A program made the translations under genes and the position numbers. A DNA stretch of 64,000 bases, from assembly GCF_001618145.1 (NCBI RefSeq), contig NZ_LQNF01000004.1, positions 124,001 through 188,000 of the forward strand. The letters run 5' to 3'. The notes beneath the pieces were generated by a model. It did no database searches. It was not told the DNA's origin and saw nothing but the letters and a program-made list of their open reading frames with translations. This document shows, piece by piece, positions 1 to 64,000 of this stretch. Source of the stretch: Oceanobacillus damuensis. Its GTDB lineage: Bacteria; Bacillota; Bacilli; Bacillales; Amphibacillaceae. The stretch's first letter is position 1, and each line of letters opens with the position of its first letter.

Positions 1-412
1 TTCGTCCATATTTTTGTTTTACCATATACTTTTGGGCTGCACGTGAAGTGTTAAACGTTCCCTTTAGGTGTACATCTATGACCTGCTGCCAATCATTTTC
101 TGTCATTTTAAATAAAAGATTATCACGAATAATTCCTGCATTATTAACTAATATATCAATTGAGCCGAACCTCGAATTAACCTCCTTCAACGCTTTTTTC
201 ACTTCTTCGTAGTTTACAATATTTGCTTCCTTAGTATAAATTTGATATCCCTTTTCCTTAAACTCTATTGATAATTCCTGTAATCCATCTTCATTAATAT
301 CAATAATAGCTACTCTAGCTCCTTCTTCCGCAAAAGTTTCGGCGATGTCTTTTCCTATACCACGACTACCACCAGTAATGAACGCTACTTTGCCAACAAA
401 TCTTCCCGTCAT
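1..412 (-). CDS. SDR-family oxidoreductase, N-terminal part (cut by window edge)
   Basis: Short-chain dehydrogenase/reductase, probably NAD(P)-dependent oxidation of a 3-hydroxyacyl or hydroxy intermediate in the catabolic operon. The ATG at 410-412 has a GGAGG-type site just upstream on the minus strand. The translation begins MTGRFVGKVAFITGGSRGIG, with the TGxxxGIG dinucleotide-binding loop of a Rossmann fold, then a DINED-like acidic turn and the NNAG motif (ILVNNAGIIRDNL). It runs into the left edge before the YxxxK catalytic motif, so activity cannot be judged. It is the most downstream gene visible of the operon that starts at 8990. FabG-like enzymes look the same at this level, so the substrate is open. 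Confidence 0.9.
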   Translation of the reverse strand, partial: MTGRFVGKVAFITGGSRGIGKDIAETFAEEGARVAIIDINEDGLQELSIEFKEKGYQIYTKEANIVNYEEVKKALKEVNSRFGSIDILVNNAGIIRDNLLFKMTENDWQQVIDVHLKGTFNTSRAAQKYMVKQKYGR

Positions 413-435
413 ATGAAATCCCTCCTAATAACAAT

Positions 436-488
436 AGGGTTTTTTAGATTACTAGGGTGTGAACCGTTAGTTATTCTAAAAAAACCCC
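436..488. other. Intergenic hairpin between SDR and thioesterase genes
   Basis: A GGGTTTTTTAGA arm (437-448) faces TCTAAAAAAACCC (475-487) across a 26-nt loop, a 12-bp stem with one bulged A. It lies between two co-directional genes and lacks a clear U-tail. It may be an mRNA stability or partial termination element. The stem is seen; the role is inferred. Confidence 0.4.
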
Positions 489-511
489 ATATGTTTTGTG
501 TTGTTATAAAA

Positions 512-934
512 TCAGTTGACCTTAAAAGTCCCTGTACTATAAGCAATAAGTTCCTTTAATTCGTTGTAGATATGACCTTCTAAAAAGCAAGTACTTTTTC
601 CAACATCAATTACTTTGGATTTAGAATATAACGGCTCATCTATACCAGGCTTTAAAAATTGAATATTGAATTGGATAGTTATAGGTGTACCCTTTAATAT
701 AGTCTTAGCCGTCATTCCCATTGTCGTATCTAATAGTGCTGCAAGAATTCCTCCATGTATTGTACCTTTTATATTATTAAATTCCTCTCTAGTTGGTAAT
801 TTTAATGACACTGACCCTTTATCAATTGATTGAACTTTAAAATCCATCAGTTTCCAATGAGGCCCTTTTTCGTATTCATTTATTACTTCAGCTATTTCAA
901 TGGGTAAATCAGATTTATTATAGAGATCCAACAT
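512..934 (-). CDS. PaaI-type hotdog thioesterase
   Basis: A 140-residue hotdog-fold protein of the PaaI/YbgC-like acyl-CoA thioesterase group. The segment GTIHGGILAALLDTTMG (about residues 57-73) is the family active-site helix: HGG, then the acidic residue in LLDTTMG. Such enzymes hydrolyse stalled or aromatic acyl-CoA thioesters and release free CoA. It sits 21 bp downstream of the thiolase gene in the operon, which fits a CoA-recycling role during breakdown of the imported acid. The start ATG (934) has an AAGGGGA site upstream. The substrate is unknown. Confidence 0.85.
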   Translation of the reverse strand: MLDLYNKSDLPIEIAEVINEYEKGPHWKLMDFKVQSIDKGSVSLKLPTREEFNNIKGTIHGGILAALLDTTMGMTAKTILKGTPITIQFNIQFLKPGIDEPLYSKSKVIDVGKSTCFLEGHIYNELKELIAYSTGTFKVN

Positions 935-955
935 TAATTCCCCTTACCTTACCCT

Positions 956-2146
956 CTAATATTTTTTTACAACTGTAGCGATTCCTTGACCAACTCCTAT
1001 ACACATGGTTGCCAAGCCGTATTCTGCATCTTGCTTTTTCATTTCATATAGAAGCGTGGTCAAAATCCTTGCTCCACTTGCACCTAATGGATGACCAAAA
1101 GCTATTGACCCACCATTTACATTTACCTTTTCTATGTCCAAAGCCAATTCCTTGATACACGCTAGTGATTGTGCTGCAAAGGCTTCGTTCAATTCAATTA
1201 AATCTAAATCTCCAACTTTAATACCCGCTCTTTCTATAGCCTTTCTTGTAGCTGGAATAGGTCCAGTCCCCATTATAGAAGGATCAACTCCTGCAACAGC
1301 AAAGGACTCTATAGAAGCAATAGGGGTTAAGCCCAGATCTTTTGCCTTTTTTTCACTCATGATTAACAGAGCTGCTGCGCCATCATTTACTCCAGCTGCA
1401 TTACCTGCAGTTACTGTACCACCCTCATAAACTGACTTTAGTGAATTCAATTTTTCTAAAGTGGTTTGAGGACGTGGATGTTCGTCTTGGTTGACAATAA
1501 TTTCTTCTTTCTTATTAGATATAGTTACTGAAACAATTTCATCCTTCAATCTTCCTGTTTCCATTGCCTTTTTCGCCTTTTGCTGACTGTTAAAGGCAAA
1601 TTCATTCTGGCTTTCACGCGAGATGTTAAATTTTTTTGCCACATTATCAGCAGTTTCTATCATGGAATATGGATAGTGCATTTCTGCTAAATTCTTATTG
1701 ATAAACCTCCAGCCAATTGTTGTATCATAGGTTTCAACCGTTCTTTGGAACGGTTTTGTCTGCTTAGATGTTACGAAAGGAGCTCTAGTCATACTTTCTG
1801 TGCCGCCAGCAATAAAAATATCCCCTTCTCCACACATAATGGCTTTAGCTGCTTGATTTACGGCTTCAAGGCTAGATCCACATAAACGATTGACCGTAAC
1901 CCCCCCTGCAGATATTGGGACTCCAGCCAAAAGTGAAGCCATTCTTGCCACATTTCGATTATCTTCACCTGCTTGGTTTGCACAACCTATATAGATATCT
2001 TCTATCTCCTCAACTGGAAAATCATTGCGTTTAACAATTTCTTTTATAACAAGTGCTGCGAGGTCATCTGGACGAACATCTTTTAAAACCCCTCCATATC
2101 TTCCTATAGGGGTTCTAATTGCATCAATTATCACTGCTTTTTCCAC
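956..2146 (-). CDS. Thiolase (acetyl-CoA C-acyltransferase)
   Basis: Thiolase-family enzyme that cleaves a 3-oxoacyl-CoA with CoA into acetyl-CoA and a shortened acyl-CoA in the cytoplasm. The acyl-accepting Cys is in NRLCGSS (residue 89), the His in GGSIAFGHPLGASGAR and the second Cys in MCIGVGQG, so the triad is complete. The longest frame opens with a GTG at 2161, but I place the start at the GTG at 2144-2146 because an AAGGTGGAGGTG site lies a few bases upstream of it; this gives about 396 residues, the usual thiolase size. It lies between the PaaG-like isomerase and thioesterase genes. Whether it prefers acetoacetyl-CoA, 3-oxoadipyl-CoA or longer substrates cannot be read from the sequence. 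Confidence 0.95.
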   Translation of the reverse strand: MEKAVIIDAIRTPIGRYGGVLKDVRPDDLAALVIKEIVKRNDFPVEEIEDIYIGCANQAGEDNRNVARMASLLAGVPISAGGVTVNRLCGSSLEAVNQAAKAIMCGEGDIFIAGGTESMTRAPFVTSKQTKPFQRTVETYDTTIGWRFINKNLAEMHYPYSMIETADNVAKKFNISRESQNEFAFNSQQKAKKAMETGRLKDEIVSVTISNKKEEIIVNQDEHPRPQTTLEKLNSLKSVYEGGTVTAGNAAGVNDGAAALLIMSEKKAKDLGLTPIASIESFAVAGVDPSIMGTGPIPATRKAIERAGIKVGDLDLIELNEAFAAQSLACIKELALDIEKVNVNGGSIAFGHPLGASGARILTTLLYEMKKQDAEYGLATMCIGVGQGIATVVKKY

Positions 2147-2170
2147 AAAAAACACCTCCACCTTATATAG

Positions 2171-2959
2171 TTACTTACTTTGTTTATTAAATACTGGTTT
2201 TCTCTTATTCAAAAAGGCGTCAATTCCTTCTTTGAAATCATCTGAGTTCATGCAAATCCCTTGGATAATCTTTTCTTCCTTTAAGGTTTGGTCAAAACTC
2301 TTCTCAAATGAATCATTAACCATTTGTTTGATATATTGATAGGAAATAGATGGTCCACTTGAAAAATGCTCTGCCATAGTCAAAGTTTTTTCCATTCTTT
2401 CTTCAGAGTGTACGATTTCATTGATTAAACCTAAGTCATAAAACTCTTCAGCTGATACAGATTTACCAAGAAGCATCATTTCTTTTGCCTTAATCGGTCC
2501 AACTAATCTTGGTAAAAGCCAAAATCCGCCACAGTCTGGTACTAGGGCAATTCTTGAAAAGCTTTGTGTAAGCTTCGTATTTTCTTCTGCAATAATATAA
2601 TCGCAGCTTAAAGCTAGATTTAAACCTGCCCCTGCAGCGTTTCCATGAATTGAAGCAATCACAATCCCCTTCCAACCCCGAAGTTTCATAATAAAATCAT
2701 GTAAATCATCTAGTCTTTTGCTTGCCTCATGGGCTGAGGAAATACCAGTCATTGAATTGATATTTCCTCCAGCAGAAAAGGCCTTGCCGTTGCCATTCAG
2801 GATTAACACATTATAGGAACCACTTATGATACGAGACATTGCATCTGAAAGTTCACTTCTCATTTCTAAATCCAATGCATTTAAAGACCTTTCATCGTTC
2901 AAGGTAATCATACAAGTATTAGTTGAAATTTCTTGGAAAATAATTTTGTTAAAATTCAT
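2171..2959 (-). CDS. PaaG-like enoyl-CoA isomerase (crotonase family)
   Basis: A 262-residue crotonase-fold protein. The two glutamates used by hydratases are absent: the first position is Asn114 (GAGLNLAL) and the second is Phe134 (TQSFSRIALV). Asp142 in the VPDCGG segment matches the catalytic Asp of PaaG-type ring-opening or double-bond isomerases. I therefore read it as an isomerase, unlike the second crotonase at 5919-6695, which keeps both Glu residues. Having one of each suggests a pathway in which a double bond must be moved before hydration. A GGAGGA site precedes the ATG. It follows the TAXI gene by 17 bp. Confidence 0.85.
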   Translation of the reverse strand: MNFNKIIFQEISTNTCMITLNDERSLNALDLEMRSELSDAMSRIISGSYNVLILNGNGKAFSAGGNINSMTGISSAHEASKRLDDLHDFIMKLRGWKGIVIASIHGNAAGAGLNLALSCDYIIAEENTKLTQSFSRIALVPDCGGFWLLPRLVGPIKAKEMMLLGKSVSAEEFYDLGLINEIVHSEERMEKTLTMAEHFSSGPSISYQYIKQMVNDSFEKSFDQTLKEEKIIQGICMNSDDFKEGIDAFLNKRKPVFNKQSK

Positions 2960-2976
2960 TGCATTCCTCCATGGAC

Positions 2977-3963
2977 TTATTCCATCAAGCCAAGTTCTTC
3001 GTAATATTTCACAGCTCCTGGGTGGAAGTATGATTTATCTAGTCCCTCTACAGCAATTTCTGGAGTAAAGTATTCCCCTCTTGATGGATGATCCTTAATA
3101 ATAGTATCAACATTCTCCCACATAAATTTAGTCATTTCATAGACTTCTTCCTCAGGAGTATCGCTATTGACATTAATCATACTTTGGTACGCTAAAGCTG
3201 AAATATCTTCAGTCTGATCTGTATAAACTCCTGCAGGGATTGGAAGATCTGCTCTATAACCAAATTCCGTAAGTTCTTCTAACTTAGATTGTTCTACTGG
3301 GATAATTTTAATAGCATTCAACGCTTCAACTTCTTTAAAAGCAGGAATCTCCGGTGCTCCTCCACCGATTGCTACATCAATAATTCCATCTTGTAATTGA
3401 GTTGCTGCATCATTATAGTTTCCAAACGAAATTTTCCCGCCTGCTTCTTCTATCTTCTCATAAGATAATCCATGAACCTCTAACAATCTTTGAAGTGCCA
3501 ATTCTGAACCCGTACCTTGTGCACCTGCATGGACTTTTTTACCCAATAAATCTTCTATTGATTCGATACCACTATTTGCTGATGTTACAAAAGTTAAATA
3601 AACAGGGTAACTTAATGCAATTGTGCTAACCTTTGATATTTCCTCTGATTCGAAAGCACCTTGCTGATTGACTGCATCCAATAAATCTGGAGTATAAGCC
3701 CATCCTAAGTGCATGTCTTGACCTTCATTTACACTTCTAAGGTTCCCGATAGAGCCGCCTTCTAACACATTCACATTTAATCCATCTATGTTGTCCATCC
3801 AAATATCTGCTAACGTGATAGATACGTTGTACCATCCCGAACCTAGTGGAGCAGTACCAATTGAAATATTTTTATTACTGCTTCCTCCTGCACCTTCGCT
3901 TCCACATGAAGCTAAAAACACACTCAATAACAGGGCTAAAGATATGAAAATATTTTTTGTCAT
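2977..3963 (-). CDS. TAXI-family TRAP transporter solute-binding lipoprotein
   Basis: Extracytoplasmic substrate-binding protein of a TRAP-TAXI uptake system. It opens with a lipoprotein signal peptide (hydrophobic segment, then LASC with the lipidated Cys at residue 20), followed by a TAXI-family body that includes IGTAPLGSGWY and a KKVHAGAQGTGSE binding-lobe segment. The frame extends 9 bases further to a GTG, but the ATG at 3961-3963 is better placed behind GAGGTGG. The paired membrane subunit is directly upstream (3974-5901) and is frameshifted, so this receptor may be without a working channel. Known TAXI ligands include dicarboxylates and glutamate; the neighbours point to a carboxylic acid that enters CoA-linked breakdown. 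Confidence 0.93.
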   Translation of the reverse strand: MTKNIFISLALLLSVFLASCGSEGAGGSSNKNISIGTAPLGSGWYNVSITLADIWMDNIDGLNVNVLEGGSIGNLRSVNEGQDMHLGWAYTPDLLDAVNQQGAFESEEISKVSTIALSYPVYLTFVTSANSGIESIEDLLGKKVHAGAQGTGSELALQRLLEVHGLSYEKIEEAGGKISFGNYNDAATQLQDGIIDVAIGGGAPEIPAFKEVEALNAIKIIPVEQSKLEELTEFGYRADLPIPAGVYTDQTEDISALAYQSMINVNSDTPEEEVYEMTKFMWENVDTIIKDHPSRGEYFTPEIAVEGLDKSYFHPGAVKYYEELGLME

Positions 3964-3973
3964 AATATCCACC

Positions 3974-5901
3974 TCAATCTAATTTTCTTTCAGATAAACT
4001 ATCTGCCATTACTTTTTGAGAATTTCTCGTAAATATTTGTAAAAGTATTCCTGTTACTAAACAAGCAATTCCAATAACATCTGTTAATAACCCCGGAATA
4101 ATAAGAGTGATAGATGCTACTAAGAACAATAGCCTTTCTACCAAAGAAATCTTTTTGATTAAGAATCCTTGCACAAAGAACACAAATGCAGATGCTCCGA
4201 TAATCGAAGTGAATACAGATAAAGCAATGTCAGAAGTGTTTCCTTGTAGCAACAATGACTCATTGTAAACAAACATAAAAGGAACGATAAATCCTCCAAG
4301 TCCGATTTTTGTAGCTGTAAAGGCGGTTGCATTAGGTGGTGATCCTGCAATTGCTGCAGCGGTATACGCCGTTATCGCCACTGGTGGAGTTAGCCCAGAC
4401 ATTACGCCATAATACAACACAAACATATGCGCTGCTACTGGCGAAACTCCTAAATCAATCAGAGCTGGTGCTGCTAGTACTGCCAGAATGACATAAGCAG
4501 AAACGGTTGACATCCCCATACCAAGAATGATTGAAGCTACCATAACAAGAATAAGGAGTAACAGTAAATTTTCACCAGATACTTCAATCGCTAATCTTGA
4601 AAAACGTGTTCCTAGACCTGTTAATACAACCGATCCCACAATAATACCGGCACCCGCACAAGCTGAGACAACAATCATTGAGCTTTTGGCTGCACTTTCA
4701 AGACAAGCGAGAATATCACGCCAACTCATCCAATTTTCTCTCTTCAAATAACTAAGACCAATGGTCAAAAAGAGGGAATATAACCCTGCTTTAATAGGAC
4801 TAAACCCCATTAACATTAATCCTATAATGAAAACAATAGGCAAAAAGAAATAGAGACCTTTCAACACTTCTGCTACTCTGGGGATTTCTTCATCAGAAAC
4901 CCCTTCCAACCCCAATTTTCCAGCTTGAAGATAAACGATGACCCCGCAACTAAGAAATAAAGAATGGCAGGGATAAGAGCATAAGCAATAAGCTCTATAT
5001 ATGGTATTCCGGTCATTTCTGCCATGATAAAGACAGAAGCTCCCATAATTGGTGGCATTAATTGCCCACCTTGGGAAGCTACCGACTCGACTCCAGCAGC
5101 AAATTTTGGAGAGTACCCGATTTTTTTCATCATTGGAATCGTAAAGGCTCCTGTTATCGCTACATTGGCAGCACCATTTCCAGTGATCGTTCCAAGCATG
5201 GCACTTGATGCAACGGATGCTAACGCTGGTCCTCCGCGTTTTCTTCCAACTAGGATAAAGGCAAAGTCGATGAAAAATTTACCGGCCCCAGACTTTAAAA
5301 AGAAAGATCCAAAGACAATAAACAACACGATTACAGTAGAACTCGTATAAACAGGGGAGCTAAAAATCCCTGATGTACTAATAAATAAGGTATCTATCAT
5401 TTTTTTGTAGCTATAACCTTGGTGACCTAGTAAACCTGGAAAATATGGTCCTAGAAATATATAAAACAGGAAAGACAAAATAAGTATAGACATTAAAATC
5501 CCATTTGTTCTACGCACGCCTTCAATTACTAATACAATCAGTAATGTTCCAATAATCATATCCAACATATTAGGCTGGCCAGCCCTATATTCGATTGCAG
5601 GGTAATCGAATAACGTATAGAACAATACGAAGCAGCTTAAAAGGATTGGAATTAAATCATAAAACTTAAACCCCTTTACTTTGGAAAAAGGAAAAAGCAT
5701 AAATAATAGAAGTAAACCAAAGCTCACATGAACAGCTCTTTGCTGCCATGAAGGAAGGGAGCCAAATCCTGCCGTGTATAAATGAAATACAGAAAAGGCA
5801 ATAGCTGTTAAGGATATAACAATAGCTAATACTTTAGGAAGGCCCTTTAAGTTATATTCCTTCTGAGTCACTTTTTCTATATAGGTTGCATTTTCACTCA
5901 T
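3974..5901 (-). pseudogene. TRAP-TAXI fused permease (4TM/12TM type), frameshifted
   Basis: One gene split in two frames: residues from the ATG at 5901 (MSENATYIEK) run to a stop at 4873, and the rest continues in another frame from about 4920 to 3974. The halves (342 and 313 residues) together give the length of a fused DctQM-type permease, and the second half has no ribosome-binding site; its apparent first codon is a TTG inside the gene. In coding sense the break is at a run of four A in GCTGGAAAATTGGGG: with five A the frame would read continuously ...FKLE-KLGLEGVSDEEIP. It is either a genuine slippage mutation or a one-base sequence error. If real, uptake by this system is lost. Confidence 0.88.
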
Positions 5902-5918
5902 ATTTCATTTCTCCCTTC

Positions 5919-6695
5919 CTATTTCCCTGAAAATGAAGGTTTTCTCTTCTCTAAGAAGGCAGATGTTCCTTCGGCCTTATCTTCTGTGCCATATAGTACG
6001 GCTTGTGCTGCTAACTCATAGGAAAGCCCCGTGTTTAAATCGGTTGCTAACCCTATATTTATGGCTCTTTTTGCCATTTGGACAGCCAATGGGGGTTTTG
6101 ACACGATGTCTTGTGCTAACGTTAAGACCTCTTCCGCTAATTTCTCCTGTTTAACCACCTTATCCACTAATCCTATAGCTTTCGCTTCATCAGCTGTGAT
6201 GAGTTTTCCAGTAAAAATAAGTTCTTTCGCAATTCCACTTCCAACTAGCTGCGCTAATCTCTGTGTGCCCCCTGCTCCTGGTATAATCCCAAGATTAATT
6301 TCAGGTTGTCCTAACTTTGCATTATCACTAGCGTAGCGAATATCACTAGCTAAGGCGATTTCGCAACCGCCACCCAATGCATATCCATTAATGGCAGCAA
6401 TTACTGGTTTTGAGCACTGACTGATTTTATTACATACGTTTTGAGCGGAACCTTTAAACATATCATTTGGAATTCTACTATTTAACCAGCCAACATCAGC
6501 TCCTGCTACAAACGCTTTTTCACCAGCACCCGTAATAATACAAACAAGAACTTCATCATTATTTGAAATTTGATCAATCGCGTTTTCTAGTTCTTCCCAA
6601 GTTCTTTGATTTAACGCATTCCTTACTTCTGGTCTATTGATGGTAACGGTTGCAATATGTTCATTAACAGTTAGAATGATGTTTTCGAAATTCAT
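5919..6695 (-). CDS. Enoyl-CoA hydratase
   Basis: A 258-residue crotonase that hydrates trans-2-enoyl-CoA to 3-hydroxyacyl-CoA. Both catalytic glutamates are present: Glu112 in GGGCEIAL and Glu132 in GQPEINLG, and the oxyanion-hole segments AGADVGW and GYALGGG are intact. It lies between the 3-hydroxyacyl-CoA dehydrogenase gene and the TRAP permease, 17 bp from the latter, within the operon that starts at 8990. With the dehydrogenase and thiolase it completes the last three steps of a beta-oxidation turn. Chain-length preference is not visible. Confidence 0.95.
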   Translation of the reverse strand: MNFENIILTVNEHIATVTINRPEVRNALNQRTWEELENAIDQISNNDEVLVCIITGAGEKAFVAGADVGWLNSRIPNDMFKGSAQNVCNKISQCSKPVIAAINGYALGGGCEIALASDIRYASDNAKLGQPEINLGIIPGAGGTQRLAQLVGSGIAKELIFTGKLITADEAKAIGLVDKVVKQEKLAEEVLTLAQDIVSKPPLAVQMAKRAINIGLATDLNTGLSYELAAQAVLYGTEDKAEGTSAFLEKRKPSFSGK

Positions 6696-6720
6696 TCTCT
6701 CAACCCCTTTATTTCATATT

Positions 6721-7572
6721 TTAGTAGTCATAAACCCCTTTCCCTACTTTTCGGCCAAGTCTTCCCGCTTTCACATACTTAATCATGAGTGGAGATGGAC
6801 GATATCGGTCTCCTAAAGTTTCATGGAGATAATTTAGGATTTTTAACCGAGTATCTAATCCAACTAAATCACCCAACTCTAAGGGACCCATTGGATAATT
6901 AAGACCCAGCTTAATAGCTTTATCGATATCTACCGGGGAAGCTACCCCTTCCTCTAACATTCGAAAAGCTTCATTACCAACTAATGCACTTACGCGGCTA
7001 GTCACAAAACCAGGTGCTTCATTGACCATAACTGTTTCTTTTCCCATTTGTTTTGCTACTTTTTCTGTAGTCTGATAGGTCTCATCGCTTGTTTCTAAAC
7101 CTCTAATGATTTCAACTAGTTTCATCTTAAAAACTGGATTGAAGAAATGCATAGCAATGACACGGTCTGGTCTTTTTGTGACTCCCCCGATTTCTGTTGG
7201 ACTCATAGTAGAAGTATTGGTTGCTAGAATGACATGAGATTTACAGATTTCATCTAGCTTTTGAAAAATCTCACATTTTAACTTAATATCCTCTGGTACT
7301 GCCTCAATGACAAAGTCCGCGTCTGAAACAGCTTCTTCAAAGTTAATTGTTCTATTCAAATTGCTTAAGGCTAAGTCCTTAACCTCTTTACTATAAAGCT
7401 CTCTCTTAACCCCTTTTTCCATATTGATTCTAATTTCATTTGTTGCGCGCTCTAACTGGGACTCTGAAATATCATAGAGAGTTGTCTCAAATCCCCCCAT
7501 TGCAGTAACGTGAGCAACCCCTCTCCCCATTACACCAGAACCAAGAACGGCGATTTTTTTGATTTCCATCAT
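6721..7572 (-). CDS. 3-hydroxyacyl-CoA (3-hydroxybutyryl-CoA) dehydrogenase
   Basis: NAD-dependent oxidation of 3-hydroxyacyl-CoA to 3-oxoacyl-CoA. The N-terminal Rossmann motif is GSGVMGRG (about residues 11-18 from the chosen start); the catalytic His lies in AMHFFNPV, with the partner Glu in VEIIRG and the Asn in NEAPGFVTSR. The C-terminal helical domain carries the family DKAIKLGLNYPMGPLEL segment. The open frame begins with a TTG at 7596, but the tandem ATG at 7567-7572 lies just behind GGAAGGG and is the likely start. Length about 283 residues is typical. Neighbours are hydratase downstream and CoA-transferase B upstream. Confidence 0.93.
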   Translation of the reverse strand: MMEIKKIAVLGSGVMGRGVAHVTAMGGFETTLYDISESQLERATNEIRINMEKGVKRELYSKEVKDLALSNLNRTINFEEAVSDADFVIEAVPEDIKLKCEIFQKLDEICKSHVILATNTSTMSPTEIGGVTKRPDRVIAMHFFNPVFKMKLVEIIRGLETSDETYQTTEKVAKQMGKETVMVNEAPGFVTSRVSALVGNEAFRMLEEGVASPVDIDKAIKLGLNYPMGPLELGDLVGLDTRLKILNYLHETLGDRYRPSPLMIKYVKAGRLGRKVGKGVYDY

Positions 7573-7629
7573 ACCCTTCCTTTCATTTATCAACAAAAAT
7601 TCATTAACATTATTTATTTTTTGACTTTT

Positions 7630-8301
7630 CTAACCAATAAAAGTGTGCCTCCCTTGAACCCTTTTTAAATCTTTAGCTATTTCGTATGAAGCAGGAGTCA
7701 TTTCTTTTAATTTTTCGAAAGAAACATCATCATTTAATTCCACAAGCCAAAGTTTCTCTTGATAAAATTTGAATACAGCATGTTCTGTGACAATGGTATC
7801 CACTCTTTTCTTAGCAGTTAACGGATATGTGCATTGTGGGAGAATTTTAGGATCACCTTTCGGAGTTAAATGAGTCATTGCAGCTATGACCCTTTTAGCA
7901 CCTATCGCTAAATCCATAGCTCCTCCAACCCCTAGTATATCTTTACCTGGTATAGCCCAACTAGCAATATCTCCTTTTTCAGATACTTGTAAGGCTCCAA
8001 TTACAGTAGCATCCAAATGCCCTCCACGCATCATTGCAAAAGATAAAGAACTATCAAAATATGATGTATGTGGCAATACGGTGATTGGTTGTTTTCCTGC
8101 ATTCACCAAGTCTATATCAAATTCCTCTGGACTAGGTTCAGGACCAACTCCAAGAATTCCATTCTCAGAATGAATGGTGACGGAACCTCTAGAAAGATAG
8201 TCTGCTACTAGAGTGGGAATCCCAATTCCAAGGTTAACGATTCCTGACTTTAATTCTTGGGCGCAACGCCAAGCAATATATTGTTTAACAGAATGAGTCA
8301 C
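7630..8301 (-). CDS. 3-oxoacid CoA-transferase family, subunit B
   Basis: Beta subunit of a heterodimeric CoA-transferase that activates a free carboxylic acid using a donor acyl-CoA. The catalytic glutamate that forms the glutamyl-CoA thioester is Glu46 in SENGILGVG, the family signature. It starts with a GTG at 8299-8301 that overlaps the TAG stop of subunit A by one base, behind GGGGGAGA, so the two are translationally coupled. As first enzymes of the operon, they are likely to be the activation step for the acid taken up by the TRAP system. Acetoacetate, 3-oxoadipate and butyrate transferases all look alike here, so no substrate is assigned. Confidence 0.93.
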   Translation of the reverse strand: MTHSVKQYIAWRCAQELKSGIVNLGIGIPTLVADYLSRGSVTIHSENGILGVGPEPSPEEFDIDLVNAGKQPITVLPHTSYFDSSLSFAMMRGGHLDATVIGALQVSEKGDIASWAIPGKDILGVGGAMDLAIGAKRVIAAMTHLTPKGDPKILPQCTYPLTAKKRVDTIVTEHAVFKFYQEKLWLVELNDDVSFEKLKEMTPASYEIAKDLKRVQGRHTFIG

Positions 8302-8990
8302 TACATCTCCCCCTTTTGCACAACAATATCGACAAATGCAAACGGTGTTACAATAGACTCTGGATTAAGTTCACCAATCTCCACAATTTCCTCGACTTCA
8401 ACAATGGTAAGATCGGCAGCCATAGCCATAATTGGATTAAAGTTACGAGCTGATTTCCTATAAATGAGATTTCCAGCCTTATCCGCTTTATAAGCCTTTA
8501 TGAGGGACACATCCGCAAATAAAGAATATTCTAGTACATGTTCTCGCCCATTAAAAATACGTGTTTCTTTATTTATTGCTAAATCAGTACCAGCTGAAGT
8601 TGGCGTATAGAAAGCAGGAATCCCAGAACCTCCTAATCGGATAGCTTCTGAAAATGATCCTTGTGGAAGTAATTCAATCTCTATACGTCCTTCCCTATGT
8701 GCCTGTACCACTTCTTTATTAGTAGTGAAGTAAGTTCCAATTGCTTTCTTAATACGATTTTGCTTGAATAAAGGATAGAGATTCGTATCTTTGTTGATAT
8801 TATTACTTATAATAGTAAGATCTTGGACATCGGTCTCATCAATTAAAGCTTCCAGCAAGAATTGCGGGATACCTGTTATTCCAAATCCTCCCACCATAAT
8901 GGTTGCCCTTTCAGGAATTTTTTTTATAGCTTCTCCCGCGGAAAGAAATTGAACATTCGTTGCAATGTTTTTCTCTACCTCAGTATTCAC
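8301..8990 (-). CDS. 3-oxoacid CoA-transferase family, subunit A
   Basis: Alpha subunit of the same CoA-transferase, 229 residues. The signature GGFGITGIP (about residues 34-42) is the CoA-transferase family I motif. It is the promoter-proximal gene of the operon; the start is a GTG at 8990 with a modest AAGGT site. The region upstream to 9300 holds palindromic operator-like sites shared with the divergent GntR gene. No acyl-CoA synthetase gene is seen in the window, which supports CoA transfer as the entry step. Confidence 0.93.
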   Translation of the reverse strand: MNTEVEKNIATNVQFLSAGEAIKKIPERATIMVGGFGITGIPQFLLEALIDETDVQDLTIISNNINKDTNLYPLFKQNRIKKAIGTYFTTNKEVVQAHREGRIEIELLPQGSFSEAIRLGGSGIPAFYTPTSAGTDLAINKETRIFNGREHVLEYSLFADVSLIKAYKADKAGNLIYRKSARNFNPIMAMAADLTIVEVEEIVEIGELNPESIVTPFAFVDIVVQKGEM

Positions 8991-9136
8991 TTACCTTACC
9001 CCCATTTCTATATTTTTATCTTCAGCTATTTTTATTTTTAAATGTCGTATCAACAATAAAACTCTGCCCCCCTTGTTCAAAAAAACAATCATCTAAAGAG
9101 TATGACTATTTTAATACTTTAATATATTATATTCTA

Positions 9137-9185
9137 TAATCATATATGATTACTGTCAAGGATATATTTGGAAGCGTAATCATAT
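9137..9185. promoter_or_regulatory. Candidate operator of the divergent GntR regulator
   Basis: TAATCATATATGATTA at 9137-9152 is a perfect 16-bp palindrome. Its half TAATCATAT recurs at 9177-9185, 40 bp away. Both lie in the 310-bp space between the minus-strand operon (start 8990) and the plus-strand regulator (start 9301), where a GntR/FCD protein would be expected to bind. The sequence match is seen; the binding is inferred. Confidence 0.6.
9169..9182. promoter_or_regulatory. Candidate cre (CcpA) site
   Basis: TGGAAGCGTAATCA matches 12 of 14 positions of the consensus TGWAARCGYTWWCW. It overlaps the second TAATCATAT copy upstream of the catabolic operon, so carbon catabolite repression of the operon is plausible. 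Confidence 0.4.
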
Positions 9186-9300
9186 TGTTTTTATTGAAAA
9201 AAAGAAGTATAATAACTTTATTAAGAACAGAATATGTAAAGATGCTTTTGGTTTGTAGTTTAGTTAAGTAAATTATTCTAATATAGAGAGGTAAATTCTA

Positions 9301-9945
9301 ATGGCGATGACAAAGACTGAAATGGTTTATTTCCAACTTCTTGAAAAAATCAAAAAAGGAGACGTACGACCAGGGTCAAGGCTAGTAATTGCACAAATTG
9401 CCAGGGAATTCAATGTAAGTGAAATTCCAGTAAGAGAAGTTATACAGAGACTAGCACAAGAAGGTTTTTTAACATTAACCCCCCACGCTGCGCCTACTGT
9501 AAAAAGTCTCTCTCCTGATGAGGTTCGACAAATTTTCGAGATTCGTTCAAGTCTTGAACCTTTAGCAGCAAGACTTGCTGTTGACCACATATCAAATGCC
9601 CATATTAAAAAACTAGAACTAATAGTAGATGAATCAAAAGGAGTTTGTGAAGAGGAGGATTACAAAGGATATTTACAAATGAATACTTACTTTCATAAAT
9701 CACTTTACCAATATTGCAATAACGAAATGTTAATTAAAATGATTAATGAAATAACCGATCTCTCTTCTAGATATCCGAATTATTATCAAAATAAAGAGAC
9801 TATGCAACTATCTATTAAAGAGCATGAGGACATATTAAATGCGTTAAAAAAACGAGATGCAGATTTAATTGAACAAATTACAAGAAAACATTTATTAAAG
9901 GTAATTCCAAGATTAACCAGAATAGTAGAAGAAATGAGTGTGTAA
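9301..9945 (+). CDS. GntR-family transcriptional regulator (FCD type)
   Basis: A 214-residue DNA-binding regulator. Residues about 10-70 are the GntR winged helix (QLLEKIKKGDVRPGSRL, then NVSEIPVREVIQRLAQEGF as the recognition helix). Residues about 85-210 form an all-helical FCD effector domain, with histidines in YFHKSL, KEHEDIL and KHLLK at positions that bind a metal in this group. It is divergent from the catabolic operon, so it most likely represses it until an organic acid or acyl-CoA binds. A GAGAGGT site precedes the ATG; Met3 is an alternative start. Confidence 0.93.
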   Translation: MAMTKTEMVYFQLLEKIKKGDVRPGSRLVIAQIAREFNVSEIPVREVIQRLAQEGFLTLTPHAAPTVKSLSPDEVRQIFEIRSSLEPLAARLAVDHISNAHIKKLELIVDESKGVCEEEDYKGYLQMNTYFHKSLYQYCNNEMLIKMINEITDLSSRYPNYYQNKETMQLSIKEHEDILNALKKRDADLIEQITRKHLLKVIPRLTRIVEEMSV

Positions 9946-10014
9946 ATGGTAATTATACATTGGTATAATTGTAGAGAGTGAACCAACTTAATTAAATTCT
10001 AGGTTAGTAAAAAG

Positions 10015-10045
10015 AGCAGTGCTTATGCACTGATTTTGATTTTAT
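10015..10045 (+). terminator. Terminator after the GntR gene
   Basis: AGCAGTGC-TTAT-GCACTG is followed by ATTTTGATTTTATT: a short stem with a U-rich tail, 70 bp after the regulator stop codon. Confidence 0.65.
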
Positions 10046-10049
10046 TAGC

Positions 10050-10203
10050 TTATGTCTCTTGTTTTTGATTCTTTTGTTCTCGAATAACTCTCTCCTTCAA
10101 TTCAAGCTCTCGAACTTTTTCCTTATACTCTTTCCGCACAGTTCGACAGTTCTTCGTACAGCTCTCTTATTTTTTCATTGTACTCCTCATTCGTATTCAC
10201 TTT
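10050..10203 (-). pseudogene. Remnant of a charged coiled-coil protein
   Basis: On the minus strand from 10203 one frame reads NEEYNEKIRELYEELSN and then stops; after a shift, the next frame reads RKEYKEKVRELELKERVIRE and on to a TAA at 10050-10052. Together they look like a broken Lys/Glu-rich coiled coil of about 50 residues with no start codon in place. The composition recalls tails of plasmid mobilisation or recombination proteins, but that is only a resemblance. It is not a working gene. Confidence 0.35.
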
Positions 10204-11299
10204 CTGTTGAAGAAATTTCAAATGATTATCAATTAGAAAATGGAGAAGAGGAATTCATTGAAGATTTTATTCAAGACAGAAAACAAATTTTGATTACAGA
10301 TAAGTAATTTGTATATAAATATACTGGTATACAAATATAAATGAAAATCCAGCGGGGAAAGAATAATGCAAAGCACCAGGAGGGAAAGGAGAAGGAGAGG
10401 CAATATAAATTTAATTTAGATACCTATAGTTGCTGCTTGTACCTGCGTTTTTTCATTTCGCTTAACATATCCCTTTCCTCCCACTATTTCTTTCAATCCA
10501 GAAACGATCGTTGATGCAAAGCCCCTTGTTTTTTGGAACGAATGCTTTTGTTAGCAGTTTGATAGGAACTGGATTTGGATTTCTGCTGATTTATAGAATC
10601 TGAATGGGCATTCTGAACGTAACGATTATTCAAATGCTGGCAGGGATTCCTTGCGATTATTCCTTTAATTGCTGGTTGGATTCCCATTGAGTAATTGGCT
10701 CGGTACCATTTCCCTAGCTATATATTGTGTATCACCGGACTTATGGCTTTCATGTTCTTTCTGTTTCTCCTGCTTGGGTACCGCTTTATCCATAGGTGTT
10801 TTTTCTCCTGATTGGCAGGCATTTGATAAGATCTTACTCTGTTCCTGTTATTATTGGGACTTTTAAGAATGCCTGGGGTTGATGGACATTCTCCTGTTGT
10901 TGGAAGTCTATGTGTTGTACCTTGTTCAAGTATTCCCGCATTGCTCTTACTTTCTCCCGATTCCCTATATAACATCTCTATTGGCAAAGATTATCGTAAC
11001 TGTTTCGTGATCCCCCTTTTTGCTATTTCCATTGTTTCCTTTTTGAACCATCTTTTGCAGGGCTTTTCGCTTCATTCTAACTTTTGGCATTATTTTTCTG
11101 CCCCATTCCTTCACCGGAACCCACCGAAGCTAGTATCGGTGTTGACCCAGCTATCATAACAAACTGTCTTTTCGTATATATATGGAGATAATCGCAATGC
11201 TAAAGGTGCACTAAATAAAGATCTTATCTTATAGCATAATGTGATCAGACATAGCCGCCGTCACATCCCTCAAAGCCCTCTCTTCCAAATAAAGACAGT
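10204..11299. other. About 1.1 kb without a supported gene; likely gene debris
   Basis: All six frames are broken every 30-100 codons. Short forward frames are hydrophobic (for instance a piece with FVSSLIGTGFGFLL near 10540), while opposite frames are Ser/Asn/Lys-rich, for instance near 10830, where a piece reads MDKAVPKQEKQKEHESHKSG. None has a good ribosome-binding site or a family I recognise. Composition resembles coding DNA that has decayed, on one strand or the other. It separates the catabolic operon from the nuclease gene. Confidence 0.45.
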
Positions 11300-11335
11300 A
11301 AAAGGGCCCAGCTCATAAATGAACTGAACCCTTTA
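11300..11335 (-). terminator. Terminator of the nuclease/nucleotidase gene
   Basis: In minus-strand sense AAAGGGTTCAG...CTGGGCCCTTTT forms an imperfect hairpin ending in U residues, starting 4 nt past the stop of the 1240-residue gene. Confidence 0.6.
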
Positions 11336-11339
11336 TCTA

Positions 11340-14300
11340 TTAATCTTCCAGACTAACCTTCAGTACTTTGCTTTCTACATCTTCCATTTCAAATGTCACT
11401 GAGTTAGTATGATCTGTTACCGTTAATGTTGTGTCTTTGTCTTTCAGCAGATCTACCTGTTTTTTATTGAGCAGTAAGGATCTCGGTTTCTTCTCGTTAT
11501 AAATAGTGATCGATACATGTGCACTATATTCGACTGCTTCCAGTTCCTTTGTGTCTACAGTAGCAGCACCATTATTTTGCATTGGCTCAACCTCTGTCAC
11601 TTGCGGTTCTGGCTCTTCCTCACCAGGTATTTCATCTGTTTCCGCGATTCTTCCTTCAGGTCCATAAATTATTGGATTCGCTTCTGAGCTGTTCAGGCTT
11701 TCCACAAAAGCAACTGTGGCATCGATATCTTCAGGACCCATTGTTGGATTCTGACCAAGATCTTTGATCGGACCATCTGAAGTTCCCATATAATTGTTTA
11801 CAACCAATGTATATGTTTCATTTTCATCAATTGGCGTACCATCAGGGAATGTAATATTTACTGCTTCGTTCAATTCCCTGTTCCATGAATAATGGAATCC
11901 ACTGATACTGTAATCAGGACCATAAACCGGATGCAGCTGTTCATTGATGATCGGATATAGGTCAGCACCAGTAATTTCAACTGTCATTAATGTATTACCG
12001 AATGGCTGAATATTATATAATTCACCCCAGGTAATTTCCCCGGCAAGTAAATCATCACGAATTCCTCCTCCATTCATCATGGCGAAATCCGTTTGAATAC
12101 CTTCTTCTTCCATGGCCCAAATCATGCCATCCGCTATCAAGTTACCAAGGCCATGATCACCATCATTTGTGTAGCTTCCTGTAAGATCCTGAGCATTGTA
12201 CCCAACTACTTCATTGATAATTGGCGCAATTTGTTCCGCATATTTTGCGAGAATTCCCGCGACATTTTCGTCAGCTGTATAATCACTTTGCTTCACAAAT
12301 ACAATTTCAGCTTCTTTTTCCACGATATCGCCAGTTGTACGGTCAATTGCCAAATCGACATCAGCAAATGCCTGACCATATTCAGCTGCCTGCACAATCA
12401 ATTTATTATCAACCTCTACGTTGTTAACCGCATGGTTATGGGCAGCGAATATGACATCAACCGCATCATCAACTGCATATGCCAAATCAGCTGCAGCACC
12501 TGAAGCCGTTTCACCAGATTGATAAGCTGGCATATGGGCAAGAACGATAATTGCTTCAACACCTTGGTCAGTCAATTCAGCAACTGCATCATTAACAGCA
12601 TCCGCTTCATCTGTAAATGCTACATTCTCAAGGGATGAAGGCATTACCATATTAACTGTTTCTACAGTATTGACACCAATAAAGCCAATTTCCACGCCAT
12701 CTACTTCTTCGATTGCATATGGTGGCAAGAATGCTTCACCAGAATCCTCATATTCACAGTTTGCACAGAGCACCGGGAAATTCATCCCATCGTAACCCTC
12801 TGTACCCAAACCTTCTGGGTGTTCTCCCCCATTTATCATACGCAGTAATTCGTCAACGCCTTCATCAAATTCATGATTTCCGACAGTACCGACATCAAAG
12901 CCAATCTCTTCCATTATCTCTACAGTCGGCTCATCTTGCAGAAGTCCTGATACAGGCGAACTTCCTCCAATCATGTCACCCGCGTGAACAATTAATGTGT
13001 CAGGGTTTTCCTGCTCCCTTTCTTTAATGGCGGCAGTTGTATAATCCATACGTCCATACATATCTGAGTTGCCATCACTATCAGGGTCTAACCTATACTC
13101 CTGATCAATCTTACCGTGTAAATCATTCATACTTAAAATCTGCAATTCAAGCAGATTCTCATCAGGGTTTCCTTCATTTTCAACTGGTATATATCCATAC
13201 GATTCGGCTTCCTGAGCACTTGAGAAGAAAATTCTTTTCTCAACCGGAACATCTTCCCAATCATTTGGTTCCACATATTCCATCGTATCTGAATTTCCAA
13301 CATACCTTAAGAATCCTTTTTGATCATCATTTGCCCGGAATGCAAACGGCAGCTCCAATAATGGATCTTCCGGATTCCAAATTCCCAATCCCGCATCTTT
13401 CGCTTCCTTCACTGCCTGTTGATACAACGGATATGCTTCTTCATCAATTGGCGCGAGGAAGTATGTTGAAGCATAACCTGCTTCTACCATTTCCAGATTG
13501 ATGTTCAGATTATCATCTTTACGAATAACTTCAGCCAGAATTCTTCCGTAATCATCTGTCGGTTCATCACCGATTTTCAGATAGATTTCATCTCCCGGCT
13601 GGATGAGTTCACTTATATAATCTGTCGCCAAATCACCATAATATTTTTGGTTCTCATTTATTTCCTGTCTTTCAGGATCATTATTTTTTGCTGCATAGGT
13701 TTCTGCAGTGTCCATATTCAGGAAACGTACTCTCGTCTCGCCAAAAACCGGAGTCTCAATCCGGATTGTGTCTCCATCTGTAACTCTCTCAACAGTAGTT
13801 TCATAGTATCCTGCCGCAGTTGGAGGTTCCGGTTGTTCAGCCGCTACCTGCAAATCAGTCTGCTCCGTCGGAATCAGCTGGTAATCATTATATTGACTTA
13901 CGATTGCTGTAATGTTATACCATAAATCAGATTCAACTTGATTAATGTCGAGCGCATTCTCCATTACACGCAATATTGTTCCATTAAAATCAGCATCGAC
14001 CAAGGATACATTATACCCACCGCCGGCCGGGCTGCCTGGAATATTATTGATAAATCCTGTCACCTGAACGAGCTGCCCCTCATAGGATTCTGCCACATCA
14101 GGATCCTGCAGGTCTTCAAGTGAAATTTGCGTCGGTTCTGGCAATGCTTGTCCTGTTTCCAGTATTTCAATAGAACTTGGAATCACTTCTTTTAAGCCAT
14201 TATAGGAATCCAGTTCACCTGCAACTTGTACTCTATCTCCTTTGGTAAGATCAGGTAATTCCCCCTGGTTGTAAGCAAATAGATTAATGCCACCAGTACC

Positions 14301-15062
14301 ATCCTGAATATAGGCCGTGAACTGCGAACCATTACTGATCGCTGCATTATCTGCCGTTACAACCCCTTCCACCGTAACTTCTGTTCCATCACTTAAATTA
14401 CGGGCTTCATCAATGGAATACACGTCCCCAGGTTCTCCAGGCTCACCCGGTTCCACTGGTGGGTCAGTCGGCTCAATGCCATCCATCGTATGACTACCCA
14501 AGTATGCAAACGTATCTTTCGCATAATCAATCCATTGCCCTTCATCATACGCTTCAGCAGGCGCTGTGATGGATGGTTGTCGTACTAGAGTTACGTCCTC
14601 ACCGGGGTCCAATTGCTCTCCAATTTCCCCAAGAATGTCAATCACGTTGTCATTTTTAGATAAACTAAATGCATCGTCTCCATTAAAATTAATCACAGAA
14701 TCATTAAGGATATCTGCTTGTTCGAGTATCTTAGAGTCAGCACCGCTATTTGCCAGTACAAGTACATCACCATGTTGTAGTGTGCCAGTAAGCTCCATTG
14801 TCTGACTTGCCAAAGAGGCTCCATTACTGTATAGCTCCAACGAATACTCTGATAACTCAACCTCACTTCCCGTACCATTATAAATTTCTATCGCCTTGTT
14901 ATGAGAACTTCCTTCCATATACTCAGAAATAAATAAATCCTCTGCAGTTACGTCATTACTCTCAGCTGCTGCTGTTAAAGAAAATACAGGTGCAAAGTTC
15001 AAAAACACCAAAGCAACAATTAGGAACATACTTACTGTTTTTCTTAAAACTGTACGCTTCAT
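11340..15062 (-). CDS. yhcR: Secreted YhcR-like endonuclease / 5'-nucleotidase
   Basis: A 1240-residue multidomain exported enzyme for breaking down extracellular nucleic acid. In order: a Sec signal peptide (about 1-35, ending near LTAAAES); a lamin-tail-like domain (about 40-165, starting DLFISEYMEG); two OB-fold-like segments (about 215-400); a staphylococcal-nuclease domain (about 420-575, with VTDGDTI, RFLNMDTAE and DDYGRIL); and a calcineurin-type metallophosphatase with 5'-nucleotidase C-terminal domain (about 640-1125, with SMNDLHG, HAGDMIG, GNHEFD and AHNHAV metal motifs). The layout matches B. subtilis YhcR, but no LPXTG-type sorting motif or C-terminal membrane anchor is present; the chain ends KVLKVSLED. 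So this form is probably released. The start has an AAAGGAGG site. It is a single-gene unit. Confidence 0.93.
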   Translation of the reverse strand: MKRTVLRKTVSMFLIVALVFLNFAPVFSLTAAAESNDVTAEDLFISEYMEGSSHNKAIEIYNGTGSEVELSEYSLELYSNGASLASQTMELTGTLQHGDVLVLANSGADSKILEQADILNDSVINFNGDDAFSLSKNDNVIDILGEIGEQLDPGEDVTLVRQPSITAPAEAYDEGQWIDYAKDTFAYLGSHTMDGIEPTDPPVEPGEPGEPGDVYSIDEARNLSDGTEVTVEGVVTADNAAISNGSQFTAYIQDGTGGINLFAYNQGELPDLTKGDRVQVAGELDSYNGLKEVIPSSIEILETGQALPEPTQISLEDLQDPDVAESYEGQLVQVTGFINNIPGSPAGGGYNVSLVDADFNGTILRVMENALDINQVESDLWYNITAIVSQYNDYQLIPTEQTDLQVAAEQPEPPTAAGYYETTVERVTDGDTIRIETPVFGETRVRFLNMDTAETYAAKNNDPERQEINENQKYYGDLATDYISELIQPGDEIYLKIGDEPTDDYGRILAEVIRKDDNLNINLEMVEAGYASTYFLAPIDEEAYPLYQQAVKEAKDAGLGIWNPEDPLLELPFAFRANDDQKGFLRYVGNSDTMEYVEPNDWEDVPVEKRIFFSSAQEAESYGYIPVENEGNPDENLLELQILSMNDLHGKIDQEYRLDPDSDGNSDMYGRMDYTTAAIKEREQENPDTLIVHAGDMIGGSSPVSGLLQDEPTVEIMEEIGFDVGTVGNHEFDEGVDELLRMINGGEHPEGLGTEGYDGMNFPVLCANCEYEDSGEAFLPPYAIEEVDGVEIGFIGVNTVETVNMVMPSSLENVAFTDEADAVNDAVAELTDQGVEAIIVLAHMPAYQSGETASGAAADLAYAVDDAVDVIFAAHNHAVNNVEVDNKLIVQAAEYGQAFADVDLAIDRTTGDIVEKEAEIVFVKQSDYTADENVAGILAKYAEQIAPIINEVVGYNAQDLTGSYTNDGDHGLGNLIADGMIWAMEEEGIQTDFAMMNGGGIRDDLLAGEITWGELYNIQPFGNTLMTVEITGADLYPIINEQLHPVYGPDYSISGFHYSWNRELNEAVNITFPDGTPIDENETYTLVVNNYMGTSDGPIKDLGQNPTMGPEDIDATVAFVESLNSSEANPIIYGPEGRIAETDEIPGEEEPEPQVTEVEPMQNNGAATVDTKELEAVEYSAHVSITIYNEKKPRSLLLNKKQVDLLKDKDTTLTVTDHTNSVTFEMEDVESKVLKVSLED

Positions 15063-15433
15063 TGGTATCCTCCTTTAGTTTAAGGTATTTTGGTTTTGAT
15101 ACGAGATTTTACGTCAAAATACGCACCAATCCCTACTTAAATATGGCATAAAAGGAAAATGGATACTATGTAATATTTGTAAATATATTGTAAATTCAGT
15201 TCCTATTACCCAGTAATTTCCTAAAACAGATAAAAATACCTAAACACATGCTTATAGTAGTTTTTTTTCAGATAGAAAAAGTATAAGTGAAGCAAGATTA
15301 AAAGGGTATTAGAATAAACCTGTCCCTTTTCCCTGATACTCTAACTTCCGCAGTTTACAGCTAAAACTTATGACAATTCATCTAATATATCAAGGTTGAA
15401 AAGTTGTATCAAAACAGCTATAATGAAAGTTAC
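15063..15433. other. Intergenic space between nuclease gene and tRNA-Ala
   Basis: About 370 AT-rich bases containing the nuclease promoter region (minus strand) and the tRNA promoter (plus strand). No reading frame longer than a few tens of codons has a ribosome-binding site. Confidence 0.5.
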
Positions 15434-15506
15434 GGGGCATTAGCTCAGCTGGGAGAGCGCTTCGCTGGCAGCGAAGAGGTCAGCGGTTCGAGCCCGCTAT
15501 GCTCCA
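15434..15506 (+). tRNA. tRNA-Ala (anticodon GGC)
   Basis: A 73-nt cloverleaf. Acceptor strands are GGGGCAT and ATGCTCC with one G-U pair; the D arm has TAGCTCAGCTGGGAGAGC; the anticodon stem-loop CTTCG-CTGGCAG-CGAAG places GGC at 34-36; the T arm contains GGTTCGAGCCC. The discriminator is A and the CCA end is not encoded. It stands alone, not in an rRNA or tRNA cluster. Confidence 0.96.
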
Positions 15507-15513
15507 TAAACAG

Positions 15514-15557
15514 AAAAAACGCTGAAACCATGGAATTGGTTTACAGCGTTTTTTTAG
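15514..15557 (+). terminator. Terminator after tRNA-Ala
   Basis: AAAAAACGCTG and CAGCGTTTTTTT pair around an inner AAACC/GGTTT stem, directly after the tRNA 3' end. Confidence 0.85.
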
Positions 15558-15885
15558 GTTATTCCTTTCACACAGCAGCTCAATGATGGATCCCTGCAAA
15601 AAGTGGCAATTGAAGTATTTAATCAAACGTTTGTCCAATTTCGTATAAACCTTTTAAAAACCTTTATTAATCTTTAACTGTCAGAATACCCTGTAAAACC
15701 CGCTTTAAAAATTAATCCCCTGTCTGCAAGATAATTGATTCTATCTTTCCCCAGGCTTTTTTCCGTTAACAATCCAGTCTATTTATAACAAGGCGCACTT
15801 TATAAAATTATTGAAATCATCAATGACAAGAGCGGTTTTATTTGATATGCTTAATGCAATAGTTCTACAAATCTCATATCGCAAA

Positions 15886-15986
15886 ACTACTAGGGGTGCC
15901 CAATGGTGTGGGCTGAGAGGAAAGCATGTGTACACTTTCCGACTCTTATGGACCTGATCTGGCTAATACCAGCGGAGGGAAGTAGT
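15886..15986 (+). promoter_or_regulatory. TPP (THI-box) riboswitch
   Basis: Class-defining segments are present: ACTACTAGGGGTGCC at the 5' side, GGCTGAGAGG, ACCTGATCTGGCTAATACC and GCGGAGGGAAGTAGT at the 3' side, with P1 formed by ACTACT (15886-15891) and AGTAGT (15981-15986). It senses thiamine pyrophosphate and controls thiW-tenA-thiD-thiM-thiE. Confidence 0.97.
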
Positions 15987-16020
15987 CGGACATTACGTCC
16001 ATTCTATTTTCAGCTTATCA

Positions 16021-16046
16021 AGCCAGGTCCATTAAGGATCTGGCTT
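16021..16046 (+). terminator. Riboswitch-controlled terminator of the thi operon
   Basis: AGCCAGGTCC-ATTAA-GGATCTGGCT forms a 10-bp stem followed by TTTTTT. It lies between the TPP aptamer and thiW, so high TPP should cause premature termination. Confidence 0.9.
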
Positions 16047-16081
16047 TTTTGGTGCATTCCTTTATTGAAAAGGAGGAAATT

Positions 16082-16567
16082 ATGAATCGAACCCGTTTGT
16101 TAACAACAATGGCCGTTTTTGTAGCAATTGGAACGATCGGTGCCCAGTTATTGTGGTTTCCGACAGGTATCGCAAGAGCATATCCTGTTCAGCATGCAGT
16201 CAATGTAATGGCTGCTGTCATGCTTGGCCCAGGCCCTGCCGTAGCAATCGCCTTTATGATTGGCTTGCTTCGGAATATGCTTGGACTTGGAACATTATTG
16301 GCTTTTCCAGGTGGAATGATCGGTGCTTTTTTCGCGGGCTATCTTTATAAAAAAGTCGGGAAAAAGCCAGCGGCTGTCATTGGTGAATCTTTCGGATCCG
16401 GAATAATCGGATCATTGTTCGCCGTACCTTTTGCCCAGGTATTTATGGGAACCTCTGTTGGTGCATTGGCTTTTCTTCCGGGATTCTTTGCAAGTAGTAT
16501 AACCGGGGGCTTGATAGGCTGGTTCATCATTACAAGAATTAAAACCGAAACTCTACTACGTGTTTAA
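16082..16567 (+). CDS. thiW: ThiW, ECF-type thiazole transporter S component
   Basis: A membrane protein of 161 residues with about five hydrophobic segments, the substrate-binding subunit of an energy-coupling-factor importer for the thiazole moiety of thiamine. The opening MNRTRLLTTMAVFVAIGTIG and the FPTGIARAYPVQHAVNV segment are characteristic of ThiW. It is the first gene after the TPP riboswitch, and the operon has thiM but no thiazole synthesis gene, which fits salvage of hydroxyethylthiazole. The frame extends upstream to 16049, but the ATG at 16082 follows AAAGGAGGAAATT. Shared ECF A and T subunits are not in the window. Confidence 0.92.
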   Translation: MNRTRLLTTMAVFVAIGTIGAQLLWFPTGIARAYPVQHAVNVMAAVMLGPGPAVAIAFMIGLLRNMLGLGTLLAFPGGMIGAFFAGYLYKKVGKKPAAVIGESFGSGIIGSLFAVPFAQVFMGTSVGALAFLPGFFASSITGGLIGWFIITRIKTETLLRV

Positions 16568-16581
16568 CAGGAGGCTGTTCA

Positions 16582-17265
16582 ATGACTTTTACAAATGTTT
16601 TAAGAGAAGAAAACGAAGATATTTTCCAAATGATATTTGATCATCCATTTGTTCAAGGTATCGGTAAAGGGAAACTTCCACATGAAGCAGTGGAACACTA
16701 TGTGAAGGCTGATTTTGAATATTTAAATGCCTTTATGCAGATTTATGGAGTTGCCCTGTCAAAATCGTCCAAACGGGAGGATATCCGCTATTTTCATGAA
16801 CGCATTCAGTTTATTTTACATGACGAGATTCATCCACATCATAATTTCTGTGATTACATTGGTGCTGGCTATGAGGAACTTCAGGGATACCCACTTCCCC
16901 CAACTGCCGACCATTACGTCAAACATATGATGTACCATGCACAAACAGGCACATTGGCAGAAACGATAGGCGCATTGTTGCCTTGTCCATGGACATATAT
17001 TGAAATTGGTCAGGAATTGGTAAAGAAATTTAACCCGACCGCTGACCACCCTTTCTATACGTGGATTAACTTTTATGCGAAATCAGACAGCACTACAATG
17101 GAAATGCGAAAACAGTTGGATATTTTGGCCGCTGAGGCATCAGTGACAGAACAAAAGCGAATAAAAGATGCATTCCGCAAAAGTTGCCAACTTGAATTAG
17201 CATTCTGGGAAATGGCTTATACATGTGAAGAGTGGCCATCAAAAAGGACGGTGTCAAATCAATGA
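16582..17265 (+). CDS. tenA: TenA, thiaminase II / aminopyrimidine aminohydrolase
   Basis: A 227-residue all-helical enzyme that hydrolyses degraded thiamine pyrimidines (such as aminomethyl-HMP) to HMP for reuse. The catalytic Cys lies in LLPCPWTYIEIG, the conserved Glu near the C-terminus in LELAFWEMAY, and the N-terminal ADFEYLNAF segment supplies the substrate-binding Asp. It follows thiW by 14 bp with a GGAGG site. HMP made here would go to ThiD, the next gene. Confidence 0.95.
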   Translation: MTFTNVLREENEDIFQMIFDHPFVQGIGKGKLPHEAVEHYVKADFEYLNAFMQIYGVALSKSSKREDIRYFHERIQFILHDEIHPHHNFCDYIGAGYEELQGYPLPPTADHYVKHMMYHAQTGTLAETIGALLPCPWTYIEIGQELVKKFNPTADHPFYTWINFYAKSDSTTMEMRKQLDILAAEASVTEQKRIKDAFRKSCQLELAFWEMAYTCEEWPSKRTVSNQ

Positions 17266-18080
17266 AACAAGTATCATGCGCACTTACAATTGCCGGCACA
17301 GACCCAAGCGGTGGCGCGGGTATCCATGCCGATCTAAAAACGTTTCAGGAGTTAAAAAGCTATGGAATGTCTGTCATAACCTCCGTAGTCGCACAGAATA
17401 CAACTGGTGTTCAGGCAATTCATCATGTTCCGCTTGATATGATTGAGCAGCAGCTTGATTCCGTCATTTCAGATATCCCTGTCCATGCATTTAAGACTGG
17501 GATGATTGCAAACATTGACATGATGAAGATAGCAGCAAGGAAAATACCCGAGATCAAGGCTCCTTACGTGATGGACCCTGTCATGGTGGCGACTAGCGGT
17601 GACCCATTGATAGAACAAAGCGCACGTGACTTTTTACGAGAACAGCTTTTGCCATTAACCACGGTTGTAACACCAAATATCCCTGAAGCTGAATATCTTA
17701 TTGGGGAAAAGATCGAAACGGTGGAGGATATGAAACAAGCTGCGGAATTAATTGTTGAGAAATATCGTGCAGGCGCCGCTCTCGTCAAAGGAGGTCATTT
17801 ACAGGGAGAAGCAATTGATTTTCTATACGATGGTTCAAAAGTGCATACTTTCTCCGCAGAACGGATCAATACAAAAAATACGCATGGCACTGGATGTACT
17901 TACTCTGCAGCGATTACTGCCTATTTAAGTCAAGGCTTGCCATTATATGATGCGGTCGATAGGGCAAAGCATTTTGTAACAGCAGCCATTCAGCATTCCT
18001 TTCCCATCGGTTCGGGGAACGGTCCGACTAACCATTGGGCAACACGAGAGGGAGAAGGTAACCATGGATCAAACAATTAA
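17262..18080 (+). CDS. thiD: ThiD, HMP / HMP-phosphate kinase
   Basis: A ribokinase-fold kinase that phosphorylates hydroxymethylpyrimidine twice to give HMP-PP. The N-terminal TIAGTDPSGGAGIHADLKTF segment and the GTGCTYSAAI anion-hole motif near the C-terminus are typical. The frame opens at 17232 inside tenA; I choose the ATG at 17262, which overlaps the tenA stop as ATGA, giving 272 residues. The 3' end overlaps thiM by 17 bp, so the three genes are probably translationally coupled. Related pyridoxal kinases exist, but the thi context decides. Confidence 0.95.
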   Translation: MKQVSCALTIAGTDPSGGAGIHADLKTFQELKSYGMSVITSVVAQNTTGVQAIHHVPLDMIEQQLDSVISDIPVHAFKTGMIANIDMMKIAARKIPEIKAPYVMDPVMVATSGDPLIEQSARDFLREQLLPLTTVVTPNIPEAEYLIGEKIETVEDMKQAAELIVEKYRAGAALVKGGHLQGEAIDFLYDGSKVHTFSAERINTKNTHGTGCTYSAAITAYLSQGLPLYDAVDRAKHFVTAAIQHSFPIGSGNGPTNHWATREGEGNHGSNN

Positions 18081-18831
18081 TAAAGTCAGAAAAAAAACTC
18101 CGTTAATACATCATTTAACCAATCAAGTCGTTATGAATTTTACGGCAAATGGGCTTTTGTCTTTTGGGGCTGCTCCTGTCATGGCCAAGGCGACTGAGGA
18201 AGCTCAAGAAATGGCCTCTTTGGCTAATGGTGTATTAATCAATATAGGCACATTGACAGCTCCGGACTTAAACGCTATGATCGTTGCCGGAAAGACTGCA
18301 AACGAAAGGGGTATACCTGTCGTGCTGGATCCGGTAGGTGTAGCAGCAACTCCATTTCGGACGAAAGCTGTTAAACAGATTTTAGATAAAGTGAAACCAG
18401 CAGCCATTAAGGGGAATGCAGGCGAACTTGCCCACCTTGTCGAGATTCCATGGGAAACAAAAGGCGTTGAATCTATTGGTGATGGAGATACAGAAGAAAT
18501 TGCCAGAAAAGTCAGGGATGTATATGGTACTACAGCGGTAATTACCGGAAAGACGGACATTATTTGCACAGAAAACGATTTGATCCGTAATGATACAGGC
18601 CATCCTATTTTAACTAAAGTGACAGGTGCAGGATGTCTGCTGGGTTCCATTCTAACGGCATGTCTTACGACTGATGACAAAGTGGAAGAACAAGCCCTTG
18701 CAGCTGTAAAATTTTATGGCTTAGCGGCAGAATATGCTGCTTCAAGTAAAGAGGTGACTGGTCCCGGAACTTTTATTCCACGCTTTATCGATGCCCTTTC
18801 ACTTAACATTGATCAGCTTGAGAGGAGATAA
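18064..18831 (+). CDS. thiM: ThiM, hydroxyethylthiazole kinase
   Basis: A 255-residue kinase that phosphorylates the thiazole alcohol imported by ThiW. Family segments are the opening KTPLIHHLTNQVVMNFTANG, VLDPVGVAATPFR, and GAGCLLGSIL with the catalytic Cys. It starts within the end of thiD behind GGGAGAAGG and stops 3 bp before thiE. It fits with thiW as a thiazole salvage pair. Confidence 0.96.
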   Translation: MDQTINKVRKKTPLIHHLTNQVVMNFTANGLLSFGAAPVMAKATEEAQEMASLANGVLINIGTLTAPDLNAMIVAGKTANERGIPVVLDPVGVAATPFRTKAVKQILDKVKPAAIKGNAGELAHLVEIPWETKGVESIGDGDTEEIARKVRDVYGTTAVITGKTDIICTENDLIRNDTGHPILTKVTGAGCLLGSILTACLTTDDKVEEQALAAVKFYGLAAEYAASSKEVTGPGTFIPRFIDALSLNIDQLERR

Positions 18832-18834
18832 CTG

Positions 18835-19458
18835 ATGACATTATCCACGAAGCAAATTTTACGTAAATACTTTATCATGGGCAGCCAAAATTGCAAACGT
18901 GATCCTTTAATAATATTGGAAAGAGCAGCCAAGGCCGGAATAACAGCCTTTCAGTTTCGCGAGAAAGGAGAAGGTTCTTTAACTGGTAAGGCAAAATTGG
19001 TATTAGGTAAGCAATTACGGGACATTTGCAGGGAGCATAACATTCCTTTCATTGTTAACGATGATATCGAACTAGTTAATCCCTTAGAGGCTGACGGAAT
19101 ACATCTCGGACAAGATGACCGGTCTGTAGATGAATTACGAAGGATGTATCCCAACAAAATCATCGGTCTCTCTGTATCAAATAGAAATGAAGTTGCCAAC
19201 AGCCCCATTGAACTGGTTGATTATATTGGTGCCGGACCAGTTTTTTCAACAAATACAAAATCGGATGCAAAATCTGCAGTTGGCTTGGAATGGATTACTG
19301 CACTAAGACAACATTTTCCCGAGCTTCCTATAGTAGGAATAGGTGGAATACAGCCAGATAATGCCGCCAACGTACTTGAAGCTGGGGCAGATGGAGTATC
19401 TGTTATTTCAGCCATCACGGATGCACCTGATATTGAACAAGCCGTAGTAAGCCTATAA
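18835..19458 (+). CDS. thiE: ThiE, thiamine-phosphate synthase
   Basis: A TIM-barrel enzyme that joins HMP-PP (from ThiD) with thiazole phosphate (from ThiM) to give thiamine phosphate. Family segments are FQFREKGEGS, FIVNDDIELVNPLEADGIHL, GLSVSNRNE, DYIGAGPVFSTNTKSDA and VGIGGIQPDNA. Length of 207 residues is normal. It is the last gene of the riboswitch operon, after a GAGGAG site, and is followed by a strong terminator. Confidence 0.96.
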   Translation: MTLSTKQILRKYFIMGSQNCKRDPLIILERAAKAGITAFQFREKGEGSLTGKAKLVLGKQLRDICREHNIPFIVNDDIELVNPLEADGIHLGQDDRSVDELRRMYPNKIIGLSVSNRNEVANSPIELVDYIGAGPVFSTNTKSDAKSAVGLEWITALRQHFPELPIVGIGGIQPDNAANVLEAGADGVSVISAITDAPDIEQAVVSL

Positions 19459-19496
19459 CTATTAAATCAAATATCTTTTATAACCATAACCGTTTT

Positions 19497-19561
19497 GGAA
19501 ACGGGTTTGAAGGCAAGTACGATTAATTTCTTTTGTCGCCAAACCCGTTTCCACTTTTTTT
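19497..19561 (+). terminator. Terminator of the thi operon
   Basis: GGAAACGGGTTTG (19497-19509) pairs perfectly with CAAACCCGTTTCC (19540-19552) and is followed by ACTTTTTTT. The loop is unusually long (30 nt). Confidence 0.85.
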
Positions 19562-19575
19562 ACATAGAAGGATTT

Positions 19576-19740
19576 CTAAATTTCCATCTGCTGATCGCCA
19601 AAAAACACCCTTGCATCACGCATACATTGTGAAGCGTCAGCAAATCCAGTCTTGTCACGGTGTTGAATTGTACGTACACTCATTCCTGTCAAATCGTTTA
19701 CTTCGCTTATTCTCCACTCTGACCATCCCCTATCCCCCAT
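19576..19740 (-). pseudogene. MerR-family regulator remnant (DNA-binding half only)
   Basis: A 54-codon minus-strand frame from an ATG at 19738-19740 reads WRISEVNDLTGMSVRTIQH and on to RVFFGDQQMEI before a TAG at 19576-19578. This is the MerR winged-helix start (I-x-E-V-x-x-L-T-G-x-S-V-R-T-I) with the family Tyr-Tyr pair altered to His-Arg. The dimer helix and effector domain are missing. It is too short to function and lies between two terminators, so I read it as a gene scar. Confidence 0.75.
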
Positions 19741-19936
19741 TGCTATGAAGTGTAACTTTAGATTTAATACAAGAAAGATATTATTTTTCTCCCGCCCATT
19801 CTGTAAAAATCCATACCCAACTGGATTAATACCCCATATATTAAAGGGAACGATTTTTTAGCAAGTAAGGCATACGCCGAAAAGGCTTGGCGCATGACAA
19901 GTTTTCTAATAAGATTGTAGGGGAGGAAATTAATAG

Positions 19937-20497
19937 ATGAATTACCATCAATCACCACATGATAATGATGAGCGACAATTTGGCTTACCAGGGTATTTAT
20001 TAGGTCAACTATTCGGAACCGGCGGACAACAGCAATTTCCGGGAGGTCCAGGCGGGTTTCCTGGTGGACCGAGCGGGTTTCCGGGAGGTCCTGGTGGATT
20101 TCCTGGCAGCCCAGGCGGGTTTCCTGGCAGCCCAGGCGGGTTTCCTGGTGGACCGGGCGGGTTTCCGGGAGGTCCTGGTGGATTCCCTGGCGGACCGGGC
20201 GGGTTTCCCGGTGGACCTGGTGGATTTCCAGGAGGAGGACAACAAACAGGAGCACCTACAACACCACCTCCAAGCTTTACACCAACTCAATCAGATTTTC
20301 AAGCCTTAGCTGTTGACCCAGGTGGTATCCGCGGGTGTTTATTTCGATTTACCTATATTTGGCTGAGACGGGATGCATTCTGGTTTTACCCAACATTCGT
20401 CGGAAGAAATTCAATAGCCGGCTTCAGATGGACCGGCTTTAGATGGGTGTATTTCGGTATTGACCTTGATAGAATCCAGTCCTTTCAATGTTATTAA
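19937..20497 (+). CDS. GFPGG-repeat protein with conserved aromatic C-terminal domain
   Basis: A 186-residue protein in three parts: a short polar head (residues 1-33), a repeat tract of nine 7-residue FPGGPGG-type units plus a partial tenth (34-101), and a Trp/Tyr/Phe-rich tail (about 115-186, with [20 protein letters not shown] and [14 protein letters not shown]). No signal peptide or membrane segment is seen. The tail resembles a small domain found in Bacillaceae proteins of unknown function, often on spore or cell surfaces; that placement is inference. The repeat period of seven breaks the Gly-X-Y triplet, so it is not a true collagen helix. A GGGGAGG site precedes the ATG. Confidence 0.8.
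20036..20239 (+). repeat. 21-bp tandem repeat coding FPGGPGG units
   Basis: Nearly ten 21-bp units starting TTTCC(G/T)GG in phase with the reading frame. Units differ at third codon positions and at Gly/Ser (two FPGSPGG units in a row), which points to expansion by unequal exchange or slippage. Confidence 0.9.
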
Positions 20498-20564
20498 TAC
20501 CATTCTCAACCAACACCACCGATACTTCTTTTCTCTTCATTTTCTGAGGAAAGGAGGGATGGGT

Positions 20565-20765
20565 ATGTATCAGTTAGCTTTCGTTTTTTTGGCAGCAATT
20601 CTGGCAGGTTTTGCTTTGATTGTTGTAACGAACCTTGCAGCAACATTTCTATCGGCAACAGTAATTAATGTTTTAGTTGCCGTAGGAGCTATCGCTGTGA
20701 TCGTTTTTGCCTTGGCCTTACTCTATTTGGCTTTAAAAGTGCTGTTTAATAAATATTTGAAGTAG
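20565..20765 (+). CDS. Small two-helix membrane protein
   Basis: A 66-residue protein, MYQLAFVFLAAILAGFALIV and on, with two hydrophobic segments (about 2-28 and 32-60) and a short basic end FNKYLK. I place the start at 20565, seven bases after GGAAAGGAGGG; an ATG at 20559 is too close to that site. No family is recognised. It sits 68 bp after the GFPGG-repeat gene and may be co-transcribed with it; the next element is a terminator. Confidence 0.65.
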   Translation: MYQLAFVFLAAILAGFALIVVTNLAATFLSATVINVLVAVGAIAVIVFALALLYLALKVLFNKYLK

Positions 20766-20830
20766 GGCTTTATATACGAGCTACACGTTAGGCTAGAATG
20801 ATTTATTTCAATCAACAGCATAAAAACGTT

Positions 20831-20866
20831 AAAAACACAGGTGCCAGAGGGACGCCTGTGTTTTTT
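20831..20866. terminator. Bidirectional terminator between the small membrane protein and BCCT genes
   Basis: AAAAACACAGG pairs with CCTGTGTTTTTT around an inner GCC/GGC stem. The A-run and T-run on both sides make it usable from both converging genes. Confidence 0.8.
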
Positions 20867-20919
20867 ATGGGAAATCGCGTTAAACTTGAAACAAGAAACT
20901 GGATGGCTCATTTTTAATA

Positions 20920-22473
20920 TTAATATTTCTTATCTTCTTTCTTTCGCATTTCTCGTTGCCAGATAAGCCCTTGTTCCAACGCCATTTTCTTAGCTATGCT
21001 AGGTGCATTCCATAATGGCGGCAACAATAATAGTGATACCGGTACTGCGGTTATGACGATGGAATTCTGTATTGAAGTAATACTGTCTTCTCCAATTGTA
21101 AGAATCACCATCGTTGTTGCGCCGAAAATCAATGCCCAAAAAACGCGTAACCATCGTTTGGGATGATCTGTACCGTTAATTGTAGCTGCGACCGTATAAG
21201 ACATTGTATCCGTAGTTGTGGCTACAAATATGATCGAAACAATCAGAAAACCTAACCCCATCAATGTCCCCATTGGAAGCTGATCCGTAATTGCCATCAC
21301 GGCCGCGGGCATGCCACCTTCATTCAAAGGATTTGATATGGAACCAGGATTCTTATTTTCGAAAAACACTCCTGTGCCACCAACTACAGAAAACCAAAAA
21401 TTGTTAACAAGTGGTGCTACAATAGAAACTGCAATAATTAACTCACGAATGGTACGCCCACGAGAAATTCTGCTGATAAATACAATCAGCATAGGCGCAT
21501 AACCGATAAACCATCCCCAGAAAAAGATCGTCCAAAAGGATAGCCACCCCTCTTCTCCTCGGTACATACTCATGGTAAAGAAATTCTGCAAATGTACGCC
21601 TGTTCCTCCCACAAATGCATCAATAATGAACATTGTAGGTCCTATCACAAGAACGATAGCTGCCAATAAAATAGTGAATTTAACATTCCAATTGCTTAAA
21701 TGGTAAATTCCCCGGTCTATTCCTGTAGCAGCTGAAACAGCTGCAATCAATGCAAGTACCATTACAACAATAATGCTTACTGTCAATGTATTCGGTACAT
21801 TGAACAAGTGATTAAGTCCGTAAGATATTTGCAGTCCCAGAAAGCCCAGCGGTCCCAATGTACCAGCAACCGTAGCAATAATGGAAAAAATATCGGCAGT
21901 TGAACCAAGTACACTATTGTTGTAAATTTTTTCACCAAATATCGGATACAGTAACCCTCTTGGCTTCAACGGTAAGCCACGGTCATAATGGACATACATC
22001 ATTACAACTACTGCGAGAGTCCCTAATATAGCCCATGCAGTAAATCCCCAATGCATGAATGACTGGGCAAATGCAGCGCTCATATTATTAAATTCCCCGC
22101 CGCCAAATAATGGAGCTGTCTCCATATAATGATACATTGGTTCAGCAGCAGCCCAGAATACACCGCCACTTGCAAGTAATGTAACTAAAATCATGGAAAC
22201 CCAGCCAAAGTAACTGTATTTCGGTTTTTCCTGTTTTCCCAGTCTTACCTTCCCATATTTTGATACAGCAAGTCCAAGACCTATGAAGAAGTTAGCAAGC
22301 AAAAGCAACTGCCAATATGCACCGAATAAGTCCGATGAATAGGCAAATAATGTGTTTACTACCTCTCCAACCCTCTCGTTATTAATTAATGACAGAATAA
22401 TAAATGCCAGTAAAAATCCTCCGCTAACTATGAATACCGGCAAATCAATTCGCTTTTTCTGATTCAAATTCAC
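20920..22473 (-). CDS. BCCT-family betaine/carnitine/choline-type transporter
   Basis: A 517-residue secondary transporter with 12 predicted membrane segments. Family marks are FWAAAEPMYHY (TM4 region) and the strongly conserved FISRISRGRTIREL after TM8. The aromatic box segment reads FFWGWFIGYAP rather than the YWAWWISWAP of glycine-betaine carriers such as OpuD, so the ligand may differ (betaine-like, DMSP-like or another compatible solute). It starts with a GTG behind AGGGGGT and stands alone. Uptake of osmoprotectants would suit a salt-exposed organism. Confidence 0.92.
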   Translation of the reverse strand: MNLNQKKRIDLPVFIVSGGFLLAFIILSLINNERVGEVVNTLFAYSSDLFGAYWQLLLLANFFIGLGLAVSKYGKVRLGKQEKPKYSYFGWVSMILVTLLASGGVFWAAAEPMYHYMETAPLFGGGEFNNMSAAFAQSFMHWGFTAWAILGTLAVVVMMYVHYDRGLPLKPRGLLYPIFGEKIYNNSVLGSTADIFSIIATVAGTLGPLGFLGLQISYGLNHLFNVPNTLTVSIIVVMVLALIAAVSAATGIDRGIYHLSNWNVKFTILLAAIVLVIGPTMFIIDAFVGGTGVHLQNFFTMSMYRGEEGWLSFWTIFFWGWFIGYAPMLIVFISRISRGRTIRELIIAVSIVAPLVNNFWFSVVGGTGVFFENKNPGSISNPLNEGGMPAAVMAITDQLPMGTLMGLGFLIVSIIFVATTTDTMSYTVAATINGTDHPKRWLRVFWALIFGATTMVILTIGEDSITSIQNSIVITAVPVSLLLLPPLWNAPSIAKKMALEQGLIWQREMRKKEDKKY

Positions 22474-22702
22474 GCTTTACCCCCTAATTTTTTCAGGAGC
22501 AAGTGTCTAAAATTTAGTGTTCCGTTTTGTCATTAAAGACCGTTGGATGGAAATTAATTATTTGAGTTGCTTCATCGCAAATAAACATGACGATTCTCCA
22601 CCAACTTGCTCATTTTTATAACACAGCTTTCAATTATAAGTATTAATCATTAATGTTACAAATAATATCCCCCTATGTTACAAATGAATTCGTGAACACA
22701 TT

Positions 22703-23506
22703 TTAAAGATGTATAAATACAGGCAAAGCTTGTTGCAGTGTGCTGTATGTTTTTATTTTCTTAAAATCGATACCAAGACTCACCATTGTATGGGATACCT
22801 CAGGACGGATACCTGATAGCACCGTTTTCACACCAATCAATTCCAGTGAATCGACTATTTTAAAGATGTGATAGGCAATCATTGTATCAATATAAGAAAC
22901 ACCAGATAGATCGATAAAAAGATAATCCAATTCACGCTGATTAGCTTCATATAGAGCATTTCGCATTAATCGTTCGGCTCTGCTTTCATCTATCCCTCCA
23001 ACTATAGGAAGGATGGCCATTCCCTCCAAAATGGGCACTACTGGCGCAGAGAGTGTAAGAAACTCTTCCTCTTTTTTATCAAGATTTTCCTTATAAGATG
23101 CAATATACGCAGTACTGTAGGCCTGTATTATCTTGTCATTAATCTCATCGAATATGTCTGCAATTATGAGAGAAGTTTCCAAATGAACTTCAAGCTCCAG
23201 CATTATTTGTTTTAAATTTCTCCATATACTTCTTCTCACTTCATAGACTTGCCTGATGCCTACATCCAAATCTCTGGCCTCTAACCAAGTCAATCCAAGA
23301 TTATTGCCAAACTTTAATGCATGCTCCTCAGCATTTCCTTCCTTCTTTTCAAAAGCTTTTACAGTCAAGGTCAATAATTCATCCATATTTTCTTCCATAT
23401 TTTCCAGTTCGTTAAACTCTTCAGAGACTTCCTTTACCAACTGCTGTTTTCTTTTCTTTAAGTGTTCAATAATCTCATTGATTTCTTCGTTTATATTTAA
23501 CGACAA
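22703..23506 (-). CDS. RsbR-type stressosome protein (STAS domain)
   Basis: A 267-residue protein with a helical N-terminal sensor half (about 1-150, acidic and coiled) and a C-terminal STAS domain (about 155-265) with LEGMAILPIVGGID, FIDLSGVSYIDTMIAYHIF and VKTVLSGIRPEVSHTM. It is a paralogue of the RsbR scaffold proteins that hold the RsbT kinase and control sigma-B. The Thr in SYIDTMIA matches the second phospho-site, but the first site (IDT in RsbRA) is IDE here, a Glu in place of the phosphorylatable Thr. It starts with TTG behind GGGGTGA. No rsbS, rsbT or sigB gene is adjacent. Confidence 0.9.
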   Translation of the reverse strand: MSLNINEEINEIIEHLKKRKQQLVKEVSEEFNELENMEENMDELLTLTVKAFEKKEGNAEEHALKFGNNLGLTWLEARDLDVGIRQVYEVRRSIWRNLKQIMLELEVHLETSLIIADIFDEINDKIIQAYSTAYIASYKENLDKKEEEFLTLSAPVVPILEGMAILPIVGGIDESRAERLMRNALYEANQRELDYLFIDLSGVSYIDTMIAYHIFKIVDSLELIGVKTVLSGIRPEVSHTMVSLGIDFKKIKTYSTLQQALPVFIHL

Positions 23507-23661
23507 ACCGTATCACCCCAAATGAGTTCTTTTTTCAATTATACATCAAATTTTAAAAAATTGATGAAAGTATTGTTGGAAAAGGGATTCATCAAGGGGA
23601 TGAGAATATTTGATATCATTCAGAAAACACACATGAACAGAAGAAATTTAATATTATCCTT

Positions 23662-23693
23662 GACCGCGTACTAAGCTACACGGTTTATTATGA
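23662..23693 (+). promoter_or_regulatory. MerR-type mer promoter and operator
   Basis: TTGACC (23662-23667) and TATTAT (23688-23693) are separated by 20 bp, the overlong spacer typical of MerR-activated promoters. The dyad ACCGCGTA (23665-23672) / TACACGGT (23679-23686) lies between them, as in mercury-resistance operators. It is intact although the genes behind it are broken. Confidence 0.75.
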
Positions 23694-23710
23694 TTAGAGA
23701 GGTGAATAAT

Positions 23711-23857
23711 ATGAGTTACAGAATTAGTGTATTTGCAGAAAAATGCAATGTAAATAAAGAGACGATCAGATATTACGAAAGGAAATAGAAATTCAAGAAC
23801 AAATTGCAGATTTAAAGCGTATTGAGTCAATGATAAAGGACTTAAGAGCCCGAGTTA
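23711..23857 (+). pseudogene. merR: merR remnant with internal deletion
   Basis: Behind GAGGTG, the ATG at 23711 opens MSYRISVFAEKCNVNKETIR, continuing YYERK and then a stop: the DNA-binding start of a Gram-positive mercury MerR. From 23788 in another frame the 3' part continues [20 protein letters not shown], the family dimerisation helix. The residues between, including the first Hg-binding Cys, are missing, and the C-terminal Cys pair is lost at the join to merA. It is not functional. Confidence 0.88.
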
Positions 23858-24055
23858 AAAATTCTTGGCGTTCATATTGTATCGGAAAATGCAGGTAATG
23901 TGATTTATGCAGCGACACTTGCAGTCAAGTTTGGATTGACCGTGGAGGATTTAAAAGATAGCCTTGCACCCTATTTAAAAATGGCAGAAGGATTGAGATT
24001 AGTTGCTCTTACATTTGATAAGGATGTTTCGAAATTATCTTGTTGTGCAGGGTAA
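23858..24055 (+). pseudogene. merA: merA remnant (C-terminal end of mercuric reductase)
   Basis: The frame reads [19 protein letters not shown] and on through [20 protein letters not shown] to KLSCCAG and a TAA at 24053-24055. This is the C-terminal dimerisation part of MerA, including the vicinal Cys pair that hands Hg(II) to the active site. The FAD and NADPH domains are gone. The fragment is fused directly to the merR remnant, showing a deletion that removed the middle of a mer operon. Confidence 0.92.
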
Positions 24056-24245
24056 ATGTGAATAAAATGACTTAAACTGGTGCAACAGTTGAACAAGGCA
24101 ATCAGATTAATGATTGTCTATTCTTTTTCTGATAATATTAGGAATATTATGTTAGTGTTGAATGGAACTGTTGAGCAATCGCGGCATTGAATTCAGTGAT
24201 TTAGGGAGCAATGAAGGAAATTTGTAAAGAATTGGAGGGAGACTA

Positions 24246-24986
24246 TTGAAGCAAAATATTTATGACAATCCTGTTTTCTTTAAAGAGTATATATCTTTAC
24301 GTGAAAGTGGTGTAACCTATAATGATTTTGTTGAACAACCAGCAATAAAATCAGCGATTTCAAGTCTCAAAGACAAATCTATATTAGATCTAGGATGTGG
24401 GACTGGCCATTTTGCACAGTATTGTATTGTGAACGGTGCATCAAGGGTTATGGGTGTAGATATCTCTAGAAATATGATAGATCAGGCGAAAAAGAAAAAC
24501 GGGCATGAGAAAATAGAATACATATGTACCCCAATAGAAGATTTAGATTTACATAATCAAAAATTCGACTTAATTATAAGCTCCTTGGCGGTCCACTATA
24601 TAGAAGATTATTCACAACTGATTGTAAAGGTCAAAAGTTTATTAAATAAAAATGGAGAATTTATATTTTCAACTGAACATCCTATTGTAACTGCTCGAAA
24701 CGATATGAAAAATTGGGTGAAGGATAGCAAGGGAAATAAATTACATTGGGCTTTAGACAACTATCAAGAAGAAGGCACAAGAGAGCAGCATTGGTATATT
24801 GATGGTGTCATTAAATACCACCGAACGATTTCAACCTTATTGAATACGCTTATAGACAATGGATTGATACTAGAGAAGATTATTGAACCGCAGGCAATTC
24901 CATCTGGATTAGTACAAATGCCTAAGTTAGTAAATGAAGAAAGAAGACCATCCTTTATTGTTATCAAGTCAAGAAGCTTAAGTTAA
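24246..24986 (+). CDS. Class I SAM-dependent methyltransferase
   Basis: A 246-residue methyltransferase. Motif I is SILDLGCGTGHFAQY (about residues 45-59), followed by the acidic end of beta-2 (VMGVDISRNMI) and FDLIISSLAVHYIEDY as motifs III-IV. The C-terminal half binds an unknown acceptor. It starts with TTG six bases behind GGAGGG. It stands alone within the TGGTGC-punctuated stretch after the mer scar, which suggests a mobile single-gene unit. The substrate is unknown; small-molecule methylation is the usual role of such proteins. Confidence 0.88.
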   Translation: MKQNIYDNPVFFKEYISLRESGVTYNDFVEQPAIKSAISSLKDKSILDLGCGTGHFAQYCIVNGASRVMGVDISRNMIDQAKKKNGHEKIEYICTPIEDLDLHNQKFDLIISSLAVHYIEDYSQLIVKVKSLLNKNGEFIFSTEHPIVTARNDMKNWVKDSKGNKLHWALDNYQEEGTREQHWYIDGVIKYHRTISTLLNTLIDNGLILEKIIEPQAIPSGLVQMPKLVNEERRPSFIVIKSRSLS

Positions 24987-25123
24987 ATCAACCGTTTCAC
25001 TATCTGGTGCAATACAATAAGGAGTTCACCATTAATAACGGCTTTTTTACTAATCGTCTTTTTCTGATTCAAAAAATAACAATATTATGTATCATAGGAA
25101 AAAAACAGAGGGGGGAAGTTAAA

Positions 25124-25303
25124 ATGGAACTGAAACTTGAATATTATGTTTTAGCCCTTTTCATATTATCATTTGGATTTTTCTTTATTATTGCATCTTG
25201 GCTAAAGACAGATGAAGCATATAGAGACCTATTGCTTACTATTGCAGTGCTTCACTTTGTTATGTCAAAACTGATAACAATAAAAAAGATAGAAGAGGAA
25301 TAG
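25124..25303 (+). CDS. Small membrane protein, 59 residues
   Basis: The frame opens at 25007 but the ATG at 25124 follows AGGGGGGAAG at a good distance. It encodes MELKLEYYVLALFILSFGFF and a second hydrophobic stretch (about 40-50), ending KKIEEE. Two short membrane helices are likely. No family is recognised. The function is unknown. Confidence 0.6.
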   Translation: MELKLEYYVLALFILSFGFFFIIASWLKTDEAYRDLLLTIAVLHFVMSKLITIKKIEEE

Positions 25304-25447
25304 CTTTTTTGCATTAACTGGTGCTTTCCTTTTATAAGGCAACCACATCCTTGTTCCACGAAAGGATCGGGTTGTTCAATAAGAAGTTACAACAGGAATA
25401 TTCATATACTTTAGAATAGAATAAGAATATGAAATGAGGTATTTAGA

Positions 25448-25663
25448 TTGAAAGAATTTATTGGGACATTTTTGGTTTGCGTCGTTATTTGTTGGATTAC
25501 AGCGTTTTTCTTCCTTGGTCTTATCTTGGATAATAGTTGGGCTTTAATCATTTTTATTGCATTCCCGCTGGCGGTGTTTATTACTGTTTTTATGAAACAG
25601 GAATCCAGAATTGAAGATTTAGAAAAAAAAATAGAAAATATATCAAATAACAAACAGGATTAA
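25448..25663 (+). CDS. Small membrane protein with coiled-coil tail
   Basis: A 71-residue protein from a TTG start eight bases after ATGAGGT. Two membrane segments (about 5-25 and 29-48) are followed by a charged helix ESRIEDLEKKIENISNN. Such proteins often regulate a membrane partner, but no partner is adjacent and no family is recognised. Confidence 0.6.
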   Translation: MKEFIGTFLVCVVICWITAFFFLGLILDNSWALIIFIAFPLAVFITVFMKQESRIEDLEKKIENISNNKQD

Positions 25664-25725
25664 GTGTCTTCGCAGTTGAATTATTGGTATTTGGTGCAAG
25701 AGTTTAACAACAGACATTATAAAGA

Positions 25726-25766
25726 AAAATGGCTTGGACATTCCTCGATTCTCCGAGCCATTTTTT
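25726..25766 (+). terminator. Terminator after the small membrane genes
   Basis: AAAAATGGCTTGGA and TCCGAGCCATTTTTT form a long stem with one mismatch and a U-run. It could also serve the converging gene at 25872. Confidence 0.8.
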
Positions 25767-25871
25767 CATGAATTTAATAGTATAAGTTATGTGGTGACAG
25801 GTGATATTTAGCAAGCGTTTTACTGTTTTGCACCTCACAAGTGAACCGGTCACTAGTACATAGACGTATTT

Positions 25872-26690
25872 TCACTCATTTATGATTTCATCAACTGTAG
25901 TTTCAACCTCTTTACGGGACATCTTTTCTTTACCGCTTTTTAAGGCTTTAAGTGTTCTATGGGCAAGTGCTAATGGGATTTTACAGAATAAGATAATATT
26001 TCTTGTGTCGATTTGTTTCATATACTGATCAGCTTTGTTTAAATTATCTTCAGCATATACAAACATGTCTTCCCGGGTCCATCCATCCGGAAAGAACCGG
26101 ACACCGCGTTCAGCATCTTCATCTTTATTACGAAGAATATTAACAGCCTGAAGGCCTCTTCCATAACCAATTGCCAGTTCACGGTCTGTTTCTGTTCCAT
26201 CATACCATTTCCAAATATCAGACAGCATAACACCTACCAGACCTGCTACATAATATGTATATTCGTCCAAGTCTTCTTTCGTATGAACGACCCAGTCCCT
26301 TTCCACCCATTTAGCCATGCCTTCAGCCATCTCACTGGTTGACTCCTTAACCTTCCCGACAATCTCAGAAGGGCAGAATTCGAGCCAGTCTCCCAAGCGC
26401 AATGTAACTTCTGGCAACAATGATTGGTAAGGTTTTATAAGCTTTTCGTATGCATCAGAATCAAAATCAGTCTTCAATAAATTACTTGTTTCCATCAGTA
26501 ATTGCTGCTTCACTTTTGAATCCAATTGTTCATGATCTTCAATTTCATCAATTGCCCGCATGCAAAGGTATGCTGAGCCTACAGTTTTTTTCAACGAAGA
26601 ATTCAACAATTTAATAGGGATATAAAACGTCCTGCTAGTTAGTTTGAGGACATGCATGGCTTCTTTTTCCAATTTAGCTTGATTACTCAA
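25872..26690 (-). CDS. Squalene/phytoene synthase family protein
   Basis: A 272-residue trans-isoprenyl diphosphate synthase-like protein. The first aspartate-rich motif is DEIED (about residues 48-52), YVAGLVGVMLSDIW marks the central helix, and the second acidic motif is RNKDEDAERG, so both Mg-binding motifs are kept. Related Bacillus YisP acts on farnesyl diphosphate, while others make phytoene-like or dehydrosqualene pigments. No crt desaturase or cyclase gene is nearby, so the product is not assigned. It starts with TTG behind GGAGGA and is single. Confidence 0.88.
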   Translation of the reverse strand: MSNQAKLEKEAMHVLKLTSRTFYIPIKLLNSSLKKTVGSAYLCMRAIDEIEDHEQLDSKVKQQLLMETSNLLKTDFDSDAYEKLIKPYQSLLPEVTLRLGDWLEFCPSEIVGKVKESTSEMAEGMAKWVERDWVVHTKEDLDEYTYYVAGLVGVMLSDIWKWYDGTETDRELAIGYGRGLQAVNILRNKDEDAERGVRFFPDGWTREDMFVYAEDNLNKADQYMKQIDTRNIILFCKIPLALAHRTLKALKSGKEKMSRKEVETTVDEIINE

Positions 26691-26768
26691 CGAATTTCCT
26701 CCTTTAGACTTTCCTGAGGTAATTTAATTATAACAAAAACCCCCGCCTTTTTCCCGTTTCGTATCTTA

Positions 26769-26785
26769 GTGCCTGTCACTTCCCG
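26769..26785 (+). repeat. Partial copy of the GTGCCTGTCACTTCCCG repeat
   Basis: GTGCCTGTCACTTCCCG matches the 5' 17 bases of the 28-bp element at 28039 and 41939. It lies in the promoter region of the MFS gene. A shorter related copy (ATGACAGGCACC, opposite strand) is at 39895-39906. Confidence 0.7.
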
Positions 26786-26908
26786 GTTTTTGACGTATAT
26801 TGTCGATTTTTTGCTAAAAATAAACTGCGATTACGTTTTTTTCTTGTCGGAGACGGGAATTAGGTCTACTATTGTACTGTTAGATTTTAATTAGAGAGGC
26901 GTAGGAAT

Positions 26909-28099
26909 ATGGATAAACGCGTATATTTATTAACGATTGTCTCCTTTGTCGTGGGGATGGTCGAGTTGATTATAGGTGGCATTCTCGATCTGGTTGCCAT
27001 CGACCTGAATGTCAGTGTGGGGCAGGCTGGTATATTAATTACAGTTTTTTCACTTGTTTTCGCTGTTGCTTCACCGATATTACTATTTTTGACCGCAAAA
27101 ATTGAAAGAAAACGGTTGACCTTAATTACATTATTTATTTTTCTGCTGAGTAATATACTAGCCTTCACCAGTCCAGTATATAGCGTTTTATTTATTAGCA
27201 GAATCATTTCAGCAGCAAGTGCTTCCCTGTTGATTGTACTATGTGTAACCATGGCTTCAACAATCGTAGCACCCGAATATCGTGGCCGTGCTATCGGAAT
27301 TGTGAACATGGGTGTCAGCGGCTCACTTGTACTTGGCATCCCATTTGGTTTAATGCTTGGAAACGCATTTGGATGGCGCGCACCATTTGTTTTCATTTCG
27401 GTATTAACATTATTTTCAATAGCTGGTGTGTTCTTCTTTATGAAGAAAATTAGTCCGAGTAACGTTTCCGTTTCCTTTACGGATCAGCTGAGCACGTTAA
27501 AAAGTAGTAAAATACTGTTGGCCCATGCAACGACCTTCCTTGTTTTAGCAGGTCATTCCACACTCTATACCTATTTGACTCCTTTTGTAAAAGTTACAAT
27601 GGGACTTGATGGTATGTGGGTCAGTATCGTGTACCTTGTATTTGGTGTTGCTGCCGTAAGTGGTGGAGCGCTTGGAGGCACTTTTTCCGATTATTTCGGT
27701 TCCAAGCCGACCATCCTGTCAGTTATCGTCATTTTTATCATCGCCATATTGACCGTACCACTTTCTACATTTTCCATACCCTTCTTCTTCATTATGATGG
27801 TCGTATGGGGAACAATGAGCTGGGCTATAACGCCGCCAATTCAGAGCTATCTGATTGAATCATCTCCAGGTAATTCAGATATTTTGATCAGCCTAAACAA
27901 TTCATCACTGCATTTAGGTATTGCGGTCGGTTCATTTGTCGGAAGTATCGTCGTCGATCAGGTCGGCATTGAGAAAAATGCATTCGTAGGAGGAATGATC
28001 GTCACTCTCGCCCTCCTCACCGCAACCCTATCCATTAGGGTGCCTGTCACTTCCCGAAATTTGTCGAAAAGGACGAGAGAAAAATCCACTGATTTTTAG
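26909..28099 (+). CDS. MFS transporter (DHA1-like)
   Basis: A 396-residue major facilitator with 12 predicted membrane segments. PEYRGRAIGIVNMGVSGSLVLG (about 124-145) is the motif C-like helix of drug:H+ antiporters, and GGTFSDYFGSKPTIL carries the family loop motif between TM8 and TM9 half. It resembles the AraJ/YdhP-type efflux group. The export substrate is unknown. The last about 15 residues (VPVTSRNLSKR and on) are encoded by a dispersed repeat at 28039-28066 and have no family counterpart I know. A GAGAGGCG site precedes the ATG. Confidence 0.9.
   Translation: MDKRVYLLTIVSFVVGMVELIIGGILDLVAIDLNVSVGQAGILITVFSLVFAVASPILLFLTAKIERKRLTLITLFIFLLSNILAFTSPVYSVLFISRIISAASASLLIVLCVTMASTIVAPEYRGRAIGIVNMGVSGSLVLGIPFGLMLGNAFGWRAPFVFISVLTLFSIAGVFFFMKKISPSNVSVSFTDQLSTLKSSKILLAHATTFLVLAGHSTLYTYLTPFVKVTMGLDGMWVSIVYLVFGVAAVSGGALGGTFSDYFGSKPTILSVIVIFIIAILTVPLSTFSIPFFFIMMVVWGTMSWAITPPIQSYLIESSPGNSDILISLNNSSLHLGIAVGSFVGSIVVDQVGIEKNAFVGGMIVTLALLTATLSIRVPVTSRNLSKRTREKSTDF
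28039..28066 (+). repeat. Dispersed 28-bp repeat, copy A
   Basis: This element starts GGTGCCTGTCACTTCCCG and ends ATTTGTCG. It is identical to the minus-strand copy at 41939-41966 except for one base (T versus G at the ninth position). It lies inside the 3' end of the MFS reading frame and codes VPVTSRNLS. Confidence 0.9.
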
Positions 28100-28112
28100 T
28101 GGGTTTTTCTTA
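28083..28112 (+). terminator. Terminator at the end of the MFS gene
   Basis: AATCCACT-GATTTTT-AGTGGGTTTTTCTT: a short hairpin overlapping the stop codon, with a U-tail. Confidence 0.65.
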
Positions 28113-28161
28113 TAGCTTCATATTTGGGCCAATTCGAGTGAGCTGGTCCATGGTCCCATTC

Positions 28162-28320
28162 TCATCTGTATTTTTCATAATTCCGTAAAACAAGAATACT
28201 GATCAGTCCTGCTCCCAGCCCGAAAGCACCACCAAATTCAATATTTCCTAATAATAGACCGATTGTAAACCCAAGACCCAGACATATAATGAACACAGCC
28301 CCTGAAACTGCTTCCCTCAT
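28162..28320 (-). CDS. Small membrane protein, 52 residues
   Basis: A short minus-strand frame from ATG 28318-28320, eight bases behind GGGGGA, reads MREAVSGAVFIICLGLGFTI and ends RNYEKYR. It has two hydrophobic helices joined by a Gly-rich turn (LGNIEFGGAFGLGAG). No family is recognised, but the good ribosome-binding site, hydrophobic pattern and codon use support a real gene. Confidence 0.6.
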   Translation of the reverse strand: MREAVSGAVFIICLGLGFTIGLLLGNIEFGGAFGLGAGLISILVLRNYEKYR

Positions 28321-28516
28321 TGTTGATTCCCCCAATTGCGTGATTTATAATAGTCTATTGTACCGTTCATGTTTTTGTTCATTATCCCGCTCTCACTTTG
28401 AAAACGCTTCATGTAATTGTTCAAAAATTCGCTATTGCCATACTATGTTTTTCATGTTTAAATGAATTAAATATACAAATTGAAGTCTTTCTGATAAGGC
28501 TATATGAGGTGATTTT

Positions 28517-29818
28517 TTGGAAAATAAAATATCTGTAGGACTTTTAGGCTTAGGTGTTGTTGGTTCAGGAGTTATTAAGCTAATTGAAAACCATCAGGAT
28601 AAACTTGCACATCAGCTTGGCTGCAGTGTTCAAGTTAAAAGCGTTCTCGTTCGCAATCTGGAAAAAGCACGTGACGTGGAAATTAATGGCACGGTTCTGA
28701 CAACCAATCCGGATGACGTTTTAAATGACCCGGAGATTGATATTATTATCGAGGTAATGGGCGGAATTGACGAGACAAGGAAGCATATCCTAAAAGCTTT
28801 CTCCGCTAAAAAGCATGTCGTTTCTGCAAATAAGGATCTTGTTGCATTGCATGGGCCGGAACTTCAGGAAGCTGCAAACCAAAATAAATGCGACTTTTAC
28901 TATGAAGCAAGTGTTGCCGGTGGTATCCCAATCCTCAGAGGTATTGTCGAGGGTCTTTCCTCAGATCATATCCAACAGGTAATGGGAATTGTAAACGGAA
29001 CAACAAATTACATATTAACGCAAATGGATAGTGAAGGTGTCAGTTATGAGGATGCATTGAAAGAGGCGCAGGAACTCGGTTTCGCTGAAGCTGACCCATC
29101 CTCTGACGTGGACGGTCTGGATGCCGCAAGAAAAATGGCTATCCTTGGCAGACTGGCTTTTTCAACCTCTGTCGATCTTGAGGATGTCGAAGTAACAGGA
29201 ATCAGGGGTATTGAATTGGAAGACCTGCAATATGGTGATAAACTTGGATATACGATGAAACTGATTGGATTTGCCAATTTTGACGACCATGAGCTGGAGG
29301 TTAACGTACAGCCTACCCTCCTGGCCAAAAGTCATCCGTTAGCAGCAGTCAAAAATGAGTTCAATGCCGTTTATGTGTATGGAGAAGCTGTCGGTGAAAC
29401 GATGTTCTACGGTCCCGGGGCAGGAAGTCTGCCTACCGCTACGGCAATCGTTTCCGATCTCATTACTGTGATTAAAAATCTCCGTCTGGGCGTTACCGGA
29501 AACCAATGGATTGAACCACATTTCAAGAAAGCATTGAAAACTGCGGAAAAACGTCATGCACAATATTATGTGAGACTCTTTGCAAGAGATGAAGCAGGAG
29601 TATTCTCGACGATTTCCTCTCTATTCCATGAGCGGGACATCAGTTTCAAACGAATTCTGCAAACACCTGACAAAAAGCGCGAATATGCAGAGATTATCTT
29701 TATCACGCACGATACAACACTTGAAAACTTCCGCAATGCACTTGAAAATCTTCATGAGCTTGATGCTGTCATGGAAGTAAAAAGTTACTACAAAGTCGAA
29801 GGAGATGCAGTTACATGA
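28517..29818 (+). CDS. hom: Homoserine dehydrogenase
   Basis: Reduces aspartate semialdehyde to homoserine, the branch point for threonine and methionine. Residues 5-16 ([12 protein letters not shown]) are the NAD(P) fold, [12 protein letters not shown] and [11 protein letters not shown] are catalytic-domain marks, and the C-terminal about 75 residues ([20 protein letters not shown]) are an ACT domain for threonine feedback. Length 433 is usual for Bacillus Hom. It starts with TTG behind TGAGGTGA. The stop overlaps the thrC start as ATGA. No T-box or other leader element was found in the 196 bp upstream. Confidence 0.96.
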
Positions 29819-30876
29819 ACTGGCAAGGCCTATTAGACCATTATGAACAATATTTACCTGTAACTGAAAATACCCCTCCCCTCTCATTGATGGAAGGAAA
29901 TACACCGTTAATTCATTTTTCTAACCTATCAAAGGAATTGGGAATTGAATTATATGGGAAAGTGGAAGGCGCTAACCCAACCGGTTCTTTTAAAGACAGG
30001 GGAATGGTCGTTGCTGTTGCAAAAGCAATCGAAGAAGGAAGCAAATCGGTTATCTGCGCTTCAACAGGGAACACTTCTGCCGCTGCAGCCGCATATGCTG
30101 CCAGAGCTGGAATACGGGCAATCATTGTTATTCCAAAAGGAAAAGTCGCCCTTGGAAAACTTGCCCAAGCTGTGATGTATGGTGCAGAAATTGTAGAAAT
30201 CGACGGAAACTTTGATGAGGCATTGAAAATGGTACAGAAAGTAAGCGAGATAACACCTGTCACATTGGTGAATTCTGTGAATCCATACCGTCTGGAAGGC
30301 CAAAAAACAGCTGCCTTCGAAGTCTGTGACCAATTGGGCTCAGCACCAGACATACTTGCAATCCCTGTTGGAAATGCCGGGAATATCAGTGCTTACTGGA
30401 AAGGCTTTAAAGAATATAATGAGCAAAAACAAAGTGGACTTCCACAAATGTTTGGTTTTGAAGCTGAAGGTGCAGCAGCAATTGTTCAGGATAAAGTGAT
30501 TGATAATCCGGAAACAGTAGCGACTGCAATACGCATTGGAAATCCGGCAAGCTGGAGTCTTGCTGTGAAAGCCAGGGAAGAATCTGGCGGGATGATCGGT
30601 TCCGTTACTGATGAAGAGATTTTACATGCATTTAAAATGTTGCCAAGTAAAGAGGGTATTTTCGCCGAACCAGGCTCTTGTGCATCGATTGCAGGGATCA
30701 TCCAGCAGTGCGCCAATGGAACCATTAAAAAAGGAAGCAAAGTTGTCGCTGTTTTAACAGGTAATGGATTAAAGGATCCGCAGACTGCTATTGACCAAAT
30801 GGAAATTAACCCCGTTTCCCTGCCGAATGATGAAAAAGCTGTCATAAGCTTTATTGAAGAGATGGTAAAAGAATGA
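29815..30876 (+). CDS. thrC: Threonine synthase
   Basis: PLP enzyme converting O-phosphohomoserine to threonine. The PLP lysine is in [11 protein letters not shown] (about residue 60), the phosphate cup in [12 protein letters not shown], and [18 protein letters not shown] follows the family fold. Length 353 is normal for the short Gram-positive form. It overlaps hom by four bases and thrB by four bases, so the three are translationally coupled in the order dehydrogenase, synthase, kinase. Confidence 0.97.
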
Positions 30877-31754
30877 AACCATTTAAAATTTCCGTTCCGG
30901 CAAGCTCCGCCAATATCGGACCGGGATTCGATTCTATGGGATTAGCTGTAAATCTTTATTTAACATTGGAAGTAACAGAATCGGATGACTGGGAGTTCAG
31001 TTCCCAGTCATCCGATTCCAACTGCAGCCATAAAGACCATTTCATTTATCAGATAGCAAAACAAACGGCAGAACGCCATAATGAACAGCTTCCTAAGTGT
31101 AAAGTAATCGAAACGAGTGACATTCCTTTGGCCCGTGGACTTGGCAGCAGTGCTTCCGCAATACTTGCAGGTATTGAATTGGCAAACAAAGCTTGCGGTC
31201 TTCGTTTGACTTCCGAGCAAAAACTCCGATATGGTACGGAAATTGAAGGGCACCCGGATAATATCGCCCCGGCATTATATGGCGGTCTGGTCATTTCAAC
31301 GGTAACCAAAGATGAAATTGATTGGATTCAAATACCTTCATTGGATGTAGATTTAGTTTTGTATATACCTGAAGTTGAGCTTAAGACAGAAGAAGCCCGC
31401 GAAGTTTTACCTGACAGTTATTCAAGAAATGATGCAGCAATTGCAAGTGGTATAGGCAATATGGTTGTCGCTGCATTGTTGTCCGGAAACTATGCACTTG
31501 CCGGCAAAATGATGGAACGTGATCAATTTCATGAACCATTTCGTGCCAAACTTATTCCTAATTATGACCGTATACGCTCTGAAGCGAAGAATAATGGGGC
31601 ATATGGGACGGTCATCAGTGGAGCCGGACCAACAATGCTCTCACTTGTTCCAAAAGGCGAGGGACAAGCCATTGCAAGAAAGATGAAAGATCAGTTGCCT
31701 GGCTATCGTGTAGAAGTATTAGACATAGATGTTCAGGGCTTGGTTGCAGAATAA
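30873..31754 (+). CDS. thrB: Homoserine kinase
   Basis: GHMP-family kinase that phosphorylates homoserine. The N-terminal [20 protein letters not shown] and the ATP loop [16 protein letters not shown] (about residues 85-100) are diagnostic, and the third motif is [15 protein letters not shown]. Length 293 is normal. It ends the operon, with a terminator 16 bp downstream. Confidence 0.97.
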
Positions 31755-31770
31755 TAATAAATCGTATTTA

Positions 31771-31803
31771 AAAAAACACTTGAAGCTACAAGTGTTTTTT
31801 TGT
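31771..31803 (+). terminator. Terminator of hom-thrC-thrB
   Basis: AAAAAACACTTG-AAGCTA-CAAGTGTTTTTTTG: a 12-bp stem and a U-run shortly after thrB. Confidence 0.85.
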
Positions 31804-31910
31804 TTAGTCGGAATCATGATAGATTAACATATCCTTTAGATAAACAACACAAAATGATAAATCCAATTATTCTTGATTCACCTCTACTAATGTCCATTTT
31901 TAATACAAAA

Positions 31911-31948
31911 AATAACTGCCGTTGATAATGATTAACGGCAGTTATTTG
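31911..31948 (-). terminator. Terminator of argF
   Basis: AATAACTGCCGTT pairs perfectly (13 bp) with AACGGCAGTTATT; on the minus strand it is followed by TTTTTTG. It lies 74 bp past the argF stop codon. Confidence 0.8.
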
Positions 31949-32021
31949 CTAACCCAGCATGAAAATCCATCGATTAGATTATGGCTTCCCAGGCTAGGCC
32001 GGCTTAAACAGTTATATAATT

Positions 32022-32987
32022 CTACCCCATCAATGCAGTCATGAGTGCTTTTTGTGCATGCAGGCGATTTTCTGCCTGCTGAAAAATTACGGAATGTTTT
32101 CCATCAATCACTTCGGCGGATACTTCTTCTCCACGATGTGCAGGCAAACAATGCATAAACGTAACGTCGTCTTTGGCTTTAGATAATAATGTGGCATTTA
32201 CCTGATATTCAGCAAAGTCCCGTTCTCTTTTCAGCTGTTCCTCTTCCTGCCCCATACTAGCCCATACATCCGTATAAATTACATCGGCATCTTTCACCGC
32301 AACCGAAGGATCAACCTCAATACTGATTTTCGCATGATGCTCCTCGGCTATTTGAATCGCTTTTTCAGTAACTGCCTTATCAGGTTGGTACCCAGCTGGC
32401 GCAGAAATTACAAGATCCATTCCCATTATTGCAGCTCCCATCATAAGGGAATGGGCCATATTATTCCCATCACCGATATAAACGACTTTTACACCTTTAA
32501 GAGTTCCTTTTGTTTCTTTAATTGTCTGCAGATCCGCCAGAACCTGGCAAGGATGGTATAAATCTGTCAATCCATTGATTACTGGAATCGAAGCAAATTC
32601 TGCAAGCTCCTCTACTGTTTTCTGGGAAAAAGTACGGATCATAATCCCATCCAAATAACCAGAAAGCACTTGAGCAGTATCTGCTATCGTTTCTCCTCTG
32701 CCAATCTGAATATCTTTTGAACTCAGGAATATTCCCAGACCACCCAATTGATAGATACCTGCCTCAAAAGAGACACGCGTTCTTGTTGAAGATTTCTCGA
32801 ATATCATTCCTAAGGTTTTTCCCTTGAGGGGCTCGAAAGCATTGCCCTCTTGTTTCTGTTTTTTTATATAATCTGCCAAATCAATTAAGTAGTTGATTTC
32901 TTCTTGTGTATAATCAGCAAGTGTCAAAAAGTCCCTGCCCTTTAATCCCTGTTGTTGAAAGTCAATTTCTTTTACCTTCGTTACCAT
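32022..32987 (-). CDS. argF: Ornithine carbamoyltransferase
   Basis: Transfers carbamoyl from carbamoyl phosphate to ornithine to give citrulline. Signature segments are EKSSTRTRVSFEAG (carbamoyl-phosphate loop, about residues 63-76), DLYHPCQVLADLQT, SMGQEEEQ in the ornithine loop and FMHCLPAHRGEEV. Length 321 is usual. It is a stand-alone gene, away from the rest of an arg operon; a possible ARG box lies upstream. A catabolic ArcB role is possible, but no arcA or arcC is adjacent. Confidence 0.95.
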   Translation of the reverse strand: MVTKVKEIDFQQQGLKGRDFLTLADYTQEEINYLIDLADYIKKQKQEGNAFEPLKGKTLGMIFEKSSTRTRVSFEAGIYQLGGLGIFLSSKDIQIGRGETIADTAQVLSGYLDGIMIRTFSQKTVEELAEFASIPVINGLTDLYHPCQVLADLQTIKETKGTLKGVKVVYIGDGNNMAHSLMMGAAIMGMDLVISAPAGYQPDKAVTEKAIQIAEEHHAKISIEVDPSVAVKDADVIYTDVWASMGQEEEQLKRERDFAEYQVNATLLSKAKDDVTFMHCLPAHRGEEVSAEVIDGKHSVIFQQAENRLHAQKALMTALMG

Positions 32988-33014
32988 AAATGAACACCTC
33001 TCTAAAAGTGATTG

Positions 33015-33032
33015 TATGAATCATTATGCATT
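33015..33032. promoter_or_regulatory. Candidate ARG box upstream of argF
   Basis: TATGAATCATTATGCATT resembles the ArgR/AhrC box (TGAAT and ATGCA-type half sites). It lies 28 bp upstream of the argF start, so repression by arginine is plausible. Confidence 0.4.
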
Positions 33033-33083
33033 AAAAAGTATAATTATACAATAGTTTTTTATAAATTTACATTAATTTTTAAA

Positions 33084-33111
33084 AAGTATAAAAGGTATAA
33101 TTTTTATACTT
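33084..33111. promoter_or_regulatory. Inverted repeat in the HxlR promoter (candidate operator)
   Basis: AAGTATAAAA (33084-33093) and TTTTATACTT (33102-33111) are a perfect 10-bp inverted repeat with an 8-bp spacer, 49 bp before the regulator ATG. A second palindrome, GTATAATTATAC at 33038-33049, is on the argF side. Both share the GTATAA half, as expected for one dimeric regulator. Confidence 0.55.
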
Positions 33112-33159
33112 GATATATTTTTTATATCAGATATAATATTTAACAAGAGGTGTTTTCGC

Positions 33160-33480
33160 ATGAAAGTTTGTCCTTATATTGAGGCTTCATTCCAAATTCT
33201 AGGGAAAAAATGGAATGGGCAAATTATCCACTATTTATCACTTTGTGCTAATGAACAGGCGCATTTTTCAGAAATAAAACGTGATTTGACCGGGATAACT
33301 CCCCGAGCCCTTTCTTTAAAGCTATCTGAGCTTGCCAAGATTGGTCTAGTGGAAAAAATCATTGAAACAGGTTCTCCTGTAGTTATTTCCTATCGATTGA
33401 CCGAAAAGGGCATTTCGCTCGCAGAAAGTCTTAAGCCCCTTCAAAAATGGGCACAGACAAATATGGAAGTAGACATTTAA
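33160..33480 (+). CDS. HxlR-family redox-type transcriptional regulator
   Basis: A 106-residue winged-helix protein. The N-terminus MKVCPYIEASFQILGKKWNG has the single conserved Cys4, at the place used by YodB/CatR-type sensors for quinones, diamide or hypochlorite. The wing follows in ITPRALSLKLSELAKIGLVEK. It is followed 28 bp later by a DsbA/SpxH-like gene, and palindromes precede it, so autoregulation of a thiol-stress unit is likely. The exact inducer is inference. Confidence 0.9.
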   Translation: MKVCPYIEASFQILGKKWNGQIIHYLSLCANEQAHFSEIKRDLTGITPRALSLKLSELAKIGLVEKIIETGSPVVISYRLTEKGISLAESLKPLQKWAQTNMEVDI

Positions 33481-33508
33481 TCAATAAATAGAAAGAGGGA
33501 ATGGTGAA

Positions 33509-34432
33509 ATGGTAAATAACAATCGTATGGTTTGTAACCCAGAAACAGGTATTTGTGGTGATGCAGGTGAGGAAGGAATGCAAATGATTGATTTCAGCAA
33601 ACCAAAGAAGTCAGTCGATCTCTATTATGTGACAGACCCGATATGTTCCCACTGCTGGGCTATTGAACCACAGCTGCGCAGGTTTTTTGAGCAATATGGT
33701 GATTATTTTAACGTGCATACTGTAATGGGTGGACTGCTCGAGAAATGGGACGGCGGATTTGCCGATGTTAAAAATGGCATCGCCGGTCCATCTGATGTTG
33801 CCGGTCACTGGCGGGAAGTAGGAGAACAAACACGGATGCCAATCGACGGGTCCCTATGGCATGACAATCCAGTAGCGTCTTCCTATCCACCATCACGAGT
33901 GTTTAAAGTTATTCAGAAATACGATGAGAATCTTGCTCCCGTTTTTCTGCGTCGTGCAAGAGAGGCTGTCTTTGCCTTCAATGAAAACATTGCGGATGAG
34001 AATGTATTGATTAAACTGGTAGACAATCTAAACCTGGATGGGGAAAAGATTGTCAAAGAAGCCGAATTACCTGCCGGAAAGCAATTACTGAACGAAGATC
34101 TGCAACTTGCCGGAAGTCTTGGAGTAAGGGGTTTTCCTACAATTATTCTTGTAAATGAAGACAATAAGGGAGTAAAAATTACGGGAGGGCGCTCATTGGA
34201 ATACTATATAAACGGGTTAAAACAGGTCCTTGAGACAGAAGAACTTCAACCAAAACAACAACCAACACTTCCTATTCTGCTTGGAAAAGAAAAAATGCTA
34301 TTCTCCAAAGAAATTGAAGTCATGTATGATATCGAGCAAAAAGATGTTGAGACCTTTGTCGAAAAGGAACTTTCAGATGTAAAATATGAATCAAAAGAGC
34401 TTCTGGGAGAAACTTATTTTGCGATAACTTGA
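33509..34432 (+). CDS. DsbA-like protein of the SpxH (YjbH) group
   Basis: A 307-residue cytoplasmic thioredoxin-fold protein. The active-site-like motif CSHC is in YVTDPICSHCWAIEPQLRRF (about residues 42-61), with the helical insert and the cis-Pro loop GVRGFPTIILV (about 205-215). These fit the SpxH group, adaptors that hand Spx to ClpXP. Unlike classical SpxH it has an extra Cys pair at the N-terminus (VCNPETGICG) and is paired with an HxlR sensor, so it may be a specialised paralogue acting as oxidoreductase. The start ATG at 33509 follows AGAGGGAATGGTGAA. Confidence 0.82.
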   Translation: MVNNNRMVCNPETGICGDAGEEGMQMIDFSKPKKSVDLYYVTDPICSHCWAIEPQLRRFFEQYGDYFNVHTVMGGLLEKWDGGFADVKNGIAGPSDVAGHWREVGEQTRMPIDGSLWHDNPVASSYPPSRVFKVIQKYDENLAPVFLRRAREAVFAFNENIADENVLIKLVDNLNLDGEKIVKEAELPAGKQLLNEDLQLAGSLGVRGFPTIILVNEDNKGVKITGGRSLEYYINGLKQVLETEELQPKQQPTLPILLGKEKMLFSKEIEVMYDIEQKDVETFVEKELSDVKYESKELLGETYFAIT

Positions 34433-34469
34433 TTGAGTGATAAACGGTAAGCAGATGCCAAAAATATGT

Positions 34470-34497
34470 AAACCCGCTTCATTCAAAAGCGGGTTTC
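34470..34497. terminator. Bidirectional terminator between SpxH-like and RlmI-like genes
   Basis: AACCCGCTT-CATTCAA-AAGCGGGTT lies 38 bp after one stop codon and a few bases from the other, on converging genes. Confidence 0.7.
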
Positions 34498-34499
34498 TG

Positions 34500-35696
34500 C
34501 TAATTTATCTTCTGTAAAATAACTACCTTCAAATAATTCCCCTGATTAAAGTTTCGGTCAACCTGAAAATCAGATGGCAATGAATATTCCTCGAGAATTT
34601 TATATTTCACTTTCATGTCCTTAAAGCCTTTGTCAAGAAATCCTTTGAATTTTTTCATTCCAAAGGAGGCATTATTTGTGGAGGCTACGATAATTCCGTT
34701 TTTCTCAAGAATTGCGAGTGTATCCTTGATCAAATCCGGATAGTTTTTTGCCGTACTGAATGTATGTTTTTTTGAACGGGCAAAGCTTGGCGGATCGAGT
34801 ACAACCAAATCAAACTTCAATTCTTTCCGTTTCGCATATTTGAAGTAATCAAAGACATCCATTACAATGATATCCTGCTGTTCGAAATCAATCCCGTTCA
34901 CACTGAACTGTTCGATTGTTTTACTTTTACTGCGCTTGGCAAGATCGACACTGGTTGTTTTGACAGCTCCGCCAAGGGAAGCAGCAACAGAGAATGCACC
35001 AGTATATGAAAATGTATTCAGCACATGTTTGTCCTTTGCATACTGATCACGGATAGCCTTTCGGACCTCTCGCTGATCCAGGAAGATTCCTACCATTGCT
35101 CCATCATTCAAGTAAACGGCATAATTCATCCCATTCTCTTTAATAAGAATAGGAAACTCACCGCGCTCCCCCTTTACAAAGTCATCATCGTCAATATATT
35201 GTCCCTTCGTATCAAAGCGCTTCTTTTCATATATTCCTTTATAGTCACCTAACTCATCCAGCACACGGATAACCTTGTCCCTAAATGAGTAAATTCCTTC
35301 ACTATACCAGCTGAGCAGGTAATAACCATCAAAATAATCGATGGTCAGCCCACCGATCCCATCGCCTTCCCCATTGAAGAGACGAAATGCAGTTGTGTGT
35401 TCATCTTTATAATATGATTGACGCTTATTGATTGCCGTCAGAATTTTATTTTTAAAAAAGACAGCGTCAATTTTCTCTTTTTCATTAAACGAAAGCACCC
35501 AGCCAAGTCCCTTGTTCTGCTTTCCATGATAGCCTTTCCCAAGAAAGTTGCCTTGCCCATCGACAAGATGGACGAGGGCCCCTTCCTCCGCCAAAGCTCC
35601 TGGATTCATGACTGCATCCTTGTTTATCAACGGATAGTGGTTTTTATAATGACCGATAAAATCCGGTTTTACTTTTAAATCAATTGATTCTGTCAT
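34500..35696 (-). CDS. Class I rRNA methyltransferase (RlmI-like, PUA domain)
   Basis: A SAM-dependent methyltransferase of about 398 residues, of the RlmI/YwbD type that makes 5-methylcytosine in 23S rRNA. The N-terminal about 80 residues form a PUA-like RNA-binding domain, TIDYFDGYYLLSWYSEGIYS is a central segment, motif I is NTFSYTGAFSVAAS and the catalytic-loop motif is LDPPSFARSKK. The frame starts with a TTG at 35708, but the ATG at 35696 (MTESIDLKVKPDF) is the more likely start. RlmI-like function is by similarity; the modified base is not proven. Confidence 0.88.
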   Translation of the reverse strand: MTESIDLKVKPDFIGHYKNHYPLINKDAVMNPGALAEEGALVHLVDGQGNFLGKGYHGKQNKGLGWVLSFNEKEKIDAVFFKNKILTAINKRQSYYKDEHTTAFRLFNGEGDGIGGLTIDYFDGYYLLSWYSEGIYSFRDKVIRVLDELGDYKGIYEKKRFDTKGQYIDDDDFVKGERGEFPILIKENGMNYAVYLNDGAMVGIFLDQREVRKAIRDQYAKDKHVLNTFSYTGAFSVAASLGGAVKTTSVDLAKRSKSKTIEQFSVNGIDFEQQDIIVMDVFDYFKYAKRKELKFDLVVLDPPSFARSKKHTFSTAKNYPDLIKDTLAILEKNGIIVASTNNASFGMKKFKGFLDKGFKDMKVKYKILEEYSLPSDFQVDRNFNQGNYLKVVILQKIN

Positions 35697-35757
35697 ATTG
35701 TCATCCAATCCTGTTTTTTTACATTATCGCATTTTTTTGGCAAACGCGAAAGCAATA

Positions 35758-36324
35758 CTATTCCTCTCTGATTTTTGCATAGATGCAGGTATCCCTCAAT
35801 TCCTTTTGATCTGCAGACAAACTATCTTGTCTTAAAGTCCCTTCAAGTTCGAAATCCAGTCTCTCGGCAACGGCGCGGCTTTTTATATTTTTGGCATCAC
35901 ATCGGATTTCGATACGGTTTGCTTTCAGTTCATTAAAAGCAAAATCCGTCAGACCGGCGACTGTCTCGGTAACATAACCTTTCCCTGTGTAGCGTGTATC
36001 AGCCCAGTACCCTATTTCAAATTTTCTGATGTCCCAATCTATTCGATGGAGACCAGTGGAGATAATAAAGTCCCCTGTTTCCTTCAAAAAGACATGAAAC
36101 CTCAAACCTTCCCTAGATAAAAACCTTATGTAAGCCTGCCGAATATTTATTTCGGTCTCTTCCTCGCTTGGTGCTTGCTGAGCAAAGGACATCCAAGGTT
36201 GTAACTCATTGAGGGAGGCTTTTATTGCAGCGTTTGCCGCTTTTCCATCACCCGGTTTCGGTGCCCTTATCAGTAAACGCTCTGTCTCAAACTCAAATGG
36301 AAAATCCAGTAAAAACGGATTCAT
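35758..36324 (-). CDS. GNAT N-acetyltransferase (RimJ/RimL-like)
   Basis: A 188-residue GCN5-type acetyltransferase. It opens with the FETERLLIRAPKPGD strand of the RimL group, has IGYWADTRYTGKGYVTETV with the acetyl-CoA pyrophosphate loop (R-Y-T-G-K-G), and ends with NIKSRAVAERLDFELEGTL. Members acetylate ribosomal protein N-termini or small amines. Neighbours do not point to a substrate. A GGGGAGC site precedes the ATG. Confidence 0.88.
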   Translation of the reverse strand: MNPFLLDFPFEFETERLLIRAPKPGDGKAANAAIKASLNELQPWMSFAQQAPSEEETEINIRQAYIRFLSREGLRFHVFLKETGDFIISTGLHRIDWDIRKFEIGYWADTRYTGKGYVTETVAGLTDFAFNELKANRIEIRCDAKNIKSRAVAERLDFELEGTLRQDSLSADQKELRDTCIYAKIREE

Positions 36325-36411
36325 ATGTAAGCTCCCCTTTAGAATGTCGAATTATTATTAAATTCGATAACACCATAACAAATTCCTTCCTAAAATTTTT
36401 TTTAAGAAAGC

Positions 36412-36446
36412 AAAACCCTATGATGCAAAGAAACATCATAGGGTTG
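36412..36446 (-). terminator. Terminator of the DUF3219 gene
   Basis: AACCCTATGATG (36414-36425) and CATCATAGGGTT (36434-36445) form a 12-bp stem with an 8-nt loop right after the gene, with a modest U-tail on the minus strand. Confidence 0.7.
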
Positions 36447-36449
36447 AGG

Positions 36450-36743
36450 TCAGGCCTTTTCAATTAATTCCAGTATGAAATCACCGACAGCATCTGCCTC
36501 ATACAGATTTGTGATGGAAGTGGAGTAATTGTTGATGACAGCAGGAAATTCAATGTTTTTTTCGGGAATCTTAACGTTAAAATCATTTTTATAAAGCAAT
36601 GTGGTGATCTCGTGATAGTCCTCACTTGCCACTTTAAAATCAAAGCGCACTTTCTTGAATTCATTTCCATTCACATTCACCGATTCAACATGAAGGTCCG
36701 TGGCATCAATTGTTAACTCATTTATCATTACGGTGATATTCAT
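36450..36743 (-). CDS. ykvR: DUF3219 family protein (YkvR-like)
   Basis: A 97-residue protein of the small Bacillus YkvR family. Typical segments are KVASEDYHEITTLLYKNDF and NYSTSITNLYEADAVGDF. It looks like a soluble alpha/beta protein without signal peptide. Function is unknown in the family. It is a single gene with a GGAGTGA site and its own terminator. Confidence 0.82.
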   Translation of the reverse strand: MNITVMINELTIDATDLHVESVNVNGNEFKKVRFDFKVASEDYHEITTLLYKNDFNVKIPEKNIEFPAVINNYSTSITNLYEADAVGDFILELIEKA

Positions 36744-36903
36744 TTACATCACTCCAGACTATGATTCGTGTAAGTGTGTGTTCAAAAAGGGGAAAAAATT
36801 CGGAAGCGTCATTTTTACCCCACTTTTTGAACAACCTCTATAAGTTAAATACTAACAGTTTCCAGCCGATTTGTTTACCCGGACACATTTTTAGACATTA
36901 ATA

Positions 36904-37386
36904 TTATAATTGTTCCTGTTTATATGCGTTGCGTCTTAAACGATTTTCTTTTCTTGCTGGTGCGGTAGAAAATAAAACCTTTTCCTCATCACTTCCCGGG
37001 AAAACGCCGGGTACTGGAACAGGTTTTCCGTTTTCGTTTACTGCAACCATTGTCAGAAATGATTCTGTCGTAAGTTTCTTTTCATTTTTGATTAAATCAT
37101 GTGCGGTCACTTTTACATACACTTCCATGGAACTTGTCCCTGTATACGTTACATAAGCCTCCAAGGTTAATGAGTCACCCACTTTCGCCGAAGAAAGAAA
37201 ATCAACCGAATCGATGGAGGCTGTGACTACTGCACTATTCGCGTGCTTCATTGCGGCTAAGGCAGCAATTTCATCAATATATGCAAGTATTTTTCCACCG
37301 AAAATAGTATTTAAATGATTAGTGTCCGGCGGCATTACCAGTCTGGTCTGGATTGTTTTCGTATCTTTTATAGCTATCTTCTCCAA
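36904..37386 (-). CDS. Acyl-CoA thioesterase, YkhA-like hotdog
   Basis: A hotdog thioesterase of about 160 residues that hydrolyses long-chain acyl-CoA. The DTNHLNTIFGGKILAYIDEIAALAA segment, given by its key residues N-H-L-N and GG...D-E, contains the catalytic Asn/Asp region near residues 20-45. The open frame extends to 37494, but those codons overlap the upstream terminator; the TTG at 37386 (LEKIAIKDTK), nine bases after AAGGAG, is preferred. The gene lies directly downstream of a cobalamin riboswitch with its terminator, an unexpected regulator for this family. Confidence 0.85.
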   Translation of the reverse strand: MEKIAIKDTKTIQTRLVMPPDTNHLNTIFGGKILAYIDEIAALAAMKHANSAVVTASIDSVDFLSSAKVGDSLTLEAYVTYTGTSSMEVYVKVTAHDLIKNEKKLTTESFLTMVAVNENGKPVPVPGVFPGSDEEKVLFSTAPARKENRLRRNAYKQEQL

Positions 37387-37453
37387 TGTCAATCTCTCCT
37401 TCTTGAACCTCTCACGAATGAAATAAGCGGATTCTAGGCTGGTTAATATACAA

Positions 37454-37481
37454 TAAAAACACCTTCTCTGATTGAAGATGT
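37454..37481 (-). terminator. Riboswitch-linked terminator before the thioesterase gene
   Basis: On the minus strand ACATCTTC-AATCAGA-GAAGGTGT is followed by TTTTATTG. It lies between the B12 aptamer and the thioesterase start, where a regulated expression platform is expected. Confidence 0.65.
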
Positions 37482-37525
37482 CCGGGAATGTCACTAATTA
37501 TGATGAATGAAAATAAATCTAAATT

Positions 37526-38022
37526 AGCGCGGCCACCCTCCTATCTCCCGTAGGAATAAATGTCCTTCCTTATGGCAGGTCTCCTGGCTTCGAATCACCG
37601 AATCCTATCTGCCTTTCCGTGAACAAAATCGTAAGCGCCTTGATCACCCCCGACAAGCTTAAGAAGAAACTACCAGAGGCGTTCTTTGCTACAGGTAGTT
37701 TCTTCTTAAGACCTCGAGGGGGTAGTCCGCTTTCGCTGGACGATCAAAAGCGTAGGTGACTGTTTAGAAACTCTATGCTAGCAAGGGACTGGAAAGCGCA
37801 TGGTTTTCGCGCTTGGAATGTCCTTTGCTTATGACAGGAGTTTCTAGGAACCGGAGCTTGACGTGGCTGTTTAGGTGTAAGAGTTAATTACTGCCAAAAT
37901 CTATGCTTTCTTATTTTTCCATAAAAAACAGTGGCTGCCTGAAGGATTCTCCTCGTTACAGTGTCGGGACCGCGCTGGACTTTCACCAGCTTCCCTTTTC
38001 AACTTTGAATAGAAGGCCGCCA
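37526..38022 (-). promoter_or_regulatory. Cobalamin (B12) riboswitch with enlarged variable arm
   Basis: On the minus strand the core is complete: AAGGGAAGCTGGTGAAAGTC, then CAGCGCGGTCCCGACACTGT, the CAGCCACTG end of the core (37929-37940), and the B12 box AAGCCAGGAGACCTGCC at 37574-37590. P1 closes with GCGGCC (38015-38020) against GGCCGC (37529-37534). Between CACTG and the GGAAAGG segment, normally a short hairpin, lie about 310 extra bases of nested palindromes. The element precedes an acyl-CoA thioesterase gene. Whether the aptamer still binds ligand is open, since this arm varies in length among family members. Confidence 0.88.
37619..37928. repeat. Nested palindromic repeats inserted in the riboswitch
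   Basis: Element one (about 37631-37757) has CTTAAGAAGAAACTACC (37658-37674) pairing perfectly over 17 bp with 37694-37710, flanked by CTTGATC (37639-37645) and GATCAAAAG (37742-37750). Element two (about 37758-37860) has TAGAAACTC (37765-37773) against GAGTTTCTA (37838-37846) with an inner GCGC hairpin. No reading frame is present. They look like REP/MITE-type mobile palindromes. Confidence 0.75.
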
Positions 38023-38039
38023 TAACATGAAACTTAACT

Positions 38040-38625
38040 CATTGGAAGGTTTTTCATTCCTTGACTTGAGTTTTGCATAGCAAGAATGTGACCTGAAGCC
38101 CTTGAATCGGAATTGGGCTTGTATTAACAGTAGATTCCCCACTTGCAATTCTTTCCAAATACTTGATGGGAAGTCTTACAGTCCGTTAATGTAGGATAAA
38201 GCGATAATATTTATTTTATTCAGTATAACACATTAGATAACGAAGGGCAGGCAAGTAAGTTGATACTACCTTCAATTGAAAGCGCTAAAAACCTTCGAAT
38301 ACGGACTCATCAAACAATATAAGGGAACAGCGGGATGACAAACCGACAATCATATGGAATGCACTCCCCCCTCGGACAGCATGCATGTAAATAGTCTGGG
38401 TGAAAGGAAAAGTAATAGCACTTTGGGAATTTTTTGTCCTAATTCATATAAAACCTCCCCCCTAATGCAGAGCACCCTTCATTGTTAATCTGTTCAATTG
38501 GGAAAGTGCAGAAGTTCTTTATGTGGAAAATATTGCCAATTAACGCAGTATATAATTTATGCGACTTAAAGCTTTCAAGGCCAATTTTTTAAGATAGGAA
38601 AGAAATAGATATGAAAACTGAAAAA
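38040..38625. other. Intergenic leader/promoter region upstream of the B12 riboswitch
   Basis: About 590 bp with no supported gene. Part of it (about 38060-38200) is open on the minus strand in two frames and less AT-rich than its flanks, but without a start signal. The rest is AT-rich. It probably holds the promoter of the riboswitch transcript. Confidence 0.4.
38277..38290. promoter_or_regulatory. Candidate cre site upstream of the riboswitch
   Basis: TGAAAGCGCTAAAA matches 13 of 14 positions of TGWAARCGYTWWCW. It is about 255 bp upstream of the riboswitch 5' end on the minus strand, so a CcpA role is possible but its target is uncertain. Confidence 0.4.
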
Positions 38626-38988
38626 TTATTGATAAATAGTTATGAATTGGAGGGAAATAGGAACGTTTTTCAATGGTACATCAAATAAAAATTTAAGAAA
38701 CCCTTTTTTAACTTCATAAATATTTTGAGGTTGTAAAATTCCGTTGACATAAAGATTAATATAAGTAACTGTTTCAGGATCTAAAATTCCTCGATCCCCA
38801 TACTCTTTTAATTCATCTACATTCGTATAAACTGATTTGACTCCATCAGATAAAGTAAAGTAAATATAATTATCAGCTTTAGATACCTTTCTAAAATTGA
38901 GTTTAATGTTCATTTTTATATGAGATGTGGTATTGACCCAATCATGAACTTTAGTGGTAGAAATAACATGGGTTTTTCTGTTTTTCAT
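38626..38988 (-). CDS. DUF4183 domain protein
   Basis: A 120-residue protein whose C-terminal half (about 55-118) is a DUF4183 domain: INLYVNGILQPQNIYEVKKG, then LKFLFDVPLKNVPISLQFI. In Bacillus such domains occur in small spore-surface or exosporium-associated proteins. No signal peptide is seen. A strong AAGGAGG site precedes the ATG. It is divergent from a second, shorter DUF4183 gene at 39361. Confidence 0.8.
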   Translation of the reverse strand: MKNRKTHVISTTKVHDWVNTTSHIKMNIKLNFRKVSKADNYIYFTLSDGVKSVYTNVDELKEYGDRGILDPETVTYINLYVNGILQPQNIYEVKKGFLKFLFDVPLKNVPISLQFITIYQ

Positions 38989-39360
38989 TAATGTGCCTCC
39001 TTAACAGCTTACTTCATATAGTTAATGATAGGAGCCTTTTGTTCGTGACGGCGGATATACACCTAAGTCGCAGGCCGCTATATATTGTTGAAAAAGAATG
39101 TTAAAAACCCATGAGATTTTAATGCGATTAAGCTACACTTATTTATTTGTACGGGAGAAAGTTGCTTTGGAAAAAGAGAACAAGTGAAATATGTACCGTT
39201 AAGAATGACGAGTCTATAACTAAGTACTCTTGTTTATGGTTGGGATAATTAACGTTTATATTTATAGGAGGGAAGAAAAAAATGTATATTTTACCTGAAT
39301 AAAATGCTGATACTAATATTTCATCTTTACATTTACTATTAATAAAGGAGGTGAGGCTTT
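38989..39360. other. Divergent intergenic region between two DUF4183 genes
   Basis: 372 bp holding both promoters. One tiny frame near 39282 (MYILPE) follows a GGAGGG site and stops at once; it may be a scar of another small gene. No other structure was found. Confidence 0.4.
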
Positions 39361-39639
39361 ATGGCTATTGTTAAACCCTTTATAGACTCACAAAGATTCG
39401 CTTCGACCATCGGTGACGGTACAATTGAAGTTGATAATCGTACGTTTGTTTTTGCTGATACTACTGCTGATGCTGGTCTAACAGCTTTTCCAACATCATT
39501 TGTATCGTATAACCTCTATCTAAATGGTATACTTCAGCTAGACACTGAATCAACTTTTGATGGCACTACGTTAACAATTATTGATGGAAACTTACAGAAT
39601 GCTGGTGTTCCTGTCCTGCTAGAATGTATTGTGAACTAA
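39361..39639 (+). CDS. Short DUF4183-type protein
   Basis: A 92-residue protein made almost only of the DUF4183 fold: SYNLYLNGILQLDTESTFDG, then LTIIDGNLQNAGVPVLLECI. The start ATG follows AAAGGAGGTGAGG. It mirrors the divergent gene at 38626 in the LYxNGILQ core. A surface or spore-layer role is inferred from the family only. Confidence 0.78.
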   Translation: MAIVKPFIDSQRFASTIGDGTIEVDNRTFVFADTTADAGLTAFPTSFVSYNLYLNGILQLDTESTFDGTTLTIIDGNLQNAGVPVLLECIVN

Positions 39640-39685
39640 AAGGGGTAACGTTTTGAATTTATAACGTGAAGGATATTCCAATATT

Positions 39686-39733
39686 AATAAGCCCAATTCC
39701 TAAGTATAAAAATAGAGAAATTGGGCTTATTTC
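39686..39733 (+). terminator. Terminator of the short DUF4183 gene
   Basis: AATAAGCCCAATT (39686-39698) pairs with AATTGGGCTTATT (39719-39731), 13 bp, with a 20-nt loop. Confidence 0.75.
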
Positions 39734-40098
39734 ATTACACCATTATTGCTCGATTGTTGTATATGGGAAATAGCTAAGCCTATGAGCAGGTAGAGGGAAC
39801 TTAACGGATACTTAGTTATGGATTTTGCGTGATTGCCTCGTGAATGATTTCTATATCTGATTGGCGGATGATCGGTCTGAATTTGGTTGTCCCCATGACA
39901 GGCACCTACAGGTAAGGGGCCTCTTCTTCAAATGTACATATTCTCGTTTATCATAATCATTCAGGCACGATTTGAGAATACTTTATCATTTTTGCACTCT
40001 CTATTATTAATTCTTTCGGAATAAAAGATTTATATTGACAAAACGTAGACCTGATATTATCATCACTATCAATTGAGATAATCAGGGGGAGGTTTACA
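39734..40098. other. Intergenic region before yqxD
   Basis: About 365 bp with no supported gene. A 12-base piece of the dispersed GGTGCCTGTCA repeat (39895-39906, minus sense) is the only feature recognised, apart from the yqxD promoter zone and its AGGGGGAGG site. Confidence 0.5.
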
Positions 40099-40551
40099 AT
40101 GAAAATATATGTGGATGCGGATGCTTGTCCTGTTAAGGAAGTAATTGTGGCCGAGGCTAGAGTGTCAAACATACCAGTAATAATGGTTACAAGCCTATCC
40201 CATTTTTCCAATACGGATGACCCCCCTGGAGTAAAAACCATTTATGTAGATACGGGAGCTGAAGCAGCTGACTATCGTATTATGAAGCTGGCAGAAAAAG
40301 CCGATATCATTGTGACACAGGATTATGGGTTGGCATCATTGGGTTTGGCGAAGGGATGCGAAGTGCTGCACCACAAAGGGTTTGTATATACCGATGACAA
40401 TATTGATCAGCTTTTGCAAACCCGTTATTTAAGTGCAATGGCACGCAAAAGCGGCAAGCGTACGAAGGGACCAAAGCCATTCACATTTGAAGACAAGGAA
40501 AAGTTTCGTGCTCTTTTCAGGAAGATACTATCCGAGAAGCTTTCTGACTGA
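40099..40551 (+). CDS. yqxD: YaiI/YqxD family protein (UPF0178, DUF188)
   Basis: A 150-residue protein of the DUF188 family with a PIN-like nuclease fold. The opening [17 protein letters not shown] has the conserved acidic D-A-D-A-C-P motif and the second acidic cluster is [17 protein letters not shown]. The tail [17 protein letters not shown] is also conserved. Activity is not established in the family. It is a single gene. Confidence 0.92.
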
Positions 40552-40606
40552 TTATTTTTGCTGCAGCTTGCAAGTAAACTTAAGGAAATAAAATTAAACA
40601 GAAATA

Positions 40607-40642
40607 GAAATACCCAGCAGCAGTTCAGCCACTGGGTATTTC
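40607..40642 (+). terminator. Terminator of yqxD
   Basis: GAAATACCCAG (40607-40617) and CTGGGTATTTC (40632-40642) form an 11-bp stem. Confidence 0.75.
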
Positions 40643-40735
40643 ATTTCTTAACTGATAAACTGTGTATTGTCTTCTTCAATGATCCACTAACCTATTCCAT
40701 TAAATATCCCTTCAAGGTTGCCTCTCCTAAGAATA

Positions 40736-41638
40736 TTAATCCAATAGACCAAGCGACTGTTTTGCCATCCATTTCATATCTTCTCTATCTGACTTCATTG
40801 CAAATTCTGCTATAGCTACAGGATACGCTGCTGTTAGTTCCACGATGTGTTCGAACATGTTGGTCCAAATATATCCTCCAGACCTTCCATAGGCATCTAT
40901 TAATTGTTTTAGTGCATGATCACCAAAAGCCATATAATGGGCTGCGAAGTCATTGGCAGGATCATCGACTTTCGCTTCTGTCCAATCAATAAATCCGGTG
41001 ACACGAGCCGCTTCATCAATCAATATATGGCCTGGGTGCAGGTCTCCATGTACAAATACAGTTTGCTTTGGCCACAAATCCTCACTCGACACCCACTTTT
41101 GCCATCGTTCCCATAGTTCACCACTAACGCCAAACTCAGCTTTGACTTTTTCCATTCTAACAATCATGGACCGTTTTATTTCTTCCGGTGTCTGCACATT
41201 CAACTCTGCTGACCTTGCTTCAATATGGTTGATCTGATGCAATTTAGCCAACGCTTCACCAAGCGTTGAATGATAATCATCCGGAACATTTTTTGCATCC
41301 ATTTCCCAAACATAAGCCTTTTTTTCCGGGTCGATCGTTCCTGCCGGGATTCCTGTTAACAGCTTATAAGCAATCAATTCATCTGAGAAGATACTCCATT
41401 TTGGGACCTCAATAGGGAGTTTAGGTCCTACCAAATCCAAAACCCTTTTTTCCTTTCTTGCTGAACGTACAACATCCTTACGTCTTGGAAAACGTAACAC
41501 CCAATGCACACCAGCCGCATCGGTAGCAAAGACTACCTGAAAATCGAGTCCGGAATCATTATACTGCAGCGAATCCAGATTTATGCCCAGTCCATGATTC
41601 CGTGCTATATCAATAACTTGATCACGGGATAAAGACAA
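40736..41638 (-). CDS. Macrolide 2'-phosphotransferase family (APH fold)
   Basis: A 300-residue kinase-like protein of the Mph group, chromosomal in many bacilli. Visible marks are VHWVLRFPRRKDV (nucleotide-binding Lys/Arg strand), the catalytic loop VFVHGDLHPGHILID (about residues 195-209) with the Asp base, and GFIDWTEAKVDDPANDFA as the Mg-binding DFG-like loop. The family transfers phosphate from a nucleotide to the 2'-OH of macrolides; some members act on other substrates. It starts with TTG behind AAAGGAAGTG. No mobile-element context is seen, so it is probably a resident gene. Confidence 0.88.
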   Translation of the reverse strand: MSLSRDQVIDIARNHGLGINLDSLQYNDSGLDFQVVFATDAAGVHWVLRFPRRKDVVRSARKEKRVLDLVGPKLPIEVPKWSIFSDELIAYKLLTGIPAGTIDPEKKAYVWEMDAKNVPDDYHSTLGEALAKLHQINHIEARSAELNVQTPEEIKRSMIVRMEKVKAEFGVSGELWERWQKWVSSEDLWPKQTVFVHGDLHPGHILIDEAARVTGFIDWTEAKVDDPANDFAAHYMAFGDHALKQLIDAYGRSGGYIWTNMFEHIVELTAAYPVAIAEFAMKSDREDMKWMAKQSLGLLD

Positions 41639-41920
41639 TTACAAACACTTCCTTTGTTTACAGATTGTTGATATTTTTCCAGCAGCTGCTGATTTGCTCC
41701 CACCATTTAGTGAGGCCCTTCAAGATCTATGCTTCTTCCAGGAAGTGTTCCACCACACATAAGTACTTCGTGTCGGCAATTCCACTTTCCTCACAGAAGT
41801 TTCCAGGGCGGCAAGAGGTTTTTCACAAATGCTTGTATACCCATTCCCGATTTTCAGAATTCCAACACCGCATCTTGGCAGCATATATCTTAATCTCAAA
41901 GCCCTTTACATACCACTAAA

Positions 41921-42628
41921 TTACCTTGGCAACCCATTCGACAAATTTCGGGAAGTGCCAGGCACCTTTATTGCTTGTTGCAGTAATTCTTTTGTGAAGT
42001 CGGGGAAATAGACATCGGTGAAATAGAATTGTGATTTGGAGCATTGCCATAATAGAAAGTTACTTACCCTTTTTTCCCCGCCTGTGCGTATGACTATATC
42101 TGGATCGGGCAGTTCTTTTGTATAGAGAAATTGTTGTATCACCTGTTCATTTACATTTTCCAAAGCTATTTTCTTGTTCTGAACTTCTTCAATCACTTGA
42201 TGGACAGCCTGTAAAATATCATCCCTCCCTCCATAATTAAAAGCAAAGTTAACAATAATTCCATTGTTATTTTTGGTCGCCTCCACCGTCTTGCTGAACA
42301 CTTTTTTTGTTGACTCCGGCAGGGCTGCTGTATTGCCGGAAATTAAAACCTTAATATTTCTTTTCATAAACTCAGGAAGCTTCTGCTTGAAAAACCTCAC
42401 TGGTAATTGCATAAGATAATTGACTTCATCTTTGGGCCTGCTCCAGTTTTCCGAAGAGAATGCATACAGTGTCAAGACTTTGATATCCAATTCGATGCTG
42501 GCATCAATGATTTTTTCCATTGCCTGTGCACCAGCATAGTGGCCCTTACTTCGGCTAAATCCTCTTTTTTTGCCCCATCGTCCATTTCCATCCATAATTA
42601 TGGCAACATGTGTTGGTGATGAATGCAT
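41921..42628 (-). CDS. Isoprenyl transferase, UppS paralogue with altered C-terminus
   Basis: A cis-prenyltransferase that condenses isopentenyl diphosphate units. Motifs are all present: IIMDGNGRWGKKRG (catalytic Asp near residue 12), YAFSSENWSRP, NFAFNYGGRDDI and DIVIRTGGEKRVSNFLLWQ. It is 235 residues, shorter than B. subtilis UppS, and the normal basic tail (RRERRFGGL-like) is replaced by KVPGTSRNLSNGLPR, encoded by the dispersed repeat at 41939-41966. The usual neighbours cdsA, dxr and frr are absent, so this is probably a second copy rather than the essential UppS. Confidence 0.87.
   Translation of the reverse strand: MHSSPTHVAIIMDGNGRWGKKRGFSRSKGHYAGAQAMEKIIDASIELDIKVLTLYAFSSENWSRPKDEVNYLMQLPVRFFKQKLPEFMKRNIKVLISGNTAALPESTKKVFSKTVEATKNNNGIIVNFAFNYGGRDDILQAVHQVIEEVQNKKIALENVNEQVIQQFLYTKELPDPDIVIRTGGEKRVSNFLLWQCSKSQFYFTDVYFPDFTKELLQQAIKVPGTSRNLSNGLPR
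41939..41966 (-). repeat. Dispersed 28-bp repeat, copy B
   Basis: The minus-strand copy of the element at 28039-28066, with 27 of 28 bases equal. It encodes VPGTSRNLS in the UppS paralogue, in the same reading phase as in the MFS gene. Confidence 0.9.
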
Positions 42629-42644
42629 TAGCTATCCCTCCCTT

Positions 42645-44114
42645 TTATTTTAAGTCAAGATCTTTAATCTTCTCGGTAACTTCCTGTCTTGTAAAATTAT
42701 AGGATTGCCATGAAATTTCCGGCTCGTTCATTACCTGTTGCTGCCTCTGCTGCAATAACCTTCTTAACTCTGGATAATCCGGTTCTACCTTGTAAAGCTC
42801 CATTAAACCATCAACACCCGTATAAGAGAGAGAGTTCAGATAATAGATATCCATTTCTCCTGTCTCTTCAAAGCGTTCCATATTGTTGTCTACGATGATT
42901 TGCTCTATGTTAATAGCATTTAAGGCAATATAGAAAATCAATCCCGCGATGACATAGAAATGCATTAATGTTAACTTCTCAATCCAAACCTTAATCAATG
43001 TATAAGCAAAAATCACCAATAGAAAGATCATGAATGAGTGTGCTAAAATGCGGTCAATCGTGAAACCAAACGCCGCTTCATACATGCTCAGACGCTGATA
43101 AGCGGAAATTAGCATAATGCCACTCACAACAATTAACAAGGAATACATCATCTTTAACGTCGTTTTGAAACCTTTACTTCCGGCATGCACAAATTTCAGG
43201 CAGCTCATGATAAGACTCCAGTTAATCATAGTAACGAGCATTAACTCAAAGAACCCTCTTCTGGCATACTCCGCATAGGTAAAACCATTCTGCAGATCAT
43301 TACCGAAAAAGTATCTGAACTGAATGACTGCAAATAAAACATAGACAGTGTTAAGCATAATTAAGGTGGTTACCGCCGTTATACTATCCCAGCTCCATTC
43401 GGTTCTTGTGGCAGGACGGAAATTCTCCTTTGGTTTTATCCTTACCTGCAGCACTTGGAATAGCCCAAAAAACAATAATCCCAGGACGATAACGACTAAA
43501 AATCGAAATGCTCCCTCCAGAAAATTAAGCTCCAAAATAATTTGCGGCAAGCGTAATACAATCTCCTGAAAAACCGCATCTGCAGACATTAATAATCCTG
43601 TAATAACCAATAATAATGGAATACCTATTCCCAGACCTACCAAGATTCGTTTCAACGTTTGTGCTAGTTGGATGTTCACATTTTTAAATAGACTCTCAAA
43701 CAAACCGGCGCAAAATTGGAAACTATATTTAATTCCCGCCTCCAGCTTTTCCCAAAGTATTTTCATAAAGCTTGGCATCGCCCATTTAAGCTTATTCGGA
43801 GCTGTAACCAATACAATATGGAAAAGGACTAATAAAGGCAGGATAAATAGATTTAGATTATAAAACAGAACATTGTCGTAGAATAAATAACTTCCTGCCA
43901 ATATCCATATGGCCAGCATAAAGAGTAAGCCTATTCTCCGATGGTTATATGAAAGACGAAATCTCAGAAAAAAAATAAGATAAAACCCAGTCATAAACAC
44001 AAGGTATGATAGACCAATCCTTCCATGCAGGAAACTTAATTCCGCCAATGCCCCCAAACCTAAACACACAAACAAAAACAAGACAGCTTTCTGTTTCATT
44101 CTAACTGCTTCCAT
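42645..44114 (-). CDS. DUF4173 family membrane protein
   Basis: A 489-residue protein with about ten membrane segments over residues 10-420 and a soluble tail with YYLNSLSYTGVDGLMELY and a Gln-rich helix (LLQQRQQQVMNEPE). The segment FTYAEYARRGFFELMLVTMIN is the conserved core of DUF4153/DUF4173 proteins. Function is unknown. It is 110 bp downstream of the HAAS-type gene, so it may share the PadR-controlled transcript. Confidence 0.8.
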   Translation of the reverse strand: MEAVRMKQKAVLFLFVCLGLGALAELSFLHGRIGLSYLVFMTGFYLIFFLRFRLSYNHRRIGLLFMLAIWILAGSYLFYDNVLFYNLNLFILPLLVLFHIVLVTAPNKLKWAMPSFMKILWEKLEAGIKYSFQFCAGLFESLFKNVNIQLAQTLKRILVGLGIGIPLLLVITGLLMSADAVFQEIVLRLPQIILELNFLEGAFRFLVVIVLGLLFFGLFQVLQVRIKPKENFRPATRTEWSWDSITAVTTLIMLNTVYVLFAVIQFRYFFGNDLQNGFTYAEYARRGFFELMLVTMINWSLIMSCLKFVHAGSKGFKTTLKMMYSLLIVVSGIMLISAYQRLSMYEAAFGFTIDRILAHSFMIFLLVIFAYTLIKVWIEKLTLMHFYVIAGLIFYIALNAINIEQIIVDNNMERFEETGEMDIYYLNSLSYTGVDGLMELYKVEPDYPELRRLLQQRQQQVMNEPEISWQSYNFTRQEVTEKIKDLDLK

Positions 44115-44224
44115 TTTATTTCCACCTTTGCATTGTTAATCTATATACTTAGTAATTCTATGTATATAGTTAAAAAAATATTTTTCACTAGGACTGAAGG
44201 GAATCTCGAGAAGCTCAGTCCACT

Positions 44225-44854
44225 TCATACGGAAACCTTCCTTCCCCATCTGTAACCGATCCAGCTGATCGGATAAAGCATTCCTGTAAAAGCAATACAT
44301 AATATGATAAATGGCACACTGAGAAAAGGCTGGAACCATTCATAAGGGATGAGTTTGAATACAATCAAATACATTAAAATTAAGTTTGGCAAGAGTGAAA
44401 TCACAAATGTTTTTTTTAATAGTTTGTATCCTCCATGCCCAAATTCTTTGCCTATTTCATAACCCAACAGGCCCCAAAATGATGCATAGACAAGCATTAT
44501 AATGAAAGTCGCATCTGTCAATCCTGACCATAAACTTTCTGCCCAGTCCCAATGAAAAACATGATAGCTTAGTGTTAAAAGGATTCCCCCGATAAAAATG
44601 GAAATGTTCAGCAGCACAAACAGCCACTGTGTCTTTTTGGGTGTCACCGATTCTTCCTGCTGCCAAATTTCAGCAATTTCACTTGGAGTTCCCATTCTTT
44701 TGGCCAGTTCCTTGTATATATCATTTTCATCGACCGGTACATCATTTAGCAGTTCATATACGTGCTGCTCATATTCAGCTAATATTTCCCGCTTTTCCGG
44801 ATGGTTTCCGATCTCTTTATCTAAATCTTGAAGAAATTGTTCCGCTAAACTCAT
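44225..44854 (-). CDS. HAAS-domain membrane protein (DUF1700-like)
   Basis: A 209-residue protein. Residues 1-75 form an acidic helical domain ([20 protein letters not shown], then [11 protein letters not shown]), the HAAS-type domain typical of proteins paired with PadR regulators. Four membrane segments follow. It overlaps the padR gene by four bases (ATGA), so the pair is translationally coupled. In related pairs the membrane protein modulates envelope stress or transport; the target here is unknown. Confidence 0.8.
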
Positions 44855-45183
44855 GACTCATTTCTCCCGATCAAATTGTTCATCACTTGAACGTAGCGAT
44901 GCCATTCGGAAGTACGTTCAGCTAGAATTTCTTTTCCCTGAGCCGTGATCCGGTAATATTTTCGAGCTGGACCTTTCTCCTGGTTCTGCCAGTAGCATTC
45001 GATGTATTCCTGCTTTTCCATCTTATGAAGGGCAGGATATAGAGTGCCTTCTTTCATTTGCAGATTATGATCACTGCGACGGTCCATTTCTTTTACGAGC
45101 TCATAACCATACATATCACGCTCATTCAATAACTGTAAGACAAGGAGGGATGTACTTCCTTTCACCAATTCACGATTAAACAT
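44851..45183 (-). CDS. PadR-family transcriptional regulator
   Basis: A 110-residue winged-helix protein of the short PadR type. Marks are [38 protein letters not shown] (recognition helix and wing) and [17 protein letters not shown]. The frame begins with a GTG at 45192, but the ATG at 45183 sits better behind AGGTGA. An inverted repeat directly upstream suggests autorepression of the padR-HAAS unit. Confidence 0.93.
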
Positions 45184-45193
45184 TTTTTTCACC

Positions 45194-45212
45194 TACCTAG
45201 AATTATTAGGTA
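45194..45212. promoter_or_regulatory. Inverted repeat at the PadR promoter
   Basis: TACCTA (45194-45199) and TAGGTA (45207-45212) are separated by 7 bp, next to the padR ribosome-binding site. It is a likely PadR operator; binding is inferred. Confidence 0.5.
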
Positions 45213-45467
45213 ACTATACTATATCTAAATTAACAGGTGATGTAAAGTGGTCTGGAAATTTTATTATTAGAAAAGGTCATATCAATGGCATTAACGGGCC
45301 ATTGCGGTGGAGATGGCTGAGAAAAGGTCTCGTCAGCAGGTGAGTGCTCCCCCTTCTAAAACTGCTTATTTATGACATGCATTAGACATATTTGGTAAAC
45401 TCTATAAAGAATACCGATACCAGAATTCAAATAATGATGATTAGAAAAAGCTGACAGGGAGGACACT

Positions 45468-46199
45468 ATGACACTCAATAGCAAAGCAGCATTACAGTTT
45501 GACCATGTTACATATTCCGATAAAAACTTAACCATCATTAAAGATATAACAGGTTTTTTCCCGAGCGGAAGAATTACCACCTTGGTAGGCCCTTCCGGAG
45601 CTGGTAAGACAACATTGTTCAGGTTATGCAATGGGCTGATTTCCCCTGATTCGGGAGACATCACCGTTGATGGCAAAGCTATCAACAGCTATGAGCCAAC
45701 AGAACTGCGCCGCACAGTCGGGCTTGCCCTGCAAAGTGCGACAATGTTAAGTGGCACTGTCATGAAGAACTTGTCCATGCCGCTAACTCTCAAAGGAGAA
45801 CAATTGCCGGAAGAAGAAGCAAAAAAACTATTGGAAGACGTAAGCTTGGGGGAGGATATTTTATATCGGAATGTTAAGGATCTATCCGGTGGTCAACGAC
45901 AAAAGGTATCTATCGCCAGAACATTGGTGAACAAACCAAAAATCCTGCTGCTTGATGAAATCACATCTAGTTTGGACCGTGTATCCAAACAAGATGTTGA
46001 AGAGCTGATTACGAAGCTGAACAGAGATAAAAGCGTTACAATCGTATGGATCACACATAATCTTGAACAAGCTTTATCAATTGGAGATTATACATGGGTA
46101 ATAATGAATGGAGAACTTATTGAAGCTGGGGACAGCTCTCTGCTCAACAACCCTCAAAATGACATTGTCAGACGTTTTGTAAAGGGGGAATTCGAATGA
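45468..46199 (+). CDS. fetA: FetA-like ABC transporter ATP-binding protein
   Basis: A 243-residue ABC ATPase: Walker A GPSGAGKTT (about residues 41-49), signature LSGGQRQK, Walker B ILLLDEITSSLD and the switch His in WITHNLEQAL. The Gln after Walker A lies in GLALQSATM. With the next gene it matches the FetAB (YbbLM, B. subtilis YjkBA) exporter linked in E. coli to iron homeostasis under oxidative stress. The stop overlaps fetB as ATGA. A GGAGGA site precedes the ATG. Confidence 0.9.
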   Translation: MTLNSKAALQFDHVTYSDKNLTIIKDITGFFPSGRITTLVGPSGAGKTTLFRLCNGLISPDSGDITVDGKAINSYEPTELRRTVGLALQSATMLSGTVMKNLSMPLTLKGEQLPEEEAKKLLEDVSLGEDILYRNVKDLSGGQRQKVSIARTLVNKPKILLLDEITSSLDRVSKQDVEELITKLNRDKSVTIVWITHNLEQALSIGDYTWVIMNGELIEAGDSSLLNNPQNDIVRRFVKGEFE

Positions 46200-46957
46200 G
46201 TTTTCTAACATTGTCCCTATCGCTCATTTTCGTCCTGATTCCCATATTGTTATCCAGAACATTGAACCTGGGCCTGGAAAAAGATACGATTATTGCCACC
46301 GTTCGTTCTATTATACAATTGCTTGCAGTTGGGTATATCCTTACATTTGTATTTGAGTCTGAGCATTATATATATATCATCCTAATGGTATTGCTTATGA
46401 TCGGTGCGGCGACACAAAATGCCAGAAAAAAAGGCGCTTCGATTCAGGGAATTACTTGGAAGCTAATAAGTACGTTTGTTTTTGTTGAAGTATTGACACA
46501 AGGTATTTTGCTTGGTTTCCAAATAACCCCGCCCACTGCCCAATATATCATCCCGATCAGTGGAATGGTTGTAGGAAATTCAATGGTGCTTTCCATTCTT
46601 TTCCTGAACCGTTTCACTTCTGAAATTGAAGCACGTCAGGATGAAACGGAATTGATTTTATCGCTCGGGGGAACTCCGAAGCAAGCGATTCACACTTCCC
46701 TGATTACATCCATTAAAGCGAGTATGATTCCGACAATCGAGAGCCAGAAAACAATTGGACTCGTCCAGCTTCCGGGCATGATGAGCGGGCAGATCATTGC
46801 AGGAGCAGACCCTGTCCAGGCGGTTCAATTCCAATTGCTGATTTTGTTTCTGCTGCTGACGACAGCTTCAGTCACGAGTGTCATGCTCGGTTTCCTGTCT
46901 TATCCTACACTGTTTAACAAGCAAATGCAGATGCTGAAAATCAGAGAGGAACCGTAA
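46196..46957 (+). CDS. fetB: FetB-like ABC permease (UPF0014)
   Basis: A 253-residue integral membrane partner of the preceding ATPase, with about seven membrane segments. Family marks are PISGMVVGNSMVLSILFLNR, the cytoplasmic EARQDETELILSLGGTPKQA coupling region and VQLPGMMSGQIIAGADPVQA. It is the UPF0014/FetB type. Iron export is known for the E. coli protein; the ion here is inferred. Confidence 0.92.
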   Translation: MSFLTLSLSLIFVLIPILLSRTLNLGLEKDTIIATVRSIIQLLAVGYILTFVFESEHYIYIILMVLLMIGAATQNARKKGASIQGITWKLISTFVFVEVLTQGILLGFQITPPTAQYIIPISGMVVGNSMVLSILFLNRFTSEIEARQDETELILSLGGTPKQAIHTSLITSIKASMIPTIESQKTIGLVQLPGMMSGQIIAGADPVQAVQFQLLILFLLLTTASVTSVMLGFLSYPTLFNKQMQMLKIREEP

Positions 46958-47061
46958 TTTCATTTACATGCAGAAGCCGTCTCGAAGGATATATTAGTTG
47001 TCTTACCTGTAGAACATAACTAAAATGAACCATATACGTTTAGTTGAAAAGGAGCGATTTG

Positions 47062-47994
47062 ATGGCGAAAAAAGTACAGCTGGGAAACACTGATCTCCAT
47101 GTAAATCCGATCGGTCTTGGAACTAACGCTGTTGGTGGTCATAATCTTTATCCTAATCTAGATGAAGCGGCAGGAAAAGACCTCGTCCGCACAGGGATCG
47201 AAAACGGCCTGAACTTTTTGGACACTGCCTTCGGTTATGGGATGGGGCGTTCCGAGGAATTAATTGGGGAAGTTTTAAAGGAAACCAGGAAACGGAATGA
47301 AGTTATTCTTGCAACAAAGGGGTCACAGAAGAAAGTAAACGATAAATTTGTTCATGATAACTCCCCCGCTAATCTAAGACATACGGTCGAGCAAAGCTTA
47401 AAGAGACTGCAAACAGACTATATCGATTTGTTTTATATCCATTTTCCGGATGAAAGCACACCTAAGGATGAAGCGGTCGGAGCATTAAAGGAACTAAAAG
47501 ATGAGGGAAAAATCAGAGCTGTCGGTGTCTCCAATTTTTCCATGGAACAATTGCAAGAAGCAAATAAAGACGGCTATGTGGATGTGATTCAAGGACATTA
47601 TAATCTAATAAACAGGGACGCAGAAAATGACTATTTCCCATACACAATTGAAAATAAAATTTCCTTTATTCCATACTACCCTTTTGCTTCAGGTATTTTA
47701 GCCGGAAAGTATACGAAAGAAACTACATTTGATGACTTCCGGAGAGGCATGCCCCATCTGCAAGGGGAGGAATTTGAAAATACTCTCGCCAAAGTTGAAA
47801 AACTGCGAAACATTGCGGAATCAAAAAACACGGAAGTACCTCATGTTGTACTCGCATGGTACTTGGCAAGCAAAGCTATTGATGTAGTTATCCCAGGAGC
47901 AAAGCGATCCGGGCAAGTGTTAAATAACTTAAAGGCTCTGGATGTTGAATTAAGTCCTGCTGAAGTTCAGGAAATAAGCGGCATATTTTCCTGA
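47062..47994 (+). CDS. Aldo/keto reductase
   Basis: A 310-residue NADPH-dependent TIM-barrel reductase. The tetrad is visible: Asp and Tyr in [18 protein letters not shown], Lys in ILATKGSQ and His in FYIHFPD. The cofactor end is [15 protein letters not shown]. The frame opens with a TTG at 47044, but the ATG at 47062 follows AAAAGGAGCG. The carbonyl substrate is unknown. It is a single gene with a terminator. Confidence 0.92.
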
Positions 47995-47998
47995 TAGA

Positions 47999-48031
47999 TA
48001 AGAGTCTGTTCCTTTCTTGGAACAGGCTCTT
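47999..48031 (+). terminator. Terminator of the aldo/keto reductase gene
   Basis: TAAGAGTCTGTTCC-TTTCTT-GGAACAGGCTCTTA follows the stop codon, with a T-containing tail. Confidence 0.8.
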
Positions 48032-48195
48032 ATATTATTCTTCCATATTTAACCAGCCACATTGAAATATTTCCCTCTAATAAGCAGACAATATGTGTTG
48101 ACAACATAGAAACCATTCTGTACCATTACATTTAATTAATACTAATTTAATTCATAATAAGTGAATTCATATAAAACCCGATTGGAGGAAAAAAA

Positions 48196-48624
48196 GTGAG
48201 CGAAAATTTTTCATTAAAAGCATTTGTCGTACTGATGAAGGCTTCGAAGACATTGGAGAAAATCACTAAAAAGGATATTAGCAGCCATGGAATGCGGACT
48301 TCTGATTTCACTATTCTAGAAGCATTATACCATAAAGGCAGACAAACAATCAGAGAAATATCCGAAGCAGTTTTGATCAACACAGGATCGATCACCTATG
48401 TTATTGATAAACTGGAAAGTAAAGGACTGCTTGAAAGAAGTGATTGTCCTGACGATCGGCGTGTCGTTTATATACAGTTAACAAATAAGGGAAAAGAGCT
48501 AATGGATGAAATTTTTCCTAAGCATCAAAAAGTGATTGAAGAAATTTTTGAAGACGTATCCACAGAGGACAAACAGGTGCTGATCGACGTGCTCAAAAAG
48601 ATTGGAAACAAAGGGGACCGCTAA
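48196..48624 (+). CDS. MarR-family regulator, MhqR-like
   Basis: A 142-residue winged-helix repressor. The recognition helix and wing read VLINTGSITYVIDKLESKGL and ERSDCPDDRRVVYIQLTNKG. The text around ALYHKG and the downstream MhqD gene point to MhqR, the quinone/hydroquinone-responsive repressor of B. subtilis. A Cys lies in the wing (SDCPDD). It starts with GTG behind GGAGGA. It is followed by a flavin reductase-like gene and mhqD in the same direction. Confidence 0.85.
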   Translation: MSENFSLKAFVVLMKASKTLEKITKKDISSHGMRTSDFTILEALYHKGRQTIREISEAVLINTGSITYVIDKLESKGLLERSDCPDDRRVVYIQLTNKGKELMDEIFPKHQKVIEEIFEDVSTEDKQVLIDVLKKIGNKGDR

Positions 48625-48686
48625 AACCCAATCACCGATTACGGTAGAAGGACTTAACAACACTCTTAACAAAGGGGATGTTCCGA

Positions 48687-49295
48687 ATGATTTCATTGGA
48701 TCCAAAGAGTAATACCGAACGGGAAAACTATAAATTATTAATTGGAAGCATCATCCCAAGGCCAATTGCATTTGTAACAAGTCTTGCTGAAGATGGAACA
48801 GTTAATGCGGCACCATTCAGTTATTTTAATATCGTATCTTCCAATCCTCCGATGATTTCTGTCTCTGCGCAGCGAAGGGATGGGAAACAAAAAGATACAG
48901 CACGAAACATCCTGGAAAAAAAGGAATTTGTAGTTCACATTGTAGATGATCGTAATGTGACCGAAATCAACAAAACAGCTGCCACCCTATCACCAAACGA
49001 AAGTGAAATAAAGCTGACCGACTTATCCCTTGTTGACAGTGAACTCGTCTCTGTTCCTGGGATAAATGAAGCGAAAGTACGAATGGAGTGTACGATGGAA
49101 CAGGTGATTGAATTGGGAGAGGATGACTCTGTTGGTACCGATCTGATTATCGGCAAAATTGTCCGTTTTCATATCGATGAGGAAATCTATTATGATGGAA
49201 AAATCGATCCAATAAAACTGGGTGCAGTCAGCCGATTAGCCGGAACAAATTATGCTAAAATCGGAGAAATTTTTGCAATGGAAAGACCTAAATAA
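48687..49295 (+). CDS. Flavin reductase-like FMN-binding protein
   Basis: A split-barrel flavoprotein of about 202 residues. SIIPRPIAFVTSLAEDGTVN (about residues 20-39) and AAPFSYFNIVSSNPPMISVS form the FMN-binding strands of the flavin reductase-like family. The first ATG (48678) lies too close to the AAAGGGG site, so the ATG at 48687 (MISLDPKSNT) is preferred. Located between mhqR-like and mhqD, it may supply reduced flavin or act on quinoid compounds. The monooxygenase partner could be the LLM gene at 51024. Confidence 0.87.
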   Translation: MISLDPKSNTERENYKLLIGSIIPRPIAFVTSLAEDGTVNAAPFSYFNIVSSNPPMISVSAQRRDGKQKDTARNILEKKEFVVHIVDDRNVTEINKTAATLSPNESEIKLTDLSLVDSELVSVPGINEAKVRMECTMEQVIELGEDDSVGTDLIIGKIVRFHIDEEIYYDGKIDPIKLGAVSRLAGTNYAKIGEIFAMERPK

Positions 49296-49315
49296 CTGGG
49301 GAGGGGAATTATACA

Positions 49316-49915
49316 ATGAAGCATATTTTCAATAAAGGAAACGATCAATCAAGACCAACATTATTATTATTGCACGGCACAGGAGGAACAGAACAGGATC
49401 TTCTGCAGCTAGCAGAGATTATCGATAAGGATGCAAATGTTCTGAGCGTCCGTGGTAATGTCCTTGAGAATAGCATGCCACGCTTCTTTAGAAGGCTTGC
49501 TGAAGGAGTATTTGATGAGGAAGATTTAATCTTCCGAACAAAAGAGTTAAATGAATTTTTGGATGAAGCTGCTGAAAAGTACGATTTTGACCGTAAACAT
49601 ATCACTGCAGTTGGCTACTCCAATGGGGCAAATATTGCTGCAAGCTTAATGTTCCATTACAAGGACGCATTACAAGGGGCAATGCTGCATCACCCGATGG
49701 TACCCAGAAGAGGAATCGATTTGCCGGATCTCTCAGATAAAAATGTATTTATTGGGGCAGGCACCAATGATCCAATTTGTCCTGCACAGGAGTCAGAAGA
49801 GCTCAAAACATTATTGGAGAATGCCGGTGCAAAGGTGGAACTTAATTGGGAAAACCATGGTCACCAATTAACAATGACAGAAGTGCAAGCGGCAGCAGCG
49901 TGGTATAAAAATTAA
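49316..49915 (+). CDS. mhqD: MhqD-like alpha/beta hydrolase
   Basis: A 199-residue carboxylesterase-type hydrolase. The oxyanion loop is LLLHGTGGTEQDLL, the nucleophile Ser is in GYSNGAN (about residue 105), the acid in GAGTNDPICP and the His in ENHGHQLT. The ENSMPRFFRRLAEGVFDEED segment is characteristic of MhqD, induced by methylhydroquinone in B. subtilis. It ends the three-gene unit with the MhqR-like regulator. The natural substrate is not known. Confidence 0.9.
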   Translation: MKHIFNKGNDQSRPTLLLLHGTGGTEQDLLQLAEIIDKDANVLSVRGNVLENSMPRFFRRLAEGVFDEEDLIFRTKELNEFLDEAAEKYDFDRKHITAVGYSNGANIAASLMFHYKDALQGAMLHHPMVPRRGIDLPDLSDKNVFIGAGTNDPICPAQESEELKTLLENAGAKVELNWENHGHQLTMTEVQAAAAWYKN

Positions 49916-49917
49916 AT

Positions 49918-49959
49918 AATCCCGATGTGCTACATAAATATCCGTAGCACATCGGGATT
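49918..49959. terminator. Bidirectional terminator between mhqD and the antiporter gene
   Basis: AATCCCGATGTGCTAC and GTAGCACATCGGGATT form a perfect 16-bp stem between converging genes, ending in TTTTAATTT. Confidence 0.85.
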
Positions 49960-50913
49960 TTAATTTCGGATAATAACATAGATGAGGTAAACAACATATG
50001 CCAATGCCAGAATAAGTCCTTCACGTTTTCCGATTTTGAAATTCGTTCTGGAAAAAATCAATAAAATGATCGTGAGAATAACCATCATATACAAGTCCGT
50101 AAAAACTTTTCCATCAAAGGCCAGCGGTGTGATGACCGATGAAGTACCGAGAACGAGAAGTATATTAAAGATATTGCTGCCAACTATATTCCCTAGCGCA
50201 ATTTCACTTTGTTTTTTCAATGCAGCAGAAATGGATGTGACTAGTTCTGGAAGCGATGTACCAATTGCTACAATGGTAAGACCCACTAACGTTTCACTCA
50301 TCCCAAGTGAGTAGGCTATTTCTGTCGCATTGGATACTACCAGTTCCCCGCCAAAAATAATGGCTGCCAAACCTAATAACGAAATCAGAATGTTTTTTCC
50401 CCATGTAAGACCTTCAGGCAAAGGCTCTTTCTCTGAAGCTTTCCGATCCTTTAGCGCAATTTCAAAAATGTAGATCATAAAAATAGTAAAGAATAAAAGT
50501 AAAATCAATCCATCCCCACGGGTAATCAGGTTATTCCTTTCTCCTTGAAGAAATACATCCGCCATTAATATAAGCAATGCAGCGGTTGAAAGTAATGTAA
50601 AAGGAATCTCTTTCTTTACCGTTTCATTCTGTACTGCTAGCGGATATAAAAATGCAGCCAAACCAACGACGAGAGTTATATTAAAAATATTACTCCCAAC
50701 CACATTCCCTAGAGCTACATCCCCACTTCCTTCAAGAGCGGCGATGATACTTACCGTAATCTCTGGAGAACTTGTACCGAATGCGACAATTGTAAGACCG
50801 ATTAGGATGGGTGAGATTCTGAGCAGCTTTGCGATATTTGAGGAGCCATCAACAAACCAATTGGCTCCTTTTATCAATAGAACAAATCCAAGAATCAATA
50901 ATATGTACGCCAT
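49960..50913 (-). CDS. Calcium/sodium antiporter (CaCA family)
   Basis: A 317-residue membrane exchanger with two inverted alpha repeats. Repeat one has GTSSPEITVSIIAALEG with VALGNVVGSNIFN, repeat two has GTSLPELVTSISAALK with IALGNIVGSNIFN; the Glu and Ser/Thr/Asn residues bind the ions. About ten membrane segments fit the YrbG/NCX_Mj type. It would export Ca2+ (or related cations) against Na+ or H+. It is a single gene. Confidence 0.92.
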   Translation of the reverse strand: MAYILLILGFVLLIKGANWFVDGSSNIAKLLRISPILIGLTIVAFGTSSPEITVSIIAALEGSGDVALGNVVGSNIFNITLVVGLAAFLYPLAVQNETVKKEIPFTLLSTAALLILMADVFLQGERNNLITRGDGLILLLFFTIFMIYIFEIALKDRKASEKEPLPEGLTWGKNILISLLGLAAIIFGGELVVSNATEIAYSLGMSETLVGLTIVAIGTSLPELVTSISAALKKQSEIALGNIVGSNIFNILLVLGTSSVITPLAFDGKVFTDLYMMVILTIILLIFSRTNFKIGKREGLILALAYVVYLIYVIIRN

Positions 50914-51004
50914 GATGTTTTCTTCCTTTTTATATAATATTTTGCTTGCTTAGTTTAACTTTACCCTCTATTGCAAAAAAATCTCAACAAAAGGTAAAAA
51001 AAGT

Positions 51005-51040
51005 TTTAAAAAAGCTACCGGATCTAAATTCCGGTAGCTT
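51005..51040 (-). terminator. Terminator of the LLM-dioxygenase unit
   Basis: AAGCTACCGG (51012-51021) and CCGGTAGCTT (51031-51040) form a 10-bp stem; on the minus strand it is followed by TTTTTAAAAC. It overlaps the 3' flank of the LLM gene. Confidence 0.75.
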
Positions 51041-52109
51041 CTTTTGTACTTTTTTCTGTTTCACGACGCAGTACCGGCGCCACTTCCGTTGCCAGCAGTT
51101 CAATTGTTTTTGCGATTTTTTCAAATGGCATAGCCCCGATATCTGTTTGGAGCATAAATCGTGTATGCCCATAAAGCTCATGCTGATAAAGCACTTTTTC
51201 AATAATTTCCTGTGGGCTGCCGATGAACATAACACTTTCTTTCCCTGTCATCTGTTCAAAATCTGAACGTTTCAGCCTGGCATTCATTCCTCTTTGCAAA
51301 CTGATATTTTGCATATAGTTGGCATAGTACGGGTAAAATTCATTCCTAGCCTTCTCCATTGTCTCTGCAATGTACCCATGTCCTGTCACACCGATTTTAA
51401 GTTGATTATCGAAGCCAGCCAGATGTCCGGCATTATGATAGGCATTTATCAATGGAAGAAACCCGGAATGCGTTCCACCGATCATAGCTATGGTTAATCC
51501 CAGACCATACCTTCCGGCTCTCGCTGCACTGGAAGGGGTTCCTCCAACTCCGACCCAAACAGGAATTTTTTCCTGCAGCGGGCGGGGTGCAACTTCTGCA
51601 TCTTCCAGTGCTGATCTGAATCTCCCATTCCATGTTACTCTTTCGCTTTCATTCAGTTTCATTAAGAGTTCCAGATTTTCTTCAAACAATGCATCATAAT
51701 CATTAAAGTCATGACCGAAAAGCGGAAATGATTCCACAAATGCTCCACGTCCGGCAATTATTTCAGCACGCCCACCAGAGATTAGATCAAGCGTTGCAAA
51801 ATCTTCAAACAGCCTTACCGGATCTACTGTATTTAAAACGGTTGTCGTAGTTGTAAGCTTTATATTCTCCGTTGCCTGTGCAATAGCTGATAAAACCATC
51901 TGGGGTGAGGATACCGCATAATCAAGCCGATGGTGTTCTCCAACACCAAATACATCAAGTCCCGCCTCATCCGCGAGTTTTGCTGCTTCAATAATTTCAA
52001 GCGTTCGTTTTCTGGCTGAAATTGTTTTTCCTGTTAGTGGATCTGTCAGGATATCCCCCAAAGTATAGAGGCCAACTTCAAATGCCGGATTCTTATGCTG
52101 TCTTTCCAT
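51024..52109 (-). CDS. LLM class flavin-dependent monooxygenase
   Basis: A luciferase-like flavin oxidoreductase of about 361 residues. Marks are FEVGLYTLGD, VFGVGEHHRLDYAVSSP (the conserved E-H-H), TVLNTVDPVRLFEDFATLDL and GGRAEIIAGRGAFVESFPLFG. The frame starts at 52124, but the ATG at 52109 follows ATGGAGGGAAG. It lies 15 bp after a ring-cleavage dioxygenase gene, and the flavin reductase at 48687 is on the other strand nearby. Oxygenation of an aromatic or aliphatic compound is likely; which one is unknown. The end of the gene overlaps its own terminator stem. Confidence 0.9.
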   Translation of the reverse strand: MERQHKNPAFEVGLYTLGDILTDPLTGKTISARKRTLEIIEAAKLADEAGLDVFGVGEHHRLDYAVSSPQMVLSAIAQATENIKLTTTTTVLNTVDPVRLFEDFATLDLISGGRAEIIAGRGAFVESFPLFGHDFNDYDALFEENLELLMKLNESERVTWNGRFRSALEDAEVAPRPLQEKIPVWVGVGGTPSSAARAGRYGLGLTIAMIGGTHSGFLPLINAYHNAGHLAGFDNQLKIGVTGHGYIAETMEKARNEFYPYYANYMQNISLQRGMNARLKRSDFEQMTGKESVMFIGSPQEIIEKVLYQHELYGHTRFMLQTDIGAMPFEKIAKTIELLATEVAPVLRRETEKSTKEATGI

Positions 52110-52124
52110 GAATCTTCCCTCCAT

Positions 52125-52985
52125 TTAGTTTATTCTTAGCTGAATATTATTTCCTGAAGGGTCTTGCGTAACATAATGGTCCTTCTCAGCATTCACTGGT
52201 GCTCCAATCGCTCTCAGCTTTTCAATTGTTTTGCTTCTTGTATCTTCATCCGGAAAGTTCAGTGTGAACCAGTTTAAGCCAACACTATTTGTTTCCGGTT
52301 CAGGTGCACCAGCTCCATTCCATATGTTTAATCCAATATGGTGATGATAGCCGTTATGCGAAATGAAAAGGGCGCCAGGGAATTCGGTGACTACCTCGAA
52401 ACCGATTCCATCTACATAAAATTTTCGTGCCGATTCCAAATCAGAAACGTGCAGATGAATATGGCCCATTAATGTATCGGCGGGCATACCTTTCCAGCTC
52501 TCATCCGTTTCAGCAAGTAGTCCATCTCCATCAAGGGCGACTGTTGCCATCGATACCTGGCCATCCTTCCAATTCCATTCTGAAGAATCCTTGTCATGCG
52601 CCACTTCTATTCCATTTCCATCAGGATCATCAAAATACAGGGCTTCGCTTACATAATGATCGGAGGCACCCAAACGCATCTGGCCATTTGATGCTTGAAT
52701 AATATGCTTTAAAAAGGATGACAAATCTTTTCGAGAAGGTAACAGAATTGCAAAATGATATAGCCCTGTCGTCCTTGCCGCCTTTGGTGTGACATTATCA
52801 GGCTGTTCCAAAGTTAATAAAGGCGTATTGCCATCCACTGTCAGTACAACTTTCCTCTCCTCTGCTTTCAGCACCTCAAAACCCATGAAATCCTTATAGA
52901 ATGTTAGGGATTTCTCTAGATTTGTAACATTTATATTAACCTCACCAACATAGATTGTCGGCTTCTCAAAAAATTTCTTTTCCAT
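52125..52985 (-). CDS. catE: Ring-cleaving dioxygenase, CatE-like (VOC fold)
   Basis: A 286-residue extradiol dioxygenase with four betaalphabeta modules. Metal ligands are visible: His in LMGHIHLHVSD (about residue 170), His in GYHHHIGLNIW and the Glu in the C-terminal strand region. The N-terminal half has TGLYHFAILLPSRKDL and EALYFDDPDGNGIEV. It matches the size and layout of B. subtilis CatE (YfiE), which opens catechols and is induced by quinones. It is co-transcribed with the LLM oxygenase. Together with the MhqR unit this makes an aromatic-detoxification neighbourhood. Confidence 0.85.
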   Translation of the reverse strand: MEKKFFEKPTIYVGEVNINVTNLEKSLTFYKDFMGFEVLKAEERKVVLTVDGNTPLLTLEQPDNVTPKAARTTGLYHFAILLPSRKDLSSFLKHIIQASNGQMRLGASDHYVSEALYFDDPDGNGIEVAHDKDSSEWNWKDGQVSMATVALDGDGLLAETDESWKGMPADTLMGHIHLHVSDLESARKFYVDGIGFEVVTEFPGALFISHNGYHHHIGLNIWNGAGAPEPETNSVGLNWFTLNFPDEDTRSKTIEKLRAIGAPVNAEKDHYVTQDPSGNNIQLRIN

Positions 52986-53155
52986 TTTAATCTTCCTTCC
53001 AATAAATTTATAATTACAAGTTTACACTTAGTTACTTTATGTAAGTATTATATTAATTTTTATTATGGTTGTCAAACTGTTTATATGACGTATACTATAC
53101 TGAAAAAGCTTTTCTCAAATCTGGTTTTTGTATTATATTAATTTGCATTGCTTCA

Positions 53156-53195
53156 CGTGGTTCGTGACCATCCCACGATAAAAAACTAAGGAGAG
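53156..53195 (+). promoter_or_regulatory. preQ1-I riboswitch overlapping the queT ribosome-binding site
   Basis: CGTGG (53156-53160) pairs with CCACG (53173-53177), with GGTTCGTGACCATCCC between and the tail TAAAAAACTAAGG. This is the class I preQ1 aptamer pattern. The tail runs into AAGGAGAG, the ribosome-binding site of queT, so control should be at translation. Confidence 0.88.
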
Positions 53196-53202
53196 ATTCA
53201 CT

Positions 53203-53688
53203 ATGAAAGTAAGAACACTTGTCATAAATGGTTTATTGGCAGCATTGTACATTGCCGTATCAGCACTTATTGTACCCTTTGGTTTTACTAATATTCAATT
53301 CCGTATTTCAGAAATATTCAACCACCTTATCGTGTTTGATAAACGTTATTTCTTTGGAATTGTGTTAGGTGTATTTTTATATAATCTGTTATTTTCACCT
53401 TTAGGCTGGTACGATTTAGTGTTTGGGGTAGCCCATTCGGCCATCTCATTGGCAATTATCATATTACTCGCAAAATACATTAAAAATATCTGGGTACTGC
53501 TTGTTGCAAATACACTTGTTTTCACATTCAACATGTTTATTGTCGCCTTTGAGCTGAACCTGGCATTGGAGCTTCCATTCCTGTTCACTTGGTTTACAAC
53601 AGCTGTGGGAGAATTTGCTGTACTGGCAATCGGTATCCCTATCATATATGCCTTGAATAAAAGGTTACAATTTAATAAACTGATTTAA
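53203..53688 (+). CDS. queT: QueT, ECF-type queuosine-precursor transporter
   Basis: A 161-residue membrane protein with about five hydrophobic segments, the S component of an ECF importer for preQ1/preQ0. NGLLAALYIAVSALIVPFGF and NIQFRISEIFNHLIVFDKRY are the family N-terminal marks, and AVGEFAVLAIGIPIIYAL is near the end. The preQ1 riboswitch directly upstream fixes the substrate class. No queC-E or tgt genes are adjacent, so salvage rather than synthesis is the local role. Confidence 0.94.
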   Translation: MKVRTLVINGLLAALYIAVSALIVPFGFTNIQFRISEIFNHLIVFDKRYFFGIVLGVFLYNLLFSPLGWYDLVFGVAHSAISLAIIILLAKYIKNIWVLLVANTLVFTFNMFIVAFELNLALELPFLFTWFTTAVGEFAVLAIGIPIIYALNKRLQFNKLI

Positions 53689-53691
53689 ATT

Positions 53692-53738
53692 GCTTCATCA
53701 TTCGTTTTAATAAAACGGATGATGAAGTTTTTATTTTG
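53692..53738 (+). terminator. Terminator of queT
   Basis: CTTCATCATTCGTTTTA and TAAAACGGATGATGAAG form a 16-bp stem with one G-U pair, followed by TTTTTATTTT. Confidence 0.85.
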
Positions 53739-53799
53739 TCCTTTTGCCAAATTTGCTTATACTTAGATTACATTCTAACGATAGGAAGGATGACTTTGG

Positions 53800-54588
53800 A
53801 TGATTGTCAGAGAACGTGAAGATGATTATGTATTGATTCAACAGGATCACCACGCGCAGATTTCCGGAGATATAATCAAACAGTGGAAGAAAGACTATTT
53901 CCATGGCTCTGAGCTCCGCCAATCTGTCGAGTATGCGGCATATCAGCATGATCATGGATGGAAGGAATTTGATAAACAACCCTTTCTGAACGACAAAGAA
54001 AATAGACCATTTTCCTTTTTTGACTTTCCAAACCTGCCTAAAATCATACTGTATAAACATGGGATTGATGAGGTGGAAAAGGTGGATCCTTATGCAGCCA
54101 TGCTTTGCAGTGAACACTATAAACGGTTTTTACTGAACAATACCTCCCTTGAAGCACAGGCATTTGTAACATATGAGGAAATGAGGCAACAAACAATAGT
54201 GGATACGCTGGATAAATTCAACAAACGTTTGTTTGAATTTCATTATGGGCTTCTCCAGCTTGCAGATAACCTATCCCTGTATGTCTGCATGAATGAACCT
54301 GGGGTAGAAAAACACGCTGAACATTCTTTTTTCAAAAAGGGAATCCCAACCAATACAGACCTCCATGAATTCTGTAAACCAAAATTACAACTTAAGTGGC
54401 ATGATGCTAATACAGTCGTGTTGGATGACTATCCATTCAATGGACCAATCAACGTCATCCTGAAACAGAAGATAATTCCAAAGGAAACCATTTCGACAAA
54501 AGGGTTAATTGATAGTTATGAAGAAGCACCTTTTGAAGAGTACCCAATAACATTTACTGCAAAGAGCAAACAAAGACTATTTTCATAA
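53800..54588 (+). CDS. DUF3891 family protein
   Basis: A 262-residue soluble protein of the DUF3891 family. The N-terminal third has LIQQDHHAQISGDIIKQW and YAAYQHDHGWKEFD, His/Asp clusters reminiscent of HD-type metal sites; the remainder has SLYVCMNEPG and a beta-rich tail. Enzyme activity is not known. It is a single gene with a start following GGAAGGATG. Confidence 0.82.
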   Translation: MIVREREDDYVLIQQDHHAQISGDIIKQWKKDYFHGSELRQSVEYAAYQHDHGWKEFDKQPFLNDKENRPFSFFDFPNLPKIILYKHGIDEVEKVDPYAAMLCSEHYKRFLLNNTSLEAQAFVTYEEMRQQTIVDTLDKFNKRLFEFHYGLLQLADNLSLYVCMNEPGVEKHAEHSFFKKGIPTNTDLHEFCKPKLQLKWHDANTVVLDDYPFNGPINVILKQKIIPKETISTKGLIDSYEEAPFEEYPITFTAKSKQRLFS

Positions 54589-54660
54589 GGTTTATTGTTT
54601 ACTCGCAGTTGATTTAAAATGCGACGTAACTATTATTTATGTTAGAGTTTTGCACGAATA

Positions 54661-54820
54661 ATGGAAGCAAGTTACTTCGGCGACCGCTCTGGGAAATACA
54701 CTGCGCTTTTCGCGGGCGGCTGGTGAGACACTGAAATGCTTTAGCATGAAGGGGCTCACCAGCCGCCCGCGGAAAGCGAAGTGTATACGGGCTGCGGCTG
54801 CCGAAGTTACATGTTTCCAT
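54661..54820. repeat. 160-bp palindromic repeat (REP/MITE-like)
   Basis: Outer arms ATGGAAGCAAGTTACTTCGG and GCCGAAGTTACATGTTTCCA pair with few mismatches. The inner core CGCGGGCGGCTGGTGAG (54711-54727) pairs perfectly with 54755-54771. The loop contains a small ATGCT/AGCAT hairpin. It is strikingly more GC-rich than its surroundings and non-coding. Confidence 0.85.
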
Positions 54821-54926
54821 TTCAGAGCTGTGGAAGTTAATTCGTAGTTTACATATCTTGTGTCAAAACAACAACACTTAATTTTTGGTGAGGAAAATAA
54901 CTGCAGTCCCAGTAAACAACCTACAC

Positions 54927-54968
54927 AAAAAAAGCTGAACTACGGTTTACACGTAAGCTCAGCTTTTT
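54927..54968 (-). terminator. Terminator of metA
   Basis: On the minus strand AAAAAGCTGA and TCAGCTTTTTTT pair around a loop of about 20 nt, 14 bp after the metA stop. Confidence 0.75.
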
Positions 54969-54981
54969 CCTGCTGTTAGAA

Positions 54982-55890
54982 TCAATCCCATTCATATGGA
55001 GTTGCCTGGTATACATAGTAATTCAGCCAATTCGAGAACATGAGACTGCAATGGCTTTTCCATCTGTATAATGGAGCTTTTTCCGGGTCATTATCAGGGA
55101 AATAGTTTTCCGGCAACTTTGTATCGATTCCCCGTTCACGGTCACGGCGATATTCTTCTGCCAGCGTGGTTGCACTGTACTCCAAATGACCCGTTGCAAA
55201 AATGTTTTTCCCGTCCTTGGATGCAGCAAGAAATACTCCTGCCTGATCCGAACGAGCCAATACGTGAAGATCGGGGTGGTTCATTAATTTCTTGAATTCG
55301 ATATCTGTATATCTTGAATGCGGAGCAAGGAAATGATCATCAAAGCCACGAACTAGATTTTCTTTCGGTGCCAATACTTCATGTTCATAAACACCGAAGC
55401 ACTTCTCTGGCAATCTGTATTTGCCAATGCCGTAACGGTGATATAATGCAGCTTGGGCGCCCCAGCAAATATGGAACGTTGAGGTCACATTTTCCTGCGA
55501 CCAATCCATGATGTCCTTCAACTCATCCCAATAATCCACTTCTTCAAACGACAGCAGTTCAACAGGAGAACCTGTAATTATCATCCCATCGAATCTTTTT
55601 GTGTTTACATCGGAAAATGGTTTGTAAAAAGTGTCCAAGTGATATTTGCTTGTGTTTTTGGATTCATGGGTTGTGAGTCGTAAAAATGATATATTCACCT
55701 GTATTGGTGTATTTCCCAAAAAACGCAGCAGCTGAGCTTCTGTTTTCTCTTTTTCAGGCATTAAATTTAAGATTAATATATTAAGAGGCCGAATATCCTG
55801 TGTAGTTGCACGTTCTTCTTCCATCACAAAAATATTTTCCTGTTCAAGAATTTCTTTTGCAGGCAGTTTAGCTGGTATTCTTATAGGCAT
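54982..55890 (-). CDS. metA: Homoserine O-acetyltransferase (MetA family)
   Basis: Acylates homoserine to start methionine synthesis. With the ATG at 55890 (behind AAGGGGGC) the protein has 302 residues. Catalytic Cys142 is in [17 protein letters not shown], His and Glu in [10 protein letters not shown]. Residue 111 is Glu ([14 protein letters not shown]); in MetA enzymes Glu at 111 selects acetyl-CoA while Gly selects succinyl-CoA, so I predict acetyl. It draws on the homoserine made by Hom (28517). No S-box or T-box leader is seen upstream. Confidence 0.95.
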
Positions 55891-56030
55891 TAACAAAAGC
55901 CCCCTTCCATGTTTTACTGATTATACCAGTTTTTTCTCTAAATCTGAGATTTCAGATTAATATCATTTTAGCAGAAGGAAGCTAAAATTTGTTAAAGATT
56001 AATCAAAAAGATGGAAAAATTGTATTATAT

Positions 56031-57158
56031 CTATAAAGTACTTATGCTGGCACTTCTTTTCCTGAAATCGACTCCCGGGTAATATGCATTCTTAACAAGC
56101 ACATTCGGTCCCAAGCACTTGACTGCAGGACAGTGACAGTTCAAACTTTTAGCAGTCTTTGTTTCCATCCACGCTTGATACGAATCCAGTAATGATGTCG
56201 TTTGAATGTTACCGAGTGATGGCTCATCAGCAAAATCGGTTACAATGATATCACCGGTGAAGATGTTAACATTTAGACGTGAGCGACCATCCGGATCATT
56301 TCTAACCGTCACATTCTTCTCTTTATAAAGGCGTTTCAGAATTTCTAAATCTTCATTTGAACCACTGCAAGCATAGAATGGCAGCGTACCAAACAACATC
56401 CACATATTTTCATTCCTATGATCCAATAGGCGCTGAATTCCCGTGCGCATTTCATCCAGACTTAGTATTTCCAGGTTGCTGGCAAAATCAACGGGATACA
56501 TTGGATGAATTTCGTGCCTGGCACACCCCATCTCATTTACATGATCATGAATTTTTTCGAGGTATGGAAAAGTACGTTTATTAAGCATCGTTTCAGCAGA
56601 TACCATAACTCCTTCATTAGCAAGACGCTGGGAGTTCTCCACCATTCGCCGGAAGTATTTTTTCCTGTTCTCTTCAGAAGGTTTCCTTTCCATAAGTGCA
56701 AATCCCGTTTCGGCAAATTCCTCTTCGGTACCCCAGTTATGGGAGATATGCAGCACATCCAGATAGGGAACAATTTCTTCATAACGTTGATATGGGAGTG
56801 TCAAGTTGGAATTAATCTGTGTCTTTACTCCCCTGCTATGAGCATATTTTAACAGTGGAAGCACATATTCCCTTACTGATTTTTTGTTCATCATCGGTTC
56901 TCCGCCCGTGATGCTGAGGGTGCGAAGATTTGGAATTTCATCCAGTCTTTTCCGAATGAGCTCCATCGGCAGTGCCTCCGGATCCATATCCTGCAAAGTA
57001 TAACCTACAGCACAGTGAGCACATCTCATATTGCACATATATGTAGTTGTAAATTCAATATTAGATAAGGTCATCTTCCCATATTGTTCTACATCCATGT
57101 ATGCTTCCCATGGATCATTGTTGGGTGTTATTGCCTGGAAACTATCCGTTATATTCAT
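56031..57158 (-). CDS. yfkAB: YfkAB radical SAM protein
   Basis: A 375-residue radical SAM enzyme. The cluster motif is CNMRCAHC in TTTYMCNMRCAHCAVGY (about residues 40-50), the SAM glycine motif SITGGEPMMNK follows, and a second Cys cluster is near the C-terminus (NCHCPAVKCLGPN), as in the YfkA/YfkB family with the C-x-C-x4-C signature. The auxiliary cluster suggests peptide or protein modification, but the target is unknown. The first codon in frame is a TTG; the ATG at 57158 follows AAAGGAGA. Confidence 0.92.
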   Translation of the reverse strand: MNITDSFQAITPNNDPWEAYMDVEQYGKMTLSNIEFTTTYMCNMRCAHCAVGYTLQDMDPEALPMELIRKRLDEIPNLRTLSITGGEPMMNKKSVREYVLPLLKYAHSRGVKTQINSNLTLPYQRYEEIVPYLDVLHISHNWGTEEEFAETGFALMERKPSEENRKKYFRRMVENSQRLANEGVMVSAETMLNKRTFPYLEKIHDHVNEMGCARHEIHPMYPVDFASNLEILSLDEMRTGIQRLLDHRNENMWMLFGTLPFYACSGSNEDLEILKRLYKEKNVTVRNDPDGRSRLNVNIFTGDIIVTDFADEPSLGNIQTTSLLDSYQAWMETKTAKSLNCHCPAVKCLGPNVLVKNAYYPGVDFRKRSASISTL

Positions 57159-57300
57159 CAATCAATCTCCTTTTCATTAGGAACCTGATTCTTATTTTAT
57201 CACTTTTATCGACCTATGCTCATCTAATTAGCATGATTGCTTATTTTTCAATAACCTGCTGTTTATCCAATAATTAATTACCATTATTTTCTTGATTTCC

Positions 57301-57325
57301 GATTAAATTTTCTGAATAAGGGTAA
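57301..57325 (+). promoter_or_regulatory. Sigma-B-like promoter upstream of catalase
   Basis: GATTAA (57301-57306) and GGGTAA (57320-57325) with a 13-bp spacer match the sigma-B pattern GTTTAA-N12-14-GGGTAT at 10 of 12 positions. It is 65 bp before the catalase start. A 7-bp hairpin GGCTTTA/TAAAGCC (57341-57360) lies in the leader. Confidence 0.45.
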
Positions 57326-57389
57326 GTATAAATAATGTTGGGCTTTATTTGGCTAAAGCCTAAAATCTCAAAAGAAAAGAGGAGAAGAA

Positions 57390-59003
57390 ATGGCAAAAGA
57401 TCGGTCAAAAGAGAATAATTCTCAAACGAATCTGGAAAATGATGATACGTTAACGACAAGGCAGGGACATCCAGTTACAAATAATCAGAACATAAGAACT
57501 GTCGGGAATCGTGGCCCGGCTACACTAGAAAACTACGATTTTATTGAAAAGATCAGTCATTTTGACAGGGAAAAAGTTCCTGAGCGGATTGTTCATGCCC
57601 GTGGTGCAGGTGCACATGGTTATTTTGAAACATATGGAACAGTCGGTGACGAACCAGTTTCCAAGTATACAAGGGCTAAAGTTTTTCAGGACAAAGGAAA
57701 ACAGACACCGGTATTTGTTCGCTTCTCCACCGTGGTAAACAATGCTGGTTCCCCTGAAACGGTACGTGACCCACGCGGATTCGCAGTAAAATTTTACACA
57801 GAAGACGGTAACTGGGACTTAGTCGGTAATAATCTAAAAATATTTTTTATCCGTGATGCGATGAAATTCCCTGATATGATTCATGCATTCCGGCCAGACC
57901 CGATAACAAATATTCAGGATTCAGAACGCTTCTTTGACTTTTGTGCCAATTCCCCTGAGTCTTTTCATATGGTTACATTTATTTACTCCCCTTGGGGAAT
58001 TCCGGCCAACTACCGAATGATGCAGGGTTCTGGGGTCAACACATACAAATGGGTCAACAGTGAAGGAGAAGCTGTCCTTGTCAAATACCACTGGGAACCT
58101 AAACAGGGCATCAAAAACCTGACAATGAAAGAAGCCGAGGAAATTCAGGCCAAAAACTTTAACCATGCAACAGAAGATCTTTACGAAGCAATCGAACGCG
58201 GAGATTATCCGGAATGGGAGCTTTTTGTTCAAATCCTAAGTGACGACGATCATCCTGAATTGGACTTCGATCCCCTTGATGATACAAAGCTCTGGCCAAA
58301 AGACCAGATTCCTTGGCATCCAGTAGGAAAAATGGTATTGAACAAAAACCCTGAAAACTATTTCAATGAAGTCGAACAGGCCGCATTTGGCACAGGGGTT
58401 CTTGTTGATGGCCTTGACTTCTCAGATGATAAAATGCTTCAGGGCAGAACATTCTCCTACTCTGATACACAGCGTTACCGTGTAGGTGCAAACTATCTCC
58501 AAGTACCAATAAACGCAGCGAAGAAACGTGTTGCAACAAACCAGGAAGGTGGGCAATTAAGACACCAAAATGATAAAGCACCTGGACAAAATCCGCATAT
58601 AAATTACGAGCCATCCGTACTTGGCGGCCTAAAGGAAGCTGAGCAGACCGGCAAGGAACATACACCACATGTGGAAGGAAAGCTTGTCCGTGAATCCATT
58701 GACAGAAATGACAATACCAAACAGGCTGGACAAACCTACCGCGAATTTGAGGACTGGGAAAAGGACGAGTTAATCAACAATCTCGTTAACGATCTCTCCA
58801 CATGTGATCAGCGTATTCAGGATAAAATGATAGCGCTCGCAGAGGATGCCGATGAAGAATATGGCCGAAGATTACGTGAAGGATTACAAGAGGCAAGCAA
58901 AATGATGAAGGACAAATCGAGCATGCACCCACTCGGGGCTGATGATGCGGAGGAAGCAACAAAAGAAGCTGTCGAAAAGGGACATGACGCTGACCCATAT
59001 TAA
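57390..59003 (+). CDS. Monofunctional heme catalase
   Basis: A 537-residue catalase that disproportionates hydrogen peroxide. The distal His is in [15 protein letters not shown] (about residue 69), the distal Asn in [14 protein letters not shown], and the heme-ligand Tyr in [32 protein letters not shown] is the family core. It is longer than B. subtilis KatA (483) and closer in size to KatX. The C-terminal about 110 residues end in a charged helix. A sigma-B-like promoter would suit a general-stress role. Confidence 0.96.
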
Positions 59004-59031
59004 AAAGAAGCCCATTGAGGCTTCTTTTTTA
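59004..59031 (+). terminator. Terminator of the catalase gene
   Basis: AAGAAGCC-CATTGA-GGCTTCTTTTTT follows the stop directly. Confidence 0.85.
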
Positions 59032-59110
59032 TCATCATATGCCGGAAAAAACAATTGAACTGTTGCATACTCGCTGATTCTTAAAAACCTGTTCATGAAG
59101 AAATGTTAGG

Positions 59111-60712
59111 CTATCCCGTTATATCCCTTCTGTTATACCCAATGAATCCTGCAACCGTTAATCCAATCGCAATGCCTATTAATATCGTTACATGGATGAA
59201 GTCCACCTCTTCCACAGGGATTTGTGGTATATGACCAAACGGAGATAAATTATTCATCCATTCCGGGAATTGAAGCAAATCTCCTAAGTAAACAACCATA
59301 AAGGAATAGATTAAATAAAGCCAAGTAAGTCCTGATAATTTAGGTATAACTCCGACAAAACATACTGCAGCACCAATCAGCACAAAAATAGCGGGTAAAT
59401 AAACCATTCCAGCATTAAACATTACAGCAAAAGAAATACCTTCATCCATTACTGCCGACCCAGCCGCCCAAAGGCCGAAAATAGCGAGAAACTGCATGAT
59501 AAAACTAACTGCAACCGAAAGGATGAGGTAACTTCCAAGCACACGCGAACGTGAAACTGCATGGCTATATACATGTTCTGTACGATTCTTATTTTCTTCG
59601 CCTTTAAGCTTTAAAATGATCATCATAACCGGTATGGTGCTGATCATGGACATTATCGCCATAAGCATCGTTATAAATTGCTCTGTCAGTGAATATCCCT
59701 CTACCGGGTTGACCATCTGCTCCATTATCTCTATTTCCTCCATAAAGGATTCCAAGTCACCTAAAATGGAGCCATAGGAAACACCGATTACAAACATCCC
59801 TGCTGCCCAAGCAATAATCGCAGTCCGCTGGATACGCAATGCAAGACCAAATGGAGAACGCAAAAATAGAGAAGCATGTGTACGGCCAGGCCTTGACGGC
59901 AGAAGTCCTGAACCCAAGTCGCGCATGGCATTTAAGTAGAATGCCAACAAACATAGCAGAATCGAAAAGCCCAGCATCACTAACATCGGCCACCAATAAT
60001 TGTTGACATAAACCTCCGCCCCCAAAGCCCACCCAAGTGGAGAAAACCAAGATAACGTTTCATTTCCGACATCACCAATGGCACGAATAAGATATGCCAA
60101 GCCCAGTACAGCGAAGGATAGACCTATCGTCCCTCTTGAGCTCTCCGAAACCTGTGCAAATACTGCTGTCAGTGCCATGAAAAAAATACCTGTTGCACCT
60201 AAAGCAGCTCCGTATAACATAGATCCTTCCAAATCCATACTTTCAATACCTAAGGCATAATTCCCAAATCCTATAATTAATGCCAACAATACATTCGTAA
60301 AGCTTACTAAAAGGATAGTAGAAGTTAAATTGGACAAACGCCCAGAAGGCAATGAACGGATTATTTCAGTCCGGCCATCCTCTTCATCTGCCCGTGTATG
60401 ACGTGTAACAAGCAATATACTCATTATCGCCACGATTATTGCAGTAAACAGCAGCATTTGATGTGACATCATTGCCCCAGCCGTATAATTGTCCAAACCA
60501 TAGCCTTGGCCAACCATCGCTGTCATTGCCGGATTACGCATCGTTTCAGCAATAGCTTGTCGTTCTGCATCATTTTGATATAGGTCAACAAACGAAATTG
60601 CAGTCACGAATGTCACTGCCGATAACGAGATGAGCCATACAGGAATCCGAAATCTGTCCTGCCTTAATTGAAAGCGGGTGAGTTTACCTGCATTTTTAAA
60701 CAGCTGAGACAT
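59111..60712 (-). CDS. ABC exporter permease (TetAB(46)/polyketide-exporter type)
   Basis: A 533-residue membrane subunit with about twelve hydrophobic segments, duplicated six-helix halves, and a large soluble loop after the first segment (SFVDLYQNDAERQAIAETMR). Such COG3559-type permeases pair with an ATPase to export antibiotics or lipids. The LVTRHTRADEEDGRTEIIRS loop after TM2 is a conserved coupling region. The start overlaps the ATPase stop by one base, so they are coupled. The substrate is unknown. Confidence 0.9.
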   Translation of the reverse strand: MSQLFKNAGKLTRFQLRQDRFRIPVWLISLSAVTFVTAISFVDLYQNDAERQAIAETMRNPAMTAMVGQGYGLDNYTAGAMMSHQMLLFTAIIVAIMSILLVTRHTRADEEDGRTEIIRSLPSGRLSNLTSTILLVSFTNVLLALIIGFGNYALGIESMDLEGSMLYGAALGATGIFFMALTAVFAQVSESSRGTIGLSFAVLGLAYLIRAIGDVGNETLSWFSPLGWALGAEVYVNNYWWPMLVMLGFSILLCLLAFYLNAMRDLGSGLLPSRPGRTHASLFLRSPFGLALRIQRTAIIAWAAGMFVIGVSYGSILGDLESFMEEIEIMEQMVNPVEGYSLTEQFITMLMAIMSMISTIPVMMIILKLKGEENKNRTEHVYSHAVSRSRVLGSYLILSVAVSFIMQFLAIFGLWAAGSAVMDEGISFAVMFNAGMVYLPAIFVLIGAAVCFVGVIPKLSGLTWLYLIYSFMVVYLGDLLQFPEWMNNLSPFGHIPQIPVEEVDFIHVTILIGIAIGLTVAGFIGYNRRDITG

Positions 60713-61629
60713 TATAATGCACCTCCGGCTCCCGATTCCAAAGTTCTAGACGTTCCTTCATAATGACGCATAAATAAATCCTCCAAGGTTGGTGGTGCAC
60801 TTTCCAATCGAATGATTCCGTATGAAGTAATAAATTTTAAAACATTATCCAACTCCTCCGTATCCACTTGAAATGAAACTGCCTGATCTGCCTTTTGGAT
60901 TCCATGTACACCTTTTAATTCATTCAACGAGACAATCGGCTCTTTTGTCTCGACAACAAAATTAGTGCGGGTTAAATGACGCAATTCTTTAAGTGTCCCT
61001 GTTTCGATCATTTTACCTTCCCGGATGATTCCAACCCGATCACATAGTTTTTCGACCTCTGATAAAATATGACTGGAAAGCAGCACACTTTTCCCCTCAT
61101 TTTTCGCCTGTATAACACATTCCTGAAAGATGCTTTCCATTAATGGATCAAGTCCAGATGTCGGTTCATCCAATATATAGAGATCTGCATCAGAGGAAAA
61201 AGCGGCTATTAAGGCGACTTTTTGTCTGTTCCCCTTTGAATAGGTTCTGCATTTTTTTGCTGGGTCCAAATTAAATCTGCTGATCAGCTCCTCTCTTCTA
61301 TTTCGATTACCGCTGCCTCGAAGGTTAAGAAAAAAGTCAATCACTTCACCGCCTGTTAAATTGGGCCATAAATTAATATCACCAGGAACATATGCAACAC
61401 GTTTATGTATTTCCACCGCATCACCCCACACATCTTTCCCAAAAATCTCTGCCCTTCCCTCCGTTGCATTTAAAATACCGAGTAAAATACGGATAGTGGT
61501 TGATTTACCGGCACCATTCGGCCCAATAAATCCGAATACTTCTCCTTTATTCACTTCTAGATCCACGCCATCTAGTGCTGTAAACTTTCCAAACTGCTTT
61601 GTTAAGTTCGTTGCTCTTAATACATTCAC
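60712..61629 (-). CDS. ABC exporter ATP-binding protein
   Basis: A 305-residue ATPase of the drug/antibiotic exporter type. Walker A GPNGAGKST, Walker B LYILDEPTSGLD and the H-loop SSHILSEVEKL are intact; the signature loop is the variant YSKGNRQKVALIAAF. The C-terminal third is the extra domain of this subgroup. The frame opens at an ATG at 61644, but the GTG at 61629 (MNVLRATNLTKQ) lies at a better distance from GGGAGGG. It is divergent from a TetR gene, its probable regulator. Confidence 0.92.
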   Translation of the reverse strand: MNVLRATNLTKQFGKFTALDGVDLEVNKGEVFGFIGPNGAGKSTTIRILLGILNATEGRAEIFGKDVWGDAVEIHKRVAYVPGDINLWPNLTGGEVIDFFLNLRGSGNRNRREELISRFNLDPAKKCRTYSKGNRQKVALIAAFSSDADLYILDEPTSGLDPLMESIFQECVIQAKNEGKSVLLSSHILSEVEKLCDRVGIIREGKMIETGTLKELRHLTRTNFVVETKEPIVSLNELKGVHGIQKADQAVSFQVDTEELDNVLKFITSYGIIRLESAPPTLEDLFMRHYEGTSRTLESGAGGAL

Positions 61630-61678
61630 AAATATCCCTCCCATTTTGGAAAAACACTTTTGAAATGTTACACCTTCT

Positions 61679-61730
61679 ATAGTTCATATTATATAAACCA
61701 GAATCTTTTTGCAATAAAATTATGAACTAT
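61679..61730. promoter_or_regulatory. Inverted repeat in the TetR/ABC divergent promoter
   Basis: ATAGTTCATA (61679-61688) and TATGAACTAT (61721-61730) are a perfect 10-bp inverted repeat, arms 32 bp apart, between the divergent genes. They may be two operator half-sites or two separate sites for the TetR protein. Binding is inferred. Confidence 0.5.
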
Positions 61731-61782
61731 TTAAATTGTCTTATTACAAAATTTTTAATAGAATATAAATGAGGTGAACGAA

Positions 61783-62370
61783 ATGGACGGTTTCGAGCGA
61801 CGTAAAGAACAAAAAAAGAATGATATTATGGATGCCGCCTTATCTCTCTTTATGGAGCATGGTATAAAAAGGGTTTCTGTGGCAGGAATAGCTAAACAAG
61901 CGAATGTATCTCAAGTCACGATTTATAACTACTTTGGCAGCAAGGATAATTTAGTTCATGAAGTGTTTATATTCTATGTAGATAAAGTGTGGGCAGACTA
62001 TGAGGCACTATTAAATCGTGACATTGCCTTTCCTGAAAAAATAAAGCAAATTATATTCGATAAAAAGGAAGCCGCGAACCATATAAATGAGGAATTCTAC
62101 AACCATGTAATGCAAGATTATTCATCAGGTATAAACTATATTGAGGAACTCTATGCAAGAGACATATTTCCAAAAATTCTTGAATTATTCAATGTAGGAA
62201 GAGAGCAGGGCTATATTCGTCATGATATATCAAATGAGGCAATCTTGTTTTATATCCAGATGCTAAAGGAAGCAATGCAGAAGAAAGAGATTTATCAAAA
62301 GGTGTTACCGATGACAGAAGATATTACAAAGCTAATATTTTATGGGATTATTGGAAATGAAAAGGAGTGA
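61783..62370 (+). CDS. TetR-family transcriptional regulator
   Basis: A 195-residue repressor. The N-terminal helix-turn-helix reads KNDIMDAALSLFMEHGIKRV and SVAGIAKQANVSQVTIYNYFGS (helices 1-3); the rest is a helical ligand-binding domain of no named subfamily. The frame begins with a GTG at 61774, but the ATG at 61783 sits five bases after GAGGTGA. It is divergent from the ABC exporter operon, so control of that exporter by its substrate is likely. Confidence 0.92.
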   Translation: MDGFERRKEQKKNDIMDAALSLFMEHGIKRVSVAGIAKQANVSQVTIYNYFGSKDNLVHEVFIFYVDKVWADYEALLNRDIAFPEKIKQIIFDKKEAANHINEEFYNHVMQDYSSGINYIEELYARDIFPKILELFNVGREQGYIRHDISNEAILFYIQMLKEAMQKKEIYQKVLPMTEDITKLIFYGIIGNEKE

Positions 62371-62554
62371 GTGGAGCTCTTTAGAAAGTGTTCCAGATCT
62401 TACCACTTACTATCCACATCTGTTCCATATGTGAGTCCCCCTTTTATTTACGATACATTTCGCCTACACTAATAATGTAAGGAATGCATATTTATAATTC
62501 GATCAACATAAAAGTATGCAGGAGTTTTACAATTATCACTTTTCCGAGAAAATA

Positions 62555-62577
62555 AAATTGATGATATATCAATTTTT
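62555..62577. other. Short hairpin upstream of ribA
   Basis: AAAATTGA-TGATATA-TCAATTTT is an 8-bp inverted repeat 37 bp before the ribA start. It could be an operator. No FMN riboswitch consensus is visible in the 240 bp upstream. Confidence 0.35.
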
Positions 62578-62613
62578 AATTATACTAAGATGAAAGTGAA
62601 AGGGGATTATTCG

Positions 62614-63369
62614 ATGGGACAAATTAATCTGGAATCAAAAGTCTTTTCTATATTAAAAAACAAAATACAATTGATAAGATCTGAAGACCGTGCGATATAT
62701 TTAGTTGGACCTATTCAGCTGCCTGTTAACTTATATGGGGAAACTACCATCTTCCAGTGGTACTGCTGGCTAAATTATGATGAGGTAACTGAGGATTATG
62801 AAAAGATTATCGACAAATTGTCTTCCTCCAACCTGGCCGAATACCAGCAATCAAGTGTTTTAGTATATGGTGATTTCGAGAATGCAGAGGATGCCCTGAT
62901 ACGCATGCATTCCATTTGCCATACTGGAGATATATTTGGAAGTAAGCGTTGTGATTGTGGTTTCCAACTGAAAGAATCCATGAAAAAAATTAAGGAACAT
63001 GGTACGGGCGCCTTGTTTTACCTGGCAAACCATGAAGGGCGAGGAATCGGCCTGTTCAGCAAGGCAATGGCCTATGTCCTCCAGGAAAATGGCTATGATA
63101 CAGTAGAAGCCAACGAAAGTCTCGGGTTTGTAAATGACTCCCGAAACTACGATGATGCGATTAACGTACTGAAACAATTACGAACAAAACCGGTAACCTT
63201 AATCACCAACAATCCAAAGAAACTGGAAGCACTGGAAGATTCCGGCATGCTTGTCTCCGGACGGACGCCACTATGGGGAGATGTTTCCGAGTACAATGAA
63301 AAATATCTGCAAACGAAAGTGATCAAGTCAGGTCATTTAAAGGAAGAAAGGACTTGTGACAATGACTAA
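62614..63369 (+). CDS. ribA: GTP cyclohydrolase II (stand-alone RibA)
   Basis: Converts GTP to the pyrimidine precursor of riboflavin. The zinc Cys ligands are in CHTGDIFGSKRCDCGFQL (about residues 105-122), and the catalytic loop is NHEGRGIGLFSKA. It is the cyclohydrolase domain only, about 251 residues, without the DHBP synthase (RibB) half usual in Bacillus RibAB. The ATG at 62614 (MGQINLESKV) behind AAAGGGG is preferred over the in-frame ATG at 62590. The stop overlaps ribD by 8 bp. Confidence 0.92.
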   Translation: MGQINLESKVFSILKNKIQLIRSEDRAIYLVGPIQLPVNLYGETTIFQWYCWLNYDEVTEDYEKIIDKLSSSNLAEYQQSSVLVYGDFENAEDALIRMHSICHTGDIFGSKRCDCGFQLKESMKKIKEHGTGALFYLANHEGRGIGLFSKAMAYVLQENGYDTVEANESLGFVNDSRNYDDAINVLKQLRTKPVTLITNNPKKLEALEDSGMLVSGRTPLWGDVSEYNEKYLQTKVIKSGHLKEERTCDND

Positions 63370-64000
63370 CGATGCTTTTTACATGGACCTTGCTTTAATA
63401 AATGCACAAGCAGTAAAAGGGCAAACAGATCCTAATCCACTTGTAGGTGCCGTGATTGTCAATCATAACCGCATTGTTGGAGTCGGTGCACATTTAAAAG
63501 CAGGAGAACCACATGCTGAGGTTCATGCATTGCAAATGGCTGGAGAGAAGGCAAAAGGCGGGACAATCTATGTAACCTTGGAACCATGCTCACATCACGG
63601 ACGAACCGGCCCTTGTGCTGTGGCGATTGTAGAGGCTGGGATTAAAAAAGTGGTCATAGCAACACTGGACCCTAATCCAATTGTTGCAGGAAATGGTGTG
63701 AAAATTTTAAGAGACGCAGGAATTGAAGTAATTACTGGCGTTAAGGAGAACGAATCGATAGAGTTAAATGAAGTCTTCAACAAGTTTATTGTGGAAAAGA
63801 AGCCATTCGTCACATTAAAATCCGGTGTAACTTTGGATGGTAAGGTTGCATCCCATACGTTCAACAGCAAATGGATTACTTCAGAAGAGGCAAGACATGA
63901 TGTCCACCAGCTGAGAAATGAAAATATGGCAATTCTTGTAGGGATAAACACCGTTTTGAAAGATGACCCTGCATTAACAACGAGAATACCAAATGGCCGT
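63362..64000 (+). CDS. ribD: RibD, deaminase/reductase (cut by window edge)
   Basis: Bifunctional riboflavin enzyme: deaminates the pyrimidine made by RibA, then reduces it. The visible 213 residues hold the full deaminase domain with the zinc site HAEVHAL and EPCSHHGRTGPC, and the start of the reductase domain (FVTLKSGVTLDGKVAS, then VGINTVLKDDPALTTR). It starts with ATG within the end of ribA behind AAAGGACT and runs out of the window. Gene order ribA-ribD suggests a riboflavin operon continuing to the right. Confidence 0.95.
   Translation, partial: MTNDAFYMDLALINAQAVKGQTDPNPLVGAVIVNHNRIVGVGAHLKAGEPHAEVHALQMAGEKAKGGTIYVTLEPCSHHGRTGPCAVAIVEAGIKKVVIATLDPNPIVAGNGVKILRDAGIEVITGVKENESIELNEVFNKFIVEKKPFVTLKSGVTLDGKVASHTFNSKWITSEEARHDVHQLRNENMAILVGINTVLKDDPALTTRIPNGR

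Follow-up and report, generated by a model that had tools for sequence, protein, structure and literature searches.

A cobalamin riboswitch of Oceanobacillus damuensis with an apparently mobile, modular palindromic repeat in its peripheral hairpin

The window analyzed here, a stretch of 64,000 nucleotides from Oceanobacillus damuensis, contains a cobalamin riboswitch (RF00174) at 37539–38025 of the minus strand, upstream of an acyl-CoA thioesterase gene, and one peripheral hairpin of this riboswitch has very probably received, by insertion, a copy of a palindromic repeat that is modular and mobile. The conserved cobalamin blocks are found in order on the minus strand of 37526–38022, with about 310 nt lying between CCACTG and GGAAAGG. 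An earlier note had described the locus as a cobalamin riboswitch swollen by about 310 nt, and this description is confirmed, as RF00174 scores above its cut-off and the insert measures 307 nt. The extent of 37526–38022 given there is too short, because the element runs beyond the 37526 end to a terminator at 37457–37483. The riboswitch and its gene are composed as follows.

37928–38025, minus strand: 5′ part of the aptamer, with the P1 5′ strand (38019–38025), P2, P3, P4, L5, and the 5′ strand of the arm down to CCACTGT (cmscan, reading, and pairing)
37965–37969, minus strand: L5, UCCCG (read from the sequence)
37964, minus strand: C to A change that breaks the inner P5 pair; C in 100 of 100 other aligned riboswitches (alignment)
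37616, minus strand: G to A change in GGGAAGG, beside the insertion arm; G in 100 of 100 other aligned riboswitches (alignment)
37570–37620, minus strand: 3′ part of the aptamer, ACGGAAAGG (reading, alignment with relatives, and pairing)
37574–37590, minus strand: B12 box, AAGCCAGGAGACCTGCC (aligned with relatives)
37570–37576, minus strand: P1 3′ strand (pairs with 38019–38025)
37539–37555, minus strand: P13 hairpin, whose loop CGGGA (37546–37550) is complementary to L5 (reading and pairing)
37457–37483, minus strand: intrinsic-terminator-like site of the expression platform (terminator search)
36904–37386, minus strand: downstream gene, a 4HBT (hotdog) thioesterase (profile matches; putative TTG start, by comparison with O. 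rekensis)

The search with the covariance model, which the earlier note had proposed as a check, recognizes the family but misplaces half of the element: cmscan gave RF00174 a score of 35.4 bits (cut-off 31.5) on 37816–38039(−), placing the 3′ half of the riboswitch within the insert, down to 37816, and missing the true B12 box at 37574–37590. The swollen riboswitch thus shows how annotation by covariance model can go astray for such an element. That the two halves belong together, as had been claimed, is borne out by the same downstream gene, the same P13/L13 platform, and the pairing across the insert. P1 pairs at seven of seven positions, P3 at three of three, P4 at five of five, and P13 at five of five, and the L5–L13 kissing loop UCCCG/CGGGA, by reading, pairs at all five; this last interaction is backed by a compensatory C73G/G188C change in three other riboswitches (L192, L208, and L224). 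Of the parts said to be intact on the minus strand, the B12 box and P1 are so, but the core is not fully so, owing to the two changes at 37964 and 37616. Neither is the hairpin between the conserved blocks replaced by repeats. The basal stem of the arm, which pairs at three of three positions at its base and at four of four at its tip (CTGT/ACGG), is retained, and the element occupies its loop. We take this CCACTG/GGGAAGG hairpin to be part of the P6 extension. Elsewhere in the window lie a TPP riboswitch (15882–15997), a preQ1 riboswitch (53151–53195), and a tRNA (15434–15506).

The downstream frame matches Pfam 4HBT with 72 bits, over the cut-off, and its best NCBIfam model is YciA at 59.7 bits, under the cut-off of 162 for that model. 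A scan of named genomes retained 80 of 327 thioesterase relatives; a motif search that let the 5′ half sit up to 500 nt away places a cobalamin riboswitch immediately 5′ of the 4HBT thioesterase in 47 of these 80 loci, nearly all from Bacillales by title, while a stricter motif found both halves in 45, one half in 3, and neither in 32. These 47 riboswitches, together with five from the genus whose more distant thioesterases are 57–64% identical, form a comparison set of 52. The loop at the insertion point measures 18 nt or less in all 52, the figure of 18 in O. massiliensis being an overcount due to a second GGAAAGG. The distance from CCCGC.ACTG to the B12 box is 75–87 nt in 46 of the 47 and 116 nt in one (L162). 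The latter, from Lentibacillus saliphilus, has a different stem extended by about 35 nt beyond the usual length. In O. rekensis and O. massiliensis, too, the riboswitch that precedes this gene is uninterrupted, with scores of 92.1 and 95.5 bits, respectively.

The comparison with relatives that had been suggested therefore yields the uninterrupted form in every one of the 52 other thioesterase-linked riboswitches. The idea that this stretch of 307 nt belongs natively to the riboswitch, as a long form of its peripheral arm, has no supporting point that we found; it is rejected on account of these short loops and is opposed also by the occurrence of the same sequence at some 39 further sites in the genome, and we give it practically no weight. 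Because the loop is so short in all the others, the element most likely entered the O. damuensis lineage. Misplacement of an approximately 40-copy repeat in a draft genome of 73 contigs might also be imagined, since the assembly is a draft and the element is repeated; in relatives, however, the sequences on either side form part of a single riboswitch in front of the same gene. This makes a chimaeric join unlikely and an artefact of this kind very improbable, although errors in the internal arrangement of the insert are conceivable.

The insertion into an existing riboswitch thus stands as the preferred reading, and the inserted sequence is divided as follows.

37621–37927, minus strand: dispersed repeat of 307 nt, inserted in the CCACTG/GGGAAGG hairpin loop (genome repeat search and relatives)
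37863–37927, minus strand: left module, with an approximate border, the alignable part starting from about 37918, past the T-tract (copy alignment)
37742–37863, minus strand: middle module, about 121 nt, palindromic, tandem in some copies (copy alignment)
37621–37742, minus strand: right module, about 121 nt, a long palindrome with arms at 37658–37674 and 37694–37710 (copy alignment and folding)

The two REP-like palindromes that had been noticed are indeed two strong palindromes, but they are parts of one modular dispersed element that has an additional left module. When the insert was used as a query against its own genome, at least 54 matching pieces were obtained, a lower bound because 40 of 113 first-look candidates were scored; the main ones are 79–94% identical, and the pieces group into at least about 40 places, which are the copy in the window and 39 others. 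The modularity is visible among these copies, as the middle module is absent or nearly absent in three (L065, L071, and L072) and doubled in three (L008, L009, and L013). Pieces of the insert are also found, at E ≤ 1e-6, in 40 of 147 Amphibacillaceae genomes, the own genome included, which represent 18 of 46 genera. The many similar copies at unrelated sites and the empty site at this locus support, on sequence grounds, the identification of the insert as a mobile dispersed repeat of a MITE-like kind. By eye, no target-site duplication was seen in the listed copy flanks, and the repeat termini are just loosely complementary. Matches of the insert to mir-4659 and mir-578 fall far under their cut-offs and arise because the palindrome is perfect.

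When the other 39 loci were scanned with Rfam at the gathering thresholds, no second copy inside a riboswitch came to light; the scan returned a PreQ1 element, over 1 kb away from the copy at its locus, and a Bacillaceae-1 RNA located in a copy of the repeat. The Bacillaceae-1 RNA (RF01690, 79.2 bits, minus strand) lies in the right module of that copy (L005:1774–1840), so this RNA family may travel with the repeat.

The predicted hairpins of the insert are very stable, which might be taken to mean that it is an independent regulator, such as a pause, processing, or termination site, that now controls the leader. The transcribed strand of the insert, however, contains no terminator-like site, and covariation was found at none of 25 pairs of the middle module among 27 copies, which are too similar to one another to tell; for that reason we make no RNA-level claim for this module. 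Independent regulation by the insert seems improbable to us, and insertion of a dispersed repeat that folds by itself is preferred.

A terminator-like hairpin with a T-tract, defined as a hairpin of −6 kcal/mol or better ending in a T-tract, precedes the repeat by 8–23 nt in 24 of the 33 tested copies (6 of the 39 other copies, being without a usable left end, were left out), as compared with 3 of 33 control stretches 300–370 nt upstream and 5 of 33 control stretches 200–270 nt past the right end. This placement suggests a mobilization mechanism that targets terminators or T-tracts. The threshold was also reached on the opposite strand in 18 of 33, so many of these sites are bidirectional terminators, compatible with either orientation of the repeat. 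By the same test, no terminator hairpin precedes the copy in the window, which lies behind a stretch of T residues in the arm of the riboswitch. The arm was perhaps entered because its T-rich loop resembles the T-tract that usually precedes the repeat.

How well the aptamer can fold around the insert was evaluated by the energy required to force the aptamer helices. For the full RNA the cost above the free minimum is 13.2 kcal/mol, and without the insert it is 12.2 kcal/mol, in a version for which four arm-tip pairs were not enforced because they would have no loop. With dinucleotide-shuffled inserts the same cost is 18.7 ± 3.4 kcal/mol, being as low as the native value in 2 of 60. These costs are predictions made without the pseudoknot, ligand, or co-transcriptional order, and the minimum-energy fold of the whole RNA, computed without pseudoknot and ligand, differs from the aptamer fold. 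The low cost relative to the shuffles thus suggests, within this model, that the self-complementary insert is a mild guest. Pairing between the insert and the aptamer was below the shuffle mean, though not significantly, as 9 of 60 shuffles were as low; in this test the right border of the insert was one base off and five impossible pairs were requested.

The condition of the rest of the riboswitch was judged from an alignment of 101 rows, in which the own sequence is joined across the insert. This alignment and a 56-row one omit G024:C12 (21.7 bits, under the cut-off and not riboswitch-like by eye) and two arm-less riboswitches, G005:C17 and G015:C15. The O. damuensis riboswitch keeps 43 of the 45 most conserved columns (those conserved at 97% or more); among the 101 rows, 85 show no deviation in these columns, 10 show one, 5 including the own show two, and 1 shows three. 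In the thioesterase-linked subset of 53 rows including the own, 69 columns are conserved at 95% or more, and here the own sequence has 3 deviations, O. rekensis 5, and O. massiliensis 4, with none in 36 of the 53 rows, so by count the own riboswitch is no more eroded than both congeners, although its core changes are unusual. Rfam pairs mapped through the alignment are formed at 26 of 40 (0.65), the ninth lowest value among 101 rows, whose median is 0.75; several mapped pairs, P2 included, are poorly aligned in all rows. A rough clock, based on a weakly supported tree, multiplies the copy's terminal branch of 0.067 by 69 columns to give about 4.6 expected neutral changes, and 3 were seen; the number of changes accumulated since the insertion would thus be compatible with neutral decay, which it does not reject. 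A search of the 125 nt preceding the aptamer gave no consensus promoter; the best site there has 6 of 12 matches, while shuffled versions of the upstream sequence mostly gave 7–8 of 12 and 15 of 47 relatives reach 10. The only 9-of-12 promoter-like site lies about 300 nt upstream of the aptamer.

In the same genus, two riboswitches (L134 and L135, at 36.7 and 50.7 bits) are devoid of the whole peripheral arm and keep a P13-like hairpin. In the mycobacterial ppe2 cobalamin riboswitch, the P6 extension is truncated, and ligand binding is described as weaker than in the metE switch with its large extension (PMC11260477). The bearing of these arm-less and truncated forms on the tolerance of the arm cuts both ways.

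These data leave considerable room, though somewhat short of an even chance, for the possibility that the insertion or later point changes ended ligand sensing, making the leader a decaying relic and freeing the thioesterase from B12 control. The two changes at otherwise invariant bases (37964 and 37616), the Rfam-pair count under the median, the missing consensus promoter close upstream, and the substitution count that fits neutrality all speak for such a loss. On the other hand, P1, P3, P4, P13, the kissing loop, and the terminator still pair, the deviations in the 69 columns do not exceed those of the two uninterrupted congeners, and the native insert is unusually harmless to the predicted fold. 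On balance, it is slightly more likely than not that the switch still responds to B12.

The following mechanism is proposed. The riboswitch probably controls the acyl-CoA thioesterase through transcription termination. Its peripheral hairpin has very probably taken in a copy of the mobile modular palindromic repeat, which is predicted to form a separate domain carried on the retained arm stem, while P1, the four-way junction, and the L5–L13 kissing loop could still form around it, given the pairing shown and the fold predicted. The binding of cobalamin in the P3–P6 junction is described as favoring the L5–L13 kissing loop (PMC10907184), and formation of the ligand-favored kissing loop would lead to that of the terminator. 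We infer from the riboswitch class and the terminator that the ligand lowers expression here. In this scheme the insert would be a passive domain carried by the arm and, presumably, would also postpone synthesis of the second aptamer half by the time needed to transcribe 307 bases. The role of the thioesterase in such a circuit might be, as a speculation, to free CoA from acyl-CoAs that accumulate when B12-dependent mutases stall.

The locus shares with known RF00174 riboswitches most of the conserved core, the B12 box, the L5–L13 kissing loop, the terminator, and the position in the leader of a metabolic gene, and differs from them in the 307-nt mobile repeat in its peripheral hairpin and the change of two invariant bases. 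The closest parallels concern the placement of repeats in other RNAs. The trp leader of pneumococcus contains two T-box riboswitches with a BOX element between them, and the authors of that study judge the switches still functional (PMC3049150); as in O. damuensis, a modular repeat is co-transcribed with riboswitches, but there it sits between two of them, whereas here it is inside one aptamer. Rickettsia palindromic elements reside inside tmRNA and RNase P RNA, with an effect that is possibly neutral according to a review (PMC2229807), and likewise represent a palindromic repeat within a structured RNA; the host RNAs, unlike a riboswitch, do not sense a ligand, and the likeness drawn here is one of placement. 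With repeats of the BOX/RUP/SPRITE kind, the O. damuensis repeat shares the modular build, the variable number of middle units, and the strong predicted folding described for BOX (PMC3049150), and it has the flanking modules around a variable number of middle modules that make a repeat BOX-like. Its copies differ in lying behind terminators and in Bacillaceae-type genomes, and the likeness to this group is one of architecture. In the passages that name riboswitches, a review of such repeats brings them in as a possibility and by way of the BOX case (PMC10969869). Repeats between riboswitches and in other RNA genes are known, and no precedent for a repeat inside an aptamer was found among the open-access literature matches listed; the locus is therefore classed as a cobalamin riboswitch that carries a mobile repeat.

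In our estimation there is an even chance that O. damuensis possesses a working riboswitch that tolerates a self-folding repeat of about 300 nt, in which case palindromic repeats of this terminator-associated family could enter structured leader RNAs as insulated domains and the delay of 307 bases would shift the switch into a different kinetic regime. Be that as it may, the locus is a natural experiment in which a mobile palindrome has been placed within an aptamer, and the 52 uninterrupted riboswitches serve as its controls. Questions that can be tested with it are what length a peripheral arm may reach, whether repeats that are self-complementary are tolerated through folding apart from their surroundings, and what effect a delay inside the aptamer has on a switch that acts during transcription.
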